Below, piece after piece: positions 1-64,000 of a stretch of 64,000 nt of DNA. Source of the stretch: Secundilactobacillus kimchicus JCM 15530 (lineage in GTDB: Bacteria > Bacillota > Bacilli > Lactobacillales > Lactobacillaceae). Within the stretch, counting starts at the first letter, position 1. The number at the start of each line of letters is the position of its first letter. The notes beneath the pieces are model-generated. The model ran no database searches. It was not told the origin of the DNA and worked only from the letters and a program-made list of their open reading frames with translations. The stretch lies in contig NZ_AZCX01000006.1 of assembly GCF_001433995.1 (NCBI RefSeq), forward strand, positions 1 to 64,000, written 5' to 3'. The position numbers were made by a program, and so were the translations under genes.

Positions 1-90
1 TCAACGGTTTATATGGACGGTTATTTGATTGCTGATAACATTACTCATTATAAATTAATTTGTCAAGAAAAAAGTGAGGCTTTAGGTTGA
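1..90 (+). CDS. C-terminal end of an unidentified protein, cut by the window edge
   Basis: An open frame runs from base 1 to a TGA at 88-90 and gives about 29 residues ending in KSEALG. The stop codon lies inside a strong hairpin (81-119), as is common at the end of lactobacillus transcripts. This supports a real gene end, but too little is visible to name a family. The frame could also be fortuitous. Confidence 0.4.
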   Translation, partial: STVYMDGYLIADNITHYKLICQEKSEALG

Positions 91-119
91 CCGCCGTCTC
101 CATCGGCGGTCAACCTAAA
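81..119 (+). terminator. Perfect 16-bp hairpin at the end of the upstream gene
   Basis: Bases 81-96 (TTTAGGTTGACCGCCG) pair perfectly with 104-119 around a 7-base loop. The A/T ends of the stem give short A and T tracts, so it may terminate transcription from either side, although no long U-run follows. Confidence 0.6.
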
Positions 120-279
120 TTAAGTGAGTCTGGGAAGGGTCGTTGTTGAAATTAAGACAGACCGCAATATGATGGGCATTTGACGGGGTTGAAAATTATT
201 TAGGCGGTCAATTTGCTGGCGTATCACTGGTTTAGCTCGGTCGGATTGGTTACTCTGAAAATTAAAATGAAATGAGGGG

Positions 280-308
280 TTGACAATCAATTCTTAATCC
301 GGTAATCT
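280..308 (+). promoter_or_regulatory. Promoter of the aro leader and operon
   Basis: TTGACA at 280-285 and TAATCT at 303-308 are separated by exactly 17 bases. This sigma-A type promoter lies about 35 bases before the leader peptide start, so the transcript would begin around 315 and carry the whole attenuator. Confidence 0.75.
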
Positions 309-347
309 TATCACCAATCAAGAAATCATTCATAGGAGTTATCCATC

Positions 348-404
348 ATGACGACAATTACAAACCGACAATTAAATCGATTTAGTTACTATTGGTCAAA
401 GTAG
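348..404 (+). CDS. Aromatic amino acid leader peptide (18 aa)
   Basis: The peptide is MTTITNRQLNRFSYYWSK, with a ribosome site AGGAG at 334-338 and an ATG at 348. Phe, Tyr, Tyr and Trp lie within five consecutive codons just before the stop. The Tyr-Tyr-Trp codons form one arm (389-397) of a hairpin with 449-457. The context, upstream of aroE, DAHP synthase and aroB and ahead of an intrinsic terminator, is that of a ribosome-stalling attenuation peptide sensing charged tRNA-Phe/Tyr/Trp. The function is inferred; the peptide, codons and pairings are read directly. Confidence 0.8.
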   Translation: MTTITNRQLNRFSYYWSK

Positions 405-580
405 TGTCTACACCGTCCAGGTTGCAGACACTCATCTGCAATCTGTGCGGCCAATAGTTTTTCGGCATGATTCGGTCACACAGTTAGGGTTTTCAAAACA
501 CTGTGTGACGGGACTCCGTTATATAATTGACGTGGACTAACCTCCCGCAGTGTTTTGAAAACACTAGCGGGAGGTTTTTT
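389..580 (+). promoter_or_regulatory. Transcription attenuator of the aro operon
   Basis: Mutually exclusive pairings can be drawn. Arm 389-397 (CTATTGGTC, in the leader ORF) pairs with 449-457 (GGCCAATAG) around an inner hairpin 422-428/435-441. The sequestering hairpin 475-484/500-509 (GTCACACAGT/ACTGTGTGAC, 10 bp) can be opened by 440-447 pairing with 479-485. The freed strand 490-503 (TTTTCAAAACACTG) is a perfect 14-base complement of 548-561, and pairing there would block the terminator at 541-580. Stalling at the Tyr/Trp codons should therefore favour read-through. Confidence 0.75.
541..580 (+). terminator. Attenuator terminator before aroE
   Basis: CCTCCCGC (541-548) plus AGTGTTTT pairs with AAAACACT plus GCGGGAGG (567-574), with one bulged A at 566, and is followed by six T at 575-580. 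It lies between the leader peptide and aroE and is the intrinsic terminator of the attenuation switch. Confidence 0.85.
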
Positions 581-626
581 GTTACTTCAAGAACAGCAAG
601 TTAGGATTGGGAAGAGGGGGACGCCA

Positions 627-1493
627 TTGATCGACGGACATACTAGTTTATACGGGTTCATCGCAGACCCGGCGAAGCACAGCCTATCACCACTGATTCA
701 CAACACGAGTTTTCAGGCTTTAAGTCTGAATAGTGTCTATCTCGCGTTTGAAGTTGACCAGGCTCATCTTGCCGATGCGGTCAATGCGATTCGAACGCTG
801 CCGATCCTTGGTGCAAACGTTTCGATGCCGCACAAGCAGGCCATCATACCACTGTTAGATTCGGTCACGGAAACCTCACAACAGCTGGGGGCGGTTAACA
901 CCGTCATTAATCGTGATGGTCGGCTGATCGGTGATAGCACCGATGGTGAGGGGTTTCTAGGCGCGTTAGCGGATGCGGACGTTGCGGTTAAGAATCAGTC
1001 AATCGTTGTCTTAGGCGCGGGGGGTGCCGGCCGTGCCATCATTGCAGCCTGTGCACGAGATGGCGGACACGTCACCGTGTTTAAGCGACGGAATGCCACG
1101 TATGAGTCGGTCAGCAACCGGTTGGCCAGCTGGTCAGGTGACATTACGGTGCGCCCTTATGACGATGTTGGCCAAATGCAAGCGGCCGTCGCAGCAGCGG
1201 ATATTGTGGTTAACACCACTAACGTCGGGATGGCAGGCGAAGGTGACTTACCGGTTCCACCCGAAGTTTTAGGGCAATTGCACCCCGGTCAGGTCGTCGC
1301 CGATGCCATTTATTTCCCGCTTGAGACAGCGTTGCTGAGACAGGCTCGGCGACAGGGCTGCCAAGTGTTAAACGGCTTGGGAATGCTCGTTCATCAAGCA
1401 GCAGATTCATTTCAACAATGGACTGGCGCTACCATGCCAATCGAAACGGTTAAGAAAGCCGTGCAGCAACAACTCCTAAATTCAACCAAATAA
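627..1493 (+). CDS. aroE: Shikimate dehydrogenase (NADP+)
   Basis: It reduces 3-dehydroshikimate to shikimate in the cytosol. The N-terminal substrate domain shows SLSP at residues 19-22 and NVSMPHK with the catalytic Lys near residue 70, followed by GAVNTV. The nucleotide-binding loop GAGGAGRA begins near residue 133. I chose the TTG at 627, preceded by AAGAGGGGG at 612-620, giving 288 aa, the usual AroE length. The longer frame from 555 would start inside the attenuator terminator and adds 24 non-homologous residues. It is the first structural gene of the aro operon, 18 bases before the DAHP synthase gene, and should be controlled by the leader attenuator. Confidence 0.93.
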   Translation: MIDGHTSLYGFIADPAKHSLSPLIHNTSFQALSLNSVYLAFEVDQAHLADAVNAIRTLPILGANVSMPHKQAIIPLLDSVTETSQQLGAVNTVINRDGRLIGDSTDGEGFLGALADADVAVKNQSIVVLGAGGAGRAIIAACARDGGHVTVFKRRNATYESVSNRLASWSGDITVRPYDDVGQMQAAVAAADIVVNTTNVGMAGEGDLPVPPEVLGQLHPGQVVADAIYFPLETALLRQARRQGCQVLNGLGMLVHQAADSFQQWTGATMPIETVKKAVQQQLLNSTK

Positions 1494-1511
1494 CGAAATG
1501 AGGCTTTTATT

Positions 1512-2531
1512 ATGATTATTGTTTTAAATGAAAAGAACACCCAAATGGCACAAGAACTGCAACAGCGTTTCAATGGCACTAACGACGTCTTCGTTCATCG
1601 TAACCGGGTGGCTATTCAAGGCATTTCCGCAGCTGACTTAACGGAAGCGGAACGCCAGGCTGCTGACGAGTTGATTGAAGATGTTCCGGCCGCGGTTCAA
1701 GGCAGTCGGTTACTGCACCCAGAAGACACGGTCATTAACACTGCCCACTCCGTCATTGGTGGCGACAACTTCACCATGATGGCGGGACCATGTTCCGTTG
1801 AATCACTCGAGCACGTGACAAAGATGGCGGCCGTCGCAAAAGCCAGCGGTGCCACGGTTCTGCGGGGTGGTGCCTTCAAGCCTCGGACTTCGCCATACTC
1901 CTTCCAAGGACTGGGTGAAGAGGGCTTGATTGCGTTACGAAAAGCAGCTGATCAATACAATATGGACGTGTTGACGGAAGTCATGGACGATGAACACGTC
2001 AAAATGGTCGCTAAATACACGGATATTTTCCAGATTGGTGCCCGAAACATGCAAAACTTTTCGTTGCTTAAAACGGTCGGTCAAACGAATATTCCTGTGA
2101 TGCTGAAGCGGGGCATGTCAGCTACCGTTGACGATATTTTGAATGCGGCAGAATACATTGCCGCTGGCGGTAACCATAACATCATGATTTCCGAGCGTGG
2201 GATTCGGACGTTTGATAACAAATACACCAGAAACACGATGGACGTCGGCGTTGTGCCAGTGCTCCAAAAGCTGACCCACTACCCGGTCATCATTGATCCG
2301 AGTCATGCGGCTGGGCATACCGAATTCGTGACACCGTTAGCGCTGGCTGGAACAGCTGCTGGGGCTTCGGGATTAGTTGTTGAAATTCACGATGATCCAG
2401 CACATGCCTTTTCCGATGGCGCGCAAGCCTTAAAGCCAAATGAGTACAAGGCGATGGCCGATCAAGCTTACGCTATTCGGGCAGCACTGACTGGAGTGCC
2501 AGCTCAGGTGCAAGCGGAAGCGGGGCGCTAA
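1512..2531 (+). CDS. aroF: 3-deoxy-7-phosphoheptulonate (DAHP) synthase, type I beta
   Basis: It condenses phosphoenolpyruvate and erythrose 4-phosphate to DAHP, the committed step to aromatic amino acids. At 339 aa it has an N-terminal ferredoxin-like extension (about residues 1-75) of the type I beta class, then the TIM barrel with GPCSVES, LRGGAFKPRTSPYSFQG, QIGARNMQN, LKRGMSAT and DPSHAAGH. The N-terminal extension often carries feedback or chorismate mutase regulation in this class; here it is the small regulatory-type domain, not a mutase. It sits between aroE and aroB, one base before aroB. The symbol aroF follows Gram-positive usage; aroG or aroA are also used. Confidence 0.93.
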   Translation: MIIVLNEKNTQMAQELQQRFNGTNDVFVHRNRVAIQGISAADLTEAERQAADELIEDVPAAVQGSRLLHPEDTVINTAHSVIGGDNFTMMAGPCSVESLEHVTKMAAVAKASGATVLRGGAFKPRTSPYSFQGLGEEGLIALRKAADQYNMDVLTEVMDDEHVKMVAKYTDIFQIGARNMQNFSLLKTVGQTNIPVMLKRGMSATVDDILNAAEYIAAGGNHNIMISERGIRTFDNKYTRNTMDVGVVPVLQKLTHYPVIIDPSHAAGHTEFVTPLALAGTAAGASGLVVEIHDDPAHAFSDGAQALKPNEYKAMADQAYAIRAALTGVPAQVQAEAGR

Positions 2532-2532
2532 G

Positions 2533-3600
2533 ATGCAGACAGTTACGGTGGATTTACCAGGTAAGCGGTACGACGTGTTGATTGAACAAGGCTTACTGGC
2601 GGCGATTGGTGATTTGGTCGCTCAGCAGTGGTCGCCACGTAAGGTGGCCCTGGTGAGCGATGATAACGTCGCCCCGTTGTACCAACAACAGGTTGAACAA
2701 TCACTAGTGGCTGCTGGCTTTGACGTCTACCGGTACGTTTTTCCGGCGGGGGAAGCTTCGAAATCCCTGTCGGTTCTCGGCGACCTGGCCCGACAAATGG
2801 CGGCCGCCGCGTTTAATCGTGACGATGGGGTCATTGCGTTAGGTGGTGGCGTGACCGGTGATTTGGCTGGTTTCCTGGCGGCAACCTACATGCGTGGCAT
2901 CAGCTTAATTCAGGTGCCGACTTCCTTGTTGGCCCAGGTCGATAGTTCGGTCGGGGGTAAAACTGCTGTGGATCTGGACACCATCAAAAACATCATCGGG
3001 GCCTTCTACGAACCTGACCTGGTGGTGATTGATCCGGATACCTTGCAGACCCTCGAACCCCGCGACCTCGTTGAAGGGTATGGTGAAATCGTCAAAACGG
3101 CCGCGTTAAAGGGCGGCGATTTCTGGCAGTTGATTGAATCAATTGACTCGCCAGCAGCCATCATGGTTCATTCACCAGAGTTGAGTGCCCGGTCGATTCA
3201 ATATAAGGCTGATGTGGTGATGGCTGACGAGACCGAGAGCGGCCAGCGGCAACTGTTAAACTTTGGCCACACCATTGGTCATGCTGTGGAAGCCTTAGCG
3301 GCTGGCGACCTGCGTCATGGGGAAGCTATCAGTATTGGCATGGTAGCACTCAGTCAGCGATTTGAAGCCGCGGGCCTCAGCGAAGCGGGCGTGACTCAAG
3401 CAATTACGGATCGGCTAACTGCGGTGGGGCTACCGACAACGTCTGCATTGCTGGAATCCGACCAAGTGTTGGCTAAGGTGAAAAACGATAAAAAGAACCG
3501 TCATGGTCACTTGAACCTAGTTTACTTAAAAGCCGTTGGAAACCCGGCCATTCAGTCGGTCCCTACGGCAGAGATTGCCAATTTTCTACAACTTAAATAA
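2533..3600 (+). CDS. aroB: 3-dehydroquinate synthase
   Basis: It converts DAHP to 3-dehydroquinate using NAD+ and a divalent metal. At 355 aa it is of normal family length. Visible signatures are the nucleotide-binding GGGVTGDLAGF (about residues 103-113), the PTSLLAQVDSSVGGKT substrate loop, and the metal-ligand regions EGYGEIVKTA and NFGHTIGHAVE followed by LRHGEAISIGM. The ATG follows the DAHP synthase stop by one base, so translation is probably coupled. It is the last gene of the attenuated operon; other shikimate genes (aroC, aroA, aroK, tyrA, pheA) are not in the window. Confidence 0.95.
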   Translation: MQTVTVDLPGKRYDVLIEQGLLAAIGDLVAQQWSPRKVALVSDDNVAPLYQQQVEQSLVAAGFDVYRYVFPAGEASKSLSVLGDLARQMAAAAFNRDDGVIALGGGVTGDLAGFLAATYMRGISLIQVPTSLLAQVDSSVGGKTAVDLDTIKNIIGAFYEPDLVVIDPDTLQTLEPRDLVEGYGEIVKTAALKGGDFWQLIESIDSPAAIMVHSPELSARSIQYKADVVMADETESGQRQLLNFGHTIGHAVEALAAGDLRHGEAISIGMVALSQRFEAAGLSEAGVTQAITDRLTAVGLPTTSALLESDQVLAKVKNDKKNRHGHLNLVYLKAVGNPAIQSVPTAEIANFLQLK

Positions 3601-3671
3601 CCCGATTTAATTCAAGGAGGTGGGGACCAGAGACCAATCCGGTGTTGAATGATGTTGAATTGAAAACTTTT

Positions 3672-3715
3672 AAAAAACCGCTTTGAAGAGTTAGGGCCTC
3701 TTCAAAGCGGTTTTT
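3672..3715. terminator. Bidirectional terminator between aroB and the convergent gene
   Basis: An 18-bp perfect stem (3673-3690 with 3698-3715) has A-tracts at its left foot and T-tracts at its right foot, so it can end both the aro operon and the leftward methyltransferase-like gene. Confidence 0.9.
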
Positions 3716-3739
3716 GCGTCTCAAAATCTGTCGGCTGCG

Positions 3740-4597
3740 TTACTTCACTAAGTAGACGTGGTCTGCAATTAAATCAAACTGGAAGTAGTGGGCGTTTAGA
3801 GCCTTCACAGCTGGACTGTCCACAAACTCGGCGTTTTGCCAGAATAGCTTGGAACCCGTTGCGCCGTTTCGCTCTCCGACGACGACAAAGTCAACCGGAT
3901 GATCGAGCGCTCGGATTTGTCGCAATAGGTCCCAATCAATGGTGAGGCCGTCTGGGGACCAGGCCATGATGATGACGGCGACCTGATTGCCGTACTTAGC
4001 CACCGCTTCACTGGCCGATAGTGGTTCAATATCGGTGACGGGGTGGCGGCCCGTTTCATTTTCAGCGGTCCAGTCCTTACTGTCCGTCGCAATAACGGTT
4101 TGCCCATTATCCTGGAGGCCCTTAGATACATAGCCGTTGCCAGCCATGACTTCCAAGGCAGGGCGACCGTCGACAAAGTCAGCGAGGTCCTTGACAAAGG
4201 GGGCCGAGATATACGCCCACATGCCATATTCGGTTTCTAGGTAATCGCGAAATGACCGGAGTTTCTCATCAAGGTCGGGTAAGGCGGCTGAGAGTTGGTC
4301 CCACAACCGATCCCCTTCTGGATCGCCGACGGGAAACTGGGCGTTAATCCGTTGAAAGATAACGTCTTGGGTATCATCTGGTAAGAGCAGGTGGGGAAGG
4401 GTCTGGGGGAGTAAGCCGTGCTTCAGTAACCGATCAGCCTGTAAGACATTGTTGATGAGGACTTTGATGGTGGGGTAATCGGCAAAAAGGGTCTGGTAGG
4501 CAGTCATTGCGGCAATGTAGTCAGTGGGTTGACTGGTCGTGGACGCTTGGTGTTGGCGGGCCCGTTTTTTTAATTTTTTAAGTTGCTTGGGGTTCAT
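3740..4597 (-). CDS. SAM-dependent methyltransferase-like protein
   Basis: It is 285 aa, soluble. The N-terminus is very basic (KQLKKLKKRARQH) and may bind nucleic acid. The C-terminal half carries a Rossmann-like signature LEVMAGNGYVSKGL at about residues 149-162, followed by a motif II-like VIATDSKDW, as in class I methyltransferases. A later VAVIIMAWSP segment could be motif IV. No substrate can be named. It is transcribed with the upstream XRE regulator (gap 34 bases) and ends at the shared terminator with aroB. The family assignment is by motif only. Confidence 0.65.
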   Translation of the reverse strand: MNPKQLKKLKKRARQHQASTTSQPTDYIAAMTAYQTLFADYPTIKVLINNVLQADRLLKHGLLPQTLPHLLLPDDTQDVIFQRINAQFPVGDPEGDRLWDQLSAALPDLDEKLRSFRDYLETEYGMWAYISAPFVKDLADFVDGRPALEVMAGNGYVSKGLQDNGQTVIATDSKDWTAENETGRHPVTDIEPLSASEAVAKYGNQVAVIIMAWSPDGLTIDWDLLRQIRALDHPVDFVVVGERNGATGSKLFWQNAEFVDSPAVKALNAHYFQFDLIADHVYLVK

Positions 4598-4631
4598 ATG
4601 AGTGGCCTCCCTTTAATCGAAAAAACGACCG

Positions 4632-5057
4632 TTAATCACGGCCGTCCAAATGCAAATCAAGTGATTCTTGGTGATCAAGTGGTGGTTCGGGCACAATCCG
4701 GCGGCCCTTTCCGTGTAAGTAACCATTGATCAATTGGAAGACTTCATAACGGTCTTCCGAACTTAGTGGCTGTTGATTAAACGTCAGCATTTTGCCGGAT
4801 AAAAACAGGCGACTCAGGTCGTATTCATCCCGTTCAGCCTTACCGGCCAAGTAATCCATTGTGACGTCAAAAAACTCGGCCAACTTACGGACCTCCATAT
4901 AGGAAGGAATCCGGATGCCGCGCTCCCAATTACCAATTTGAGCCGCGGTATTTTGATGTTCAGCGTCGGGTCGGAAATGCTGATTGAGTTCTTCAGCTAA
5001 CTGGTCCAAAGTCAAACTTTGTCCGCGCCGGAGTGCTCGGAGTCGTTCTGGGAACAT
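4632..5057 (-). CDS. XRE-family helix-turn-helix transcriptional regulator
   Basis: The protein has an N-terminal HTH of the Cro/CI type: LRALRRGQSLTLDQLAEEL, then a variable loop, then AQIGNWERGIRIPSYMEVRKLAEFFDVTMDYL, about residues 5-72. The remaining 70 residues are of unknown function. I chose the ATG at 5057, which follows an AGAGGTG ribosome site; frames starting upstream overlap that site. It is probably co-transcribed with the methyltransferase-like gene downstream. A TATAAT lies just upstream at 5085-5090 on the minus strand. Confidence 0.8.
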   Translation of the reverse strand: MFPERLRALRRGQSLTLDQLAEELNQHFRPDAEHQNTAAQIGNWERGIRIPSYMEVRKLAEFFDVTMDYLAGKAERDEYDLSRLFLSGKMLTFNQQPLSSEDRYEVFQLINGYLHGKGRRIVPEPPLDHQESLDLHLDGRD

Positions 5058-5243
5058 GGTCATCACCTCTATACCAACCATTATAGCATTAATAGTGGCG
5101 AAAATCTTTGCAGGAACTGAGGGTTAACCGGGGATTAGCCGCATTATTTGGCGTGCAAGACCGCTAATGTCGCGATGAAGACGACCAGAAAGGCGCTTTG
5201 CCCCGTTCATTATTGTGATGGTGGTTGCCGCTCAGTAAAAGCG

Positions 5244-7031
5244 CTAAAAATCCTGACTCAATCGCATGAATTCCGCCACGTCTTTTTCAATCAGGGCGGT
5301 GCCTGCCTCCCAGAATTCGGGTTGCGTCAAGTCGACACCAAGGTGTTTTTGGGCCAGCGCTTCGGTGGACATATTGGCGGTATCTCGCAGCAGTGCAATG
5401 TAGGCAGATTCAAAGTGCTCGGTTGTTTGGGACTTGGCGTAAAGGCCGAGGCTGAAGAGGTAGCCAAAGGTGTAAGGGAAATTGTAAAATGGCACATCAT
5501 CAATGTAAAAGTGGCCTTTGCTGGCCCAAAAATGGGGCGAGTAGCTGCTTAGCCGGTGATCAAACGCCTCTTCTTGGGCCTGCAACATGAGCGTGTTGAG
5601 GGCGCTTGGTGTGAGAACCCCTTGTTTTCGTTGTTCGTAAAACCGAGTTTCGAATAAGTACCGGGCATGGATATTTAAAAACATCGCCAATGGATTGACC
5701 ATCTTAGCGTCTAGTAACATTAACTTTTCGGCGGGTGTTTTAGCCTCTGCGACGTTGGCATCAGCCACGATCATCTCGGCAAAAGTTGAGGCCGTTTCAG
5801 CGACGTTCATCGCGTAGTTCTGGCGGAAGTAGGGGAGATCTGTCATCACCCGGCCATGAAAGGCATGACCAAGCTCGTGAGCGATAGTAGCGGCGTCGTT
5901 TACCGACCCGGTAAAGGTCAAAAAGATTCGCGACTCACCAGTTTCAGGTAAACTTTCCATGTATCCGCCGGGCTGCTTGTTTGGTCGATCCTCCGCTTCA
6001 ATCCAGTGGTGGTCAAATGCGTATTTTGCCAACTCCGCCATCTTTGGCGAAAAGGCACCAAACTGCTTGATGATAAAAGTGGCTGCCTGATCGTAGGTGA
6101 ACTGGCGCGGCTTTTGATTGCCCAGGTGAAGGGGGGCCTCAACGTCCTGCCACCCTGCCTGGGATTTCCCCATCAAGGCTGCCTTACGGTCTAAGTAGGC
6201 TAACAGTGGCTGCTTGTGAGCGATGACAACTTGCCAAATCGTATCTAGTGTCTTGCGTGATAAGCGGTTCAGCATTAGTGGTTGCTGTAACACGTCATCG
6301 ATTCCGTGAGCGGCATAATCAGTCAGCCGGGAACCGGCTAAATGGTTGAGGGTGTCCGCAAATAGGGCCTGTTTATCCGTCCAAGCTGCCTCCCATGCGG
6401 GCAGCAGTTCGCTGCGGTAAGCGACATCGGGATTGCCAAGAAGCTGGTTATCTGCTTGCCCTGCCGATAGCGTGACCGGAGTGCCATCTGGCCGGTGAAA
6501 GGGAACGGTGACTTGGCTAACAAGCGAATCGTAGTGACTCGACCAAGCGTGTAGACCATCAAGGTTTAATTGGCTGATGAGGTGTTCTTGATCAGCGGGT
6601 AGTAAGGTTTGGCCAAGTTGGCGCATTTCCGTGAGGTTAAACGCGATGACGCCGAGTTGAGGCGCTTCAAGTAAGTGGTGAAAGTCAGTCTCGCTGAGTT
6701 GGCTGAGCCGCCGTTGGAGCCCCTTTTGGATGGTATCAACTCGGACTTGGAGTTGTTGGGTTTGGTCAAGTAATGGCTTGACGGCTTCATTTGTGATGTC
6801 ATCAGATTGGAGGGCGGTGGCAAACACACTCACTTGGGCCACTCCTGCTGCGGTCTTTTGAAGTTGATCGATAAAGTCGGCCAGGCCTGCAATCGGCATC
6901 TCAGTGGCCTTGGCGGCTTGATCCAAGTCCGTTAGTTCGGATAATAAGGTGGTTATTTTTTTAGTCAAAGCGGGTGAGTGAACGCCGCCGGAGAAGATAC
7001 TATCAAGATCCCAGTTTAAGCTGTAGGTCAT
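5244..7031 (-). CDS. pepF: Oligoendopeptidase F (zinc metallopeptidase, M3B)
   Basis: It is a cytosolic peptidase that cleaves oligopeptides of roughly 7-17 residues, part of the proteolytic system of lactic acid bacteria. At 595 aa it has the family length. The zinc site HELGHAFHG (HEXXH) is near residue 388 with the downstream Glu in NVAETASTFAEM. The start ATG at 7031 is preceded by AGGGGG. The gene stands alone; neighbours give no further information. Lactobacilli commonly have more than one PepF/PepO paralogue. Confidence 0.95.
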   Translation of the reverse strand: MTYSLNWDLDSIFSGGVHSPALTKKITTLLSELTDLDQAAKATEMPIAGLADFIDQLQKTAAGVAQVSVFATALQSDDITNEAVKPLLDQTQQLQVRVDTIQKGLQRRLSQLSETDFHHLLEAPQLGVIAFNLTEMRQLGQTLLPADQEHLISQLNLDGLHAWSSHYDSLVSQVTVPFHRPDGTPVTLSAGQADNQLLGNPDVAYRSELLPAWEAAWTDKQALFADTLNHLAGSRLTDYAAHGIDDVLQQPLMLNRLSRKTLDTIWQVVIAHKQPLLAYLDRKAALMGKSQAGWQDVEAPLHLGNQKPRQFTYDQAATFIIKQFGAFSPKMAELAKYAFDHHWIEAEDRPNKQPGGYMESLPETGESRIFLTFTGSVNDAATIAHELGHAFHGRVMTDLPYFRQNYAMNVAETASTFAEMIVADANVAEAKTPAEKLMLLDAKMVNPLAMFLNIHARYLFETRFYEQRKQGVLTPSALNTLMLQAQEEAFDHRLSSYSPHFWASKGHFYIDDVPFYNFPYTFGYLFSLGLYAKSQTTEHFESAYIALLRDTANMSTEALAQKHLGVDLTQPEFWEAGTALIEKDVAEFMRLSQDF

Positions 7032-7175
7032 GGTTAAGCCCCCTAAAAGTTGTTAGCGCCATTATAGCAAAGAATCTCAAAACGGTTCAGGGGGGCGCTA
7101 TATTGCAATTTAGGGACGACGCTCATATAATTGTGTCTGTTAACGCCATAAACTAATGATGAGGGGTATTGAAAC

Positions 7176-8120
7176 GTGAACAAGAGATTGAAACATTGGT
7201 TGATTGGCCTCGCAGTTGTTTTAGGCGTCGCAGTAGTGGCCGATATCGCTGCGGGCTATTATTTTTATAATGTGGCCGTTGCGCGAGGCAAGAAAACGTT
7301 TATTAATAACGACTCGCGAATTGAGAAGCATGATCCGCAGTACCGGGAAAAAACGTGGTATGCGAATGCCAAAAAGCTGACTTGGCACGAAACGTCAGCG
7401 ACCGACAATCTGAAGCTGGTTGCGAATTACGTGCCAGCTGCTAAGAAAACGACTAAAACCGTTGTGATTGCCCACGGATTTGGTGGTAGCAGTGAACGGA
7501 TGGGGGCCTATGCAGGGTTATTCCACGACCTTGGCTATAACGTCTTACTACCTGACGATCGCGGAAGTGGTCAGAGTCAGGGGAACTACATTGGCTATGG
7601 TTGGCCGGACCGGCTAGATTACATTAAGTGGATTAAGCAGGTCATCAAGCACAATGGTCGAGATTCCCAGATTGTGTTATTTGGGACTAGCATGGGCGGC
7701 GCGACGACCATGATGGTTAGTGGCGAAAAGACCCCCGTCCAGCTTAAAGCCTACATTGAAGATTGTGGCTATACGAGCGTGTATGACGAGATTGTCTATA
7801 AGGCTAAGCAAATGTATCATTTGCCGGAATACCCACTAGTTCCAACGGTCAGTGCTATCAATAAGCTCAAAAACGGCTATACGTTTAAGCAGGCGAGTGC
7901 CCTTAATCAGGTGAAGAAGAACCATAAGCCAATGCTGTTTATTCACGGGGGCAACGATGACTTTGTCCCGACCCGGATGGTCTATCCCTTGTATAGGGCA
8001 GACCGCGGGCCCAAACAGTTACTTGTGGTCAAGGGGGCAGCCCACGCCGCGTCGTTTGCCCACGCGCCCAAGCTTTATACGCAAACAATCCGAAACTTTT
8101 TGGCTCGGTACTTAAATTAA
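7176..8120 (+). CDS. Alpha/beta hydrolase with N-terminal membrane anchor
   Basis: At 314 aa, it has a hydrophobic segment at about residues 9-33, likely an uncleaved signal anchor that places the hydrolase domain outside the membrane. The fold is seen in VIAHGFGGSSERM (oxyanion region), DDRGSGQSQGNY and the nucleophile elbow GTSMGGAT (Ser near residue 170). FIHGGNDDFVPT provides the catalytic Asp, and AAHAASF the His. This matches the lactobacillus family of exported alpha/beta hydrolases annotated as cell-surface hydrolases. The start is GTG at 7176 after GAGGGG. The substrate is unknown. Confidence 0.88.
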   Translation: MNKRLKHWLIGLAVVLGVAVVADIAAGYYFYNVAVARGKKTFINNDSRIEKHDPQYREKTWYANAKKLTWHETSATDNLKLVANYVPAAKKTTKTVVIAHGFGGSSERMGAYAGLFHDLGYNVLLPDDRGSGQSQGNYIGYGWPDRLDYIKWIKQVIKHNGRDSQIVLFGTSMGGATTMMVSGEKTPVQLKAYIEDCGYTSVYDEIVYKAKQMYHLPEYPLVPTVSAINKLKNGYTFKQASALNQVKKNHKPMLFIHGGNDDFVPTRMVYPLYRADRGPKQLLVVKGAAHAASFAHAPKLYTQTIRNFLARYLN

Positions 8121-8133
8121 TAATCAAATGCGA

Positions 8134-8182
8134 GTTAAAGCAGGAGCAGCCCAGTATCAATCAAGGCCACTTCTGCTTTTGT
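8134..8182 (+). terminator. Possible weak terminator after the hydrolase gene
   Basis: AAAGCAG near 8136 can pair with CTGCTTT near 8173-8179, with an imperfect interior. A short T run follows. It is weaker than the other terminators in the window. Confidence 0.4.
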
Positions 8183-8212
8183 CGTTTAACCGGCGGGCGG
8201 TTAACGAATGGG

Positions 8213-8241
8213 TTTAGAATTCCCCTCGGGTAGCGTATAAT
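8213..8241 (+). promoter_or_regulatory. Promoter of the RNase Y gene
   Basis: TTTAGA (8213-8218) and TATAAT (8236-8241) have a 17-base spacer. The -10 hexamer is consensus. It lies 45 bases before the TTG start. Confidence 0.75.
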
Positions 8242-8285
8242 ACACTTAGTTACCACCAGTTTTTAGTGAAGAAAGGAGTGCCGAA

Positions 8286-9881
8286 TTGATTGCAACTCTA
8301 ACCATCATTGTCGCAGTTGTGTTGGGCCTTGTGGTTGGCGGGCTTAGCCGCCGGCGCCAGTACCAACAAGACATCGCGACTGCTAAGCAAAAAGCCCAGG
8401 CACTTCAAGATGCGGCGGCAATTGACGCCAATCAACGGGCCAAAGCGTATTTAATGCGCGCCAAAGAATCGATCAACACGGACCGGTTAGCAACCGAAGA
8501 TGAGCTTACCAACCAAATGGCAGATATTGAAGCACGGCGGGATCGAATGACGCAGCGCCATGAAACGTTGAATCAACAGGAGCGTCGCTTAAATCAGCGA
8601 CAGGCTCACATCGATGATACGCAAGTTGAATTGGATGATTCAAAACAACTGCTGGAAAAAGCTCGAACGGTTGCGGATGCTTTAACGGACCAGCGTCAAG
8701 TTGAAGTCGCCAAACAAGCCGAGCTGGATTTGATTACCGCTCAGCAAATGATTCGCAACCAAACGGCCCGAGAGTTGAGTCAGGAAGCTGAAAGTACCGT
8801 TCGTGAATTAAGCGATAACGCTGAGGCGTCAGCTGACAAAACCGCCCGGTCGTTAATTATTGAAGCCATTCAACGGGGACCAGTAGACTGGCCAAGGGAG
8901 CATTTTGAACACACTGTGTTGGTCCCGACTAGTGAGGCAAAGAGCCGGTTGATTGGCAAAGAGGGTCAACACATTCGCCTTCTGGAATCATTAACAGGAA
9001 CCGACCTGATTTTTGATCCTGATCAAACTAACGCCCTTCAAATTAGTACTCACGATCCCATTCGGCGTGAAACGACACGGATTGCGATTGAAAGTTTGCT
9101 GGCCTCACGCCGAATTACGGCAACCACAATCGAAAAAGAAGTGCTGAGCGCTGAAAACGAAGTGCTGAAGGATCTTCGCCAAACCGGTGAACGGGTCGTG
9201 AGTGCCCTTAAGATTGGGTTTATGCACCCTGAACTGATTAAAATTGTGGGTCGCCTGAAGTTCCGAACATCATACGGACAAAACGTTTTGAGTCACTCCG
9301 TTGAAGTGGCTCAGATGGCTGGTGTCATGGCAGCCGAATTAGGTGAGGATGTCCGGTTAGCTAAACGGGCAGGCTTGTTACACGATATCGGAAAAGCGGT
9401 TGACCACGAAATTGAGGGGACCCACGTTGAGTTAGGGGTTGGAATTGCGGAGACTTACGACGAAAATCCGGTCATTATTAACGCGATTGCTTCGCACCAC
9501 GGCGATGTCGATATTACCTCGCCTATCTCAGTTCTAGTTGCGGCTGCCGATTCGGTATCGGGCGCTCGGCCAGGAGCTCGGAGTGAGTCGGTCGAAGAGT
9601 ATATTAACCGGTTAAAGAACTTGGAAGCCATTGCTAACGCACATAAAGGCGTCCAAGAAAGTTACGCCATTCAAGCGGGACGTGAAATTCGGATTGTGGT
9701 TAAGCCACAAGAATTGGATGATCAAGCGAGTGTGACGCTAACGAATAACGTTAAGGACCAGATTGAAAAGGATCTGACGTATCCGGGTAAAATTAAAGTT
9801 ACAACGATTAGAGAACTCCGTGCGGTAGAGTACGTGGGCGATCGACCAACAAAAAAGAAGAAAAAGAGAAAAAGAGCTTAG
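8286..9881 (+). CDS. rny: Ribonuclease Y
   Basis: It is a membrane-anchored endoribonuclease that starts mRNA decay. At 531 aa it has an N-terminal membrane segment (residues 3-20), a long coiled coil (to about 200), a KH domain with the GXXG loop GKEGQHIR, and an HD domain with LLHDIGKAVDHE and ASHHGDVD. The C-terminus ends in a lysine-rich tail (KKKKKRKRA). The TTG at 8286 is preceded by GAAAGGAGTG at the proper distance. The KH loop and coiled coil differ from the usual GREGRNIR form, and recA/cinA, its normal neighbours in lactobacilli, are not here. It may therefore be a second, divergent RNase Y paralogue; that is inference. Confidence 0.92.
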   Translation: MIATLTIIVAVVLGLVVGGLSRRRQYQQDIATAKQKAQALQDAAAIDANQRAKAYLMRAKESINTDRLATEDELTNQMADIEARRDRMTQRHETLNQQERRLNQRQAHIDDTQVELDDSKQLLEKARTVADALTDQRQVEVAKQAELDLITAQQMIRNQTARELSQEAESTVRELSDNAEASADKTARSLIIEAIQRGPVDWPREHFEHTVLVPTSEAKSRLIGKEGQHIRLLESLTGTDLIFDPDQTNALQISTHDPIRRETTRIAIESLLASRRITATTIEKEVLSAENEVLKDLRQTGERVVSALKIGFMHPELIKIVGRLKFRTSYGQNVLSHSVEVAQMAGVMAAELGEDVRLAKRAGLLHDIGKAVDHEIEGTHVELGVGIAETYDENPVIINAIASHHGDVDITSPISVLVAAADSVSGARPGARSESVEEYINRLKNLEAIANAHKGVQESYAIQAGREIRIVVKPQELDDQASVTLTNNVKDQIEKDLTYPGKIKVTTIRELRAVEYVGDRPTKKKKKRKRA

Positions 9882-9894
9882 CCAAGCTTAGCTC

Positions 9895-9941
9895 CTAAAA
9901 AATGCCAACCCTTCAAAATTTGAAAGGTTGGCATTTTTTAG
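9895..9941. terminator. Bidirectional terminator between rny and the 5'-nucleotidase family gene
   Basis: AAAAAATGCCAACC at 9897-9910 pairs with GGTTGGCATTTTTT around a TTCAAAATTTGAA core; A and T tracts flank the stem on both sides. Confidence 0.88.
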
Positions 9942-9951
9942 TTGGTGGAAA

Positions 9952-11529
9952 TTAGTCATCGTCAGCTGTTGCGATGACTTTAAAGTTATGATTGACGGTC
10001 GCGTTGACTTGCGGATGCCGCCGGAGATAATCCGCAATGATTTGACTCATTGGCGTCTTATTTTCAGCGATAATTTTATCTGCTTTAAACATGTGATAGT
10101 GACCACCGCCACCAGCTCGATACCGGTTTAGAGCGATGGTGAAGTGTTGCGAATCCTCAACCGGGCGGCCTTGATAGGTGAGGTTTTCGATTCGATGGCC
10201 CATGGGTTTAGCAACGTTGATCGTGTAGTCCACGCCTTCGTACATGTCATAATTATAGTGCCGCAATTTGGGCGTATAGTAAGCCGGGTTGACCACGATT
10301 TGATGATTTGAAAGAATAAAATAGTGGGCGGTCTGCTCCAGTGCCTGCTTGAGGTCCTTGCCACTAATTTCCGACAATGCAAGGCCGTCGGGGTAGACGT
10401 AGTTCGTCATGATGTTGCGCATGGTAATGGGATTTTCAAACCCGTGGCCTTCGTTGTTAAAAATGGACGTTGCGGATAAGTCAGCACCCATTGTTTCCAT
10501 CTGAATTTTTTGGATAAATTCAGTGTAGGCAGTTTCGGTGATGCGGGCATCTTCGGCTCGGTCAAAGGTCATGTCCCCGGTGATGGTCGCTAACGGTTCG
10601 GATAGCCAATTATCAACGGTGGTATCAAGGGCCTTGCTCTGAGTCAAAATAGCGGGATCGTATGTAGATTGGCTGGCATCTAGCAGTTCAGCTTGACCGC
10701 CGATCACGGTGTAGCGCTGGTTGCTGGTGGGTTCAAGGTCCAACGTGATCTTGCCCACTGCTTCGCCCCGGTAACCCGGTTGGGTAACGGGCACGCCAAA
10801 TAACCGCGTTGCAATTCGGCGGTGTTGATGGCCAGTAATGAGCGCGTCGATACCAGGCACCTCTTGGAGGAGTTGATACGCTTCGTTCTCACCGGTACTT
10901 AGAGAAGTGAGCAACTTACCGGTTTCTAAGTCGCGTTCGAATCCACCGTGATAACTGATAATCAGCACATCAACTAGTGGTCGTAGAAACGGCACGAGTT
11001 CGCTGGCCACCGAAACGGCAGAACGGTAATGAACGTCGTGCACGTCTGCGCGATTTTTCCACTGAACAACGGCTTTGGTGGTGAGACCAATAATCCCAAT
11101 TCTGACACCGTCTCGTTCAATAATCCGGTATCGCTGACCCATAAGTGGCCGGCCAGCCCGGTCCAGTAGGTTAGCGTTGATAATGGTGCGGTCGCTGGCG
11201 TTGATGGCGTGTTCAAGGTAGTTGGTGCCATAGTCAAATTCGTGGTTACCAAGGACCCCAACGTCATAGTGAATCTGATTATAAATATTAGTGAGCGCAA
11301 ACGGATCATTTCCGGGATGAACCCGGGCAACGTAGTAGGCTAGTGGCGATCCCGCCAGAAAATCACCGTCGTCAATTGTCACCACGGGCCCGGTACTGTT
11401 CCGCTGGGCTTCAGCAATCGTGTTAGCGGCTCGAATGAGTCCGAACGGCATGTCGGCGCCTTTTTCCACGTAGTTGGTTGGAAATACGAAGCCGTGGGTA
11501 TCACTAGTCGACAAGATGGTCAGTTTCAC
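9952..11529 (-). CDS. Bifunctional metallophosphatase / 5'-nucleotidase family protein
   Basis: At 525 aa it has the calcineurin-like metal site motifs STSDTHGF (residue 7 on), DDGDFLAGS, GNHEFDYG, SYHGGFERD and TGHQHRR, then the C-terminal 5'-nucleotidase domain with GHGFENPITMRN and NRYRAGGGGHYHMF. There is no signal peptide or anchor, so unlike many secreted members it should be cytosolic, as in YunD/CpdB-type lactobacillus proteins. It probably hydrolyses 5' or 2',3'-cyclic nucleotides. It is a single-gene unit convergent with rny. Confidence 0.9.
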   Translation of the reverse strand: MKLTILSTSDTHGFVFPTNYVEKGADMPFGLIRAANTIAEAQRNSTGPVVTIDDGDFLAGSPLAYYVARVHPGNDPFALTNIYNQIHYDVGVLGNHEFDYGTNYLEHAINASDRTIINANLLDRAGRPLMGQRYRIIERDGVRIGIIGLTTKAVVQWKNRADVHDVHYRSAVSVASELVPFLRPLVDVLIISYHGGFERDLETGKLLTSLSTGENEAYQLLQEVPGIDALITGHQHRRIATRLFGVPVTQPGYRGEAVGKITLDLEPTSNQRYTVIGGQAELLDASQSTYDPAILTQSKALDTTVDNWLSEPLATITGDMTFDRAEDARITETAYTEFIQKIQMETMGADLSATSIFNNEGHGFENPITMRNIMTNYVYPDGLALSEISGKDLKQALEQTAHYFILSNHQIVVNPAYYTPKLRHYNYDMYEGVDYTINVAKPMGHRIENLTYQGRPVEDSQHFTIALNRYRAGGGGHYHMFKADKIIAENKTPMSQIIADYLRRHPQVNATVNHNFKVIATADDD

Positions 11530-11684
11530 ACGAATAGCCTCCTTTTTGGTCGGTTAACCAAGACCTTATAATACTTAAAATTATAGGCTATTTAGTGCTC
11601 AAAGACAATCTGGACGGATTGTATCGGGCGGAAAGTTGAATCCTTGTCGCCTTAAGGTATGATAGAAGAACAGGGAGGGTGAAA

Positions 11685-12443
11685 ATGAAAGATAAGCAAA
11701 ACAATCAACCGGTCTCGGAACCGGAGTTACCAGAGTGGTATAAGAACCGACACCGACCACTGCGGAAGTTCTGGTTCCGGTTCAAGGGTGAAAATTGGGT
11801 AACATGGGCAATTATGCTACTTTGTGGCCTAGGGTTTATCCTGTCATATTTAGCTATGACATCGGGCAACCTATTGAGTATTGCTACGGTTTTTTCGGCT
11901 TTGGGTTGGCGTGGTGGCCCAACTTCTAATTGGTGGGGTCTGCTGCTGAATCAGTTTGTCCAAGTGAGTGTGATGCAACTGATTTTTAACTTGGTATTTA
12001 TTTACTTTGTAGGTCAGTGGCTCGAACCAGTCCAGGGACATTTTCGGTTCTTAATGACGTTTTTGTTCGCTGGCGTTGGGGGCCAATTAATCGCGGGTTA
12101 CCTTAGTCGGTTCGGGTTGCCAGTTGGTATGAGTACGGGAAGCACGACGGCCGTTTTTGGTCTGTTGATGGTGGTCGTCGTTGAGGCCTTCATTTTAAAA
12201 ACGGGCGTTAACGAGGCGACTGGCCGATACGCCAGTTTGCTGGTCATCATTAACCTGTTATTGAGCTTTGTATTGAGCGGCAACTACGGCGTTTTGAGCG
12301 AGCTTTGTGGGTTAGCATCTGGGTTCATCGCGGCGTATCTCTGGCCACCGTTGCGAGCTCGTTCGGCTGCTAATTTACGGACGACGATATTGGGCTCACT
12401 AGTCGGCGTTGTTCTGATTGGGATTGCCTTCATTGCAGGATAA
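11685..12443 (+). CDS. Rhomboid-like membrane protein, probably proteolytically inactive
   Basis: It has six or seven predicted membrane segments after a charged 40-residue N-terminal tail. The rhomboid fold is recognisable: LIFNLVFIYFVGQWLE corresponds to the TM2 HLxxN region, and GSTTAVFGLL to the catalytic GASGAIFGLL. The catalytic Ser position is Thr, the TM2 His is Gln, and the TM6 His region reads SELCGLASG where active enzymes have a His before the GG pair. Intramembrane protease activity is therefore unlikely. The start ATG at 11685 follows AGGGAGG; the GTG six bases earlier overlaps the ribosome site. The gene is monocistronic. Confidence 0.7.
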   Translation: MKDKQNNQPVSEPELPEWYKNRHRPLRKFWFRFKGENWVTWAIMLLCGLGFILSYLAMTSGNLLSIATVFSALGWRGGPTSNWWGLLLNQFVQVSVMQLIFNLVFIYFVGQWLEPVQGHFRFLMTFLFAGVGGQLIAGYLSRFGLPVGMSTGSTTAVFGLLMVVVVEAFILKTGVNEATGRYASLLVIINLLLSFVLSGNYGVLSELCGLASGFIAAYLWPPLRARSAANLRTTILGSLVGVVLIGIAFIAG

Positions 12444-12467
12444 TTTGAAATTAAATAGAACGAAAAA

Positions 12468-12502
12468 AAGCCCGGTTACCTAACGTAACCGCGGCTTTTT
12501 AA
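12468..12502 (+). terminator. Terminator after the rhomboid-like gene
   Basis: AAGCC-CGGTTAC pairs with GTAACCG-C-GGCTT around CTAAC with one bulge, followed by TTTT. Confidence 0.8.
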
Positions 12503-12758
12503 TTTGATTAATGGCTCTAATCTCAGTGCCCTAATTTGGGGGAAGTAGGGCTCCAATTTGGAGTAGGCATTTCGTGATGGGGTTCACGGAATAGGGTTTC
12601 CACCTTTTGAGGAGGGGGATAATATATGTGAAGCCTTAGTGTTAATTGATAACTACTAAGCTACGGTTATTAATATAAAACCAAACTGTGAAGAAAGTGT
12701 GAAGCTAACGTAACATCTCTGTAACAGAGTTTGTGAAAAGATAACAACCCCCGGTATA
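12503..12758. other. Gene-poor spacer between convergent genes
   Basis: No credible gene was found. A small imperfect hairpin (ATTTCGTG with CACGGAAT, about 12570-12593) and a GAGGAGGGGG tract (12609-12618) are seen. The latter resembles a ribosome site, but no reading frame of substance follows it. Confidence 0.4.
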
Positions 12759-14921
12759 TCAACTATTTGCGCTTTGCATGTACACAAGTTGATCCATTGA
12801 TATTTTTGAATGGAGCTCGTTGACAAGCGCATCAGATAATTTTTGTTCGTTAGCAGCGCGCTGAACGAAGGCGTATTCATACTGAAAGGCCTGGATGAAG
12901 AGTTGGTCTTCTTTATCGTTTGTCGCTTCGTTGCGGTTGAACCGACTATGACGAACGGTGTAATAATGGCGAACAACCTCAACTTCCGTCTGGTTGGCGG
13001 CGGTTTCGACTTGATTTAAGTAGGTCATCACGGCTTGGAAGCCGCGGTCCTCCATCTGTGCCATGAGCTGCTGCTTGGCAGCCATAAAGTCAGAGCCACG
13101 TAGTTGTTGACGGACGCTACGACGCTGAGCCCGGGACCATTTTTGCGGGTCCTGCCGAATATTTGCTGGAATCTGGGCCATTGCTTCTTGAACGACTGCG
13201 GGTAACGGCCGATTTTCCGATGACCGTGCGGGTAGGGCGCCAGATGGCCCCGTCAAAAAGCGGCGTTGGTTTTCTTTGGAAAATGTTTTGGCCTGCTGCC
13301 GATAGTGCTTCCGGAACGTTTTTTGGGCGTGCTTTGGAAACAGTCTCAGGGTTAAGAGCCGGCCCCACATTTTAATGCGGGCAAACGGGCTGAGAAAGGC
13401 AAATTGCAACTGGAAGATTTGCATTCGATTGTACTTCCATCCGACGGTGGCGTCAACCTCGCCCTTTTCGATCATATCGCCGATTGCGGCGCTTTCAACT
13501 TCGCCCGTTTGCTCTAGTAACTGGTGGACTTGCTTTTCATCGGAGACTTGGTGGTGCCCGCGTTGACTGTTCAAAGTTTCAATCACGGGGGCCAATATCG
13601 CGTGGTCGTCAGTTGCTGATTTTAACTGATCCACCGCAAAATTGACCATTTGGGTAATTGCATCATCCAGCTCAGATTGGCTAAAAGACGCTTGTTTTTT
13701 ATCGATTAATAGCGGTAATAGTAGGGTGGGAATGATTAAACTTAACAGGATCACGGTACCAGAAATGAAAATAAGAGAGTTCCGGAACGGAAAGGGGTGC
13801 CCGCTTAGCGTTAGCGGTAACGAAAAGGCCATTGCCAGGGTAATGGTTCCGTGAACGCCGCTGATAGCTAAAATGAGCCGGTCCCGGTTGGCGTGAGTTG
13901 ACTCAGAGCGGAGGTTAACCAGGTTGAAGGCTGGCCAAAGGTAGCGAAGAAGCGTCATGAGTGCGTAGAGGCCAATCGAAATCACGATGAGTTGGGGCAT
14001 GTGAGACGTGTCGCTACTCGTGAGATTTTGCCAAACCTGTGGCATGACAGTGCCCAGTAAGACGAAAACAAAGCCGTTTAGGAGGCTAGTTAGGATGGTC
14101 CAGGTGCTGCGAGTGACCACTTGGGTCTGCGTTGAAGTGAGCTGGAGCCGACGCATCTGCATCCCGTGGACAAGGCCAGCAGCCACTACAGCCAAGATGC
14201 CGGATAACCCTAACTCTTCGGCAACCATGTACACTAAAAACGGCGTCATCACATTGATTGGAAGGTCAACTGCAACGGCGTTCATCGCCTTTTTTTGAAA
14301 GGCTTGCCGCAGTAGCACGACCAGCATTCCTAAAATGAGGCCAAGAATAATGCCGCCAAAGAACACGATGATGAATTGTAAAAGGCTGTGGCCAACGGAA
14401 AACTCACCGGTTGTAAAGGCGGCGAGGGCTAGGCTCAAGGCCACTAATCCGGAGGCGTCGTTAAACAGTGATTCGCTTTCCAATGCGTTCATGGCGTTTT
14501 CAGGGACCTCTAAATCGGCGGTAATGGACTTGACCGCAACGGCGTCAGTTGGCGTCACGATAGCAGCTAACGCAAAGGCAAGTGCTAGGGGAATTGCCGA
14601 CCAGATTGCGTGAGCGAAAAGGCCCCCGACGACAACGGTGACGACTGCCAGAAGGACGGCTAATGACAGGGTGGACCGGAGATTGCGCCGCAGACTACCA
14701 ATGTTGACAGTCTGACCGTCGTTAAACATAAGCGGTGCGATGATGAGTAACATAAACAGCTCAGGTTCGAGATGAAAGTCGCTAAATGAAGGAACTAACG
14801 ACAGAATTAACCCAGCTGCAATTTGGTAAAACGCTAGTGGTACTCTTGGAAATAGGTCGTAAACAATATTAGCGGCGACGGCCGCCGTGACCAGTAAAAT
14901 GACCATAACAAAAACAGACAA
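12759..14921 (-). CDS. Na+/H+ antiporter, CPA1 family
   Basis: A membrane cation/proton antiporter (NhaP/NhaK-like) of 720 aa. About twelve hydrophobic segments fill residues 1-405. Conserved features are LMLLIIAPLMFNDGQ, IVTPTDAVAVKSI (the ND/TD region of the ion site), ESLFNDASGLVALSLALA and RLILAISGVHGTITLAMAFSLP. A long cytosolic tail (about 310 residues, glutamine- and charge-rich) follows and may be regulatory. The TTG start at 14921 follows GGGAGGG. It is divergent from spx. It likely exports Na+ or K+ under alkaline or salt stress. Confidence 0.92.
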   Translation of the reverse strand: MSVFVMVILLVTAAVAANIVYDLFPRVPLAFYQIAAGLILSLVPSFSDFHLEPELFMLLIIAPLMFNDGQTVNIGSLRRNLRSTLSLAVLLAVVTVVVGGLFAHAIWSAIPLALAFALAAIVTPTDAVAVKSITADLEVPENAMNALESESLFNDASGLVALSLALAAFTTGEFSVGHSLLQFIIVFFGGIILGLILGMLVVLLRQAFQKKAMNAVAVDLPINVMTPFLVYMVAEELGLSGILAVVAAGLVHGMQMRRLQLTSTQTQVVTRSTWTILTSLLNGFVFVLLGTVMPQVWQNLTSSDTSHMPQLIVISIGLYALMTLLRYLWPAFNLVNLRSESTHANRDRLILAISGVHGTITLAMAFSLPLTLSGHPFPFRNSLIFISGTVILLSLIIPTLLLPLLIDKKQASFSQSELDDAITQMVNFAVDQLKSATDDHAILAPVIETLNSQRGHHQVSDEKQVHQLLEQTGEVESAAIGDMIEKGEVDATVGWKYNRMQIFQLQFAFLSPFARIKMWGRLLTLRLFPKHAQKTFRKHYRQQAKTFSKENQRRFLTGPSGALPARSSENRPLPAVVQEAMAQIPANIRQDPQKWSRAQRRSVRQQLRGSDFMAAKQQLMAQMEDRGFQAVMTYLNQVETAANQTEVEVVRHYYTVRHSRFNRNEATNDKEDQLFIQAFQYEYAFVQRAANEQKLSDALVNELHSKISMDQLVYMQSANS

Positions 14922-15075
14922 ACAGAGTCCCTCCCCAAAATTTCTTAACTCAAATTGTACCGCAAGTCGTCGTGAATGTGGGGCTGAATTAACGGTTGGT
15001 CAAGCGGGAGCGGCCATAGGTAAACTGTTTTACCAGAAATTATAAAACTTCACAAGTCAAGAATCACGCCATTAC

Positions 15076-15097
15076 TTGATATAGCAAGCTATATCAA
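15076..15097. promoter_or_regulatory. Perfect 22-bp inverted repeat between the antiporter gene and spx
   Basis: TTGATATAGC-AA-GCTATATCAA is a perfect palindrome with 10-bp arms, about 155 bases upstream of the antiporter start and 190 upstream of spx. Short AAGTCAAG repeats flank it at about 15054 and 15107. It looks like a dimeric repressor operator rather than a terminator, because no T-run follows. Confidence 0.55.
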
Positions 15098-15154
15098 TTG
15101 TATGAGAAGTCAAGCGTTTTTGCATTTCACAACGAAAAAAATATAAAGAGTGGG

Positions 15155-15182
15155 TTGATTTATTGGGAAGCTATGTTATTAT
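15155..15182 (+). promoter_or_regulatory. Promoter of spx
   Basis: TTGATT (15155-15160) and TATTAT (15177-15182) are separated by 16 bases. This leaves a 5' UTR of about 100 bases that contains a small hairpin GTTGTC-ACCA-GACAAC just before the ribosome site. Confidence 0.6.
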
Positions 15183-15287
15183 ATAAGTGTTCAAGGAGTG
15201 GTGTTGGGGACTGCTCGTGAATGTGGTTGATGTTTTTATTTGGTATTTGGTTGTCACCAGACAACTTTTGAGGAGGAAGTGCTCGAT

Positions 15288-15683
15288 ATGATCAACTTAT
15301 ACATTGCACCAAGTAGCGCTTCAAGCCGTAAGGCACGCGCTTGGTTAAAGGACCACGAAATTCCTTTTAAAGAGCGGAATATTAAATCAAATCCACTGAA
15401 TGCAGACGAAATTAAACAGATCCTGCGGCTGACTGAAAATGGGAGCGAAGATATTATTTCCACTCGCTCAAATATTTTTAAGCAACTTGATATCGACTTG
15501 GATGATTTATCTATTAGTTCATTGGTTGATTTAGTTGTTCGATATCCGGATTTGATTAAGCGCCCAATCATCTTTGATGATAAGCGGTTGGAAGTTGGAT
15601 ACAATGAAGAAGAAATTCGTCGGTTCTTACCTCGTGATGTGCGAGTTGCGGAATTGCGTAACTTGGAATCACAATTGAGTTAA
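15288..15683 (+). CDS. spx: Spx-family transcriptional regulator lacking the CXXC redox switch
   Basis: It is an RNA polymerase alpha-CTD binding regulator of the ArsC/Spx fold. It has the normal 131 aa from the ATG at 15288, which follows TTTTGAGGAGG. Family hallmarks ARAWL, IPFKERN, ILRLTENGSEDIISTRS and RPIIFDDKRLEVGYNEEEIRRFLP are intact, including the Gly needed for polymerase contact. The redox Cys10-X-X-Cys13 pair, however, is Ser-Ala-Ser-Ser (APSSASSRKA), so thiol sensing in the classical way is impossible. It resembles SpxA paralogues of lactic acid bacteria. The longer upstream frame is not needed. Confidence 0.93.
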   Translation: MINLYIAPSSASSRKARAWLKDHEIPFKERNIKSNPLNADEIKQILRLTENGSEDIISTRSNIFKQLDIDLDDLSISSLVDLVVRYPDLIKRPIIFDDKRLEVGYNEEEIRRFLPRDVRVAELRNLESQLS

Positions 15684-15711
15684 GAAATCTGACATTTACA
15701 AATTGGGTTTT

Positions 15712-15740
15712 AAAGGTCGGCGGTGACGTCGACCTTTTCT
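15712..15740 (+). terminator. Terminator of spx
   Basis: AAAGGTCG (15712-15719) pairs with CGACCTTT (15730-15737), followed by TTCTTG. Confidence 0.7.
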
Positions 15741-15743
15741 TGT

Positions 15744-15777
15744 GCGCAAAAAAACCGTTGTCACTAAGGCAACGGTT
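15744..15777 (-). terminator. Terminator of the ATP-cone gene
   Basis: Read leftward, AACCGTTGCC-loop-CAACGGTT is followed by eight T. It lies just past the leftward gene that ends at 15807. Confidence 0.85.
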
Positions 15778-15806
15778 GATGGCATTATTAGGTTAGTTCG
15801 CCGCTT

Positions 15807-16139
15807 CTACAGATTGAAGAAGGACAGTTGCTGGAAACTACTCTTACTTGGCTGAGACGGCCGATATTCGTCATATCGCTTAGCTAATTCAGGGTGGTCC
15901 AGTTGGTTAAGGGTCTTGATGATCAAGTCGCGAATCGTCTGAGTGTCGATCTGTGTATAGCTGGCAATCTGAGCTAGGACTAACGCATTGGTTCGGCGAA
16001 TGAGCCGATCATCGTGCGTCAGATGGTTTAAACTACTTAAAATCTTACGTGCGTCGAAGTTGGCTTTCTTACCGTTTCGTTTTTCAACATAACGAACCGT
16101 AACTTGAATGTGGGATTGTAGGGGATTGCGCTTATTCAC
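15807..16139 (-). CDS. Stand-alone ATP-cone domain protein
   Basis: At 110 aa, residues about 10-90 match the ATP-cone pattern: YVEKRNGKKANFDARKI at the N-terminal strand-turn-helix, the middle helix with an IASYTQIDTQTIRDLIIKTL segment, and DHPELAKRYDEYR at the end. ATP-cones normally regulate ribonucleotide reductase or form part of NrdR, but here there is no zinc ribbon and no reductase domain. The GTG start at 16139 follows AAAGGAG. The gene is monocistronic with its own terminator. A dNTP-sensing regulatory role is plausible but inferred. Confidence 0.65.
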   Translation of the reverse strand: MNKRNPLQSHIQVTVRYVEKRNGKKANFDARKILSSLNHLTHDDRLIRRTNALVLAQIASYTQIDTQTIRDLIIKTLNQLDHPELAKRYDEYRPSQPSKSSFQQLSFFNL

Positions 16140-16420
16140 GGTCAGGACTCCTTTTATTCGATACCTTAATTATAGAACGCTTGTTTGATAAAATCAACAA
16201 TATATGGGTGATATCATATTAAAGTTACAATATATTGTGGGTGGTGGTCGAAATGAACCTAACGCTACGTTATGTCAATAAGCGGAGAAACAGACTAAAC
16301 TGGCGTCCAAGGCGGCTGGGTAGGTTATGAGTAAGTCAGTAAACCGACGGGCTGAGCACCAAGCTCTAAAATCGAGTATTCGCGACGGCGTAAAATTTCC
16401 GTGGCTACCTTAAATTTGGG
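16140..16420. other. Intergenic region with inverted repeat, no firm gene
   Basis: CAATATAT (16198-16205) and ATATATTG (16230-16237) form an inverted repeat upstream of the ATP-cone gene, possibly an operator. A 25-codon arginine-rich frame starts at ATG 16254 after GGGTGGTGG, but nothing else supports it as a gene. Confidence 0.35.
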
Positions 16421-16421
16421 T

Positions 16422-16450
16422 AGAAAAAAACCAGCCAACCCTGGCTGGTT
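16422..16450 (-). terminator. Terminator of the NlpC/P60 gene
   Basis: Leftward, AACCAGCC-AGGGTT-GGCTGGTT is followed by seven T. It sits 20 bases past the stop at 16471. Confidence 0.88.
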
Positions 16451-16470
16451 CAATCATTATGAATTTAAGA

Positions 16471-16938
16471 TTAATCTAAGTCAGTAACGTGAGCAGCACC
16501 AACGTAGTTCCACCATGGCGCCATAACGGCTTCAGTAATCACACCGCGGTTTTGAGAATCAATCATTTTACCCTTACCAATGTACATCCCAACGTGGCTG
16601 ATGCTAGCAGCGTTACCGCCGAAGAAGACGAGGTCACCCTTTTGGATGTTTTTAGTTGAGACGTGCTTGTACTTGTTGAATTGGGCTTGGGCGGTACGAG
16701 GAATCGCTTTTGAAGCGCCCTTTTTGTAAACGTAGCTAGTAAAACCTGAGCAGTCAAATGAGTAAGGGCCAACTGCACCCCAGCCATATGGCTTGCCTAA
16801 TTGTTGCTTAGCAACTTTGTAAACACTACTGTAGCTTGCTGCGTGAGCAGTGTCAGCATGGGTAACGGTATTCACAGCAACTGAAACGCCAAACATCATA
16901 GCAACGGTTAAAACGACTTTCAAAACAAACTTCTTCAT
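16471..16938 (-). CDS. Secreted NlpC/P60 peptidoglycan hydrolase
   Basis: It is 155 aa, with a signal peptide (MKKFVLKVVLTVAMMFGVS and onward, cleaved after about residue 34) and then a single NlpC/P60 domain. The catalytic Cys lies in FDCSGFTSYV, the His in ISHVGMYIGKGK, and the third residue in the following MIDSQNRGV segment. It cleaves the D-Glu-diamino acid bond of stem peptides outside the cell. There is no cell-wall binding domain, so it is probably a small freely secreted enzyme. It is a single gene with its own terminator. Confidence 0.92.
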   Translation of the reverse strand: MKKFVLKVVLTVAMMFGVSVAVNTVTHADTAHAASYSSVYKVAKQQLGKPYGWGAVGPYSFDCSGFTSYVYKKGASKAIPRTAQAQFNKYKHVSTKNIQKGDLVFFGGNAASISHVGMYIGKGKMIDSQNRGVITEAVMAPWWNYVGAAHVTDLD

Positions 16939-17202
16939 AATGATTGTATATTCCCCTCAAAACAGTAATTTTTTTAGTGAATCAATTTTTTAATTTAAAT
17001 AACTTAACGAGGAACAGTGTACCAAGCCTAGGTTACAAAGATGTTTCAGGGATTTATCTATTCAGTTAATGAAATCCCCCGTCGCTGTAACTTTCTCCTT
17101 AATATTTGACAAGTAAACGGTTTTTAAGCCCGGCATGGCAGGCTTCGGCTGATTATTGCAGCAATGTAACAAACCCCCTAATATGGGCGAAAAGATTGTC
17201 CA

Positions 17203-17235
17203 AAAAACCGCTATTTCTATGAAATAACGGTTTTT
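17203..17235. terminator. Terminator overlapping the acylase stop codon
   Basis: AAAACCG-C-TATTTC and GAAATA-A-CGGTTTT form a stem around the loop that holds the TAG stop of the leftward acylase gene; T-runs are present on both strands. Confidence 0.8.
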
Positions 17236-18107
17236 GACAGCTTGTTTGTGGCAGTTGGGATGTGAAAGTAGGTTAAATGAGTCAGATCTATGACGCATCG
17301 GTAATGGGTAAAATTGTGATTTCGAGGTTGGCGGCCCGGCTGTTTGGGAATCACCACCTGATTAAGGTAGTCAAAGGCTGCCGAAATGGCGCCTTCAGCG
17401 GTTATGGGCGTTGGATGCCCCCAACGGTTGATGGCCGTTCGGATAAATCGGTTGGTGGGGACCGGCCCGGTTGGCAATTCACGCCCCTGCTGAACCCATT
17501 CGGTGGCAGCCGGACCAAGATTAGCTAATTCGGGAACGTTAAGGAAGGCTAACAGCCGCTTTTCATGATTAGCTAGGACCGGCGTATTGGTTAAAACGCC
17601 GACCGAATTTGGGCTGGCGCGAAGGGTGAGAGTCGTTGGTTCAATCACGACACTAGCGCCAGTTTGATCAGCTATTAGCCAATGAAACGGATAGACCTTA
17701 TTTTCGGCGAACCAAACGCTGGCTACTAAAGCGACGTTCGGGAGCTCTGCGACGACTTCCGCCACGGTTTTGTGGCCACTCAACACCCACATGATGAAGT
17801 CTTGTGGCGTTAAGTTGATGCGGCCCGTTTGGGGTGTGTGATAGTAGTGAACGGCGTGGGGCAGATACAATTCGGCACAGGCCAGGCCGTCGGCGTTCAA
17901 TCCGTCTCCTAATAGGTCATGGCCGTTAAGGTGGCGGCTAGCGCCAACGATGCGGGTCTGGGTGACTTGTGCGTCGCCGTACACCGGCTGCCAGGTCGTT
18001 TGCGCAGCAAAGGACCGTGGGACCCACGGGTCGACATTAGGAAAATCCATCGTTCGAGCTAACAGAACGGTTTGATCGTTAGCGGTTAGGGTTAAACTTG
18101 TACACAT
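17217..18107 (-). CDS. Linear amide C-N hydrolase (penicillin V acylase / choloylglycine hydrolase family)
   Basis: An Ntn-hydrolase of 296 aa. Met1 is followed by Cys2 (MCTSLTLTA), which becomes the N-terminal nucleophile. ARTMDF carries the conserved Arg-Asp region, and GLNADGLACAELYLP the family core. The sequence resembles penicillin V acylase-type members more than true bile salt hydrolases. Members may also cleave N-acyl homoserine lactones. The ATG at 18107 follows TGGAGGCG, and its position is fixed by the need for Cys2. An open frame upstream to 18341 reads through palindromic repeats and is not coding. The 119-bp repeat array lies directly upstream in the sense direction. Confidence 0.88.
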   Translation of the reverse strand: MCTSLTLTANDQTVLLARTMDFPNVDPWVPRSFAAQTTWQPVYGDAQVTQTRIVGASRHLNGHDLLGDGLNADGLACAELYLPHAVHYYHTPQTGRINLTPQDFIMWVLSGHKTVAEVVAELPNVALVASVWFAENKVYPFHWLIADQTGASVVIEPTTLTLRASPNSVGVLTNTPVLANHEKRLLAFLNVPELANLGPAATEWVQQGRELPTGPVPTNRFIRTAINRWGHPTPITAEGAISAAFDYLNQVVIPKQPGRQPRNHNFTHYRCVIDLTHLTYFHIPTATNKLSKTVIS

Positions 18108-18154
18108 AATAGCGCCTCCATTATTAACGTCTACAATTGGCCAACTATTGGGGT

Positions 18155-18193
18155 GGACACAACGGGATTGAGCGGTTCTGGGAACCCGTGTCC
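18155..18193 (-). repeat. Degenerate, shortened unit at the edge of the hairpin array
   Basis: GGACAC (18155-18160) and GTGTCC (18188-18193) match the outer helix of unit B, with AACCC before GTGTCC as in B, but the inner helices are lost. It is followed by the same CACTCTAAACGTG linker that separates the full units. Confidence 0.6.
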
Positions 18194-18931
18194 GGCTACA
18201 CTCTAAACGTGCTCCACAGCGCAACTCCCTCCTGTATAAGCACGATAGCCAAAACCTCCAGGCCCAGGAGCTTCCGGCTATCGCCCTTATACTCCGGGAG
18301 TTAACCGCGCTGTTCCACACTCTAAACGTGTTCCAGGACACTGACCGCTACTGCGTAAGCCAAAAGCCCAAAGAATCCAAGCCCAGGATTCTCCGGTCTT
18401 CTGCCTTACGCTCTGCGGTCAACCCGTGTCCTTGCACACTCTAAACGTGTTCCACAGCGCAACTCCCTCCTGTATAAGCACGATAGCCAAAACCTCCAGG
18501 CCCAGGAGCTTCCGGCTATCGCCCTTATACTCCGGGAGTTAACCGCGCTGTTCCACACTCTAAACGTGCTCCAGGACACTGACCGCTACTGCGTAAGCCA
18601 AAAGCCCAAAGAATCCAAGCCCAGGATTCTCCGGTCTTCTGCCTTACGCTCTGCGGTCAACCCGTGTCCTTGCACACTCTAAACGTGTTCCACAGCGCAA
18701 CTCCCTCCTGTATAAGCACGATAGCCAAAACCTCCAGGCCCAGGAGCTTCCGGCTATCGCCCTTATACTCCGGGAGTTAACCGCGCTGTTCCACACTCTA
18801 AACGTGCTCCACAAGGCAAACCGCGGCCATGTAAGGGAAACAGGCAAAAACTCAAAGTCCAGAGTTTCTACCTGTCCCCCTTACATTCTGCGGTTTAACC
18901 GCCTTGTTCCACACTCTTTCCTTCACTATAC
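18194..18931 (-). repeat. Array of six structured palindromic units, exact 119-bp period
   Basis: Units are A1 18216-18313, B1 18335-18432, A2 18454-18551, B2 18573-18670, A3 18692-18789 and C 18811-18907. Starts are 119 bases apart, each a 97-98 base hairpin plus a 21-base linker containing CACTCTAAACGTG. Each unit has the plan: 7-bp helix 1, 7-bp helix 2, 4-base bulge, 7-bp helix 3, 44-45 base head, helix 3', 3 bases, helix 2', 4 bases, helix 1'. Helix sequences differ completely between A, B and C yet remain paired (ACAGCGC/GCGCTGT, AGGACAC/GTGTCCT, ACAAGGC/GCCTTGT). The three A copies are identical. The relative near 23989 sets the likely sense strand as minus, upstream of the acylase gene. 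Confidence 0.9.
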
Positions 18932-19025
18932 CGCCTCATCTAATCCAGCGAAAGACTTGTTTTTAGACCGGGGTTCCTTTAATCTTATAGGTAAGCAATT
19001 AAGACATGTAAAAAGGGGAATAGCG

Positions 19026-19679
19026 ATGAAATCGGCTTGGAATTTGGTTGGCATGGGGTTATGGCTCCTTCTGCTCGTCTACTTGGTGTGGATGGTGCAC
19101 GACATGCGGGTTCGACGGTTACGACTTTTAGTGACCGAAAAGAAGTCCTATTCAAGTCGGAACGTGATGATATCAGTGGTTGAGCTAGTTATTTTTCTAC
19201 TGGGACTTTGGGGCATGGGTTATGCAACATTTTTTCAGGACGTCAGCGCGTTAAAACAAAGTCGAGTGACAGTGGCTTACAAGTATGAGCCACTGGTACT
19301 TGAAACGGGTAAAAATACGCGGAATCAATCCTTTTACGTTCGGGTTAAGACGGGAACTGGCCGGACGCCAATTCAGTATTTTACGTACTATACGGCGGGT
19401 GAGAAGTATCAGGTAACCAGTAATGCGGCCACCGTTTCAGATGGCAAGAACCCAGTTAACGTTGATGCTTCGGCTTATAAATGGAATACCGCTAAGCTAA
19501 AGGCGATGGATCGGACGCATCAAAAAGCCTGGGTCGGGGTAATCGAAACAACGTATAAGAAGAATTTCTTAAACGGTATTGGGTTACACGCTGGCCGATT
19601 GGCGAACCGCTTTACGTTAATTCGGATTCCGGATCACTCCTTTATGACGCACGCACCACTGCACGCAGATAACCAGTAA
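19026..19679 (+). CDS. Lactobacillus-type membrane protein of unknown function (two membrane segments)
   Basis: It is 217 aa. Hydrophobic segments lie at about residues 5-25 and 48-70, with a basic loop between them (RVRRLRLL). The C-terminal 145 residues are probably extracytoplasmic and rich in Lys, Thr and Tyr. No catalytic motif is visible. It resembles conserved lactobacillus-only proteins, but I cannot name a function. The ATG at 19026 follows AAAAGGGGA. The frame extending back to 18804 would run through the hairpin array and is rejected. It is monocistronic, with a strong terminator downstream. Confidence 0.75.
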   Translation: MKSAWNLVGMGLWLLLLVYLVWMVHDMRVRRLRLLVTEKKSYSSRNVMISVVELVIFLLGLWGMGYATFFQDVSALKQSRVTVAYKYEPLVLETGKNTRNQSFYVRVKTGTGRTPIQYFTYYTAGEKYQVTSNAATVSDGKNPVNVDASAYKWNTAKLKAMDRTHQKAWVGVIETTYKKNFLNGIGLHAGRLANRFTLIRIPDHSFMTHAPLHADNQ

Positions 19680-19701
19680 ACGACGCCACATTTGGCGAAC
19701 T

Positions 19702-19743
19702 AAAAACGAGTCAGTTTGAATTTTTCAAACTGACTCGTTTTTT
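19702..19743. terminator. Bidirectional terminator
   Basis: AAAAACGAGTCAGTTTGAA pairs perfectly with TTCAAACTGACTCGTTTTT, serving the membrane protein gene and the convergent FAD protein gene. Confidence 0.92.
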
Positions 19744-19777
19744 GTCTTCGTTAACAGTCTAAGATGGTTTTAAGGAC

Positions 19778-21652
19778 TTATTGCAGTAAGTGATTATCAA
19801 AGTCATGTTGACCCGTGATCATTTGTTGCGCAATTCGATCGGCGGTAATGAGGTTACCGTCGTTGACACCAGGACGGGGGCTAGCCGTCGTCATCCAATG
19901 GAGTCCTTCCGTTGGGATTCCAAAGAGGTACAGCCCAGTCACGATGTTGCCGCTATGGTCGATCAACTGGTCGGTTTTCGGATCAAGGTTAATGGCGTGC
20001 GTAAAGTACTGGGTACCATCCGTTAACTGCCGCTGGTGGGGTGTTGCCACGCCGGAAGCCAGCAATGACTCAACCACGGGATCAGCGTTGTTAGTGGCGT
20101 TGATGCCAGGCGTTCGGGCCTCAATCAAGACCCGAGCGGTGTAAGTGTGGTCGTCATCCTTTGCTCGAGCGACAAACTGGCCATCCACGACTGATACCTG
20201 CATCTCCGGTTTCATAAATTCAACGATACCGGCCGCCATCAAGGCGAGTAACTGCTCAAGCCGAATGAGGGGCGGTCCCACGGAGATGAAGTCTTGCATT
20301 GGCGTGTACCAACGGAGTAAGAAGTTCAGATAATCATCTTGTTTGAACAGGTTGTGCTCAACAGCAAACCGGACTTGGTCTCGCAGATCTCGAAAGACTT
20401 CAAGCGCACTGGTTAACGGCCCCGTCTTCGTTCCGAGTTTTGCATCTTCAACCATGGCGGTGACCCGAGTTTGAATAGCGGTTTGCAGATTATCAAGGTT
20501 GAGATCTTCCAGCGGTGACACGAGCGTTTTCCAGTCTAATCGGTCAGCTGGATCGAAGCCCTGGGCTTCGATGACGGCATCTGGGTCGGCTGCCGTCGAG
20601 AACTGGCTAGCAAAGTCGGCGACGCTGAGGTCGGGATACTTAATCTCAATTAATCGAGAATAGTAAGTTAACTCAGCGTCACGTTTGAGCAACGCATAAA
20701 AATCGGCACCACTAAGCCCAGATTCTTCAGCCATTTTGGTCATTCGTTCAGGCGTTAAGAAGACGGGACTAATTTGTTCGCCGTATGCTTTTTGGTTATA
20801 ACCTTTAGGATAGTAGGGAAAGCCGCGCCGAGATCCCGCAATGATGTGTGGTTCTTGACCAGATGGTTCGTAAGTTAAGTGACCATCAGCTTGACGGTTA
20901 AAGACGCCGCCACGGCCTTCAGTTAACATTGAAACGTAATCATAAAAGCTGAGTCCCACGCCGCGCATTAAGACGGGTTGGTAAGCAGCTACTGCGCTTA
21001 AATCAGTGTCGCCAGGCAGGATTGGCGGTAGGTAAAATCCCCCGTTAGCGGCCGCAGTTGCGCTGAATTTTTGTTCTTCTTCCGTGGGCCGCATCACATA
21101 GTGACCGATAGTTAGAGCCACTTGGTCAGCTGTCCAACTCTGCTCGCTGGTAGTCACGGTGTAGCCTGGATTCTTGGGGGTCACGTTGTCGACCGTTGCT
21201 TGGATAAAGGATACGGTCATGTTGGCTGGTAGTTGGTGCATCATATCATCAAACACCCACTGCATGTAGACGCCATACAAGTTCCGCGGGGCGTAGTCGT
21301 TCGGTTGAAGAGCGGCCGTTTGCGCCAAGAAAAAGGCTTCTTGGGGATAGTGTTGCTGCCGGATATAAGCCGCTGTCTCGGCCCGGTCGCTCCACTCGGA
21401 TAGATTGGGTCCGGTCACGGTATTTTCACCGGCCATTTTGACGGAATCGTCCGCGTATAGGGTAATCTGTTGGGCGGGGGTGTTCATGATTAATTCGTTT
21501 GGTTGATCGGTTCGCCAGACGTGGCCGCCGATGGGATAAGCGTCAACAACGGTGACGGCGAGCGGTTCGTTTGTTTGTTGGGTTTGCCAGGCGATGAGCC
21601 GGCCGAGGGTCATAAGCCCCCGGGGACCAGCGCCAATAATTGTGATGTCCAT
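19778..21652 (-). CDS. FAD/NAD(P)-binding protein
   Basis: It is 624 aa. The N-terminal dinucleotide-binding motif IIGAGPRGLMTLGRL begins at residue 4. It is followed by GGHVWRTDQPNELIMNTPAQQ, typical of the NAD_binding_9 type FAD/NAD(P)-binding proteins, and a C-terminal GLYLFGIPTEGLHW with a NLITADRIA ending that closes the cofactor fold. The reaction is unknown. It lies 12 bases after a VanX-like dipeptidase gene in the same direction, so the two form an operon. Confidence 0.85.
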   Translation of the reverse strand: MDITIIGAGPRGLMTLGRLIAWQTQQTNEPLAVTVVDAYPIGGHVWRTDQPNELIMNTPAQQITLYADDSVKMAGENTVTGPNLSEWSDRAETAAYIRQQHYPQEAFFLAQTAALQPNDYAPRNLYGVYMQWVFDDMMHQLPANMTVSFIQATVDNVTPKNPGYTVTTSEQSWTADQVALTIGHYVMRPTEEEQKFSATAAANGGFYLPPILPGDTDLSAVAAYQPVLMRGVGLSFYDYVSMLTEGRGGVFNRQADGHLTYEPSGQEPHIIAGSRRGFPYYPKGYNQKAYGEQISPVFLTPERMTKMAEESGLSGADFYALLKRDAELTYYSRLIEIKYPDLSVADFASQFSTAADPDAVIEAQGFDPADRLDWKTLVSPLEDLNLDNLQTAIQTRVTAMVEDAKLGTKTGPLTSALEVFRDLRDQVRFAVEHNLFKQDDYLNFLLRWYTPMQDFISVGPPLIRLEQLLALMAAGIVEFMKPEMQVSVVDGQFVARAKDDDHTYTARVLIEARTPGINATNNADPVVESLLASGVATPHQRQLTDGTQYFTHAINLDPKTDQLIDHSGNIVTGLYLFGIPTEGLHWMTTASPRPGVNDGNLITADRIAQQMITGQHDFDNHLLQ

Positions 21653-21664
21653 GCTTTGCCTTCT

Positions 21665-22225
21665 TTACAATTGATATAGATTTGGATCAGTTTGCTTTGG
21701 ACCATAGGTGTCCATGTCAGTGTCCCGGTAGTCCCACCATTCGTTTTCGTAACCCATGAAGCCAGCCTGTGTCATTGCCTGATCCAAGCGTTGATAATTA
21801 GCTTCTTGAATTGCGGTTCGTGGCGCTGACCGTTTTGCCTTACCGGTGAAATCGTCAAAAGCCGATTGCATCTCCACCTCATGGCCATCTAAGTCGGTCA
21901 GGGTGAGATCGAAGGTTACACCCTTTTGGTGGGAGTAATTCGGGTTGGGCTCGGCCACCCACATCGGGTCTGAGACAACGCTGAATAGCTTGGCCTGAGC
22001 TGTTACGGGCCGGAAAGCATCCCAGATTTTGAGCCGGTAGCCTTGGTCGTAGAGTAATCGACTGGCGATTCCCAGTTTCTTTACAGTCCCAGTTCGTGCG
22101 ACTGCGGTGGTGAAATCATAGATCATCTGATGCGTGAAATTATCGGTTGTGGCGTACTTTAGGTCAACGATGATATTTGGGTCAACGGCTAATACGTTCA
22201 TGAAGTCTGGGTCTTTTTCTGGCAT
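21665..22225 (-). CDS. VanX/DdpX-like D-alanyl-D-alanine dipeptidase (M15D) with altered zinc ligand
   Basis: It is 186 aa, cytosolic. The family core is clear: WDAFRPVTAQ, SHQKGVTFDLTL (the SxHxxGxxxD zinc motif) and a C-terminal NEWWDYRD. VanX-type enzymes have EWWH there, and the His is the third zinc ligand. Asp in its place could still bind metal or could alter or abolish activity. The role may be D-Ala-D-Ala turnover or general dipeptide hydrolysis. The ATG is preceded by GGAGG. It is the first gene of a two-gene operon with the FAD/NAD(P) protein. Confidence 0.85.
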   Translation of the reverse strand: MPEKDPDFMNVLAVDPNIIVDLKYATTDNFTHQMIYDFTTAVARTGTVKKLGIASRLLYDQGYRLKIWDAFRPVTAQAKLFSVVSDPMWVAEPNPNYSHQKGVTFDLTLTDLDGHEVEMQSAFDDFTGKAKRSAPRTAIQEANYQRLDQAMTQAGFMGYENEWWDYRDTDMDTYGPKQTDPNLYQL

Positions 22226-22457
22226 TCCGGTTGCCTCCTATCAGGTTAACGCGTCATGGTTATTAGTTGAGTGGATCCTCAACAAGTATAACGAAAAGCG
22301 GGCTAAAAAGGAAAAGACAAGGCTTTTGAATTTAAAATCAATGGGGGATATAAGACGTAGATGAAAGATTGCATAAAAAAGTCTCAAAATCTTCACAATT
22401 TGTTAACTTGTGAGCGCTAAAATAAAGATAGTTCAGGAAGACAAGGAGATGAGAACT

Positions 22458-23978
22458 ATGGAAGCACCAAAGACAAAAGCAACTTCGAAACGGCGTTTTA
22501 AAATGCCTTCAGCGTTTACGATCTTATTTTTCATCATTGTGTTAGTGGCTATTTTAACTTGGGTTATCCCAGCTGGCCAATACGCGACGGATAAGGCGGG
22601 CAACATTATCGCTCACACTTATAAGTCTGTAACGGCTAACCCACAAGGAATCTGGGATGTTATGATGGCCCCGGTATACGGGATGGTTGGAAATGACGCA
22701 ACGGAAGGCGCCATTTCTATCTCGCTATTTATCCTGGTGATCGGTGGTTTCTTGGGCGTTGTTAACCGAACCCGAGCCTTGGACGATGGCATTGGTGCCG
22801 TTGTGAAACGGTTTAAGGGGAAGGAAAAAGCCTTGATTCCGGTATTGATGACCCTCTTCGCTTTGGGGGGCACCACTTACGGAATGGCCGAAGAAACGAT
22901 CGCGTTTTATCCATTGTTAATTCCTGTTATGATCGGTGTTGGATTTGATTCTCTGGTTGCGGTAGCCATTGTATTGGTTGGGTCCCAAGTTGGGTGTCTA
23001 GCATCAACAGTTAATCCGTTTGCGACTGGGGTGGCGTCTCAGACACTGAACCTCTCAATGGGGGTCGGCCTGTTCCCACGATTGATTCTGTGGGTTTTGA
23101 CGCTAGCGATTAGTATCTGGTACGTGTACCGGTATGCTTCAAAGATTGAAAAAGACCCAAGTCGTTCACTGGTGTATAGCCAACGAACTGAAGACCTGCA
23201 ACGTTTCTCAGTACCTGCAGGGGCGGCCGACGTTAAGATGACGGGCCGCCAAAAAGCGGTTATTTGGCTATTTGGCCTAACGTTCCTCATGATGATCATG
23301 GGTCTCGTGCCGTGGCAGTCGATTAGTAGTAAATGGACCTTCTTTGAAAGCACAACGAAGTGGCTGACAAGCATCCCTGTCCTCGGTAACCTGCTGGGTA
23401 GCGACATGGTACCAATGGGTGACTGGTACTTCGGCGAAATCACGATGTTATTCTTATTCATGTCGATTGTGATTATGTTTGTGTACCACATGAAGGAAAA
23501 TGACTATATTGACGCCTTCATTAAAGGAATGTCAGAATTCATGAGTGTTGCGATTATCGTGGCCGTGGCTCGTGGAATTCAAGTGATTATGAACGATGGG
23601 TTGATCACAGACACGGTGCTCCACTGGGGTGAAATGGGACTGAAGGGCCTCTCCGAAAGTGTCTTCATCGTCATTACCTACATTTTCTATATTCCAATGT
23701 CATTCTTGATTCCATCGACGTCCGGGCTTGCTTCAGCTACCATGGGAATTATTGGCCCAATGGGCAAGTTTGCCGGTGTTGACGGTTCAGTCGTTATTAC
23801 GGCTTACCAAGCAGCCTCTGGTTGGGTGAACCTGATTACCCCAACTTCTGGTGTCGTAATGGGGGCTTTAGCCATCGCCCACGTGAACATCAGCGTTTGG
23901 TGGAAGTGGATTGCAAAGCTTATGATCTACCTGTTCATCGTAACGGCGGTGTTCTTGGGAGTGTTGGCATTATTCTAA
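22458..23978 (+). CDS. YfcC-family membrane transporter
   Basis: At 506 aa it has about eleven to twelve membrane segments. The hallmarks VIPAGQY, GGFLGVVNRT, LGGTTYGMAEET and STVNPFATGVAS with SAASGWVNLITPTSG-like ends (QAASGWVNLITPTSGV) are those of the YfcC/ArcD-like carriers of dicarboxylates, amino acids or dipeptides. The ATG at 22458 follows AAGGAG; an earlier frame from 22410 is not needed. It is followed by a structured element and the PepV gene in the same direction, which suggests import of a peptide or amino acid later processed by PepV. The substrate is not determined. Confidence 0.85.
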   Translation: MEAPKTKATSKRRFKMPSAFTILFFIIVLVAILTWVIPAGQYATDKAGNIIAHTYKSVTANPQGIWDVMMAPVYGMVGNDATEGAISISLFILVIGGFLGVVNRTRALDDGIGAVVKRFKGKEKALIPVLMTLFALGGTTYGMAEETIAFYPLLIPVMIGVGFDSLVAVAIVLVGSQVGCLASTVNPFATGVASQTLNLSMGVGLFPRLILWVLTLAISIWYVYRYASKIEKDPSRSLVYSQRTEDLQRFSVPAGAADVKMTGRQKAVIWLFGLTFLMMIMGLVPWQSISSKWTFFESTTKWLTSIPVLGNLLGSDMVPMGDWYFGEITMLFLFMSIVIMFVYHMKENDYIDAFIKGMSEFMSVAIIVAVARGIQVIMNDGLITDTVLHWGEMGLKGLSESVFIVITYIFYIPMSFLIPSTSGLASATMGIIGPMGKFAGVDGSVVITAYQAASGWVNLITPTSGVVMGALAIAHVNISVWWKWIAKLMIYLFIVTAVFLGVLALF

Positions 23979-23988
23979 GAAGTGCGGA

Positions 23989-24085
23989 ACAAGACGGGTT
24001 GATTGCGGAGGCTAAGCGGGGAACTCAAAAATCCTGAGTTTGGATTTTATGAGTTTTTCGGTTAGCTAGTAGCAATCAGTCTTGA
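23989..24085 (+). repeat. Single full-length copy of the structured hairpin element
   Basis: The architecture equals that of the 18.2-18.9 kb array read on the other strand. Helix 1 is CAAGAC/GTCTTG, then four bases GGGT, helix 2 TGATTGC/GCAATCA, three bases GGA, helix 3 GGCTAA/TTAGCT, and four bases AGTA on the return. Flanks GTGCGGAA upstream and GGAGCACGTT downstream match the array linkers GTGTGGAA and GGAGCACGTT. Length is 97 bases. It lies between the transporter stop (23978) and PepV. Confidence 0.85.
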
Positions 24086-24111
24086 GGAGCACGTTAAAGA
24101 AGAAGTGCGGA

Positions 24112-24130
24112 GCAAGGCGGTTTGCCTTGG
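24112..24130 (+). repeat. Miniature copy 1 of the hairpin element
   Basis: GCGGAG precedes CAAGGC-GGTTT-GCCTTG, and GGGAACACGTT follows. Only helix 1 and its GGTT linker remain; the flanking linker bases are kept. Confidence 0.75.
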
Positions 24131-24156
24131 GGAACACGTTAAAAAGAAGTGCGGAA

Positions 24157-24173
24157 CAAGGCGGTTTGCCTTG
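24157..24173 (+). repeat. Miniature copy 2 of the hairpin element
   Basis: CAAGGC-GGTTT-GCCTTG is preceded by AAGTGCGGAA and followed by AGAACAC. It ends 26 bases before the pepV start, next to its ribosome site. Confidence 0.75.
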
Positions 24174-24199
24174 AGAACACACAAAAAGGAGCACAAACC

Positions 24200-25540
24200 A
24201 TGAAAGACTTTATTACAGAGCAACATCAACAAGACGCATTAACTGCGCTAGCGAAAATGGTGAGTCATCCCTCGTATTTGGCAGAGGCAGCGCCGGGTGC
24301 CCCATTTGGTCAAGGCGTGCGGGATGCGTTAGACGAAATGATGACGATTTGCGACAACTTGGGATTCAAAACTTACACGGATCCCGATGGCAACTATGGG
24401 TATGCCGAAGTCGGTTCTGGTGATGATATTTTCGGGATTATTGGTCACGTTGACGTGGTTCCGGCCGGCGACCCCAATGACTGGGCAACAGACCCGTACA
24501 AGGCAACCATTGAAGATGGTGTCATTCACGGGCGGGGCACTCAAGATGATAAAGGGCCCTCCATCGCTGCACTGTATGCCGTTAAAGCGTTGATGGATGC
24601 CGGCGTAACGTTTAAAGAACGCATCCGCTTTATCTTCGGGACGGATGAGGAAAATCTGTGGCGTGGCATTGCGGTCTATAATGAAAAGGAAGACCCCATC
24701 ACCCACGGAATTGCGCCAGATGCAGAGTTCCCAGTGACCTATGCTGAAAAAGGGCTGCAACAGGCCTACTTGGTAGGGCCCGGAACGGACAAATTATCAT
24801 TGGATTTGGAAAACCCGTTCAACGCGGTTCCCGCGAAAGCGCCGTATAGCGGTCCGTTAGTTGACGAAGTTGTCGATGCCTTGGATGCCCTTGGGTTTGA
24901 CTACGAAGGAGACTTTGATAACGGTGGCATTGTTGTGACCGGGAAAGCCGTTCATGCGATGCTGGCGCCAGAGGGAACCAACGCCGTTTTGCGGTTGGCG
25001 ATGGCCCTGGATCAATTAGTGCCTACCAAGCCGTTGGACTTTATCGGGAAGCTATTCAAGGAAGACGCTACGGGGACGAACGTACTGGGCGACGTGGAAG
25101 ACGATGCGTCCGGTCATCTGACGTTTAACATCTCAAGCTTGGTGATTAACGAAAAGGAAACGCGGATGCAGATTGATATGCGGATTCCGGTGACGGTCGA
25201 TCATGATGCGTTGATTCAAAAGTTAAGTGACCGGGTGGCCGACTACGACCTGAAGTACGAACACTTCGATTATTTGGCGCCGTCTTACGTGCCTATGGAC
25301 AGCGACCTCGTTCAGACGCTAATGAGTGTCTATCAGGATCTGACGGGTGATGACACAGCGCCGCAGGTTTCAGGCGGCGCGACCTTTGCTCGAACGATGC
25401 ACAACTGTGTGGCCTTTGGGGCCATGCTGCCAGATACACCAGATTACATGCATCAAGTAAACGAGCAGTGGCCGATTGATGCGATGGCCAAAGCGATGCA
25501 GATATACGCTGAGGCGATTTACCGTATTGCGGGCAAATAA
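24200..25540 (+). CDS. pepV: Dipeptidase PepV (M20 family, Sapep-type)
   Basis: It is a cytosolic zinc dipeptidase that also acts on carnosine-like dipeptides. It is 446 aa from the ATG at 24200 (ribosome site AAAAAGGAG). Zinc-site motifs are [12 protein letters not shown] (about residue 84 on), [25 protein letters not shown]-type [12 protein letters not shown], and SGGATFART with a terminal DYMHQVNE. It lies downstream of the YfcC-type transporter and the hairpin elements. An upstream frame to 24149 lies in the element and is not coding. Confidence 0.93.
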
Positions 25541-25552
25541 GTTACAGCAACC

Positions 25553-25585
25553 AAAAAAGGAAATCCAACTAGATTTCCTTTTTTT
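25553..25585. terminator. Bidirectional terminator between pepV and nnrE
   Basis: AAAAAAGGAAATC (25553-25565) pairs with GATTTCCTTTTTT (25572-25584). Confidence 0.9.
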
Positions 25586-25590
25586 GATGG

Positions 25591-26226
25591 TCACGAGTTG
25601 TTAGCAAGATAGACACCGATATCTTCAACAACAACCTTCCCCGTGTAAGGCTGGGCGGTTGACTGATTGAACCCGATTTTAGGGTAGGCCATTGTGGACG
25701 TCACTGCGGCTTTTACAGTGGCGCCTTGTGGTTGGCCGGTATCGGCGTTTAAGCCTGATGGGACGTCGATAGCGAGTACTTTGGCTGCCGATGCGTTAAT
25801 GGCGTTAATCCAATCCGCATATCGACCCGCGACAGGCCGGTCTAAACCCACACCGAAGATAGCGTCAACGATGGTGGTATAGTCGGCTATGTCAGTGGTG
25901 GTCGGCTGCATGGTGATGCCGTAGTAAGCTAAAATTTTAAGTTGTTGCGCAGTTTCTGGCGAGGCTTTCTTTGGGTCGCCCGTCATCATGACGGTCACGT
26001 CAATGCCGCGAACGTGAAGTAACCGGGCAACGACCAGTCCGTCACCACCGTTGTTGCCAGTCCCGGCAACGATGAGGACCTTCGTTAAGTCAAAGTCACC
26101 ATTGAGTAACCGGGCCGTGGAACCCAGGGCGGCTCGCTCCATCAAGACCAGTGATGGAATCCCGATTTCGTTAATTGTCCGGGCGTCGGCTTCCCGAGCC
26201 GTCGCAACTGAGATTGATTCTGTCAT
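25591..26226 (-). CDS. nnrE: NAD(P)H-hydrate epimerase
   Basis: It repairs damaged NAD(P)H by epimerising R- and S-NAD(P)HX. It is 211 aa of the YjeF N-terminal type. Motifs are MERAALGS near residue 30, GTGNNGGDGLVVARLL, and DAIFGVGLDRPV followed by AIDVPSGLNADTGQP. The ATG at 26226 is used because the GTG three codons earlier overlaps the AAGGAG ribosome site. The dehydratase half (NnrD) is not in this window. It is monocistronic. Confidence 0.93.
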   Translation of the reverse strand: MTESISVATAREADARTINEIGIPSLVLMERAALGSTARLLNGDFDLTKVLIVAGTGNNGGDGLVVARLLHVRGIDVTVMMTGDPKKASPETAQQLKILAYYGITMQPTTTDIADYTTIVDAIFGVGLDRPVAGRYADWINAINASAAKVLAIDVPSGLNADTGQPQGATVKAAVTSTMAYPKIGFNQSTAQPYTGKVVVEDIGVYLANNS

Positions 26227-26341
26227 GTGAATCACGCTCCTTTTGGTGGCCGGTGAAAATCTGGTACCGCCAAGCCACCCGTTAGATTAAATCATCACCT
26301 ACATGGTCGAACTTTTGGGGGTGAAATGCAAGTGAGAACGC

Positions 26342-26372
26342 AAAAAAACCACCCATCGATTACGATGAGTGG
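26342..26372 (-). terminator. Terminator of the MarR gene
   Basis: Leftward, CCACTCATCG-TAAT-CGATGGGTGG is followed by seven T. It lies just past the MarR stop at 26383. Confidence 0.82.
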
Positions 26373-26382
26373 CGTGACGCTG

Positions 26383-26868
26383 TTAAGACTCTTCAACGCG
26401 GGAGTTATTCAGCGGCATGTTGTGCCGTTGCGCTAAGACGATTTTAGAAATTTCAAAGAGCTCACGACCCAAATCGTTAATGTCGTGACCTGCTAAATCT
26501 GGTGTAAAATCTTCCCACCACCGGTCGAACTTGCTTAAGGCCGACTCAAGTAATTTTTCGCCGTCCTTTGTTAGCGTTAATTCTTTCACGCGCTTATCCT
26601 TGTAAGAACTAATTTTGTTAATCAGTTTTATTTCTTTTAAATGCTTCACCATCCGCGTCATTAAGCCTTCATCAACGGCGAGGGTAGTAGCGGCGCGGCG
26701 CTGGCTGATTGGCTGACTTTCTAAAATCAACACCATGAGATACATCTCGGTGATGTTGACGGGTAGCTTATCTTTGATCAGCAACTGATTCATGTCCCGT
26801 TGTAATTGACGATGCAAAATGGCGGTGTAGGTAGAAAGCGTTAAGTAATCATTGGAACCTGAAGCCAT
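26383..26868 (-). CDS. MarR-family transcriptional regulator
   Basis: It is 161 aa. The winged-helix DNA-binding core spans about residues 45-110: QRRAATTLAVDEGLMTRMVKHL as helix-turn-helix, and INKISSYKDKRVKELTLTKDGEKLL with the Asp-Lys-Arg wing typical of MarR. Flanking helices would form the dimer interface. Its target is not evident; no divergent partner gene lies next to it. The start follows AGAGGTGACGGG. Confidence 0.88.
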   Translation of the reverse strand: MASGSNDYLTLSTYTAILHRQLQRDMNQLLIKDKLPVNITEMYLMVLILESQPISQRRAATTLAVDEGLMTRMVKHLKEIKLINKISSYKDKRVKELTLTKDGEKLLESALSKFDRWWEDFTPDLAGHDINDLGRELFEISKIVLAQRHNMPLNNSRVEES

Positions 26869-26945
26869 TACCCGTCACCTCTAAGTTAAAATTGTTTGAC
26901 AATTAAAGTATATGTCTTTAGAGGCTGATTTGCCAGAAATATAAC

Positions 26946-28442
26946 TTAAATAATGTGTAAAATTTCACGAATTGCATGTTGCATGTCATCTGGTGGGACG
27001 GTCTGGTGGTGGCGCACCTCTGCGTCAAAAAGGCGCTTGATGGCGGGCGGTAGTGGAACGCCAACCAGGTCATGGAGCTGAGTGACCGCTGCTAATCCGT
27101 CGGCGGTCACAGGCGTGTCTTCGATGGCGGCTAATACCGCGTTGGGGAACTTGTACGGGCTAGCCGTTGAGACAATGACCATGGGCCGATTATCCGATTC
27201 AGCCGTCCGATATTGATCAGCTGCCGCCTTGGCAACTGCGGTGTGGGGATCGATGGCAAAGTTTGTCTGATGGTAGACGTCGCTGATGGCTTGTTTATCG
27301 GCCGCCGCTGTTGCATAACCCGCCCAGAAATCAGTTTGGAGACCGGTTAATATTTCTGGTGAAACGCTGTATTGGCCAGCCGTTTCTAATGCGTGCATTT
27401 TCTCCGCCGTCTGGCTGGCTGAGTCACCTAGCGCGTGGAATAAGAGGCGTTCGAGGTTGCTTGATACGAGAATGTCCATGGACGGGGACGTCGTGGTCTT
27501 AAACGGCCGCTTGCGGTTGTAAACGCCGGTGTTAAAGAAGTCGGTTAAGACATTGTTGTCATTTGAGGCACAAATCAGTTTGTGAATGGGCAGGCCCAGT
27601 TGCTTGGCGTAAAAGCCAGCAAGAATGTCCCCGAAGTTACCGGTTGGAACGCTGAAATTCACAGTGTCACCAAGCTGGAGCTGACCGGTCGCCACTAACT
27701 GACCGTACGCGCTGAAGTAGTACGCCACTTGGGGAACTAGTCGGCCGATGTTGATGGAGTTGGCCGAACTAAATTGGAAGCCGTTTTCCGCAAGCTGGGC
27801 GGCAAAGGCCTTGTCGTTGAAAATTTCTTTAACGTTGGTCTGAGCCTCATCAAAGTTGCCGTTGATGGCAACCACGTAAGTGTTATCGCCAGTTTGCGTA
27901 ATCATTTGCCGCTCCTGGATGGGGCTAACGCCATTGTTCGGATAAAAAACGATAATTTTGGTACCGGCAACATCTTCAAAGCCGGCCATGGCGGCCTTTC
28001 CAGTATCGCCAGAGGTGGCGGTCAAAATGACGGTTTCTTTGCTAAAATGATTCTTTTTGGCGGCCACGGTCATCAAGTGAGGCAACATTTGAAGGGCCAA
28101 ATCCTTGAAAGCAATGGTTGGACCGTGAAAGAGTTCGAGATAATAATCGTTACCGTGGTGGCTAACAGGGGCGATGGCCGCATCGTCAAAAGTGCCATTA
28201 TAAGCCGCGGCGATACAGTCGCGGAGTTCTTCGTCAGTAAAGTCGGTTAAAAAGGCCTTTAATACTCGAAAGGCTACTTCTTGGTAGCTCATGGCGGGTA
28301 AGTCGGCTAATGGTAAGTCGAGAACGGGCGCTTCCGTTGGGACGTACAGCCCACCGTCAGGACTGAGTCCTTGCAAGATGGCTTGAGAAGCGGTGAGAGT
28401 TGCGGCTTGTGGATCACGCGTGCTACGATAGTTGAGCGTCAT
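26946..28442 (-). CDS. thrC: Threonine synthase
   Basis: A PLP enzyme converting O-phosphohomoserine to threonine. At 498 aa it is of the long ThrC type. The PLP-lysine lies in HGPTIAFKDLALQML (about residue 112), with phosphate-binding TATSGDTGKAAM and SVPTGNFGDILAGF. The ATG at 28442 follows AAAGGAGGAG. Homoserine dehydrogenase and kinase genes (hom, thrB) are not adjacent, so the gene is transcribed alone here. Confidence 0.95.
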   Translation of the reverse strand: MTLNYRSTRDPQAATLTASQAILQGLSPDGGLYVPTEAPVLDLPLADLPAMSYQEVAFRVLKAFLTDFTDEELRDCIAAAYNGTFDDAAIAPVSHHGNDYYLELFHGPTIAFKDLALQMLPHLMTVAAKKNHFSKETVILTATSGDTGKAAMAGFEDVAGTKIIVFYPNNGVSPIQERQMITQTGDNTYVVAINGNFDEAQTNVKEIFNDKAFAAQLAENGFQFSSANSINIGRLVPQVAYYFSAYGQLVATGQLQLGDTVNFSVPTGNFGDILAGFYAKQLGLPIHKLICASNDNNVLTDFFNTGVYNRKRPFKTTTSPSMDILVSSNLERLLFHALGDSASQTAEKMHALETAGQYSVSPEILTGLQTDFWAGYATAAADKQAISDVYHQTNFAIDPHTAVAKAAADQYRTAESDNRPMVIVSTASPYKFPNAVLAAIEDTPVTADGLAAVTQLHDLVGVPLPPAIKRLFDAEVRHHQTVPPDDMQHAIREILHII

Positions 28443-28593
28443 AAGCTCCTCCTTTAACATAAGACGTTAAGTTTTGAATTCACAATACCCTAATTCTAAC
28501 CTAATTTTCAACATATTTTAAGGTTGAATTGCGATTTATCATCTATGGGCATGCTAAAATAAACGAATGAATCATTTCGAAAGGGGTCGCGTT

Positions 28594-28920
28594 ATGGAAA
28601 TTGATGTACCAGTTAATATGAATGAGGTCGAAGTGGTGGTCTCAAAACGGCAAGAAAACGGTGAAGACGTCACGGTTGAAAGCATCATTAAGGAAACGGT
28701 TTTAGATTCCTTCCAGGCCTACCTCGATACCGCCGAAGAGGGCCACTACGATTCTGCTAAGTGGGATGGTGACAACTTAAAAGTCGTTGATATCATGGGC
28801 GCAGACGGCGCTGTGGTGAAGCCGATGACCACTGATTTTGTGGCAGACTTCAAGCTGAATGCGGATGCGCTGTTCTTTTATCTGCAAGACGAGGCGGGAA
28901 AAGCGGCCGAGGGCCGATAG
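28594..28920 (+). CDS. Hypothetical acidic protein
   Basis: It is 108 aa, highly acidic, with no membrane segment or recognised motif. The ATG at 28594 follows GAAAGGGG at a good distance. It looks like a small conserved soluble protein of lactobacilli, but I do not recognise it. It lies between thrC (divergent) and a tRNA gene. Confidence 0.65.
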   Translation: MEIDVPVNMNEVEVVVSKRQENGEDVTVESIIKETVLDSFQAYLDTAEEGHYDSAKWDGDNLKVVDIMGADGAVVKPMTTDFVADFKLNADALFFYLQDEAGKAAEGR

Positions 28921-28986
28921 TTTCCCAAAATTAACCCGCACATTGGTTGCATCAGCGGGCAAAACGCCCTAAAATAAAAGGGTAGA

Positions 28987-29058
28987 GCGCCCTTAGTGTA
29001 ATGGATAGCACATGAGATTTCGGTCCTCATGATCCGAGTTCGACTCTCGGGGGGCGCA
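28987..29058 (+). tRNA. tRNA-Arg (anticodon TCG)
   Basis: A full cloverleaf can be drawn. The acceptor stem is GCGCCCT with GGGGCGC, the D stem GTGT/GCAC, the anticodon stem TGAGA/CCTCA (with an A-C mismatch at 31-39), and the T arm CCGAG-TTCGACT-CTCGG. The anticodon at 29020-29022 is TCG, reading the arginine codon CGA and perhaps other CGN codons. The discriminator is A, and CCA is not encoded. It lies at the left edge of the AT-rich accessory stretch and could be an integration target. Confidence 0.93.
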
Positions 29059-29337
29059 TATAGGATTGTTGAAACGTTGCTGCGGCAGCGTTTTTTGTTT
29101 TGCGTACAGCATTCTTATGGCAGTTACTCTAAAATTCGGCGAAACGAGTTCGCTTTTTGGCCATTTTCTTTTTGTGTTCTGGATTTAAATGGCTGTAGCG
29201 ATGAGTGATGATGTTTATGTTTGAATCCCTAAGTTGAAGTTCAATTTTTTTAGGAGATGCGCCTGCTTCACTTAGAAACCAGTTCGTGATGTTAGTGAAG
29301 GTGCGGCTAACATGTTAAGTTTGTTTGAGGTGACGCA

Positions 29338-29637
29338 ATGGGGCACTTTGATAATGTAGCGAGCGATATACTGGAATTATTAGAAGGTGTGGTTAGAGAT
29401 AAAGCATTTTGGGAGAAGTTTGAAGCCGGTAAACTCAAATGGGATGGTGCGCTCTACACAGAATGGGGGAGGTTGGGAACCACGGCAAACAACATATTTC
29501 ATGATACGGATCTGGTATTAGCTGAAACTGAGTTCAGTACGTTAGAAGATTATGGGTTAGCTCAAGTGACGCAGCATTTTTACCGGTTATCTTACTTGGA
29601 TAAAACGGAACTTGAAATGTTTCACCGTCAGTATTAA
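29338..29637 (+). CDS. Hypothetical protein
   Basis: It is 99 aa, soluble and rich in acidic and aromatic residues, with no motif that I recognise. The start ATG follows GAGGTGACGCA. It is the first gene after the tRNA-Arg and lies in the AT-richer accessory region, so it may be part of an acquired segment. Confidence 0.55.
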   Translation: MGHFDNVASDILELLEGVVRDKAFWEKFEAGKLKWDGALYTEWGRLGTTANNIFHDTDLVLAETEFSTLEDYGLAQVTQHFYRLSYLDKTELEMFHRQY

Positions 29638-29823
29638 CGTAAAACACCATACTCGGTTGTCAAAGGTAGATATGGCGATGCTATGTAATATGGGTTCCAA
29701 ACAGTTCAAAGAACGGCGGCCATCAGTTGTTGAGAAAGTCTGCAAGTACAGATCCATACTAAACACTCTGGAGGCAGGCTTCACAATTGCTAAGACCTTT
29801 GTTATACGAGAAATATTAATGCT

Positions 29824-30618
29824 TCAAATTTTAAAATAATTTTTTAGGCTTTTGGTAATAGTAGTCGATAGGCTTGAGTCTTCTTTCTCTGTCAAATCAA
29901 TTAGATATGCTGGAATTTGAACCGTTATAGTTTTTGGCTTGGCTTGTAAAGTAGGGTTATGCTGCATGCTTTCGTTAATTTTCTGAATAAAATCATTACT
30001 AGGAAGAAAACGAAATATATATGGTTCATCAGATATATCAGAAAAAACAACAGATAAGTAACATTGCCGAATGGTATTGAAATTGTTAAGTTCATGATTG
30101 AAAGTTTGTCCGATTTTAACTGCAAAATTTTCATAATCAATCAGTATTTCTTTTGAGACACCATGTGATTTAAGATGTAGATACTCCAGAGTATTTGGTC
30201 CATCCAAATCTGAAAAAGAGAAACATCCAATTCCTTTGCTATGCATTAATTCTTCATCTTTATAGCACTGTCGTATAAGAGCGAGCGTTGGTTCTTTTTC
30301 AGAGACAAAAATACAACTAGGCATAACAGAGTTATCCATTTTACTATCGTTATATGCTTGTGCCTTATAATAAATGGTGTTGGATCTAACTGTAAGAGTA
30401 AAAAGAACTTTGATATCTCTTCTACGATCTACTAAAAAATAGAATAAACTAGACAAAGCACCAATAATGCCAATAACCCAAGTACCGATGCTACCTAAAA
30501 ATTCAGGATTTTGGAACATTGAATAAAGAAGTAGGCCTCCGAAAGCGACGTCAATAGTTAAAGATGCGAGAAAAATAAGAAGCAAGCAAGTTTTCGTGTG
30601 AGTAAGAATAAAATGCAA
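29824..30618 (-). CDS. Hypothetical membrane protein of the accessory region
   Basis: It is 264 aa from a TTG at 30618 that follows AAAAAAGGGGG; the longer frame to 30738 overlaps an opposite gene and lacks a ribosome site. Two hydrophobic segments lie at about residues 8-35 and 44-66, followed by VDRRRDIK and a cytosolic domain of about 190 residues. The layout, two N-terminal membrane segments plus a soluble domain, is similar to the gene at 31762. No function is assigned. Codon use is AT-rich compared with flanking core genes. Confidence 0.6.
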   Translation of the reverse strand: MHFILTHTKTCLLLIFLASLTIDVAFGGLLLYSMFQNPEFLGSIGTWVIGIIGALSSLFYFLVDRRRDIKVLFTLTVRSNTIYYKAQAYNDSKMDNSVMPSCIFVSEKEPTLALIRQCYKDEELMHSKGIGCFSFSDLDGPNTLEYLHLKSHGVSKEILIDYENFAVKIGQTFNHELNNFNTIRQCYLSVVFSDISDEPYIFRFLPSNDFIQKINESMQHNPTLQAKPKTITVQIPAYLIDLTEKEDSSLSTTITKSLKNYFKI

Positions 30619-30672
30619 AATAGTAACCCCCTTTTTTCCTATCATTATATCAGGGAGGTGTGGAGACATGAG

Positions 30673-30888
30673 ATGAAATTGACAATGAAACAGCGAAAAT
30701 TTACCGATAATTACCTTGAACAAGGTAATATCTTTCAATCAGTTGCGGATGCTGGTTTCTCGAAGAGTTGCGTACGATTTCACGTTACTAAATTGTCGGA
30801 AAATGCCGGTGTCAAAATTGGGGTAGTGAGGACTAGGGACATTTTTTTGGCCTTTCAAAACGGAAGGGGTATGAATGCGTCCATGTAG
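30673..30888 (+). pseudogene. Truncated phage terminase small subunit
   Basis: The N-terminal MKLTMKQRKFTDNYLEQGN followed by SVADAGFSKSCVR matches the helix-turn-helix start of phage terminase small subunits (pattern LTxKQxxFxxxYL-GN-AAxxAGYS). The frame ends after about 71 aa, far short of the usual 150 or more, and no large terminase follows. GGAGGTG at 30654-30660 is a fair ribosome site. It marks a prophage remnant. Confidence 0.6.
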
Positions 30889-31480
30889 GCTGATAAAATT
30901 AGACAAAAACAGGTCTTTTAACGCGCTTACACTGGGTAGTGATATTGATAAACTTAATGCCGTTAACTTTGCAGATCAACCAACCATTGCAGAATAAGTA
31001 TGATGGAATGGAAAAAAACAGAAACTTTAAATAAATCAACTACAACGCACTCTAATCCTGGATTTATCCGTTAAAATGTTTATTTACCCGTAAGGGCTGT
31101 TCTTTCCAAAATTTACCGAATCAAATTCGTTACAGACGGATGATGGCGGGAAAAAATCAATCTAGTAGGGAAAAAGAGGCAGAGCGATGACCATATGGTC
31201 AAAATGAAACGTTTAAGCTGGCGGAGTTTGTTGGGATAGCGTAGAGTGAACAAATTGTTAGCTGAGGATTCAATTTTGACAAAACTATGGAAATTACCTC
31301 GGATGGTGGTACCAAAAACTCAATTCAGTTATTGGAGCTAGCTCAGACAGTTTTTCGTTTGAAAATAAGGCCACAGATTGAGTATGCAGTTTTATTGTTC
31401 AATTGATCAAACTGGACTGGTGGTCAGTGGAGAATCATCAGTTAGATCCTTTGGTGACAACAATAGTATGAGAAAACAAA
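30889..31480 (+). other. Decayed coding sequence, prophage remnant
   Basis: There is no intact gene. Several short open stretches in different frames look coding but are interrupted: about 30891-31000 (NRSFNALTLGSDIDKLNAV...), 31085-31190 and 31385-31515. Frameshifts and stops separate them. Their position directly after the broken terminase gene suggests degraded phage genes. Confidence 0.45.
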
Positions 31481-31678
31481 ATGCTGTCCCTGCTGAGCTA
31501 CTTAAGGCCAGTTGAATTGGAATTACTTCCTCAAAAGTACATTATCAATTCCCAATATACGCCCATTAGAGACCAAATGTTTGCTGACAAATACGACATG
31601 AAGTTTAAGAATTCCCATGAATGGCGTATCGCAATTGTCGATCGGCTAACGAAGTATCGAGAAACACTAAAACAATAA
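31481..31678 (+). pseudogene. Short open frame, probably the 3' end of a decayed gene
   Basis: It is 65 aa, ending in KFKNSHEWRIAIVDRLTKYRETLKQ. The ATG has no ribosome site and the preceding sequence looks like decayed coding DNA. I do not recognise the protein. A small hairpin (CCTAGTA-GAAA-TACTAGG with TTTTG, about 31691-31716) after it could be its terminator. Confidence 0.35.
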
Positions 31679-31761
31679 GTATTTTAATGAATCCTAGTAG
31701 AAATACTAGGGTTTTGTTATGCTTGAGTTAAATTATTTCGATACTTGGGGGATATTTTTTT

Positions 31762-32664
31762 ATGAAAAGAAATTGGCATTATATATATATCCCAGTAGTT
31801 GTGATTGTGATTGTTTCCGTCCCTTTTATTATCCAGAATCTAATGAGTGGAAAGTTTAATGTTACACTCGGTGGTTCTAACGATGGTTGGCTTGGTTTTT
31901 GGGGAGGGTATCTGGGGGCAATACTAAGTGTGTTTGGGGTCTATTTTCAAGTCACTAAAGAGGTTCGAGAGCAAAGGGTTCAATACAATCAATCTAAATT
32001 TCCCAAAGTCCGAATTGTTGTAGGCACTATTACTTTGCACGAGATTAGCCCAAAAATAATTCAAATGTATCCAGGTGAGTCTGATAGAGATAGAATCAAT
32101 CGTTATCGGAGTTTTACAAGGATTTGGAGAGATTCACAAAAAGAAATTGCTGGTATTAGCTTTGCTAACATTTCTCTAAATAGGTTTTATGACGCAATTG
32201 TGATCATTGATTATTCGCCCTTTGAGGCAATTGAACAAGATGGAACATATCAAGGACGAATGATACAAAGAAACTCAGATAAATTTGCAATACCAGAAAT
32301 GGGAGAGTCCAGTGAGCAGGTAGCCATTTTATTTGTCTCATATTTATGGAATGCCTATTTTGATAACTCAATCAAAAAAGTCCAAACGGTCAAGCAAATT
32401 AGGAAAATTACTATTTATGGACAAACCGAAACAGGTCAAATAATAAAAATGTTTTTTGACGGTGTTCGCCCATTCAACTACATTCCCAGGAAGATTAAAA
32501 CAGGCAGTAAAGTCGCAAAAGAGTACGAAAAGATTTCCAAAGAGGATATTTTTCCGTTGCTGAAACTTCCTTTAGATTATGGAGAAAAATGGGACAAAAT
32601 ACGTTCAGTCAGAAATACACTTAACTTGTGGATAAGTATCAGAAAACGGCATGGGGAAAGCTGA
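31762..32664 (+). CDS. Hypothetical membrane protein of the accessory region
   Basis: It is 300 aa. A hydrophobic segment at about residues 8-27 and a Gly-rich second one at 44-63 (WLGFWGGYLGAILSVFGVYF) are followed by a basic cytosolic domain with a short coiled-coil-like VTKEVREQRVQYNQS. The WGGYLGAILSVFG stretch recurs in small membrane proteins of mobile regions, but I cannot assign a function. The start ATG is preceded by TTGGGGG. It belongs to the AT-rich segment after tRNA-Arg. Confidence 0.6.
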   Translation: MKRNWHYIYIPVVVIVIVSVPFIIQNLMSGKFNVTLGGSNDGWLGFWGGYLGAILSVFGVYFQVTKEVREQRVQYNQSKFPKVRIVVGTITLHEISPKIIQMYPGESDRDRINRYRSFTRIWRDSQKEIAGISFANISLNRFYDAIVIIDYSPFEAIEQDGTYQGRMIQRNSDKFAIPEMGESSEQVAILFVSYLWNAYFDNSIKKVQTVKQIRKITIYGQTETGQIIKMFFDGVRPFNYIPRKIKTGSKVAKEYEKISKEDIFPLLKLPLDYGEKWDKIRSVRNTLNLWISIRKRHGES

Positions 32665-32911
32665 GTATTAAAAAAACTGATTATAGTACAATTAGCAGTT
32701 ACTTGGCAAAAATTAGCTGATGCGTATATCATCAAGAGGACTGTCAAGCAGACTATTTTGAATTATACTTGTTAAGCTGAGGGGTGAGACATTTACCTTT
32801 TCACTCGTTGCACTGTACACATAAGTATGGTTGATTTAGGTTAGTCCCTAGCTTTTTTGCTGCCTTTTTTGGTATTCTTATTTAAAGTAGGCATGAATTG
32901 GTGGGATATTA

Positions 32912-33802
32912 TTGTTGAATTTGGATAATCTTTACGAGCAGACATCCGTGGTTTTTCACAAGTTAGTCAATATTTTCGTGTTTTTCTGGAATTTGGTTAT
33001 ATTATTTGTCCCAAGTTTAGACAGTAGATTTTTAAACTTATTCTCATATCTTGTTACACAAATGTTCAAAGATGGGGATATTCAGGCTGATGTAATTAGT
33101 TTAATGTTTGTCTCATTAACAATTTTAGCTTTCCTTTTTGAACATCTGAGCAGAGCAGCAAGCCAATTGATTGACCCACAGATAGCTTTTTCATCAAAAT
33201 ATTTTAACCTATTAATTACAAAGCGATTTTTAAACATATACACCCTGTATTCCAGTCGAAAGAATGGGGGATTAGATAGTAGGATTGACTTCCAGTCTAT
33301 AGTTAATGACAGCATAGTCACTATTTTTTCAAAATCAGATCCAATGAGTGACATGCAAAGGCAACTGAGTGTAAATCAAGATCGCTATCGTTTTATCATT
33401 GAGTATATGGCAACTTTTAAACTGCTATTTATGATTGGAATTATTGAACTGGTTATTTCGATTTTTACACTTGATTGGTTGCAACTTAGTTTTAGCCTTG
33501 CCGGAATTATTGTATTTGCCACAATGTGGTACGTTTCGGCTATTTTGGCATACTCGGTGGTTTGGAGGTTATTAGACCGGTATTGGGGGGGCTTTAAGAT
33601 AACTCAAATTGCAGATAACAGTGTCCTTCATCGGGATTACATAAAAAGGCTGGATACAGCAAATGCAAGTCTTTTTGAACCGGATATTGTTTTAATGGTG
33701 AAGGACTTTGTTGGATTACAGATTAGGTTTCAACGAGCCGAATTACTGGGCATTTGGTGGTATAAACTTGTGAATTTTTTTAAAAATTGCGCAAAAAAGT
33801 AG
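32912..33802 (+). CDS. Hypothetical multi-pass membrane protein of the accessory region
   Basis: It is 296 aa from a TTG at 32912 preceded by GGTGGGA. Four hydrophobic stretches (about residues 15-35, 60-80, 165-185, 190-215) flank a central soluble stretch. The sequence shows no signature I know. AT-rich codon use and the phage remnant nearby suggest acquired DNA. It could be cargo such as a phage exclusion protein, but that is a guess. Confidence 0.6.
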   Translation: MLNLDNLYEQTSVVFHKLVNIFVFFWNLVILFVPSLDSRFLNLFSYLVTQMFKDGDIQADVISLMFVSLTILAFLFEHLSRAASQLIDPQIAFSSKYFNLLITKRFLNIYTLYSSRKNGGLDSRIDFQSIVNDSIVTIFSKSDPMSDMQRQLSVNQDRYRFIIEYMATFKLLFMIGIIELVISIFTLDWLQLSFSLAGIIVFATMWYVSAILAYSVVWRLLDRYWGGFKITQIADNSVLHRDYIKRLDTANASLFEPDIVLMVKDFVGLQIRFQRAELLGIWWYKLVNFFKNCAKK

Positions 33803-34079
33803 TAACCTCAATGGCTACTCCTTGTACTTGTCTTATCCAATACTCAAATTTGTTTACAGTACTTTATGGCATTTAATATCAATTTACAGCATTCGATAAA
33901 CGGCAGAAAGCCAGAATTCTTTTAAAAAAAGTTTGTAAAGGTATGAAAAGTCCTTGAGGACGCATAGCCAAATTGAGTCAAGTTTGGTAAGAGAAGTCGC
34001 TGAGAGATCGGCGGCTTTTTGTTATGTCTTTAAGTAGATTGAGCTCAAAGCATCATTGGATAATCATAAAATCACTCAA

Positions 34080-34946
34080 TTACATATTTAGGTACCGCTG
34101 TTTTAATATCTCGTAAAAAGCGTTAACGACGGGTTGTTTCATGGTCTTAGCCTGCGCCATCAGGTAGGTTGTTCGGGTGAAGGGCTGGTTGTGAAGGGTT
34201 AGTGGTTCCCGATAGCCAGAAAAGTGATTTAACGCAATTTCGGGGACAATTGCCCAACCTAGCCCGCGACGGACAAACTCAACGCATGAGGTGAGATTAT
34301 TAACCAAAATAGTTTGGTGATTCAAAATGGATAGCTGTTGTTGAATTAGCCAGTCGGTCATTTCAGCTTGGAAATGATCATCGCTTTTACGCTGGATATA
34401 GGGTAAATCTGATAAGCGCTGACTGTCTTCAGGTGTTTGACAGATGAGATTAATTCCTTCTGTTACGATTGGGACTTTCTTTAAGGGCCCTTTGAACTCA
34501 CCACGAATAATCCCCACGTTCACGGAATCGTCGGTTAATAGTTTTTGAAGGATTGACCGGCTGTAATCAATCGTGATATTGAGCTGAATTTGTGGATATT
34601 TAGTTTGAAAAGCAACCAATAAGTCTGGCAATTCGTACTGGGCATAGTCAATGGAGCACCCGAGATTTAAGGTACCGCTAAACTCGGAATCATCGACAGA
34701 TAGGCTTTCTTTTAATTCATTATTCAACCGCTTAATTTGCTTGGCCGTTTTTAAAGCGGATCGGCCAGCTGACGTAAAGTGAATGCCCTGATTGGTTCGT
34801 ATGACTAACTTAGTGCTTAATTGCCGTTCAAGTTGTTGCAGTCGTTTTGATAGTGATGATTGATTGATAAAGAGTAATTCGGCGGCGTGAGTAATGCTTT
34901 GGGTGCGCTGAATAGCAAGCAACATTTCAATGTCCTTATCGTCCAT
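34080..34946 (-). CDS. LysR-family regulator, probably of the citrate lyase genes
   Basis: It is 288 aa. The N-terminal HTH is MLLAIQRTQSITHAAELLFINQSSLSKRLQQLE (about residues 8-40), followed by the LysR linker and a periplasmic-binding-type effector domain. It is divergent from citD, with a 189-base shared region, the usual arrangement for LysR control of the neighbouring operon. Citrate or a related acid is the likely inducer (inference). The start is preceded by AGGAAGG. Confidence 0.9.
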   Translation of the reverse strand: MDDKDIEMLLAIQRTQSITHAAELLFINQSSLSKRLQQLERQLSTKLVIRTNQGIHFTSAGRSALKTAKQIKRLNNELKESLSVDDSEFSGTLNLGCSIDYAQYELPDLLVAFQTKYPQIQLNITIDYSRSILQKLLTDDSVNVGIIRGEFKGPLKKVPIVTEGINLICQTPEDSQRLSDLPYIQRKSDDHFQAEMTDWLIQQQLSILNHQTILVNNLTSCVEFVRRGLGWAIVPEIALNHFSGYREPLTLHNQPFTRTTYLMAQAKTMKQPVVNAFYEILKQRYLNM

Positions 34947-35135
34947 GGCAATCCTTCCTGATTAAAGTGACGTGACAGCTAATACTCTTAGTATAACCCC
35001 GCGATTCTAATAAGTGATGATAAAAAACATTGCCATTCCTTTAGAGCATATTCAAAATGCTTTTTTTACCTTTTACGACGGCTTGTTCGCAAGTTACCAT
35101 TTAGGTGTCATTAAATTTATGTAGGGGGTAACAAG

Positions 35136-35429
35136 ATGAAAATAACGACCCAAGCTGTTGCTGGGACAGTGGAATCAAGTGATGCACAAGTCATGATTTC
35201 ACCAAGTCAAAGTGACCTAAAAATTGATTTGGATAGTAGTGTTTATGACCAGTATGGCCAACACATCATCGCCCTTGTTAAGGAAACGTTGAAGGACCTG
35301 GATGTTGAGGGCGGAGAGGTTAAGATTATTGATAAAGGAGCGCTAGACTGCACGATTAAAGCCAGACTTCAAACAGCAGTATATCGCGCCATTGGTAAGA
35401 AATCGGATCTACCGTGGGAGGTGCTTTAG
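35136..35429 (+). CDS. citD: Citrate lyase acyl carrier protein (gamma subunit)
   Basis: It is 97 aa, of normal length. The VAGTVESSDAQV segment holds the Ser that carries the 2'-(5-triphosphoribosyl)-3'-dephospho-CoA arm. It shuttles acetyl and citryl groups between CitF and CitE. The ribosome site is GGGGG. Its stop TAG is followed at once by the citE ATG, so the genes are translationally coupled. Confidence 0.93.
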   Translation: MKITTQAVAGTVESSDAQVMISPSQSDLKIDLDSSVYDQYGQHIIALVKETLKDLDVEGGEVKIIDKGALDCTIKARLQTAVYRAIGKKSDLPWEVL

Positions 35430-36329
35430 ATGGCAGTCAAACAGCGAATTAGGCGTTCCATGATTTTCTTAAATACGCAACGTGCGGCCTTGGTGAAGGA
35501 TGCCTTTGTTTATCACCCAGACTGTGTCATTTTTGACTTGGAAGATGCCGTTGCAGAAAATGAAAAAGACTCAGCTAGAATCCAATTATATCAGACGCTG
35601 AAGCAGTTAGATTACCAAGGTGTTGAACGCTGGGTTCGAGTCAACGCATTGGATTCGGATCTAATCAACGAGGATATCAGAGCTGCTGTGGCGGGTGGCG
35701 CAGAAGGAATCCGATTACCCAAAACAGAAACTGCAGCTGAAGTAAAGGCAGCGGCGCAAAAAATTGAAGCTGCCGAAAAAGAATTTGGGCGAACGGTTGG
35801 TCAAACAATGTTAATGGCGGCGCTAGAGTCCCCACTGGGCATTATGAATGCATATGAAATTGCGACAGCAGACGACCGGATGATGGGGATTGCGCTGAGC
35901 GCTGGTGATTATACACGAACCATGCATGCCAAGCGGACTGTTGCTGGGACAGAGCTGTTTGGTGCTCGTTCTCAGATGTTGATTGCTGCCCGTGCGGCCG
36001 GTGTTATGGCGTTTGATACGGTCTATACGGATACTGATAACGAGGAAGGATTTAAAGAAGAGCTCCGGTTGATCAAGAACATGGGATTTGATGGCAAGTC
36101 ATGTATTAATCCCAAGCAGATTGGAATCACTCATGAGATCTTTAATCCGAGTGAACAGGAAATTCAACATGCTGAACACGTTATGGAAGCCGTTCAGGAT
36201 AGCAAGGACAATGGTGTTGGAGTTTTGACGGTTGACGGTAAAATGGTTGATATTGCCTGGGTAGAAGGTGCAGAACGAACGTTGAAGCTTGCAAAGGCTG
36301 CCGGAATTTACGAGGGGGAACTAGTATGA
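35430..36329 (+). CDS. citE: Citrate lyase beta subunit (citryl-ACP lyase)
   Basis: It cleaves citryl-ACP to oxaloacetate and acetyl-ACP. It is 299 aa of the HpcH/HpaI-CitE fold: RSMIFLNTQRAAL, VIFDLEDAVAENEKD (metal and substrate site), RVNALDSD, GIRLPKTETAAEV and ALESPLGIMNAYEIA. It overlaps citF by 4 bases (ATGA). Confidence 0.95.
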   Translation: MAVKQRIRRSMIFLNTQRAALVKDAFVYHPDCVIFDLEDAVAENEKDSARIQLYQTLKQLDYQGVERWVRVNALDSDLINEDIRAAVAGGAEGIRLPKTETAAEVKAAAQKIEAAEKEFGRTVGQTMLMAALESPLGIMNAYEIATADDRMMGIALSAGDYTRTMHAKRTVAGTELFGARSQMLIAARAAGVMAFDTVYTDTDNEEGFKEELRLIKNMGFDGKSCINPKQIGITHEIFNPSEQEIQHAEHVMEAVQDSKDNGVGVLTVDGKMVDIAWVEGAERTLKLAKAAGIYEGELV

Positions 36330-37873
36330 TTAATAGCGTTGGTCGTGATATTCCAGATGAGTATTTAAAGAATGGTGTGGAGCCGTTTCAAGGAATCTAT
36401 TACCGTGACGGTTATACCTACCCTAAAGCCGCGCCAAAAGTATCAGCATATGTGAAACCGACTGGTGACAAGATGATAGCTTCGATTAGAGGGGCGATTA
36501 TCGCGTCTGGTCTTAAGGATGGCATGACTATTTCGTTTCACCACCATTTACGAGATGGCGATTACGTGGTCAATATGGTGATGAAGGAAATCCATCAGCT
36601 CGGAATTAAAGATTTGACGGTCTGTGCGTCGAGTTTAGGTAAAGCTCATAGTTATCTTGTACCATGTATTGAAGACGGTACTGTAACGGGAATTTCCACT
36701 AGTGGTATCCGTGATGAGATTGGTGAAGTGGTCTCAGAAGGGAAATTGAAAAATCCGGCCGTTATCCGTTCCCACGGTGGTCGAGCTCGCGCGATTGAAG
36801 ATGGTACGGTTAAGATTGATGTTGCATTTATTGGAGCCTCAACAAGCGACGCCTTTGGCAATGCCAGTGGTAAGGGGGGGCAATCTGATACCGGGGTTCT
36901 AGCGTATGCCGATGGGGATGCTAAGTACGCAAATAAAGTAGTGGTCATCACTGATACGATTGTGGATGTCCCGAACTTTCCGGCAAGTATTAAGGGGGTC
37001 GACGTTGATTACGTTGTCAAGGTGGACTCAATCGGTGATCCGACTAAAATTGCCACCGGTGCACTGCGTCTAACCACGGATACACGCGAACTGGACATGG
37101 CTAAAGAAGTGGCCAAATGCATGTATTATTCGGGGTATTTCAAAGATGGGTTTAGTTTTCAGACGGGGGCTGGCGGTCCCTCATTAGCAACAACCACCTT
37201 TCTGAAGCAGTACATGGAACAAGACCATATTACTTGTGGTTGGGCAATGGGAGGTGTTACTGAGCCAATCGTCAACCTATTCAACGAAGGATACATTAAG
37301 ACAGTTCTTGATGATCAGTCATTTGATCTAGCCGCAGTTGCATCAGCTAATGAGGGGCGGCATTTCGAAATCTCAGCTTCACAATACGCTAATCCATTTA
37401 ATAAAGGCGCATTTGTTAACCAGTTGAACTTTGTGATTCTTGGCGCGCTAGAAATCGATACAGACTTTAACGTTAACGTCGTTCAAGGCTCAAATGGGGT
37501 ATTGCGGGGCGCTCCCGGTGGCCATCCAGATACTGCGGCGGGGGCGGATGTCTCAATTATTGTTGCCCCTTTGATCCGCAGTCGGATGCCAACGGTGCGA
37601 GATCAAGTCACCTCAGTGACGACGCCGGGTGAAAGTATTGACGTTGTTGTGACAGATTATGGGGTCGCGGTTAATCCGAAACGCCAAGACCTACTCAAGG
37701 CCTTCCGTCAGACGAATATTGCGTTAAAGTCGATAGAAGAGCTTCGTGATCTGGCTTATCAATATACTGGAAAGCCGGCACCCGTTGAGTTTGATGATCA
37801 GGTAGTCGCGTTGGTTGAATATCGTGATGGTACGATTATTGACACTATTCGAAAGCCTAAGAGTTTAAATTAA
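36326..37873 (+). CDS. citF: Citrate lyase alpha subunit (citrate:acetyl-ACP transferase)
   Basis: It exchanges acetyl for citryl on the CitD carrier. It is 515 aa, a CoA-transferase-fold protein with SFHHHLRDGDYVVN, AFIGASTSDAFGNASG, FQTGAGGPSLATT and the C-terminal VTDYGVAVNPKR. It is the last gene of citDEF. citC (ligase), citX and citG, needed to build and activate the prosthetic group, are not here, and no citrate carrier lies adjacent, so these must be encoded elsewhere if the complex is functional. Confidence 0.95.
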   Translation: MINSVGRDIPDEYLKNGVEPFQGIYYRDGYTYPKAAPKVSAYVKPTGDKMIASIRGAIIASGLKDGMTISFHHHLRDGDYVVNMVMKEIHQLGIKDLTVCASSLGKAHSYLVPCIEDGTVTGISTSGIRDEIGEVVSEGKLKNPAVIRSHGGRARAIEDGTVKIDVAFIGASTSDAFGNASGKGGQSDTGVLAYADGDAKYANKVVVITDTIVDVPNFPASIKGVDVDYVVKVDSIGDPTKIATGALRLTTDTRELDMAKEVAKCMYYSGYFKDGFSFQTGAGGPSLATTTFLKQYMEQDHITCGWAMGGVTEPIVNLFNEGYIKTVLDDQSFDLAAVASANEGRHFEISASQYANPFNKGAFVNQLNFVILGALEIDTDFNVNVVQGSNGVLRGAPGGHPDTAAGADVSIIVAPLIRSRMPTVRDQVTSVTTPGESIDVVVTDYGVAVNPKRQDLLKAFRQTNIALKSIEELRDLAYQYTGKPAPVEFDDQVVALVEYRDGTIIDTIRKPKSLN

Positions 37874-37920
37874 CCTAAAAAGCGTCCAAACGGTTACTCA
37901 TCGTTTGGACGCTTTTTAGG
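37874..37920. terminator. Bidirectional terminator between citF and the GPH transporter
   Basis: A perfect 19-bp stem (CCTAAAAAGCGTCCAAACG with its complement) lies around a 9-base loop. The stem contains A5 and T5 tracts for both directions. Confidence 0.93.
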
Positions 37921-37927
37921 TTATAGA

Positions 37928-39289
37928 TTATTCCCCATGATCTGCCAATGCTTGCTTAATTGTTGATTCCTGTTTTTCGTACTTAACGTAGAAAATCATG
38001 ATAGCAGCCCCGATAATGAAGAAGAGGGCAGGCAGGTAGCTAATGCTGAATTTGATAGCTGAAAGTGCGGTAGCGCTTTGGGTAACGCCCGCTTTGTAGC
38101 CGGCATGATTTAAAATCATGGATGGGGCCCAGCCACCAAGGCCGGAGCCAATTTTGATGGCAAACGAACTACCGATAGCCGTTAAGAAACCACTGGCCCG
38201 GATGCCATTTTTCCATTCGCCATAGTCAACAGTGTCGGATAGCATGGCAAATGGCATCGAAACAGCGATCCCAGTTCCGATTGATGCAATACTCCAAACG
38301 ATGGCTAGGAAGATCAATGATTGGCCAGCGAAGGCGATTAAAACTTGCCCAATAGCGGCCAGAGTCATCCCCATGATTAGAACGTGGGCCTTTTTGAACT
38401 TCTTAACGAGAAGTGGAATAAGAAGCATCCCCACCATCTGGAACATCACGAGCGCGTTTAAGACCGAGGCGAAGTTCTTAACGCCCAAGTTGTATTGGGC
38501 ATAGTAGACGACAACCGAGGTCCGTGAAGCATTCCCCAGCCAGTAAAAGACAAAGACGATGACCAAGATGAACCATGGCCAGTTGCTTTTAGCTGCCTTG
38601 ATAGAATCCTTGATTGGCAATGCCTTTTGCCGATTTGTGTTGATTTCCTTGGTATCGAAAAAGGCAAATAGGAGTAATGCAAAGCCGATAATAGCAAAAA
38701 TAATAGCTGTGTTCCGCCAACCCAATAGGGCGTTGTCTTTACCGAGAAAGGCGGCGATGCCAAGGGTGAAGGTGGCCGTCACGAAGTAGCCGATGTTACC
38801 ACCAATCATCCGGGTACTGTTCATTTTGATTCGTTCGTCGGAGTCGTTTGAGAGGTTGGGTAGGATAGAGGTGATCGGGGTGGACATTCCGGTATATGAG
38901 ATTCCAAACAGTAAATAAGTGATCATTGCCCACCAGAATTTCCCAGTCGTGCTGAGCTGTGGCGACCAGAACATTAAGACGAACAAGATGGCAAACGGGA
39001 AGGCCATCCAGAGAAAGTAGGGGCGACTTTGTCCCCATCTAGTGTGGGTGTGGTCAATAATGAAGCCCCACACGGGTGCATCAAAAGCGTCCAGAATACG
39101 GGCAGCCAATAAAATGGTTCCGGCTGCCGCTACGGATAACCCGAAAACATCGGTATAGTAATACAGAATAAAGGTGGTTACCGTTGTGTAAAGCAAGTTC
39201 CCAGCCGCATCGGTACTAGCGTAAGCTAGCATGCGGTGAAAGGGAATTTTAACGTTTTGCTGAATAGCATTTCCGACTCGATTTGTCAC
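37928..39289 (-). CDS. Glycoside-pentoside-hexuronide (GPH) cation symporter
   Basis: A 12-segment MFS carrier of 453 aa in the GPH group (XylP/MelB-like). It has AARILDAFDAPVWGFIIDHTHTRWGQSRPY, the Asp-rich loop that defines cation and sugar coupling, and TTVTTFILYYYTDVFG at the N-terminus. The start is GTG at 39289 after GGAGG. It is divergent from an AraC regulator and a large putative glycosidase, so it likely imports an oligo- or glycoside processed by that enzyme. A near-perfect cre lies upstream. Confidence 0.9.
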   Translation of the reverse strand: MTNRVGNAIQQNVKIPFHRMLAYASTDAAGNLLYTTVTTFILYYYTDVFGLSVAAAGTILLAARILDAFDAPVWGFIIDHTHTRWGQSRPYFLWMAFPFAILFVLMFWSPQLSTTGKFWWAMITYLLFGISYTGMSTPITSILPNLSNDSDERIKMNSTRMIGGNIGYFVTATFTLGIAAFLGKDNALLGWRNTAIIFAIIGFALLLFAFFDTKEINTNRQKALPIKDSIKAAKSNWPWFILVIVFVFYWLGNASRTSVVVYYAQYNLGVKNFASVLNALVMFQMVGMLLIPLLVKKFKKAHVLIMGMTLAAIGQVLIAFAGQSLIFLAIVWSIASIGTGIAVSMPFAMLSDTVDYGEWKNGIRASGFLTAIGSSFAIKIGSGLGGWAPSMILNHAGYKAGVTQSATALSAIKFSISYLPALFFIIGAAIMIFYVKYEKQESTIKQALADHGE

Positions 39290-39325
39290 GTTGAAATCCT
39301 CCGTAATTGATTAAAATGGTGGTTC

Positions 39326-39340
39326 AAGAAAACGGTTACA
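39326..39340 (-). promoter_or_regulatory. Likely CcpA (cre) site upstream of the GPH gene
   Basis: AAGAAAACGGTTACA matches the cre consensus WTGNAANCGNWNNCA at all but the T. Its position 37-51 bases upstream of the GPH start fits carbon catabolite repression. Confidence 0.55.
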
Positions 39341-39460
39341 TTTGTTCTCTCCTAAAAGCAGAATTAGACTCACCGGTATAACAGCTAATGCGCTTTCATG
39401 TGCTAATTTAAGCCATTTGCTGGCTTTTTAAAATTAAATCAAACACAGTGAATTTACATT

Positions 39461-39482
39461 ATTACACACAAGTGTGCGTAAT
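39461..39482. promoter_or_regulatory. Inverted repeat in the GPH-araC-type divergent region
   Basis: ATTAC-A-CACA-AG-TGTG-C-GTAAT is a 22-bp palindrome with one mismatch pair, 52 bases before the AraC regulator start. It may be the binding site of that regulator. Confidence 0.5.
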
Positions 39483-39533
39483 GAAGCCAAATAATCAAGT
39501 ATACTGAAGCTAAAATGACGGAGGGATAGCCGT

Positions 39534-40403
39534 ATGAGTAAAAAATACATTTCAATGTCGTGCTTACCGTTGCCAACCTTTGTTGAAGGCAATCAGGTGA
39601 CGTTTGAACCCGGTGAGGAGCACCCTAACCGAACGGATTTACAGTACTTTGTTTTAATTTTTATGACAGCGGGCCGTCTTTACATTGCAGAAGATGGCAC
39701 AAAATACACGGTCAATGCGGGCGAACTGTTCTTGTTGCAGCCTAAGCACCATCACTATTCCTGGCGTAAAATGGATCAGACGACCTCCTATTATTGGCTT
39801 CATTTCTATACTTCAGGCAATTGGCGGCAGAGTGCCACACCGGTGACCATGGCGCCGTCTATTGAAGTGCCAACGCTGCACTACTTTACACCGACGCTCA
39901 CCCTTCACCTGCCTAAGCATATCGAGATTCCCGATCATAAAGGAACCTTATCGCTGGTTAAGCAACTTTTTGCGGAGAGCAAAGAGCAAGAAGACTTTGG
40001 CTTTTGGCGATCTCAGCAGCTTTTTATTGACGTGTTACAGTCGATTCAGATTCGAGCGGAGGGCGAAAGTAAGCTCGTCGCACTCTCAAAAGAAGTCCAA
40101 CGCTTTTTACGAGACCACTTTAACGAAAAGATAACGAGTACCGTTTTGAGCGATCAATTTCATTACCATCCCAACTACATTACCCGTTCGCTGAAGGCGA
40201 CCATTGGGTTGACGCCGTTTGAATACCTAAGTCAGTATCGAATGGAAGAAGCTGAAAAACGGCTGCTGAACACGGATTTAGCGATTTCTGAAATTGCCGA
40301 AGATGTGGGATATCAAAACATCTATTACTTTTCGACGGCCTTTAAGAAGTACACTGGATCTTCGCCGAAAAAGTATCGGAGCTTGAAGCAACGAAAAGTG
40401 TGA
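39534..40403 (+). CDS. AraC-family transcriptional regulator of a sugar locus
   Basis: It is 289 aa. The N-terminal cupin-like sugar-sensing domain (YTVNAGELFLLQPKHHHYSW, about residues 60-80) is followed by two C-terminal HTH motifs: ITSTVLSDQFHYHPNYITRS and ISEIAEDVGYQNIYYFSTAF, with the closing GSSPKKYR. It is divergent from the GPH symporter and upstream of the putative glycosidase, and probably activates both on a pathway sugar. Confidence 0.92.
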   Translation: MSKKYISMSCLPLPTFVEGNQVTFEPGEEHPNRTDLQYFVLIFMTAGRLYIAEDGTKYTVNAGELFLLQPKHHHYSWRKMDQTTSYYWLHFYTSGNWRQSATPVTMAPSIEVPTLHYFTPTLTLHLPKHIEIPDHKGTLSLVKQLFAESKEQEDFGFWRSQQLFIDVLQSIQIRAEGESKLVALSKEVQRFLRDHFNEKITSTVLSDQFHYHPNYITRSLKATIGLTPFEYLSQYRMEEAEKRLLNTDLAISEIAEDVGYQNIYYFSTAFKKYTGSSPKKYRSLKQRKV

Positions 40404-40446
40404 GAATATGTAAATTTTAAGTGAGAGTTTCGATATTATCGCGAAA

Positions 40447-40462
40447 TGAAAGCGCTTATAAT
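40447..40462 (+). promoter_or_regulatory. Overlapping cre and -10 region of the putative glycosidase gene
   Basis: TGAAAGCGCTTATA (40447-40460) fits the CcpA cre consensus with one mismatch, and TATAAT (40457-40462) overlaps it. No clear -35 is seen at the right distance, as expected for an AraC-activated promoter. Confidence 0.5.
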
Positions 40463-40501
40463 AGTTGAGTAATTAACTAAAACGAAGTGAGGACACGGAC
40501 G

Positions 40502-42865
40502 ATGGAATTAAACGGCATTACCATTAATTGTAACAATCGGGGCGCGTTGACCCAACTTAAATGGGGGAATGACGCAACCCAAATGAACTGGGTGATTGAT
40601 CCGGCTTATTTAGCCGAAGTTGGCTATCAAGACGACGATAAACTCTTTGGCGAATTCACCGTTGCAATTGATGGTCAATCGTATCAAAGTATCGATTTTC
40701 CAACGCAAATTGATCAAACGGCTGACCAATTAACGGTGACGACAACCATTCAAGACCTTGTCTTCAAGTCACACTACACGGCTGCCCCAAACCAGGTGTT
40801 AAACTGGCAGTTTAGTGTGTCAAATCCGAGTCAGCGTCCGGTGACACTAACGAACCTTGGTGTTTGGACTAGTCTGGCCTATGTGATGTACCGCGATAAG
40901 AACGTGAGACGTAACGCTCAGGAATCGGCGGCCGTTTTCCCGAGCATTTCAAAAAACTATACAAAGTTAGCCGTCATGAGGCGTGATGACGAGCACCAAA
41001 ACTTGGGCCTGTACCAGACGGCTGGTGAGGTCTTATCAGTTGGTACCTACTGTGAATATAACAATCGCTTCTTTGAGAATGTCTCACCATCCCTCGATGG
41101 CATGTTGTTTCACCAGTTAATTTTAGCCGGCGGGTATCCGGCTGATAATGGCCCGAAGCACGATTGGATCTATCCGCAAACGGTGCTGAATTTGGCAGCT
41201 GGCGAAACGCGGCAGTGGGCGTTTAACGCCTGCTTGTTTAATGATCAGGCGGACTTTTATCAAACCGGGGCTACTTTTGGTCACCCGGAGATTCACTTTG
41301 CGCCCATGGTGTCAAATGCCGCCCAACAGCTCAGCCTTGACGCAGAAAGCGCCCAAAAAGTGGCTAGCATTTGTGATGTGACAATGACGGCAGCCGGTTT
41401 AAAGAAGCGGGAACTTAAGTCGTTATTGACTGACACGACAGTGACTTATCAGCCCGAAGGCGAGGGCGAACACCAAGTCATTGTGACCTTCGACGATGGC
41501 ACTCAGGACATGCTGGTTTACAACTATCTGGCCTCGATCAGACGGCTCTTGCAGGACCGAGTGGATTACGTGTCGCAACATTCATACAGCGGTGCTACGG
41601 GTCAGCACCCGTACGCCTTTGAACCGGTTTCGAACCAAGGTGAATCACTGGGGAAAATGACGTTTGTGCTACAAGCCTGCTTGTTGGATCCAGACATTGA
41701 TCAGGTCGCTGAAAAAATTCAGCAAGTAGAACTGAGTGCCGTTCACTACGTAAAAAATAAATGGTTCATTGATGGCGACTTGAGCCGGCCCGCAAAGTTG
41801 TACGGTGACTTTTACCGGGTGATGGATTTGGAATACATTGGGCATCTGTTCTTCCTATTGTCACAGTCGGATGCACAATACCTAAAGTTAAATAAACCAG
41901 CGACCTACCTAAAATGGGCTGCCAAAATTTGTGATTTACGAGTTAACCCAGCGCTTCACGATAACGTTCGAGCTAAGGAAGAAACCCAGATGTTGGGGCA
42001 GTTTTTCTTGTACATCAATGATTTATTATCAGCCCTCAAGGCGGCTGACCTGACCAAAGAATATCAAGAGATTTCAACGTCATGGCAAAACATGATTACT
42101 TCTGTAGCCGCAGGGGCTGACAAATTAACAGCGGCGGTAACGGAGCATTTTTATGATAACGCTGGGTTCGGACCCGCCGCGGCCGCCTTGGCGCAGGCTG
42201 AGCAACCAGCTGCGCAGGTCTATGGTCATTTGTTGCAAGCAAACATTGGATTTAGTAATGACTTTCGGGCCCAGAGTCCAGATCGCTGGTGGGAAGCCTT
42301 GTCGTACATGATCCATTCACTCTGGGGTGGCGTGACGGCCGCGGCGGCACTCATCACAGGTCACAGACTGGGAGATGCGCACTTGGTTGAGGCGGCTTAC
42401 CGAGCCACCGTTGGTGTGTTGTATATGTATGATTCAAATGCGACGGCAACGGACCGGCAACTACAACCTGGTGAAGCGGCCTCGACATATAGTATTGCGG
42501 GACCAAATTTAAACCGGCCTGATCTGTCGCGTAACCGGTTTGGTCAGTCGGTTTTTGCCGCTGACGGGGGCATTTTCAGCCGTCTCTTCCCAGATGGGTA
42601 CACGGGTGAAGATGATTGGGACATGGGCGAAGAACTCGTGGCCTACCTTAACGGATTTGGCCAACAAACGTATATTTATCAGGATGAGACTGACGGTTAT
42701 CACGTTGTTAACGGCGAGGTTACGGATCAAACGGGTCACGTGTTAACAATTCGTTCAACAGCACCCTATCCAAGCCAATACATTGATTTGAACCATCAAA
42801 CGGTGTTCCATTCACCAGAAGTTGTCGTGCACTACGATGTGACAACTGACACGTTTATGGCCTAA
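40502..42865 (+). CDS. Large putative glycoside-active enzyme (six-hairpin-like)
   Basis: It is 787 aa with no signal peptide, so cytosolic. Residues 1 to about 300 look like beta-sandwich modules. Residues about 380-760 are rich in regularly spaced helices with RPAKLYGDFYRVMDLEYIGHLFFLL, DRWWEALSYMIHSLWGG and GEDDWDMGEELVAYL, resembling (alpha/alpha)6-barrel glycosidases or proteins of unknown-function families such as DUF5695. The exact family and substrate are uncertain. The ATG at 40502 is preceded by GTGAGGA. Context with a GPH symporter and AraC regulator supports a role in hydrolysing an imported glycoside. Confidence 0.65.
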   Translation: MELNGITINCNNRGALTQLKWGNDATQMNWVIDPAYLAEVGYQDDDKLFGEFTVAIDGQSYQSIDFPTQIDQTADQLTVTTTIQDLVFKSHYTAAPNQVLNWQFSVSNPSQRPVTLTNLGVWTSLAYVMYRDKNVRRNAQESAAVFPSISKNYTKLAVMRRDDEHQNLGLYQTAGEVLSVGTYCEYNNRFFENVSPSLDGMLFHQLILAGGYPADNGPKHDWIYPQTVLNLAAGETRQWAFNACLFNDQADFYQTGATFGHPEIHFAPMVSNAAQQLSLDAESAQKVASICDVTMTAAGLKKRELKSLLTDTTVTYQPEGEGEHQVIVTFDDGTQDMLVYNYLASIRRLLQDRVDYVSQHSYSGATGQHPYAFEPVSNQGESLGKMTFVLQACLLDPDIDQVAEKIQQVELSAVHYVKNKWFIDGDLSRPAKLYGDFYRVMDLEYIGHLFFLLSQSDAQYLKLNKPATYLKWAAKICDLRVNPALHDNVRAKEETQMLGQFFLYINDLLSALKAADLTKEYQEISTSWQNMITSVAAGADKLTAAVTEHFYDNAGFGPAAAALAQAEQPAAQVYGHLLQANIGFSNDFRAQSPDRWWEALSYMIHSLWGGVTAAAALITGHRLGDAHLVEAAYRATVGVLYMYDSNATATDRQLQPGEAASTYSIAGPNLNRPDLSRNRFGQSVFAADGGIFSRLFPDGYTGEDDWDMGEELVAYLNGFGQQTYIYQDETDGYHVVNGEVTDQTGHVLTIRSTAPYPSQYIDLNHQTVFHSPEVVVHYDVTTDTFMA

Positions 42866-42883
42866 AGTGCTGACGTTTAAACT

Positions 42884-42924
42884 AAAATAGTTCGCTGAAC
42901 CCGACAAGGTCAGCGAACTATTTT
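42884..42924. terminator. Bidirectional terminator
   Basis: AAAATAGTTCGCTGA (42884-42898) pairs with TCAGCGAACTATTTT (42910-42924), between convergent genes. Confidence 0.92.
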
Positions 42925-42936
42925 TATTATTGAAGC

Positions 42937-44709
42937 CTACCGCACTAGTTGAACACTGGTAGCGGTATATTTGAGGCGCCATTGCCTGTGACTGCCGACA
43001 AGTTGGACGTGCCGAAATTTTCCGTTTCGGTGGTTGAACCGTATCAGTGTCACGGCGCGCGGGAGTCGGTGCGTCAGTGTGACTTTCAAGGTGCCACCCA
43101 GGTCGGCACGACCGCGGATGGTGAGACGTTGGCGAGTTGTTAAGCTAAGGCTAGCTGACCGGCGTTGGGTGTAGTGGCCTTTGACGACGACGCGGGGGGC
43201 GGCCAAACGAAGGTGACCCCGGGCGACCGTCACGTTTTGGTCACCTAAGGCAGCTGAGTTTGCGGCAATTAACTGCCCGCTGTTGAGGGTTAGCCCGTTG
43301 AAGCTGTTGTGTCCCGCTAACGTTAAAGCACCTGACCCCGTTTTGATAAGGCGACCTTGGCCACCAATATTGTTTTGCCAGGTGTCGTGTTGGCCGTAGG
43401 GGTTATTTTTAGCGGTCATATTAACGGTGGTATTCGTCAGCAACCGGCCAAAACCTCCGGCAGCCTTGACGAGGTTGAGCCGGCCCCATCCTTCGGTGTC
43501 GTCGTTAACGGGATAGCCGGATTCAAACCCGGTGGTGTACAGGACTTCCCGCCGCTGGATCGGTGTTAGGTATGGGAACCGCGTTTTTAGTAGGGCCTCT
43601 GCTCCCTTTGGAACGGTCATTCTCACGTGAGCTGAACCGGTCTTCTTGAAGCCATAGGTCATCCGTTCGTCATAGTGTTTCAGATTGGTCTGGTAGTTTT
43701 TATAGTTGTCTCTGGCAGATTGATTGGATTTGTTGGCAAGGTTAGTCTGGGCATTTTGGTAAGCCCGTTGAATCATTTGGGCGTTATTGGGATCATTTAG
43801 AACGGCAGCCGCTACAGCAGTGCCCAGAACCCGACCACCCATGACAGCCAGCGGTGAATGCCGACCGACTAGGATGCGATCCAGCCCCACTTCAGAGGCG
43901 CGGGTCACTTCTTGTTGGAACCGTTGGGGTAGGGCATAGGCCATCATCAGCGCGGTTTCAAAAGCTTGGGTCGTGTGGCCAGAAGGGAAATCGTAGTCGG
44001 TTTTGGGACTTGCGTTGAAGACGTTAACGAGATACTTATTCATGTGGATCCCGGGCCCCTGTCGGAAAGGTCGCACGTATTTAAAATACTTTTTGGGATG
44101 ACCAGATGAAGAATACGTGTTTTCGGCCGCTAAATTAACGAGCTGAACCATTGGCCCTAGTGTGGAGGTTTTATTTGCCCAAACAACTCCCGAAGACGGG
44201 TCATCCTTGGCTGTCGCTGGCCAGGGCTCGGCCGGCAGAGCCGTAAAGTGGGTTTGGGCGTCCGCGAGTTTAATGAACGCTGGTGCGAAGGGACCTAAAG
44301 CGGGAATTTCGTTATAGGGACTATCCCGACGGTCGGATAAATAGGATCTGAGGAATTCAGCCGGGGTCTCTTTTTGGGAAATGGTTACGGATTTCTGCTG
44401 ATTTTCTTTGAGTAACTTAGCGTTAAGCGGCCGACCGGTACCGGTTGGGTCCCAGTACGTCGCAAAGCTGTTGTTAAACAAGGCTGTGGCAGCGTTATGC
44501 GCTGGCGTCACGTCCTTGTCGGTATTGCTTTGGTACGTTTCGATATAGTAGCCGTAACTGGCCCGTTTGGGTGCCAAAAGGTGATGAAGTTCTTTTGGCG
44601 TTACGGTCTGAGCTTGCACGGGTCTGCTGGTGGTTGCTACCCCAACCCCAGAAAGAACCAGTGACAAGGTACACTTAGCGATGGTGCCAATCATTTTTTT
44701 CATTTTCAA
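42937..44709 (-). CDS. Secreted PAP2-family acid phosphatase with autotransporter-type beta-strand repeat
   Basis: It is 590 aa with a signal peptide (residues 1 to about 33, ending VQAQ). The class A acid phosphatase / PAP2 domain shows DYDFPSGHTTQAFE (about residue 239) and SEVGLDRILVGRHSPLAVMGGR, which together form the phosphatase active site. The C-terminal part has a Gly/Asn-rich strand repeat GRLIKTGSGALTLAGHNSF followed by GLTLNSGQLIAANSAALG, as in the autotransporter-associated beta-strand repeats. No LPXTG anchor is present. It probably dephosphorylates extracellular organic phosphates. The start follows GGAGGG. Confidence 0.88.
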   Translation of the reverse strand: MKMKKMIGTIAKCTLSLVLSGVGVATTSRPVQAQTVTPKELHHLLAPKRASYGYYIETYQSNTDKDVTPAHNAATALFNNSFATYWDPTGTGRPLNAKLLKENQQKSVTISQKETPAEFLRSYLSDRRDSPYNEIPALGPFAPAFIKLADAQTHFTALPAEPWPATAKDDPSSGVVWANKTSTLGPMVQLVNLAAENTYSSSGHPKKYFKYVRPFRQGPGIHMNKYLVNVFNASPKTDYDFPSGHTTQAFETALMMAYALPQRFQQEVTRASEVGLDRILVGRHSPLAVMGGRVLGTAVAAAVLNDPNNAQMIQRAYQNAQTNLANKSNQSARDNYKNYQTNLKHYDERMTYGFKKTGSAHVRMTVPKGAEALLKTRFPYLTPIQRREVLYTTGFESGYPVNDDTEGWGRLNLVKAAGGFGRLLTNTTVNMTAKNNPYGQHDTWQNNIGGQGRLIKTGSGALTLAGHNSFNGLTLNSGQLIAANSAALGDQNVTVARGHLRLAAPRVVVKGHYTQRRSASLSLTTRQRLTIRGRADLGGTLKVTLTHRLPRAVTLIRFNHRNGKFRHVQLVGSHRQWRLKYTATSVQLVR

Positions 44710-44830
44710 CCCTCCATGATCTTTGAGATCACCATCAGTGTAGCTGGGTTGCGTAAAGGCGCCGCATATGTTGTGTAAATAATCTGTAAAATAAAAACCG
44801 TGAGACTCTTTGCCTCACGATTTCTTAAAA

Positions 44831-45406
44831 CTACAATGATATCACCGCAATCAATCCCACAATCACCAGCCCCAAGATAACCGTGGACACCCACGGTCCA
44901 AACAAGAGACTAACAAGAAGGGCCAGCCCACCCCCAACTAGTAGGTAGCCAATCCGGTGATAAAACCGGGTGGGGTTCTTTGGTTGCCGTCGGGATTGGT
45001 CACTGAGTGTCACTGTTGGGAGGTAGTTGCCCATGCTTAGGAAAATAATGGCAACCAGTAGTGTTGCGATTCGGCGGATGTCGAGGGTTGTGCCTAAGTT
45101 GAATTGGATAGTTGTCAGGTACGCGACAACGGTTACGAGCGGCAGCAACCACATCACAATGTAGTTTAGACGGGTTGCGTCGTCCTTAGAGTGGCCGGTA
45201 GCGAAGAGCACAATGAACTGAAAGACCAGCATGAGTAGTGGCAAGCCAAAGACTAAAAGGGGTTTAGCCATAAAGCCGTCCGGTTGATTAGTGAAGCCCC
45301 AGTGAGTCGTCATTTTGTTTGGCAGGCTGGAATACACCGCCAGTCCATAGAGGATGGGTGCGATGATAACGGGTGATGTGGTGAAGAAGTTTTTTTTAAT
45401 TGTCAT
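44831..45406 (-). CDS. SdpI-family membrane protein
   Basis: It is 191 aa with about six membrane segments. The N-terminal region LPNKMTTHWGFTNQPDGFMAKPL is the DUF1648 signature, and SMGNYLPT the SdpI core. SdpI gives immunity against the SdpC killing peptide in Bacillus. Here the gene overlaps its regulator by 11 bases and no toxin precursor is nearby, so it may act in immunity or as a sensor partner. The function is inferred from family only. Confidence 0.85.
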   Translation of the reverse strand: MTIKKNFFTTSPVIIAPILYGLAVYSSLPNKMTTHWGFTNQPDGFMAKPLLVFGLPLLMLVFQFIVLFATGHSKDDATRLNYIVMWLLPLVTVVAYLTTIQFNLGTTLDIRRIATLLVAIIFLSMGNYLPTVTLSDQSRRQPKNPTRFYHRIGYLLVGGGLALLVSLLFGPWVSTVILGLVIVGLIAVISL

Positions 45407-45671
45407 GAGGGGTTCCTCCGATCGTGTAGAGCCAGGCCAGTAGGTCTTCGAAGACCGAGGCCGAGAGATGGTAGATGACGAAGTTTTTGTCCTTTTTAAC
45501 GGTAATTAACTCGGCTTGACGCAACAGTTTCAAGTGGTATGAAACGGTCGCTTGCGTCAGGTCAAACTGGTCGGCGATGGTGCCCGCCGACGCGTCGCCC
45601 TGTTTCAAAAATTCTAAGATAGCACGTCGGACCGGATCGTTGATGGCCTTCAATGTGTCAGATAGTCCCAT
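45396..45671 (-). CDS. ArsR-family autorepressor (SdpR-like)
   Basis: It is 91 aa. The winged HTH DPVRRAILEFLKQGDASAGTIADQF-DLTQATVSYHLKLLRQAELI covers residues 12-57, and it lacks metal-binding cysteines. In Bacillus SdpR represses the sdpRI operon until SdpI sequesters it. The same gene order and overlap are seen here. Two near-identical operator-like repeats lie just upstream. Confidence 0.9.
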   Translation of the reverse strand: MGLSDTLKAINDPVRRAILEFLKQGDASAGTIADQFDLTQATVSYHLKLLRQAELITVKKDKNFVIYHLSASVFEDLLAWLYTIGGTPHDN

Positions 45672-45691
45672 GGTGGCACCTCCTAAGATCC

Positions 45692-45749
45692 TATTTAGAA
45701 ATATTTCTATATAGAGTATAACAGGTATTTAGAAAAATATCTATATAGA
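45692..45749 (-). promoter_or_regulatory. Two direct operator-like repeats upstream of the SdpR-like gene
   Basis: TATTTAGAAATATTTCTATA (45692 on) and TATTTAGAAAAATATCTATA (45726 on) are 24-base copies with 22 matches, 34 bases apart, each containing an inverted TATTTAGA/TCTATATA. They lie 20-80 bases before the start and probably bind the ArsR-type repressor. Confidence 0.65.
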
Positions 45750-45762
45750 TTCCGGCAAAATA

Positions 45763-45806
45763 AAAAGCCTGTTTATCAGCGTTAGGTTTGGCTGATGAAC
45801 AGACTT
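45763..45806 (-). terminator. Terminator of the NlpC/P60 gene
   Basis: Leftward, AGTCTGTTCATCAGC pairs with GCTGATAAACAGGCT and is followed by TTTTTA. Confidence 0.85.
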
Positions 45807-45813
45807 TCAAAAT

Positions 45814-46845
45814 TTAAATAAATGGTCGCTTAATCCCGGCAATGTAAGAACGTTGCCCGTTCCGGATTGGTTGAACCATGATGCGTGGTGGCCATGATTC
45901 GATGACTTTGCCACCGCCAAGGTAGATGGCGACATGCCAAATGGTGTGAGTGCCTGGCTGGTAGTAGAACACCAAGTCACCCCGTTGCTTGTGAGCGTAA
46001 GAAACCTTTTTCAATTTTTTAGCAGCCCATAAGTTGCGTGAATTCCATTCGTTGCCAGGGAAAGCATGGTGGATAGAACTCGTTGGAAGTGGGTTAATGC
46101 CGCCAGCGTAGAGTGCTTGCATGACAAGCCCAGAACAGTCAGTCCCGTACTTGGGGCTAGTAGATGAGCCAACTAAGTATGGGTTGCCCATGTACTTGTA
46201 GGCCTGCTTGATCATGGCTTCGATGTGAGCGGAACGACCTTGCCAAGCCTGTGCGCCCAGCGGTGCAACGTAACTGTCAATCGCAGTCCAACTGTGTTTG
46301 GAGTAGCCCATCTTAACCCAAGTGGCCTCGTTGACGTTTCCCGTGGCCTTCAGATGGTGCCGACGTTGAAAGGCCTTCACAGCGTAAGCCGTCGCACTAT
46401 TGTACTTGTTGTAACCGTTAGTGGTGTGCATTTTCTTCATGATTAGCCAAGTCTTGATCCCTTCGTATCCGGGTTTAACGGTGTAGCCGATTTTTCCGTA
46501 AGGCTTGATTTGGTGATACTGTACTTGATAGTACTTTTTAGGATTTTGGTAGCCTGCCGTTTTTGCAACGAAAGCCTTGTTCGCGGTAATGTATTTTCCA
46601 GTGTTTGTTTGTAACATCGGAGCGTGACCCTTTACGCTGACAAGTTTTGTGATTTTAGCATAGCTTCCCTTTTTGATCGCTTGGGTCTTGTTAGACTTAG
46701 TTGCCGTTGTGTAGGCTGCGACGGTCTTTTTAGCCCTGATAATACCTGGATTAGTTGAATAATAGCTACTTGCTTGAGCACTTGTCGTGGCTAGGCCCAT
46801 AGATGTGACCAGCAGACCGAGTGATAGGATCCATTTTGCTTTCAT
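45814..46845 (-). CDS. Secreted NlpC/P60 endopeptidase with SH3-like and peptidoglycan-binding domains
   Basis: It is 343 aa with a signal peptide cleaved near ASA-type site TSAQASS (residue about 25). Next come a bacterial SH3-like/SlpA-like stretch (to about 95), a peptidoglycan-binding helical domain (GYNKYNSATAYAVKAFQRRH with WVKMGY, about 140-180), and the C-terminal NlpC/P60 domain with catalytic Cys in YGTDCSGLVMQ and His in IWHVAIYLGGGK. It hydrolyses wall peptides. It is probably transcribed with the C39-like gene upstream (20-base gap). Confidence 0.9.
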   Translation of the reverse strand: MKAKWILSLGLLVTSMGLATTSAQASSYYSTNPGIIRAKKTVAAYTTATKSNKTQAIKKGSYAKITKLVSVKGHAPMLQTNTGKYITANKAFVAKTAGYQNPKKYYQVQYHQIKPYGKIGYTVKPGYEGIKTWLIMKKMHTTNGYNKYNSATAYAVKAFQRRHHLKATGNVNEATWVKMGYSKHSWTAIDSYVAPLGAQAWQGRSAHIEAMIKQAYKYMGNPYLVGSSTSPKYGTDCSGLVMQALYAGGINPLPTSSIHHAFPGNEWNSRNLWAAKKLKKVSYAHKQRGDLVFYYQPGTHTIWHVAIYLGGGKVIESWPPRIMVQPIRNGQRSYIAGIKRPFI

Positions 46846-46865
46846 TTTTCTTCCCCCAAATAAAT

Positions 46866-47810
46866 TTAGTAGCTAAACGCGCGGTTGGCGTCTGCTTTTC
46901 GGTGCTTCGTCATCACGCTGTTTGACATGCTTGCCCGTTTATTCGTCCACGGATCATTGTAATAAATCCGGGTTTTCGAGTAACCGGTGACGGTTAGGGC
47001 GTGGTTGCTGAAACCATCAACTCCAGCAACGTAGACAACGACGGGATGGTCGTGACGAACATATTTCTTGATGGTGCTTAGGCGGGCACCAGTCAAGTTT
47101 TGTGCGCTTCCTAAATGCCGTTTAACGATGGGTAAAACGGCTTTCGGGTAAATGTACCAGCCCGATTTCGAGTACGGACTGCCCACAAATCCCTTATTAG
47201 GGTCACTACTACGCGGCATTTCCCGAGTTAAGCTGAGTTTTGTCACCTTAGCCCCGGCAAATTGGAGCATCATGGCAGTCGCAGTGATTTCACATCCAGT
47301 TGGGAGCTGTGGCCGTTGCGCAATGAGCGGGACCCACAACTTATAAGTCGTACTGACGGTGGCGTGTTGATTGACCCACCCGCTGAACTTGTGGTTGTAA
47401 GTGAATTTCAGCCAAGTGATGCCGCCGGTCCGTTCAGACTGGGTGATATGAAGCGACTTGCCGACGAATTGACGACTGGTGCTAACAGCTATTTTATTCG
47501 AAGCAGAGGTATTGTAGCCCCCGGTCTTGTAGATTTTATAAGTGGCATTGCCGCCCATTGTGGTGTAATAATTCAACTGTTTGCGTGCGGTAATTGACGT
47601 ATAAGTTGGCTTAGGCGGTGTCGGCGTCGGCTCGGGTTGTGGCGAATCGGTCGGCGCACTTGAATCAGACCCACTAGTCGTAGTTGGCTGATCCGTAGCG
47701 ACGGGACTGACATCAGCGGATGCAGACACCATTCCTGCCATCGATAGGGTCGTCGCAAAGGCAAGCGCCACAACAAGCCCAGATAGGTGAGGCGATATCG
47801 TTATTCTCAT
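46866..47810 (-). CDS. Secreted C39-like cysteine peptidase
   Basis: It is 314 aa with a signal peptide, a Ser/Thr/Pro-rich linker (about residues 33-72), an SH3-like region (75-155) and a C39-like domain. The catalytic Cys is in PQLPTGCEITATAMML, the His in GFSNHALTVTGYS, and an Asp in YYNDPW. Such proteins are common on lactobacillus surfaces; the substrate is unknown. The N-terminal linker suggests wall spanning. It is the upstream partner of the NlpC/P60 gene. Confidence 0.88.
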   Translation of the reverse strand: MRITISPHLSGLVVALAFATTLSMAGMVSASADVSPVATDQPTTTSGSDSSAPTDSPQPEPTPTPPKPTYTSITARKQLNYYTTMGGNATYKIYKTGGYNTSASNKIAVSTSRQFVGKSLHITQSERTGGITWLKFTYNHKFSGWVNQHATVSTTYKLWVPLIAQRPQLPTGCEITATAMMLQFAGAKVTKLSLTREMPRSSDPNKGFVGSPYSKSGWYIYPKAVLPIVKRHLGSAQNLTGARLSTIKKYVRHDHPVVVYVAGVDGFSNHALTVTGYSKTRIYYNDPWTNKRASMSNSVMTKHRKADANRAFSY

Positions 47811-48009
47811 GGTTACACTCCAAGGTCTCTTTGATGATTATAAGTATAATCTTCTGGACTTAGAATGTGCAAGAACTATTTAGGGAAGGAACTGTAGTGG
47901 GTGTTCAATAATTTAGGTTTCACGCATCAGAACTGAAACTAAAATCTAAATTGAACCTGCATTTCAAAAAATGACTAAAACATCCAAGTTAGCGATAGAA
48001 ATTTTGCAC

Positions 48010-48038
48010 TTGACAAATAATTGCATTTAGATTAGAGT
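48010..48038 (+). promoter_or_regulatory. Promoter of the T-box controlled ABC transporter operon
   Basis: TTGACA (48010-48015) and TAGAGT (48033-48038) have a 17-base spacer. The transcript would start near 48045, just before the T-box stem I. Confidence 0.7.
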
Positions 48039-48072
48039 TCGCTTTATTGAACTAATTAAATTACAATCTTTC

Positions 48073-48326
48073 GAGAAGAAGAGTAACTACTAATGACCTT
48101 TACAGAGAACCCGTACTAGGATGAGAGCGGGCAAGTTCTTAATAGTAGTGAAGATGAGCTTTGAATTAAGAAATATCTGGTTGAATGGCTGGATATTCGG
48201 CAGAGACCGTTATCTTTCAGGGTATTTAGTTTTAAATACCCTTAAGGCACTGTTATCAGTGTGAAATCAGGTGGCACCACGGAATGCACTTTCGTCCTTG
48301 TTTAGAGCAAGACGAGAGTGTTTTTT
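48073..48326 (+). promoter_or_regulatory. T-box leader (tRNA-sensing)
   Basis: The T-box core AGGTGGCACCACGG lies at 48269-48282, followed by an intrinsic terminator. Stem I runs ACTAC (48086-48090) to GTAGT (48145-48149), with AGAGTA on the 5' side and GAAGATGAG on the 3' side of the specifier loop, and a distal GGATGAGAG loop. By spacing as in glyQS, the specifier is ATG (48154-48156), Met. The alternative reading GAT (Asp) fits the C in the TGGC bulge better, since C pairs with a G73 tRNA. Uncharged cognate tRNA would allow read-through into the transporter operon. Confidence 0.88.
48286..48326 (+). terminator. T-box terminator
   Basis: GCACTTTCGTCCTTG (48286-48300) pairs with CAAGACGAGAGTG (48308-48320), with small mismatches, then TTTTTT. 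Its 5' arm overlaps the end of the antiterminator region. Confidence 0.88.
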
Positions 48327-48376
48327 ATTTTGGTTTTGAAATATTAATAACTATCTGCAGTGGGAGAAGAGGAAAT

Positions 48377-49120
48377 ATGTTACTAGAACTTAGGGATATA
48401 GAAAAAACATTTAAAGATAATCAAGTGTTAAAGGGCATTGATCTCACGGTTGAACAAGGAGAAGTGGTAGCAATCATTGGCCCTTCTGGTTCTGGAAAGA
48501 CGACACTTCTGAGAAATATCAATTTTTTAGAAACAGCTAATTCGGGTTCAATGACATTTCGAGACCAGAATATCGACATGGCAAGACCAAGTAAAGAACA
48601 AATTTTGTGGACTCGAAGACATATGGCCATGGTTTTTCAAAACTACAATCTGTTTAAGAATAAGACCGCTTTAGAAAATATTTCTGAAGGATTGGTTTTC
48701 GGTCAAAATATGGCCAAAAAGGAGGCTGATTCTTTAGCAGAGATAGCTCTGGATCAAGTCGGATTGCTAGATAAGAAAGACTTCTATCCTTCTCAGCTGT
48801 CTGGTGGCCAGCAACAACGGATTGGAATTGCGAGGGCTACGGTGTTAAACCCGGACATTATTTTATTCGATGAACCGACTTCAGCTCTGGATCCGGAATT
48901 GGTGGGTACAGTGTTACGAGATATGAAGCAACTCGCAGAACAAGGACAGACGATGATTGTGGTGACACATCAAATGTCATTTGCTAGGGATGTGGCTGAC
49001 AGAGTGATGTTTTTTGCAGATGGTGAAATTTTGGAACAGGGGGATGCTGATGAAATTTTTGACCACCCTAAAAATGACCGAACGAAACAATTTCTATCGG
49101 CTATTGCTGAGGACTACTAA
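48377..49120 (+). CDS. Amino acid ABC transporter ATP-binding protein
   Basis: It is 247 aa of the GlnQ/polar amino acid class. Walker A is GPSGSGKTT, the Q-loop VFQNYNLF, the signature LSGGQQQRIGIARA, Walker B IILFDEPTSALDPE, and the switch His is in VVTHQMSF. The ATG at 48377 follows AGAAGAGGA. A longer frame from 48284 would begin inside the T-box terminator and is rejected. It energises the two permeases encoded next. Confidence 0.93.
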   Translation: MLLELRDIEKTFKDNQVLKGIDLTVEQGEVVAIIGPSGSGKTTLLRNINFLETANSGSMTFRDQNIDMARPSKEQILWTRRHMAMVFQNYNLFKNKTALENISEGLVFGQNMAKKEADSLAEIALDQVGLLDKKDFYPSQLSGGQQQRIGIARATVLNPDIILFDEPTSALDPELVGTVLRDMKQLAEQGQTMIVVTHQMSFARDVADRVMFFADGEILEQGDADEIFDHPKNDRTKQFLSAIAEDY

Positions 49121-49141
49121 AAATGATGAGGGGGATTGACT

Positions 49142-49813
49142 ATGAAGCTAAGTCGGATCATAACAACGTTGCTTTCCGGTTTGCCAGTTACGCTAACGTT
49201 ATTAGTATTTTCTTTCGTCTTCGCATCAGCCATCGGGTTGGGTGTCGCCTGGCTGGCTTTACGAAAAAACAATTTTTGGTCTGGGGCCGCTAGACTATAT
49301 TTAGGACTTATTCGAGGTACCCCGCCGCTACTGATGTTGCTGCTGACTTATTATGGACTACCCAAACTTTTCATGTTAATCGGAGTCGATATTAATGATT
49401 GGGCCAAGATGATATTTGGGATTACTGGATTATCAGTGGGGTGGAGTGCCTATCTATCCGAAGCTTTTCGTTCAGCGTACCTGTCTGTTGATAAAGGTCA
49501 ATACGAGGCAGCACTGGTCGTTGGCATGGACTCGAAAGACGCGTTCTGGCAAATCATCATGCCCCAAACTGCGCTCATAGCACTTCCTAATATTGAAAAT
49601 CTGGTGATTGGTTTAGTTAAAGCGACATCTCTGGTCTACGTTATTGGCCTCATTGACATGTACAACGCTGCAACAGATTTATCGAACCAAAATCAAGGTG
49701 TTTATAAGCTAGGGATCTTTGTTGTTCTTGCACTAGTTTACTGGCTGATAGTGCTTACAATCGAATGGATATTTAGAAGTATCAGAAATGATTATGAATA
49801 CGTGACGGTTTAG
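49142..49813 (+). CDS. Amino acid ABC transporter permease
   Basis: It is 223 aa with about five membrane segments. The polar amino acid permease signature LIRGTPPLLMLLLTYYGLP and the EAA loop YEAALVVGMDSKDAFWQIIMPQ are present. The ATG at 49142 is preferred over a TTG two codons earlier because of the GAGGGGG spacing. It is one of two permeases that likely form a heterodimer. Confidence 0.92.
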   Translation: MKLSRIITTLLSGLPVTLTLLVFSFVFASAIGLGVAWLALRKNNFWSGAARLYLGLIRGTPPLLMLLLTYYGLPKLFMLIGVDINDWAKMIFGITGLSVGWSAYLSEAFRSAYLSVDKGQYEAALVVGMDSKDAFWQIIMPQTALIALPNIENLVIGLVKATSLVYVIGLIDMYNAATDLSNQNQGVYKLGIFVVLALVYWLIVLTIEWIFRSIRNDYEYVTV

Positions 49814-49824
49814 GAGGTGGATTC

Positions 49825-50535
49825 ATGTTCGATACTAGGTTTGCAATTAACTCATTTCCCAAAATATTGTCAGTTGCCCCCGAAACGATTATTTTATCAA
49901 TTATTGCGACAATCATTGGACTGATTTTAGCAATATTTATTGTTATCGTGAGAGAGCGAAAAATCAGAGTACTTGAGCCGATTGCAGCAGTATATGTTTC
50001 GTTTATTCGTGGAACGCCCATAATCGTTCAACTGTATGTCGTCTATTATGGACTTCCCCAACTATTGGTAGCACTCAGAAATATGGGACTAAATACGACC
50101 ACTAATGGACTACCGGTGATGTTGATTGCCATCTTGGCTTATTCGTTTAATGCTTCAGCCAATATTTCGGAAAGTATTCGGTCAGCGTACCACTCAGTCA
50201 ATTATCAGCAGTATGAGGCTGCTGTGACTGTTGGAATGAAACCGACTCGTGCTATGACCAGAATTGTTATTCCACAACTCATTACCAATCTCATCCCAAA
50301 TTTCTCAAATTTGTTTTTGGACTTAATCAAGGACACGGCAATTGTTTACAATATTGGGATTGTTGAAATTATGGCTAAAGCTAATATTCTGTCATCATTA
50401 GGGTTTAAGTACGTTGAGACATACCTAGATGCGCTGATTATTTACATCATTATTTGCTGGATTTTTGCAAAACTATTCCAGTTGTTGGAAGTTTTTTCTC
50501 GGAAACGCGTTTCGCACACGCAAGAATTTATTTAG
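49825..50535 (+). CDS. Amino acid ABC transporter permease, second subunit
   Basis: It is 236 aa. It shares the FIRGTPIIVQLYVVYYGLPQ signature and EAA loop YEAAVTVGMKPTRAMTRIVIPQ with the preceding gene. The ribosome site is TAGGAGGTGG. It is 11 bases from the previous stop. Confidence 0.92.
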   Translation: MFDTRFAINSFPKILSVAPETIILSIIATIIGLILAIFIVIVRERKIRVLEPIAAVYVSFIRGTPIIVQLYVVYYGLPQLLVALRNMGLNTTTNGLPVMLIAILAYSFNASANISESIRSAYHSVNYQQYEAAVTVGMKPTRAMTRIVIPQLITNLIPNFSNLFLDLIKDTAIVYNIGIVEIMAKANILSSLGFKYVETYLDALIIYIIICWIFAKLFQLLEVFSRKRVSHTQEFI

Positions 50536-50550
50536 AAGGGGTTTAACAAA

Positions 50551-51414
50551 TTGAAATCAAGAAATCGAGTTATCTTATATGTGATTATAGCTATTGTGGT
50601 AATCGGGTTTATCTCGGTAGGAGCGCTGCATAACTCAGCCAAATCTAGCTCTAGTGTGACGACAGTTAGTGTCGCTGCACCAGATAATAACCGTCCGTAC
50701 ACCTATCCGAATAACGGGAAAATTGGGGGATATTATGGGGCGTTGTTAGGACGTATAGACAAGGACCTGAAGCAGTACAAATTTGAACAAACGACAACCG
50801 CACAAAACTCGGTTTTTGTTGGTTTGCAATCAGGTAAATACGACCTAGCCGTTTCAAACTGGTGGTATTCAAAGGAACGTTTTAACACGTATCTGCACTC
50901 AACTTCAAACGGGTTGGACGATCTTCGCCTGATTACCAAAAAGGGTGGGAAATCGGCTAATTCTCTTAAGGATGTTGCAACTAAGAAATTGTCATTAGCA
51001 CCAATTTCGACCGATGATGCGCGTTATGCGTTTATTCAAGATTACAATGCCAAGAACCCAGATTATAAAATTGATTTAAAGGGGATTGGCGATCAGTCTG
51101 CTGGTGATGCATTGAAGCAAGTTTCCAACGGTCAGTATGATGTTGCAATCTATCCTTACGCGGCCTACAAGCCTGTTGGCGACACTAGTGAAGGCAAGAA
51201 ACTTCAGATTTCTAAGTCCATTGGTCTTGAGAACAGCTACTTCTTGTTGAACAAAAATGACAAGAACGAAAAACTACTCAAGGCACTGAACAAAGAATTA
51301 AAGAAACTCAAAGATAACGGGTATCTCGAAAAAATTACGAAGCAGTATCTTTACGAAAATACGTTTAAACTGCCAGACGCTGACACAACGTTTAACGCCG
51401 ATCCAACGAAGTGA
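50551..51414 (+). CDS. Amino acid ABC transporter substrate-binding protein
   Basis: It is 287 aa of the family 3 solute-binding type. Residues about 8-26 form a hydrophobic segment without a lipobox Cys, so it is held by an uncleaved anchor or is secreted rather than being a lipoprotein. The binding domain shows GKIGGYYGALLGRI and VFVGLQSGKYDLAVSNWW. The start is TTG at 50551 after AAGGGG. It delivers the T-box-related amino acid or derivative. Confidence 0.88.
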   Translation: MKSRNRVILYVIIAIVVIGFISVGALHNSAKSSSSVTTVSVAAPDNNRPYTYPNNGKIGGYYGALLGRIDKDLKQYKFEQTTTAQNSVFVGLQSGKYDLAVSNWWYSKERFNTYLHSTSNGLDDLRLITKKGGKSANSLKDVATKKLSLAPISTDDARYAFIQDYNAKNPDYKIDLKGIGDQSAGDALKQVSNGQYDVAIYPYAAYKPVGDTSEGKKLQISKSIGLENSYFLLNKNDKNEKLLKALNKELKKLKDNGYLEKITKQYLYENTFKLPDADTTFNADPTK

Positions 51415-51447
51415 AAAAGGTCAGGAAGGTTTTTATAGGAGGATGTC

Positions 51448-52467
51448 ATGAATAAATTAGAAGTACTTAAGGCGTTTCAAAATCAGGATGAATCACAAAT
51501 CCCATTTTCAGTTTGGCACCATTTCACACCAAATGAACATGTGGAGGCGACTGCAACTAATGGGATGTACAGTGCAGATTTAAATAAAGAATCAGAATTT
51601 GTAGATGCGGTACATCCAGACTTTATCAAGTTGATGAATGACGGTTACTTCACATATCAACTCAATAATGTGGACAACCCAAGAGATTTAAGATCTTTGG
51701 CTAAAATTACGCCAATTGCGGAAGATGATGTATGGCTGAAGGAGCAATCTAGTTTAATCTCAGCGCAGATTAAAAGTATAAACAGTCGTACGGTCATATT
51801 GAGCAATGTTTTCTCAGCGGTGACGTTATTCAAGTGGAAATTGGTGGCGGATACCCCTGAAACTGACTTATCTCAAGGCGATGTCATTTTTGCGGACCTT
51901 TACATTGAAGATCCGGAAACCGTTAAAAAAGCTTTACGCGTGATTAATAGTGATATTAAGAAGCAAATTGCCGCGCAACACAGTTCAGGAATTGACGGCG
52001 TACTGTTCAGTACTCAGGAAATTCAGGATGACAGAATTGGTCAAGAATTCTTTGAGACCGTTCAAAAGAAGCTTGATGGTGAGTTAATTGCTGAGATCAA
52101 TGCGCAAGATGAAATTGGAATTCTCCATGTTTGTGGATTTGGTGAAGCAACCAATCATCTTCCTTGGTTTGTTGACTATGACCTACCAGTAGTTAACTGG
52201 GCAACGCAAATTGATGGTTACACTTTGGGTGAGGGCAAGAGATTATTTAAGAATAAGGCTGTTTTTGGCGGATTGGGGATTACTAAGAATGATATCTTGT
52301 ACAAGGGGACAAAAAAGGAAATTCAATCTGAAGTTCGCCGTCTTATTAATGAAGCGGGTACTAAAGGCGTTATTATTGGTGCTGATTGCACGGTTCAACG
52401 TGATACGCCAGTTGATCACATTCGATGGGCAACAGAGGCAGCACATGACTATAGCAATATAAATTGA
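51448..52467 (+). CDS. UroD/MtaA-type methyltransferase family protein
   Basis: It is 339 aa, with a TIM-barrel of the uroporphyrinogen decarboxylase / methylcobamide methyltransferase superfamily. ILHVCGFGEATNHL and the later IIGADCTVQ provide the His-X-Cys...Cys zinc pattern seen in thiol-activating methyltransferases (MtaA, MetE C-domain), not the heme enzyme. In the same operon as a T-box controlled transporter it may methylate homocysteine or demethylate an imported sulfur compound. That is inference. The ribosome site is AGGAGG. Confidence 0.75.
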   Translation: MNKLEVLKAFQNQDESQIPFSVWHHFTPNEHVEATATNGMYSADLNKESEFVDAVHPDFIKLMNDGYFTYQLNNVDNPRDLRSLAKITPIAEDDVWLKEQSSLISAQIKSINSRTVILSNVFSAVTLFKWKLVADTPETDLSQGDVIFADLYIEDPETVKKALRVINSDIKKQIAAQHSSGIDGVLFSTQEIQDDRIGQEFFETVQKKLDGELIAEINAQDEIGILHVCGFGEATNHLPWFVDYDLPVVNWATQIDGYTLGEGKRLFKNKAVFGGLGITKNDILYKGTKKEIQSEVRRLINEAGTKGVIIGADCTVQRDTPVDHIRWATEAAHDYSNIN

Positions 52468-52616
52468 CAAAGAGTGACGTTGAGTTTACACGACGACTAC
52501 TGCCTTGTGGTTTTGAAAGTTGAGATAATTTAAAAAGATTGGTCAGATAGTTGCTGTAGTTAGCTCATAATCAGTAATCAGGCGGTGAAATTCCACCAAG
52601 TTCACCCCCCCTTTTT

Positions 52617-52646
52617 GGTTGGTGTTACAATGTAACCAACTATAAA
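52617..52646 (+). promoter_or_regulatory. Promoter with palindromic operator upstream of the isochorismatase gene
   Basis: TTGGTG (52619-52624) and TATAAA (52641-52646) are 16 bases apart. The spacer holds the palindrome GGTGTTACA-A-TGTAACC with extra GTTGG/CCAAC arms, typical of a dimeric repressor site. Confidence 0.55.
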
Positions 52647-52663
52647 TTTTGGAGGTCCTTTCA

Positions 52664-53167
52664 ATGCAATATAACCGCGCCTTAATGGTCATTGATATGC
52701 AAAACGCAGTAACACCACTCTACCAGGCCGAATCGGTATTAGCATTGATTAATCAACGAATTGCCGCTTATCGAGAGAACAATCAGCCCGTTGTCTTCGT
52801 CCAACACGAGGAGGCTGGTATGGTGTACCAGAGTGAGGGGTGGCAACTCGTTTCGGGGTTAGACGCCTTACCGAGCGATTTTTACGTCCGCAAAACGTAT
52901 CCGGATGCATTCTTAAAGACCAACTTAGCAGCCCTATTAGATCAGTTGGGGGTTACCGAACTAGAAATCTGTGGGGCTGAAATTCCGTTCTGCGTGGATA
53001 CGACCATCCGGGTAGCTTTTCATGAAGGCTACGACCTTTTCATCACGCGTGGTGCCGTTTCAATGACCCCAATGGGAAAGATTGCGGTTCCAGACCTCAT
53101 TAACCATTACCAAACGGTCTGGGACGGTCGGTTTGTCACTTTCTTAGAAGCCAAATCAACTGAATAA
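52664..53167 (+). CDS. Isochorismatase-family cysteine hydrolase
   Basis: It is 167 aa. The catalytic triad is visible: Asp in ALMVIDMQNAV (residue about 10), Lys in FYVRKTYPDAF and Cys in GAEIPFCVDTTIRVAF. Such enzymes hydrolyse amides such as nicotinamide or ureido compounds; the substrate is unknown here. The ATG at 52664 follows GGAGGTC; the TTG at 52649 lies within that ribosome site region. Confidence 0.92.
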   Translation: MQYNRALMVIDMQNAVTPLYQAESVLALINQRIAAYRENNQPVVFVQHEEAGMVYQSEGWQLVSGLDALPSDFYVRKTYPDAFLKTNLAALLDQLGVTELEICGAEIPFCVDTTIRVAFHEGYDLFITRGAVSMTPMGKIAVPDLINHYQTVWDGRFVTFLEAKSTE

Positions 53168-53177
53168 GGGCCTGACA

Positions 53178-53216
53178 ATTCGCTTAACCGTGTGCTATAG
53201 TTAAGCGGATTTTGTT
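53178..53216 (+). terminator. Terminator of the isochorismatase gene
   Basis: AATTCGCTTAAC pairs with GTTAAGCGGATT around CGTGTGCTATA, followed by TTGTTTTTT. Confidence 0.8.
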
Positions 53217-53256
53217 TTTTCGCAGACAACTAATTTGGATGACACGAGGCATAGTT

Positions 53257-54660
53257 ATGAAGGATATCAAGAACACGCCGAAGCTATCGCGTTCCATGAC
53301 GGCTGGGCAAATGGAAATGATTTCGTTGGGCGGGGCCATCGGGGTCGGATTATTTATGGGATCAACGTCAACGATTAAGTGGACGGGACCCTCAGTTATT
53401 TTGGCTTACACGTTCGTGGGCCTGATTTTGTACATTGTCATGCGAGCATTAGGTGAAATGATTTACGTCAATCCCGGTACGGGGTCTTTTGCGGATTACG
53501 CAACCGAGTATGTGCACCCCTTGGCTGGGTACCTGGCGAAGTGGGCCAACGTTTTTGAGTACATCGTGGTCGGAATGTCGGAAGTCGTGGCCGCAACCGA
53601 GTACCTGAAATATTGGTGGCCGCACATTAACGCCTTTACGGTGGGCCTCATTATTATTGCGTTTCTCGTAGCGGCTAACCTAGCGAGTGCAAAAGCGTAT
53701 GGCTCATTGGAATTTTGGTTTGCGATGATTAAGGTGGTCACCATTGTCATGATGATCATTTTAGGCTTTTTGGTCATTTTCTTTGGTCTTGGAAACGGTG
53801 GTCACCCCACCGGATTCAGTAACCTGTGGGCGCACGGCGGTTTCTTTACTGGTGGTGTGACGGGTTTCTTCTTTTCCATGTCAATTATCGTGGGCTCTTA
53901 CCAGGGAATCGAACTGCTGGGGATCTCGGCCGGAGAAGTGGCCAACCCGCAACAGGCCATTATCAAGTCTGTGAAATCCGTGCTCTTTCGTATTTTGATT
54001 TTTTATGTAGGCGCCATTTTTGTGATTGTGACCATTTATCCGTGGAATCAGTTGAGTGCCATTGGGTCACCGTTCGTGTCCACATTTGCTAAAGTGGGCA
54101 TTACAGCGGCCGCTTCAATTATCAACTTTGTAGTCTTGACAGCCGCACTTTCAGGGGCCAATTCGGGAATTTATTCTTCCAGTCGGATGTTGTTTAAACT
54201 ATCGCATGAAGGTGATGCGCCGAAGGTGTTTGGCCGAATTTCTAAGCGGATTGTTCCCGATGCTGCAATTATGGGGATTTCCGGCGGCATTTTGCTCGGC
54301 TTTATCTTGGATATGCTATTTTCTATCTATAATAAATCTACTGCTAACCTTTTCGTTGTCGTATTTAGTTCTTCCGTTTTACCCGGTATGGTACCGTGGT
54401 TTGTTATCTTATTGGCCGAGCTTCGGTTCCGCCAGAACAATCCGCAGGTGATGACGGCCCATCCCTTCAAACTGCCGCTCTACCCGGTTTCCAACTATTT
54501 TGCGATTGCGATGTTGCTCGTCATTGTGGCGTTCATGTTCATCAATCCAGATACCCGGGTCTCTGTCACAGCTGGGGCGCTGGTGTTGGTGTTGGCGACA
54601 CTATTTTACATGGTGAGACACCGGCGAAAAAAGGGTAAACATAGTCAAAAAACGGACTGA
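53257..54660 (+). CDS. APC-family amino acid permease
   Basis: It is 467 aa with twelve membrane segments. The amino acid permease signature is seen in MISLGGAIGVGLFMGSTSTI (TM1), RALGEMIYVNPGTGSFADY and SYQGIELLGISAGEVANPQQAI. It belongs to the AAT subgroup (proline, GABA, asparagine and similar carriers); the substrate is not predictable. The ATG at 53257 is used because residues before it lie in the preceding terminator. The stop lies in the next terminator. Confidence 0.92.
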   Translation: MKDIKNTPKLSRSMTAGQMEMISLGGAIGVGLFMGSTSTIKWTGPSVILAYTFVGLILYIVMRALGEMIYVNPGTGSFADYATEYVHPLAGYLAKWANVFEYIVVGMSEVVAATEYLKYWWPHINAFTVGLIIIAFLVAANLASAKAYGSLEFWFAMIKVVTIVMMIILGFLVIFFGLGNGGHPTGFSNLWAHGGFFTGGVTGFFFSMSIIVGSYQGIELLGISAGEVANPQQAIIKSVKSVLFRILIFYVGAIFVIVTIYPWNQLSAIGSPFVSTFAKVGITAAASIINFVVLTAALSGANSGIYSSSRMLFKLSHEGDAPKVFGRISKRIVPDAAIMGISGGILLGFILDMLFSIYNKSTANLFVVVFSSSVLPGMVPWFVILLAELRFRQNNPQVMTAHPFKLPLYPVSNYFAIAMLLVIVAFMFINPDTRVSVTAGALVLVLATLFYMVRHRRKKGKHSQKTD

Positions 54661-54678
54661 TTTTTCAGTCCGTTTTTT
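54647..54678. terminator. Bidirectional terminator overlapping the permease stop
   Basis: AAAAAACGGACTGA (54647-54660) pairs with TCAGTCCGTTTTTT (54665-54678) around four T. Confidence 0.93.
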
Positions 54679-55133
54679 CCGTTTCAGTGGTCGCGACGTA
54701 TTGGGCTCGCCACTTAGGGTCCACGATGTGGGTGCCAGGGATCCAGAAAACAGCTTCGGTTCCAGCGTCTTTGGCGTGCTCATAGTACCATTTTTTCCAG
54801 CGTAGGAAGGCCAGGTTAGCCTGCAAGACGGCGATTTTCTGTTCTAAGAGGGTCTCTTGCTCAACCATAAAGTCAAACCGATTGGGTAGGGTGGCATCGC
54901 CCATCATGCACCAGTCCATGGTCCATGAACTTTCGGATGGCCTTAAGCGGAATGGCTGAGCGTTTCAAGCAGTCGATGACCTCCAAGTAACCGAGGTCGT
55001 CATCGGTGAAAACGCGTTGTCCTGCACCGTTGCGCTTAACGAAGGGTAGCAGTCCTGAATCATCGTAGTACCGAAGTGTGGCGACGGTGACGTTGTATTT
55101 TGCTGCAATTTCGCTGATTGAATAAGTTTTCAT
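54665..55133 (-). pseudogene. MerR-family regulator split by a 7-bp tandem duplication
   Basis: The 5' frame (55133 down to 54873) gives the MerR HTH SISEIAAKYNVTVATLRYYDDSGLLPF, then LKAIRKFMD, then runs off into HGLVHDGRCHPTQSV. The other frame (54919 down to 54665) begins MDWCMMGDATLP and continues with the coiled-coil and C-terminal part of the same protein. The break coincides with AGTCCAT-GGTCCAT at 54913-54926. Removing one 7-base copy restores KFMDWCMMGD in a single frame of about 153 aa. It is divergent from a short-chain dehydrogenase that it probably controlled. Confidence 0.85.
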
Positions 55134-55207
55134 TTTTTCTCCTTGCCCTCAAGTATACTTGAGCTTGTATGATGATGACAGTTTAACAAAGAAGGCAGGA
55201 ATTTAAA

Positions 55208-55939
55208 ATGAAAAATCATTTAATTGTGATCACTGGTGCGAGTTCTGGGTTTGGCGCCGAAATGGCGAAGACTTTTAATGCAGCTGGAAATCCCTTGTTG
55301 CTACTTGGACGACGACCTGAAAAGATTGAAGCCCTCCCCCTGAACTTTGAGAACGTCATGGTTCGGTCGGTTGACGTGACGGATAAAGCTGCTTTTCAAG
55401 CTGCCATTGATGATGCCCAAGCGGCGTACGGTCCCGTTGACTTACTGGTCAATAACGCTGGGGTCATGCTGTTGGGTAACGTCTTGAAGCAGGATCCGGC
55501 AGAGTGGCAAACGATGCTGGATACCAACGTGATGGGCGTCTTGAATGGGATGCAAATTGTGTTGCCTCAAATGACGGAACGACAGGGCGGAACAGTCATT
55601 AATATTTCATCGTTGGCGGGTAAGAAGACCTTCGTGAACCACGCTGCATACGTGGCCAGCAAGTTTGGCGTTCACGGGCTAAGTGAGACGGTCCGGGAAG
55701 AAGTTTCTCGTCATAACGTCCGGGTAGCGATGGTGGCGCCTGGTGCGGCTGAAACGGAACTGTTGACGCATGTCACAGATGATGGTGCGTTAAAGGACTA
55801 TGGGGCATGGAAGCAGACCATGGGCGGTTTGACGCTTGACCCCAAGCACGTCGCCGAAGCAGTCGCGTTTATTTATAACATGCCACAAGAGGTGAACGTC
55901 CGCGAAATCGACATTGCCGCAACGCGGCAGGATAGCTAA
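55208..55939 (+). CDS. Short-chain dehydrogenase/reductase
   Basis: It is 243 aa, a classical SDR. The cofactor loop GASSGFGAEMA is at residues 10-20, NNAG near 84, catalytic Ser in INISSLAGKK, and YVASK supplies Tyr and Lys. Residue RRPEK after the second strand suggests NADP preference. Its substrate is unknown. The gene is divergent from the frameshifted MerR regulator. Confidence 0.93.
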   Translation: MKNHLIVITGASSGFGAEMAKTFNAAGNPLLLLGRRPEKIEALPLNFENVMVRSVDVTDKAAFQAAIDDAQAAYGPVDLLVNNAGVMLLGNVLKQDPAEWQTMLDTNVMGVLNGMQIVLPQMTERQGGTVINISSLAGKKTFVNHAAYVASKFGVHGLSETVREEVSRHNVRVAMVAPGAAETELLTHVTDDGALKDYGAWKQTMGGLTLDPKHVAEAVAFIYNMPQEVNVREIDIAATRQDS

Positions 55940-55945
55940 TGAGAC

Positions 55946-55991
55946 AAAAAGCCTTATGATGATTGGTCACCCAGTCATCATAAGGCTTTTT
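55946..55991. terminator. Bidirectional terminator
   Basis: AAAAAGCCTTATGATGA pairs with TCATCATAAGGCTTTTT, between the SDR gene and the leftward arsC pair. Confidence 0.93.
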
Positions 55992-56007
55992 TGGATTATT
56001 GAGTGGG

Positions 56008-56184
56008 CTAGTGTGACCGAAATGCAGATAAAGTGGCCAAAAATAGAAAAGAAAAAATGGCAAACCCTAGAACCCCTAACACGATAAAAACAATGCTATC
56101 GGTAAGGTGGATAACGGCGACAAACCCAATGCACAGGAAGAGTGAGACTAGCATGATGACCGCATTCAGGATACCTTTGAGCAA
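56008..56184 (-). CDS. Small two-segment membrane protein coupled to arsC
   Basis: It is 58 aa from a TTG at 56184, immediately after the TAG of the arsC gene. GGAGGTGAG inside the end of arsC is a strong ribosome site at the proper distance. Hydrophobic stretches LNAVIMLVSLFLCIGFVAVI and IVFIVLGVLGFAIFSFLFLA form two membrane helices separated by HLTDS. It could be translationally coupled with ArsC. I do not recognise the family. Confidence 0.6.
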   Translation of the reverse strand: MLKGILNAVIMLVSLFLCIGFVAVIHLTDSIVFIVLGVLGFAIFSFLFLATLSAFRSH

Positions 56185-56598
56185 CTAGCTCACCTCCGAT
56201 TCAGCGAGTTCAGTGACCCGGGCCTTGATGGCGTCGCGAACCGTGCGAAAAGCATCGAGAACTTCAGCTTCACTACCGGTGGCTTGCGCCGGGTCGAGCA
56301 GTGGCCAGTGTTGTTTTTGAACCCGAGCTGGTGTGACCGGGCAATGGTCGCGAGCGTCGCCACAGAGCGTCACAATAAGGTCGCTACTTTGGAGTGCCTT
56401 AGGATCTAGGACGGTCGACGTTTGGTCAGAAATATCGAAGCCAATCTCAGCCATAACGCGAACCGCTATTGGGTTAAGGCCATCAGCTCGGATGCCCGCA
56501 CTATGAATTTGCCAGTCGGCGGGTAATAGTCGCTTGGCGAAGCCCTCAGCCATTTGACTGCGGCAGGAATTACCGGTACATAAAAAATCAAGTTTCAT
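56185..56598 (-). CDS. arsC: Arsenate reductase (thioredoxin-coupled, low-molecular-weight phosphatase fold)
   Basis: It is 137 aa. The P-loop [13 protein letters not shown] (CX5R) starts at residue 7, and the redox relay cysteines are in [11 protein letters not shown], so the three cysteines needed for arsenate reduction are present. It reduces As(V) to As(III) using thioredoxin. No arsenite pump or ArsR lies adjacent. It is transcribed leftward with the small membrane protein gene. Confidence 0.92.
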
Positions 56599-56733
56599 GG
56601 GTGGTTGCGCCCCTTTCCTTGTTTAAATCAAGTTTATATTTTTCTTATAGTATATAAAGAATGAATAAGAGCCGCGCCGAGCACCCGACCTTATGCTACG
56701 TTTAATACAGTTAAAACTCTGGGGGGAATTCAA

Positions 56734-57552
56734 ATGAAGCATCGGATAATTTGGGGCAGTATCGCCGTTCTCGGCATTATTGGCATTTTGGCAGGGGGTC
56801 GCGCTTTGTACGACGTCACAAGTCGACCTAACGCAGTGAGCGAGTTAATGACTCGTGTCGTGCCTAATCACGTCTATCAGACGTATCGCTACCCGTACCA
56901 ACTTAAGATTACGGACCCTGAGGCCACTGTGTATTCGGCACCGGCCGGGACGTGGGGCGCTCGGGCACTTGGGACGGTCAAGACCTTAAACTTGGCGACC
57001 GCTATAGTGGGCCAAACGCGAAAGGATCTTAATGGTAATCGGACCCTCGGGTACGTTCAATTTTCCCAACATGGGCGATCATACTGGATTAGTGTTCAAA
57101 AGACTCGTTACCGTGACTTGGCAGCTTTAAAGGGGACTAATCCGCAGGTGGAAGCGGCTGTTGCGGCCGGCTTATCGCTGATTGGCAAGGCTAAGTACGT
57201 CTATGGCGGCGGCCGTAATCTAACGGATATCCAACATCGACATTACGATTGTTCGTCGTTTGTCCGTCATTGTTACGCGCAAGCTGGCGTCGATATTGGA
57301 CCACTGAGCGGGACCACGACTTACACTTTACTCAATCAGGGAACGGCGGTGCCTTTCAAAGCGATGCGACGCGGTGACCTACTATTTTTCAGTATTAAGC
57401 ACGCGAATGATCACGTGGGGATGTACCTTGGCAACAACCTGTTTATCGAGGCGGTTCCAAGTACCGATACGCACGGTGTTGGCATTTCGACACTTAATCA
57501 GCCAGATTGGCGCCGGTATGTGAATGGGACTGTTCGTCGAATGGTGGCTTAG
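56734..57552 (+). CDS. Membrane-anchored NlpC/P60 peptidase
   Basis: It is 272 aa. An N-terminal hydrophobic segment (residues 5-25) anchors or exports it, followed by an SH3-like domain (about 50-125) and a C-terminal NlpC/P60 domain with catalytic Cys in HYDCSSFVRHCYA and His in NDHVGMYLGNNLF. It likely cleaves wall stem peptides. The ATG at 56734 follows GGGGGG. It is a single gene. Confidence 0.9.
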   Translation: MKHRIIWGSIAVLGIIGILAGGRALYDVTSRPNAVSELMTRVVPNHVYQTYRYPYQLKITDPEATVYSAPAGTWGARALGTVKTLNLATAIVGQTRKDLNGNRTLGYVQFSQHGRSYWISVQKTRYRDLAALKGTNPQVEAAVAAGLSLIGKAKYVYGGGRNLTDIQHRHYDCSSFVRHCYAQAGVDIGPLSGTTTYTLLNQGTAVPFKAMRRGDLLFFSIKHANDHVGMYLGNNLFIEAVPSTDTHGVGISTLNQPDWRRYVNGTVRRMVA

Positions 57553-57758
57553 CTAGGTGACGACTTGAATCGCTGGGTCAGCTTTTATTCGCTCGCCATC
57601 TCCGTTGATCGTAAAAGTGATCAGTCATTACGGGTGCGTTTTCAGGGTCATCTCACCGCCTCCGTTTTGGTCCAGTGTAACCTACCACGGGGGACAGCGC
57701 TAGCCCCATTTGTGTTTCTAAGATGAGATGCTAAAATGAACCCACGGAGGCGATTCAA

Positions 57759-58439
57759 ATGCGAATTAGCGTGTTGCAACACACACCCAATGAGGGGCCG
57801 GGCATGATTCAAAAATGGTCTCAAGCACACGGGTACGACATGACCATTTACCATCCATACTATAGCGGCCAGCTCCCGCAAGCGTCTGACGTGGACTTGC
57901 TGGTCATTCTGGGCGGACCGATGAGTCCTAATGATTCGTTGCCTTGGATTACGGCGGAACGGACCTTGATCGCCACCTTACTTGAACGGCATACGCCAAT
58001 ATTTGGGGCTTGCTTCGGCGCTCAGCAAATTGCGAAAACGTTGGGATATGCCGTCACTAAGGCGCCTGCCAAGGAAGTGGGCTGGGCGCCCGTTTATCGG
58101 CAATCCGACGTAATTTCCGGGTTACCCGAAACGGTGATGGCCCTGCACTGGCACGAAGAAATGTTTGAAGTGCCAGCTGCGGCCACCTTACTTTTTTCAA
58201 GCGAGCACGTTCGACCCCAAGGATTCGTGATGGACCATCGGGTGGTTGGCCTTCAATTCCATATTGAACCGCTAGCGGATAACGTGCGTGAAATGGTCGC
58301 TAACGATGCGGCTTACGTGACTGGGTCGGTGCTAGACCAATCGCCGGCTGATATCTTGCATCGACCGGTGCCCACAGCCAATGAAGCAGTGACGTATCGG
58401 TTGTTAGATTATATTTGTGAAGGGTCAAGGCAACCATGA
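57759..58439 (+). CDS. Class I glutamine amidotransferase-like protein
   Basis: It is 226 aa, of the GMP synthase glutaminase-like stand-alone type. VILGGPMSPND, nucleophile Cys in GACFGAQQIAK, and His-Glu in GLQFHIEP are all present. The reaction partner is unknown. Similar proteins act in detoxification or gamma-glutamyl hydrolysis. The ribosome site is GGAGG; the gene is monocistronic with a strong terminator. Confidence 0.9.
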   Translation: MRISVLQHTPNEGPGMIQKWSQAHGYDMTIYHPYYSGQLPQASDVDLLVILGGPMSPNDSLPWITAERTLIATLLERHTPIFGACFGAQQIAKTLGYAVTKAPAKEVGWAPVYRQSDVISGLPETVMALHWHEEMFEVPAAATLLFSSEHVRPQGFVMDHRVVGLQFHIEPLADNVREMVANDAAYVTGSVLDQSPADILHRPVPTANEAVTYRLLDYICEGSRQP

Positions 58440-58459
58440 ACCAGAAAATAGTTAGTGTT

Positions 58460-58501
58460 AAAAAAGCGGCGGGCTCGAATTATCAGCCCGTCGCTTTTTT
58501 T
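58460..58501. terminator. Bidirectional terminator
   Basis: AAAAAGCGGCGGGCT pairs with AGCCCGTCGCTTTTT with one mismatch, followed by T on one side and preceded by A on the other. Confidence 0.9.
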
Positions 58502-58533
58502 GTTAGTTGCGTTAAAAGCCGTCGTACAAACAG

Positions 58534-58971
58534 CTAATCTGTTGGTTTATTTGCCGCATGGACCAGTAGTTCATCGATAATGCTTTGGAGCGAAATGCTT
58601 GCCATTTTGGCCTCCGCCGCCGTTTGGACTTCCTCATACACGTCGTTGAGAGTCTGTTGAATGTTACCGCCAACCAGGCACTGAGGGTTTGTTTTGTCAT
58701 CAATTGACAATAACTGTGGGGCCGGGTCAATAGCGTGTAAGACATCCCGAAGTGAAATTGTCGCTGCCGGTCGGCTTAATTTTGGTGTGGCCTTTCCCGC
58801 CTGAGTGGTCAGTAACCCCGCCTGGGTGAGTTGCGACATTAGCCGCCGAATTAAGCTGGGGTTAGACTCAACGCTCCGAGCAATTGCAGCGCTTGAGAGG
58901 TCGTCATTGGGGAGGAGTTCGATGTAGGTCAAAATATGCACGGCATCGCTTAATTTGTGAGAACTTTTCAT
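58534..58971 (-). CDS. Rrf2-family transcriptional regulator
   Basis: It is 145 aa. The N-terminal winged HTH runs HILTYIELL to SNPSLIRRLMSQLTQAGLL. The three cysteines that bind Fe-S clusters in IscR are missing; only a Cys in NPQCLVGG is left. It resembles YwnA/YwgB-type members that sense reactive species. It follows the NmrA-type reductase gene by 15 bases, so the pair is an operon and it probably autoregulates. Confidence 0.9.
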   Translation of the reverse strand: MKSSHKLSDAVHILTYIELLPNDDLSSAAIARSVESNPSLIRRLMSQLTQAGLLTTQAGKATPKLSRPAATISLRDVLHAIDPAPQLLSIDDKTNPQCLVGGNIQQTLNDVYEEVQTAAEAKMASISLQSIIDELLVHAANKPTD

Positions 58972-58986
58972 CGTGTCACCTAGTCG

Positions 58987-59847
58987 TTATTTTTTGATGA
59001 GGCGGGTAACGGCATCCTTTAAGCTCAGGAGGGGCCGCCCTAGAACAGTTTGCAGATCATCGGATTTTTCATCCAAGTTTCCGTCCCGAATCAGTTGTTG
59101 GAAGCTGGTGAACAAGAGCGCAGTGTTGGTATCAAATCCTGCTTGTTTAAGACTAGCAGTATAATCGTCGTCACTCACGTTGGCGACAGGGAAGGTCTTA
59201 CCCGTTGCTTCGCTAACCGCTTTAGCAAGGTCAGCATAAGTGGCTGGGGCACCCGCAAATTCGTAGACTGCTTTAGGATCATCCATTGTGAGCACCTTAG
59301 CCGCAGCTTGAGCGTAGTCACTTTCAGGCGTCCAGCCGACGCGACCTTGACCGGCAGAGTAAATCACGGGTTGGCCGTTTGCGCCGGCTTCAATGACGTT
59401 AAAGTCGTTTTCGAGGTACCAGTTGTTGCGCAGAAAACTAAAGGCCAAGCCGCTGTTGCGAAGCGCTTTTTCGGTTGCCTGGTGATCAGCAGCTAATGCG
59501 GCCGTTGAGGTGTCAGCGTGGGGGAAGCTCGTATAGGCGATGAACGCAACGCCAGCGTCCTTAGCCGCATCAATTACGTTTTGATGTTGTTCTGGCCGCG
59601 ACATGGGCGCGCCGGGCTGAGATGAAATCAGCAAGAGTCGGTTGACCCCTTGCAGCGAATCACTCAAGCGAGGGGCGTCTTCGTACTCGCCAGGGCGAAT
59701 CTCGATGCCGTCTGGCAACAGGTCAGCGGCCTTTTCGGTGTCGCGGGCAAGGGCGATAATGTCACTTGCGGGGACGGTTTCGAGCAACGTCTTAATAACG
59801 GTCCGGCCAAACCGACCGGTCGATCCAGTAACAGCGTATTTCATCAT
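58987..59847 (-). CDS. NmrA-type NAD(P)H-binding oxidoreductase (QOR2-like)
   Basis: It is 286 aa with the cofactor loop VTGSTGRFGRTV at residue 6. Further on, YTSFPHADTS and NNWYLENDF are typical of the QorB/NmrA-like quinone reductases or redox sensors. It lacks the SDR YxxxK motif, as is normal for this group. It lies upstream of the Rrf2 regulator in one operon, which suggests a response to quinone or electrophile stress. Confidence 0.9.
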   Translation of the reverse strand: MMKYAVTGSTGRFGRTVIKTLLETVPASDIIALARDTEKAADLLPDGIEIRPGEYEDAPRLSDSLQGVNRLLLISSQPGAPMSRPEQHQNVIDAAKDAGVAFIAYTSFPHADTSTAALAADHQATEKALRNSGLAFSFLRNNWYLENDFNVIEAGANGQPVIYSAGQGRVGWTPESDYAQAAAKVLTMDDPKAVYEFAGAPATYADLAKAVSEATGKTFPVANVSDDDYTASLKQAGFDTNTALLFTSFQQLIRDGNLDEKSDDLQTVLGRPLLSLKDAVTRLIKK

Positions 59848-59992
59848 TAAAAACTCCCATCATTTTTTATTTCAAACACATGTTACTTTAAAAATAACAG
59901 GATTGTCAAGCTAGATTATCATGAGCTTATCATGAGTCAGCTGAGATTCCTTGGTACACTTAAAGAAACGACATAATGATTGGATGGGAAAA

Positions 59993-61330
59993 ATGAATCG
60001 TAAACTTAATCGCCGCGAACTCCTATTCGTTGGCATGATGTTATTTGGCCTGTTTTTTGGGGCTGGGAACTTGATTTTCCCGGTTTTTGTGGGTCAAGAA
60101 GCCGGGACCAATTATTGGGCAGCCCTCATTGGCTTTTTAATCTCGGGGGTTGGACTGCCACTACTGGGAGTGACCGCCATTGGGATGACTAAGACCGACG
60201 GCGTATTTAACCTGTCGCAGCGCGTGGGTCATTGGTACGCCTACGCCTTTACGGTTTTGCTGTACCTGTGCATCGGCCCGCTTTTTGCCTTACCGAGACT
60301 GGCGTCGATTTCCTATGCGGTGGGGCTAACGCCGTTTGTTGCTTCAAACCAACAGCATTGGGGCTTGCTGGTTTATTCGGTGCTCTTCTTCGGGGTGGCC
60401 TGGTGGTTTGCTCGCAAACCGTCGAAAATCATGGTCTACGTTGGTAAATTCCTAACGCCTGCATTTTTGATTTTGTTGGCCGGTCTGCTATTGATGGTCC
60501 TAATTAAACCATTGGGCCACGGTCAAGCACCCGTCCAACAGTATGCTGCAGCTCCATTAGCTGCTGGTTTCACCGCCGGATATTCGACAATGGATGCGTT
60601 AGCGGCCCTGGCCTTTGGCATTATTGTCGTGAACGCAATCAAGGGTCTCGGGGTCACTCAACCCACGCAGATTGCCCGTGATACCATTCGAGCTGGCGGT
60701 TTAGCCGTGTTCTTGATGGCTGTTATTTACGGGCTGCTGGCGTTACTTGGCCGTAATGCACTAGGGGCCTTTTCGCGGGCTAGTAACGGAGGACCGGTGC
60801 TGGCTAATGTCGCCAACGCCTACTTCGGTGAACTAGGGAACGGGTTACTGGCCGTTATTGTCATCGTGGCCTGCCTAAAAACGGCTATTGGGTTAATCAC
60901 GGCTTTTGGCGATACGTTTAAAGAACTCTTTCCCAAGGTTCCTTATCAGCTATTGATTGGATTAGCAAGCGTTGTGCCATTGCTGTTCGCTAACGTGGGC
61001 TTGGCACAACTGTTGACGATTTCAACGCCGATTTTAATGTTTATTTACCCGTTGGCGATTACGCTGATTTTAGTGTCCTTGCTGACGCCACTGCTGGGGA
61101 ATGCGAAGTGGGTGTACCGAATGGTGACGGTATTCACTATCTTCCCGGCGCTTTTGGATGGGTTAAATGCCTTACCAGCTTCGCTACATCACGGCTGGGT
61201 TCAAACGGTTCTAAATGGTGGTGCATTGCTACCAGGCTTTAGCGTTGGGCTGGGCTGGACGTTGCCCGCTGTAGCTGGATTGATTATCGGCGTTGGATTA
61301 ACGCAATTTTTGCGGTCAAAGGCCAGCTAA
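59993..61330 (+). CDS. brnQ: Branched-chain amino acid transporter (BrnQ/LIVCS family)
   Basis: It is 445 aa with about twelve membrane segments. The family signature LFGLFFGAGNLIFPVFVG is at residues 17-34, with LPLLGVTAIG and LYLCIGPLFALPR following. It imports Leu, Ile and Val with Na+ or H+. The ATG at 59993 gives the family N-terminus; the frame from 59951 adds 14 residues not seen in the family. Confidence 0.95.
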   Translation: MNRKLNRRELLFVGMMLFGLFFGAGNLIFPVFVGQEAGTNYWAALIGFLISGVGLPLLGVTAIGMTKTDGVFNLSQRVGHWYAYAFTVLLYLCIGPLFALPRLASISYAVGLTPFVASNQQHWGLLVYSVLFFGVAWWFARKPSKIMVYVGKFLTPAFLILLAGLLLMVLIKPLGHGQAPVQQYAAAPLAAGFTAGYSTMDALAALAFGIIVVNAIKGLGVTQPTQIARDTIRAGGLAVFLMAVIYGLLALLGRNALGAFSRASNGGPVLANVANAYFGELGNGLLAVIVIVACLKTAIGLITAFGDTFKELFPKVPYQLLIGLASVVPLLFANVGLAQLLTISTPILMFIYPLAITLILVSLLTPLLGNAKWVYRMVTVFTIFPALLDGLNALPASLHHGWVQTVLNGGALLPGFSVGLGWTLPAVAGLIIGVGLTQFLRSKAS

Positions 61331-61413
61331 TCACACGGTCGTGGCACATTGCGTTCGCTCAGTTGGCGTGGTAAATTAAACTGAATTTAAGTGATGAAGT
61401 GGAGTGGGCGAGT

Positions 61414-61911
61414 TTGGTAGACTTTGAATACGCGGAACAACAAGATTTACCCCAAATTGTGGCAATTTATAACGAAACGATCCCGACGCGGTTAGCGACG
61501 GCTGATCTTGAACCTGTGTCAGTTTCGGATAAGCAGGCGTGGTTCGACGAATTTGACAAGCAGTCCCGGCCCATTTGGAAAATGATGGTTGATGACCAAA
61601 TTGCCGGTTGGGTTAGCCTTGAGTCCTTTTATGGCCGTCCAGCTTATCAACATACAGCAGAAATCAGCATTTATATCAGCAGCGCCTTTCACCACCAAGG
61701 CCTGGGCCAACAAGCCTTGGACTATGTGTTTGGGCAACTACCGGCCCTTGACTTGAATACGATTGTCTCTTTTGTCTTCAGTCACAACGTGGCCAGTCAG
61801 GGCCTGTTTAAGAAGAATGGCTTCAAGGTTTGGGGTCATTTGCCCGATGTGGCATTGATGGACGGCCAAAAGCGGAGTTTAGATATTTTGGGCCGCCGGT
61901 TTAGAGATTAA
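61414..61911 (+). CDS. GNAT acetyltransferase (phosphinothricin acetyltransferase-like)
   Basis: It is 165 aa. GNAT motif A HHQGLGQQALDYV binds acetyl-CoA, and NVASQGLFKKNGFKVWG is motif B. The WVSLESFYGRPAYQHTAEISIYI region matches the PAT/BAR subgroup, which acetylates amino compounds such as methionine sulfoximine. The TTG at 61414 (with GGAGTG upstream) fits the family start; a GTG at 61399 is the alternative. Confidence 0.88.
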   Translation: MVDFEYAEQQDLPQIVAIYNETIPTRLATADLEPVSVSDKQAWFDEFDKQSRPIWKMMVDDQIAGWVSLESFYGRPAYQHTAEISIYISSAFHHQGLGQQALDYVFGQLPALDLNTIVSFVFSHNVASQGLFKKNGFKVWGHLPDVALMDGQKRSLDILGRRFRD

Positions 61912-61956
61912 CGAGCGTCGTACCGCAGTCTTTGAATCAATTCGAAATGATCGCGC

Positions 61957-61993
61957 AAAAAAAGGTTTGAGGAAATTTTCCTCAAACCTTTTT
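61957..61993. terminator. Bidirectional terminator
   Basis: AAAAAGGTTTGAGGA pairs with TCCTCAAACCTTTTT around AATT, between convergent genes. Confidence 0.92.
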
Positions 61994-62014
61994 GGGTGTT
62001 GCAATCGCGTTAAA

Positions 62015-62635
62015 TTAAAGTGCCCAGGCACCCATCCCTTGTGAGTGGTAAAGTGATACGGCTGCGTCAACTTGTTGTTGAACTGAACCGCCAGAGATGT
62101 GCATGTTTTGGAACAAGCCATAAGCGCCGCTTGAACTGTTACGAACGCCTGCTTGCCAGTTAGATTCACGTTGGATGATGTTGTTCCAAGTGGAAGCAGA
62201 AACACCAGTCCGTGAAGCCATTTGGCTCAATACGTAGCTCTTCATGTTGCTACCAGTGTAAGTAGCGGCTGATGAAGAAGTCGTGTTTGAAGCGGTGTTG
62301 TTCGCTGTGTTCGCGGTGTTGCTGTAAGTGTTGTAGTTGGTCGTTGCTTGGCTGGTTTGGGCTGGTGCACTGTAAGTCCCGGCAGTCGTAGCAGCCTTAG
62401 TTGTGGTACCATCAGGAATCGTCAACTGTTGGCCAGGCAAGATCAAGTGACCTTGGATGTTGTTAGCTGATTCGATGGCGTTGATTGTTGAGTTGAATTC
62501 CTGTGAGATACCCCATACAGAGTCACCTGACTTAACGGTGTAAGTAGTTGCGGCGCTTGCATCAGTGGTGCCGGCAAGGAACAAGCCAAATGCTGCGGCG
62601 GTAGTAGCGAGAATCGTAGTAACAAATTTCTTCAA
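62015..62635 (-). CDS. Secreted LysM protein with transglycosylase-like C-terminus
   Basis: It is 206 aa from a TTG at 62635 preceded by ATAGGAG. It has a signal peptide ([17 protein letters not shown], cleaved near DASA), one LysM domain ([16 protein letters not shown] to GQQLTIP, about residues 32-75), an Asn/Thr/Ser-rich linker and a C-terminal domain with [25 protein letters not shown], which carries the Glu of lysozyme-like folds. This is typical of lactobacillus wall-active surface proteins. The longer frame to 62746 has no ribosome site. Confidence 0.9.
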
Positions 62636-62962
62636 AATATACACTCCTATAGTTAAAACTCGGTAGTTATGAAGCTCATCAATGTGTTGATATCTTGTCA
62701 TCAACAAACACGAGTCTAACTGGTTAGTGTTACTTTGACGTATCACTAGTTTTAAGAAGTAAAGGCAAAAGTTTCCGAAAAGACTAGTTTTTGTAACATT
62801 TGTAATCTTTTTGACCCATTCGAATTCGACTTTGAGACCCGTCTCATCGGGTAAAGTCTGATAAACGATCGGGAGTTGATATTAAGTTTATTACCGGAAT
62901 CGGCAATTTTGACATTAGAAATAGACGGTAATTTAGGTTTTCTTAATTATGTTGGAAGGCCA
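62636..62962. other. Intergenic region upstream of the LysM gene, no gene seen
   Basis: No coding frame of note is present. ACTAGTTTT motifs occur twice (about 62747-62755 and 62784-62792) and could be part of the promoter or operator of the LysM gene. The 3' end of the leftward reductase gene lies at its right edge. Confidence 0.35.
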
Positions 62963-63994
62963 CTAGACTAAATGGGCCTTAATTAGCGTGTCAGCAGCGG
63001 CCAGTAGCGCTTGTTCTTGAGAAACAATGGGGCGCCACCCCAATAGTCGTTTGGCTTTTTCGTTACTAACGTTGCGGTTAATGGTCATTAGAAGTTGCCC
63101 CGATTTAGCTTGTGCACTAAAATGAGCGGCCAGTCGAACGAGCCAATCGGGCATTTTTTTCTTTGTAATGGTTTCAGCAAGTTCTGGGTGAGCAGTTCGA
63201 ACCAACGTGGCAATTTCGCTAAAGCTAATCTGACCGTCTGCACTAGCGATAAAACGCTGATTGGCCGCCTGAGGAGCCGTCATTGCCCGTAAATGAAGGT
63301 CGACAACATCGCGAACATCGACGACGTTTAACTCAATGTTCACCAGCCGTTTTGTCTGGCCATTCATGATTGCTTTTAGCAGGTCAAAGCTGCCTGACAC
63401 ATGCTGGTTCAAGGAAGGGCCAAAAATAGCGACGGGGTTAATGGCCGTAAACGTCATATTGGTGTCGTGAGTATGCATATAGTCCCAAGCGCGCCGTTCA
63501 GCAATCGTTTTTGACTTTTCGTAGACGGATAAGCCCGGTTGTTCGGGGTCCGTCCAGTCGGCCTCCGTCGTCGGTCTGGTTGAGTCAAATTGACTAAACC
63601 CAACACCACCGAAGTTAGCGGTCATGACGACGCGTTTGACCCCCGCTTTGTCAGCAGCCGTTAAAATCCTAGTAATACCAGCAACGGCCGGTTCAATGAC
63701 CGCTGATTCGTCGGTCACTTTGCCGAAGAATACGGGAGAAGCTACACTCAAGACGTAGTCAATATCGGCCATGGCAGTATCCCAGCCATCATCTGCCAGC
63801 AAATCAGTCTGGGCAAATTCCAGTTGAGAAGTGGTGGGATAGCCTTGTTCAGCCAGTGTTTTAAGCAGCGCCTCCTCACTTGTTTTAGAGCGGACAGTGG
63901 TCCGCACATGATAGCCTTGCCGGAGTGCGGCTAATACTAACTGGGAACCAAGGAAACCCGTCCCGCCTGTGATCAGCACTTTTTCAGTTGTCAT
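62963..63994 (-). CDS. NAD(P)-dependent epimerase/dehydratase-family reductase
   Basis: It is 343 aa of the extended SDR type resembling dihydroflavonol 4-reductase and aldehyde or methylglyoxal reductases. VLITGGTGFLGSQLV is at residue 6, RTTVRSK suggests NADP use, VLSVASPVFF follows, and YEKSKTIAERRAWDY gives the catalytic Tyr and Lys. It probably reduces small aldehydes or ketones. The ATG at 63994 lies 6 bases from the window end, so its ribosome site is not visible. Confidence 0.9.
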   Translation of the reverse strand: MTTEKVLITGGTGFLGSQLVLAALRQGYHVRTTVRSKTSEEALLKTLAEQGYPTTSQLEFAQTDLLADDGWDTAMADIDYVLSVASPVFFGKVTDESAVIEPAVAGITRILTAADKAGVKRVVMTANFGGVGFSQFDSTRPTTEADWTDPEQPGLSVYEKSKTIAERRAWDYMHTHDTNMTFTAINPVAIFGPSLNQHVSGSFDLLKAIMNGQTKRLVNIELNVVDVRDVVDLHLRAMTAPQAANQRFIASADGQISFSEIATLVRTAHPELAETITKKKMPDWLVRLAAHFSAQAKSGQLLMTINRNVSNEKAKRLLGWRPIVSQEQALLAAADTLIKAHLV

Positions 63995-64000
63995 TCTAAA

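Follow-up and report, generated by a model that had tools for sequence, protein, structure and literature searches.

Genomic context and organisation of the array

The stretch of DNA analysed here (the window) comprises 64,000 nucleotides of the genome of Secundilactobacillus kimchicus JCM 15530. It carries an array of six abutting hairpin units at 18205-18917, flanked by two genes with divergent starts, a choloylglycine-hydrolase-family gene on the minus strand (PF02275) and gene 19026 on the plus strand, for which no Pfam match was obtained at E ≤ 1e-5. The array is not located at a stop codon. The units are 119 bp long, except for the last one (118 bp), with a start-to-start spacing of 119 bp. 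Scores of the covariance model R1 on the minus strand are 126.7 bits for unit A1 (18205-18323), 126.7 bits for B1 (18324-18442), 126.6 bits for A2 (18443-18561), 126.8 bits for B2 (18562-18680), 126.6 bits for A3 (18681-18799) and 117.9 bits for C (18800-18917); A1, B1 and C were also identified by RNA folding. All six units score best on this strand (118-127 bits vs. 38-40 bits on the plus strand). At 18183-18204 (minus strand), where the model gave no hit, the sequence shows 22 bp that remain from one end of an additional unit and resemble the corresponding end of unit B.

An initial annotation had described a six-unit array with a period of 119 bp, which is borne out by the sequence, a repeat search and model hits on all six units. 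The starts given there (18216 and so on) mark the 98 bases that run from helix 1 to helix 1', whereas whole units start at 18205 and so on. The three A copies had been called identical and the two B copies nearly so. The 98-base stretches are indeed identical among the A copies, as they are between the B copies, and whole units differ by one base (A2 and A3 from A1, B2 from B1). Whole 238-nt repeats were detected by the repeat search, and duplication of an A-B pair of 238 bp is the probable origin of the ABAB part. That a class never adjoins itself is true of the window array, but not of other arrays of the same genome, one of which consists of five near-identical copies in tandem (period 119) and another of three identical units (period 125). 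The array was rightly described as neither a CRISPR, since the units abut with no unique spacers between the repeats, nor a terminator series, since the 3' end CGTTT is followed by CRGC or AGAG and by no longer T-run in the copies examined. The six-unit array need not have a function of its own.

A further copy that had been noticed near 23989 is real. It is located at 23979-24096 on the plus strand, in an orientation opposite to that of the array, and was identified from its sequence and by the model (104.5 bits). It occupies the typical place, directly 3' of the TAA stop codon of a DcuC-family gene (PF03606, 22410-23978). It is followed on the same strand by a shortened copy consisting of the basal part only (24102-24141, 29.7 bits, E 1.2e-5) and by a second shortened copy (24146-24184) that is weak when taken alone (16.6 bits, E 0.048). 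The stop codon of the DcuC-family gene is followed by one to three units in seven of the 12 relatives fetched and by none in the other five. The gap that holds the array in the window is free of units in all eight relatives fetched out of 14 in the genus. One of these eight, G002, instead harbours a unit behind the stop codon of the right-hand gene, the ortholog of gene 19026. At this site (L176, 1240-1501) a full unit is succeeded by 3' halves that are repeated and have a tail in common.

Fold, structured strand and covariation

At its base, each unit has a short GTG/CAC helix, which a 4-by-4 internal loop separates from helix 1. A one-sided bulge of 4 bases lies between helices 1 and 2, and a 3-by-4 loop between helices 2 and 3; these three helices are 7 bp each. 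Helices 4 and 5 continue the stem up to the apical loop, which has 7-8 bases. The hairpin is 118-119 nt in length, with AGAG at the 5' end of the element and CGTTT at the 3' end. Folds of A, B and C reproduce the plan of three helices with fixed bulges proposed in the initial annotation, and in both sequence and folds all 21 bp of the three 7-bp helices are formed in A, B and C. What had been taken for a structured head is the continuation of the same stem by the two further helices and the apical loop. The helix sequences of A, B and C had also been regarded as unrelated; however, all three have TAAG/CTTA in helix 3 and the same inner C-G pairs in helices 1 and 2.

RNA folds of A, B and C yielded z values of -8.0 to -11.1 on both strands, with none of 200 shuffles being as stable. 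The fold energies range from -66.5 to -69 kcal/mol for minus-strand RNA, compared to -51 to -54 kcal/mol for plus-strand RNA. The helices of 23 units from the same genome contain 32 G.U and 7 A.C oppositions when read on the minus strand, but 32 A.C and 7 G.T on the plus strand. Since G.T is also tolerated better than A.C in DNA, these counts fix the strand, but not the molecule. Of 264 distinct cores, 255 fold better on the model strand, a value with some circularity, since the model derives from that strand and also set the orientation of the cores. In the array, the structured strand corresponds to the minus strand, opposite to the one drawn initially.

Comparison of the 23 units from the same genome showed that 93.5% of cells are paired and that both sides have changed in 27 of the 37 pairs (minus strand). 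When 37 copies, each from a different genome or record, were aligned, 95.9% of 1,627 cells were paired, in an alignment that is somewhat biased towards the model, since all copies were found with it and the copy from the window's own genome was in its training set. Among the 37, one of G317, G318 and the Lapidilactobacillus record may share its species with another genome of the set. The covariation for which a check had been suggested is present: changes on both sides occur in 38 of the 44 pairs, with 541 such cells against a shuffle mean of 148. If the partners are slid by 1-3 columns, only 35-46% remain paired. RNAalifold recovers 43 of the 44 pairs unprompted, and the TAA/TTA core of helix 3 is nearly invariant (36 of 37 copies). 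The shape is thus kept while the letters of the helices change in pairs. The earlier view that the structure is the object of selection is strongly supported by this retention of pairing through double-sided changes, both within the genome and across the 37 records.

Distribution of the family

The window array is one cluster of a large family of hairpin repeats dispersed over the chromosomes of many lactobacilli. In the genome that contains the window, a DNA search found 29 matches, and model R1 found 38 copies above 60 bits among 77 matches, the weaker of which are mostly reverse-strand echoes. Matches were obtained in 19 of 41 genomes near the source, namely in all 15 of the same genus, in 3 of 10 further members of the same family and in 1 of 16 from other families of the order. 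This sole match outside the family (E 0.0015) is an A+T-rich hairpin without the family motifs. A model search of lactobacilli, which the initial annotation had recommended, was extended to 301 Lactobacillaceae genomes with at most 12 candidates scored per genome; at E ≤ 1e-6, 137 of them match, representing 24 of 40 genera, with E-values per genome reaching 1e-31. S. paracollinoides features 42 full copies in 400 kb (one per 9.5 kb), which by extrapolation corresponds to several hundred copies per genome if this stretch is typical. Copy number and sites differ between relatives. Since loci were drawn by model score, weak copies are under-represented in the material.

The family looks confined to Lactobacillaceae in the genomes sampled. 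Outside of it, a 19-base pattern was found in one record each of Paenibacillus and of Flavobacteriales, Verrucomicrobia and Armatimonadetes MAGs. The covariance model found nothing in the Paenibacillus, Verrucomicrobia and Armatimonadetes records. In the Flavobacteriales MAG (L082, 7977-8000) the first 24 model positions match before the locus end cuts the hit (E 0.12), which may reflect contamination, chance or a distant copy.

At gathering scores, comparison with Rfam 15, also recommended initially, returned a single tRNA for the entire window and no hit within the array, while relaxed thresholds added only sub-threshold miRNA models. A blastn search of 18190-18930, a query that represents the sequence of this sub-family only, gave no match in plasmid and phage collections. 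No paper on the family was found in the literature searched, which left most subscription journals outside. The family is apparently undescribed and unnamed.

Placement at stop codons

The position of the copies relative to genes was determined from the ends of sense ORFs of at least 120 codons. The set comprised 205 elements (203 distinct), taken from 146 of 158 matches in the 92 loci searched, 42 of 62 matches in S. paracollinoides and 17 of 25 further matches. Reverse-strand echoes, contigs present twice and one 49-bit match in L095 were dropped from the 158, and echoes and partial matches from the 62. Copies were judged only where there was enough flank and no abutting unit, leaving 169 on the 5' side and 170 on the 3' side. 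A sense stop codon lies within -40 to +60 of the 5' end in 74 of the 169 copies and within -11 to 0 in 62. In 32 copies it is located at exactly -1, such that the TAG consists of a T and the first AG of the element. On the mirrored 3' side, a sense stop anywhere in -40 to +60 was observed in only 2 of 170 copies. ORFs that enter the element in other frames end at offsets 6, 20 or 34. As there are only 10 such cases, random capture of ORFs by the TAG of the element does not explain the 32.

A second set from L. mulengensis and L. lanxiensis (70 of 73 matches used) gave a similar picture: the stop codon is in range in 30 of 70 copies, at -11 to -1 in 29 and at -1 in 17, compared to 0 of 70 on the 3' side. 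These 70 include 22 orthologous pairs and are hence not 70 independent sites, and two of them (L282, L302) also belong to the first set (as L096, L098). The preferred position for the 5' end of a copy is at the stop codon of a gene in the sense orientation. In the empty ortholog read for the pair L202 and L210, the C-terminus of the protein is unchanged. A further case is a unit that starts 2-4 bases 3' of the stop codon of a gene which we take to be rpsN on the basis of its protein sequence; it was observed in S. paracollinoides and in four Levilactobacillus records, in one of which the locus ends within it.

A broader classification of 194 copies placed 61 at the stop codon of a long ORF and 24 at that of a shorter ORF, with 8 having a stop codon elsewhere in range. 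A T-run of at least 5 precedes 19 copies (7 on the 3' side), and 82, including units inside arrays, show none of these features. Most S. paracollinoides copies are not at the stop codon of a long ORF; the neighbours of the 42 copies are divergent in 11 cases, convergent in 9, sense in 8, antisense in 11 and incomplete in 3, with no preferred orientation. In the bases before the element, 232 copies revealed no insertion motif, as no position exceeds 0.26 bits and only a weak A/T preference is apparent. From their placement, we infer that copies behind stop codons are part of the mRNA.

Possible movement, core replacement and half copies

S. paracollinoides (G006) and G002 are too diverged for the exact edges of filled and empty sites to be read, and the closer pair L. 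mulengensis (G317) and L. lanxiensis (G318) was used. Ten loci were aligned for such a comparison and seven of them examined (all but L270, L278 and L286), of which one is clean (L289/L311). Here, G318 reads GGGATAA-CTATAT, while G317 has a unit from AGAG to CGTTTCCG between GGGATA and CTATGT. The copy is located at a stop codon, there is no target duplication and the same intrinsic terminator lies downstream in both species. This pair is equally compatible with insertion and with precise loss. In L279, L281 and L290 the core is absent from G318, but the flanks are altered; L288/L318 is occupied by a different core, and L275 and L287 did not align across the site.

Comparison of 22 locus pairs occupied in both species (L277/L308 and cross-matches between paralogs were left out) resulted in core identities of 0.92-1.00 at 12 sites and 0.68-0.84 at 10. 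Identity over the 300 bases upstream of these 10 sites remains 0.85-0.98, and the replaced cores are of a different class, which has its own pairing. For 15 of the 20 replaced cores another sampled copy in the same genome is 0.91-0.97 identical; the remaining five (L244, L241, L272, L293, L304) have no such close match among the sampled copies of the same genome (0.77-0.87). In L250/L253 mainly helix 2 is altered, on both arms, and in L284/L304 mainly the inner part. At the shared site L243/L244, a half copy found in one species carries a helix-1 arm matching the other species' core, as though core and half copy had swapped ends.

Half copies are unevenly distributed around the cores. In L. 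mulengensis and L. lanxiensis, a second 3' end without a 5' end follows within 260 bases downstream of 29 of 70 cores, and the same was seen upstream of 1 of 70. In S. paracollinoides 12 of 41 cores are followed by such a 3' end and 1 of 41 is preceded by any 3' end. Half copies behind cores could be either stacked older copies or the second part of a functional full-plus-half unit.

Many single cores carry a conserved tail 3' of GTTT, which reads CGGC.A.GT.. in Secundilactobacillus and CRGAGGCYGCCAGG.. in Levilactobacillus and is absent between the units of the window array. In L194 (G006:C1:100001-120000, approximately 17599-18117) the repeat comprises the unit plus its upstream flank (..CATAATT|AGAGCG), which is the same each time, giving a tandem period longer than that of the window array.

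Origin and possible role

Based on these results, we consider it probable (roughly 70%) that the array arose by local expansion of a REP-like repeat that is non-coding and dispersed over Lactobacillaceae chromosomes, with copies that lie preferentially at stop codons, move and exchange cores. The two options of the initial annotation, an array of structured RNAs and a non-autonomous mobile element, each capture part of this answer. Copies may spread by a precise, strand-specific process that reads the single-stranded hairpin, and cores could be swapped by exchange between copies, either through gene conversion or through re-insertion at occupied sites. Stop-adjacent copies would be transcribed as a 3' untranslated hairpin that might shield the mRNA end or affect termination, in the manner of an E. 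coli REP. A role in mRNA cannot hold for every copy, given that the window array does not follow a stop codon and that no preferred orientation of neighbouring genes is seen over the 42 S. paracollinoides copies; both observations contradict the reading of every copy as a 3'UTR element.

A bolder proposal, which we rate as rather unlikely, is a new class of selfish element that targets stop codons. Its bulged hairpin would be recognised by shape on the sense strand, would enter immediately 3' of stop codons without target duplication and then trade cores with other copies, and would be moved by an enzyme of neither the Y1 nor the RVT_1 type, which might act on mRNA, terminating ribosomes or open DNA at the ends of genes.

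It is unlikely that the copies are regulatory RNAs first and foremost, i.e. 3'UTR or stand-alone hairpins that bind a conserved partner and are selected site by site, with movement being rare and incidental. Such a role would account for the pairing and fixed bulges kept over 37 records, the near-invariant TAA/TTA core of helix 3 (36 of 37), the sense orientation at stop codons and the occupation of the same stop codon in the DcuC-family gene (7 of 12 relatives) and the presumed rpsN. It agrees less well with a copy number and sites that vary among relatives, including the five of 12 without a unit at the DcuC stop codon, with an array between divergent genes and with S. paracollinoides, in which most copies are away from the stop codons of long ORFs.

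Mobilisation by a Y1 (HUH) transposase acting on single-stranded DNA, as for a REP/RAYT or IS200-type element, is very unlikely, even though a strand-specific hairpin, the missing target duplication, a TAG at the end of the element and G.T pairs would all suit it. Y1 proteins were found in 83 of the 301 genomes, a count of draft assemblies in which RAYTs are taken together with other Y1 proteins, and the window's own genome has two matches. However, they are not associated with the element (44 of 137 genomes with it, 39 of 164 without it, p 0.12), and G002 and G006, which are among the genomes richest in copies, gave no Y1 match at E ≤ 1e-10. Bases before the element are also not conserved (at most 0.26 bits per position).

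Highly improbable, too, is a reverse-transcribed element, for which hairpin RNA would be copied into DNA at gene ends, giving full copies with a sharp 5' end and 5'-truncated copies downstream. The excess of copies lacking a 5' end behind cores (29/70 and 12/41) over those in front of them (1/70 and 1/41) fits this idea, as does the clean site without target duplication, but half copies also arise by deletion after tandem duplication. RVT_1 was absent at E ≤ 1e-10 from the window's genome and from S. paracollinoides, and among the 301 genomes it was found in 31 of 137 with the element and 38 of 164 without it, i.e. with no association. Chance or artefact, in the sense of palindromic intergenic DNA without common origin, has a next to negligible probability in view of E-values down to 1e-31, constant length and pairing statistics, and is refuted by the covariation of the 37 copies.

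A repeat that is present in nearly half of 301 Lactobacillaceae genomes, by extrapolation with hundreds of copies in some, seems to be nameless. With its shape kept while letters turn over, and with different cores at the same sites in close species, it offers a natural record of hairpin evolution within a genome. If stop-adjacent copies act on mRNA ends, many genes of food and gut bacteria could be affected at once, and if the stop codon is a true insertion target, the mechanism would be new.

Comparison with known repeat systems

Integron attC sites are imperfect hairpins with extrahelical bases in which shape rather than sequence is kept. The hairpin family likewise keeps shape and not sequence. 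In contrast to attC sites, many copies are solitary, array units abut with no room for a cassette, and placement is at chromosomal stop codons.

Similarities in size, dispersed intergenic placement and hairpin fold were found to ERIC, RU and MITE-type repeats, such as the enterobacterial repeats RU-1 to RU-3 (103-168 bp), but what the hairpin family shows is covariation instead of a conserved sequence. Terminal inverted repeats and target duplication are the defining features of MITEs, and the one clean filled/empty site of the family has no target duplication.

The closest resemblance is to REP and BIME repeats with RAYT. These are dispersed intergenic palindromes near or overlapping gene ends; the ends of GTAG-REPs often supply the TAG stop to flanking ORFs, and G-T pairing in the stem is noted (PMC3733652). 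The hairpin family shares these features, including a high copy number between genes and near gene ends. However, it is 118-119 nt long with ordered bulges, compared to 20-40 bp for GTAG/CGTC REPs, and it has AGAG and CGTTT ends instead of a conserved GTAG/CGTC tag (232 copies). A link to a Y1 transposase, as in REPs with RAYT, is not seen in 301 genomes. The family is also strongly one-sided at stop codons with tandem units in the same orientation; BIMEs are clusters of REPs that alternate in orientation, whereas the arrays read here (window, L009, L010, L013, L017) are all of one orientation. E. coli REPs within 15 nt of a stop codon are reported to stall ribosomes, and about 11% of REPs are that close by the count given there (PMC12306157), compared to 62/169 and 29/70 in the hairpin family. 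Ribosome-stalling REPs of E. coli may serve as a possible model for stop-adjacent copies. Taken together, we file the family as a REP-like kind: it departs from REPs in size, tag and transposase and is not a REP, but it acts most like a set of oversized ones.
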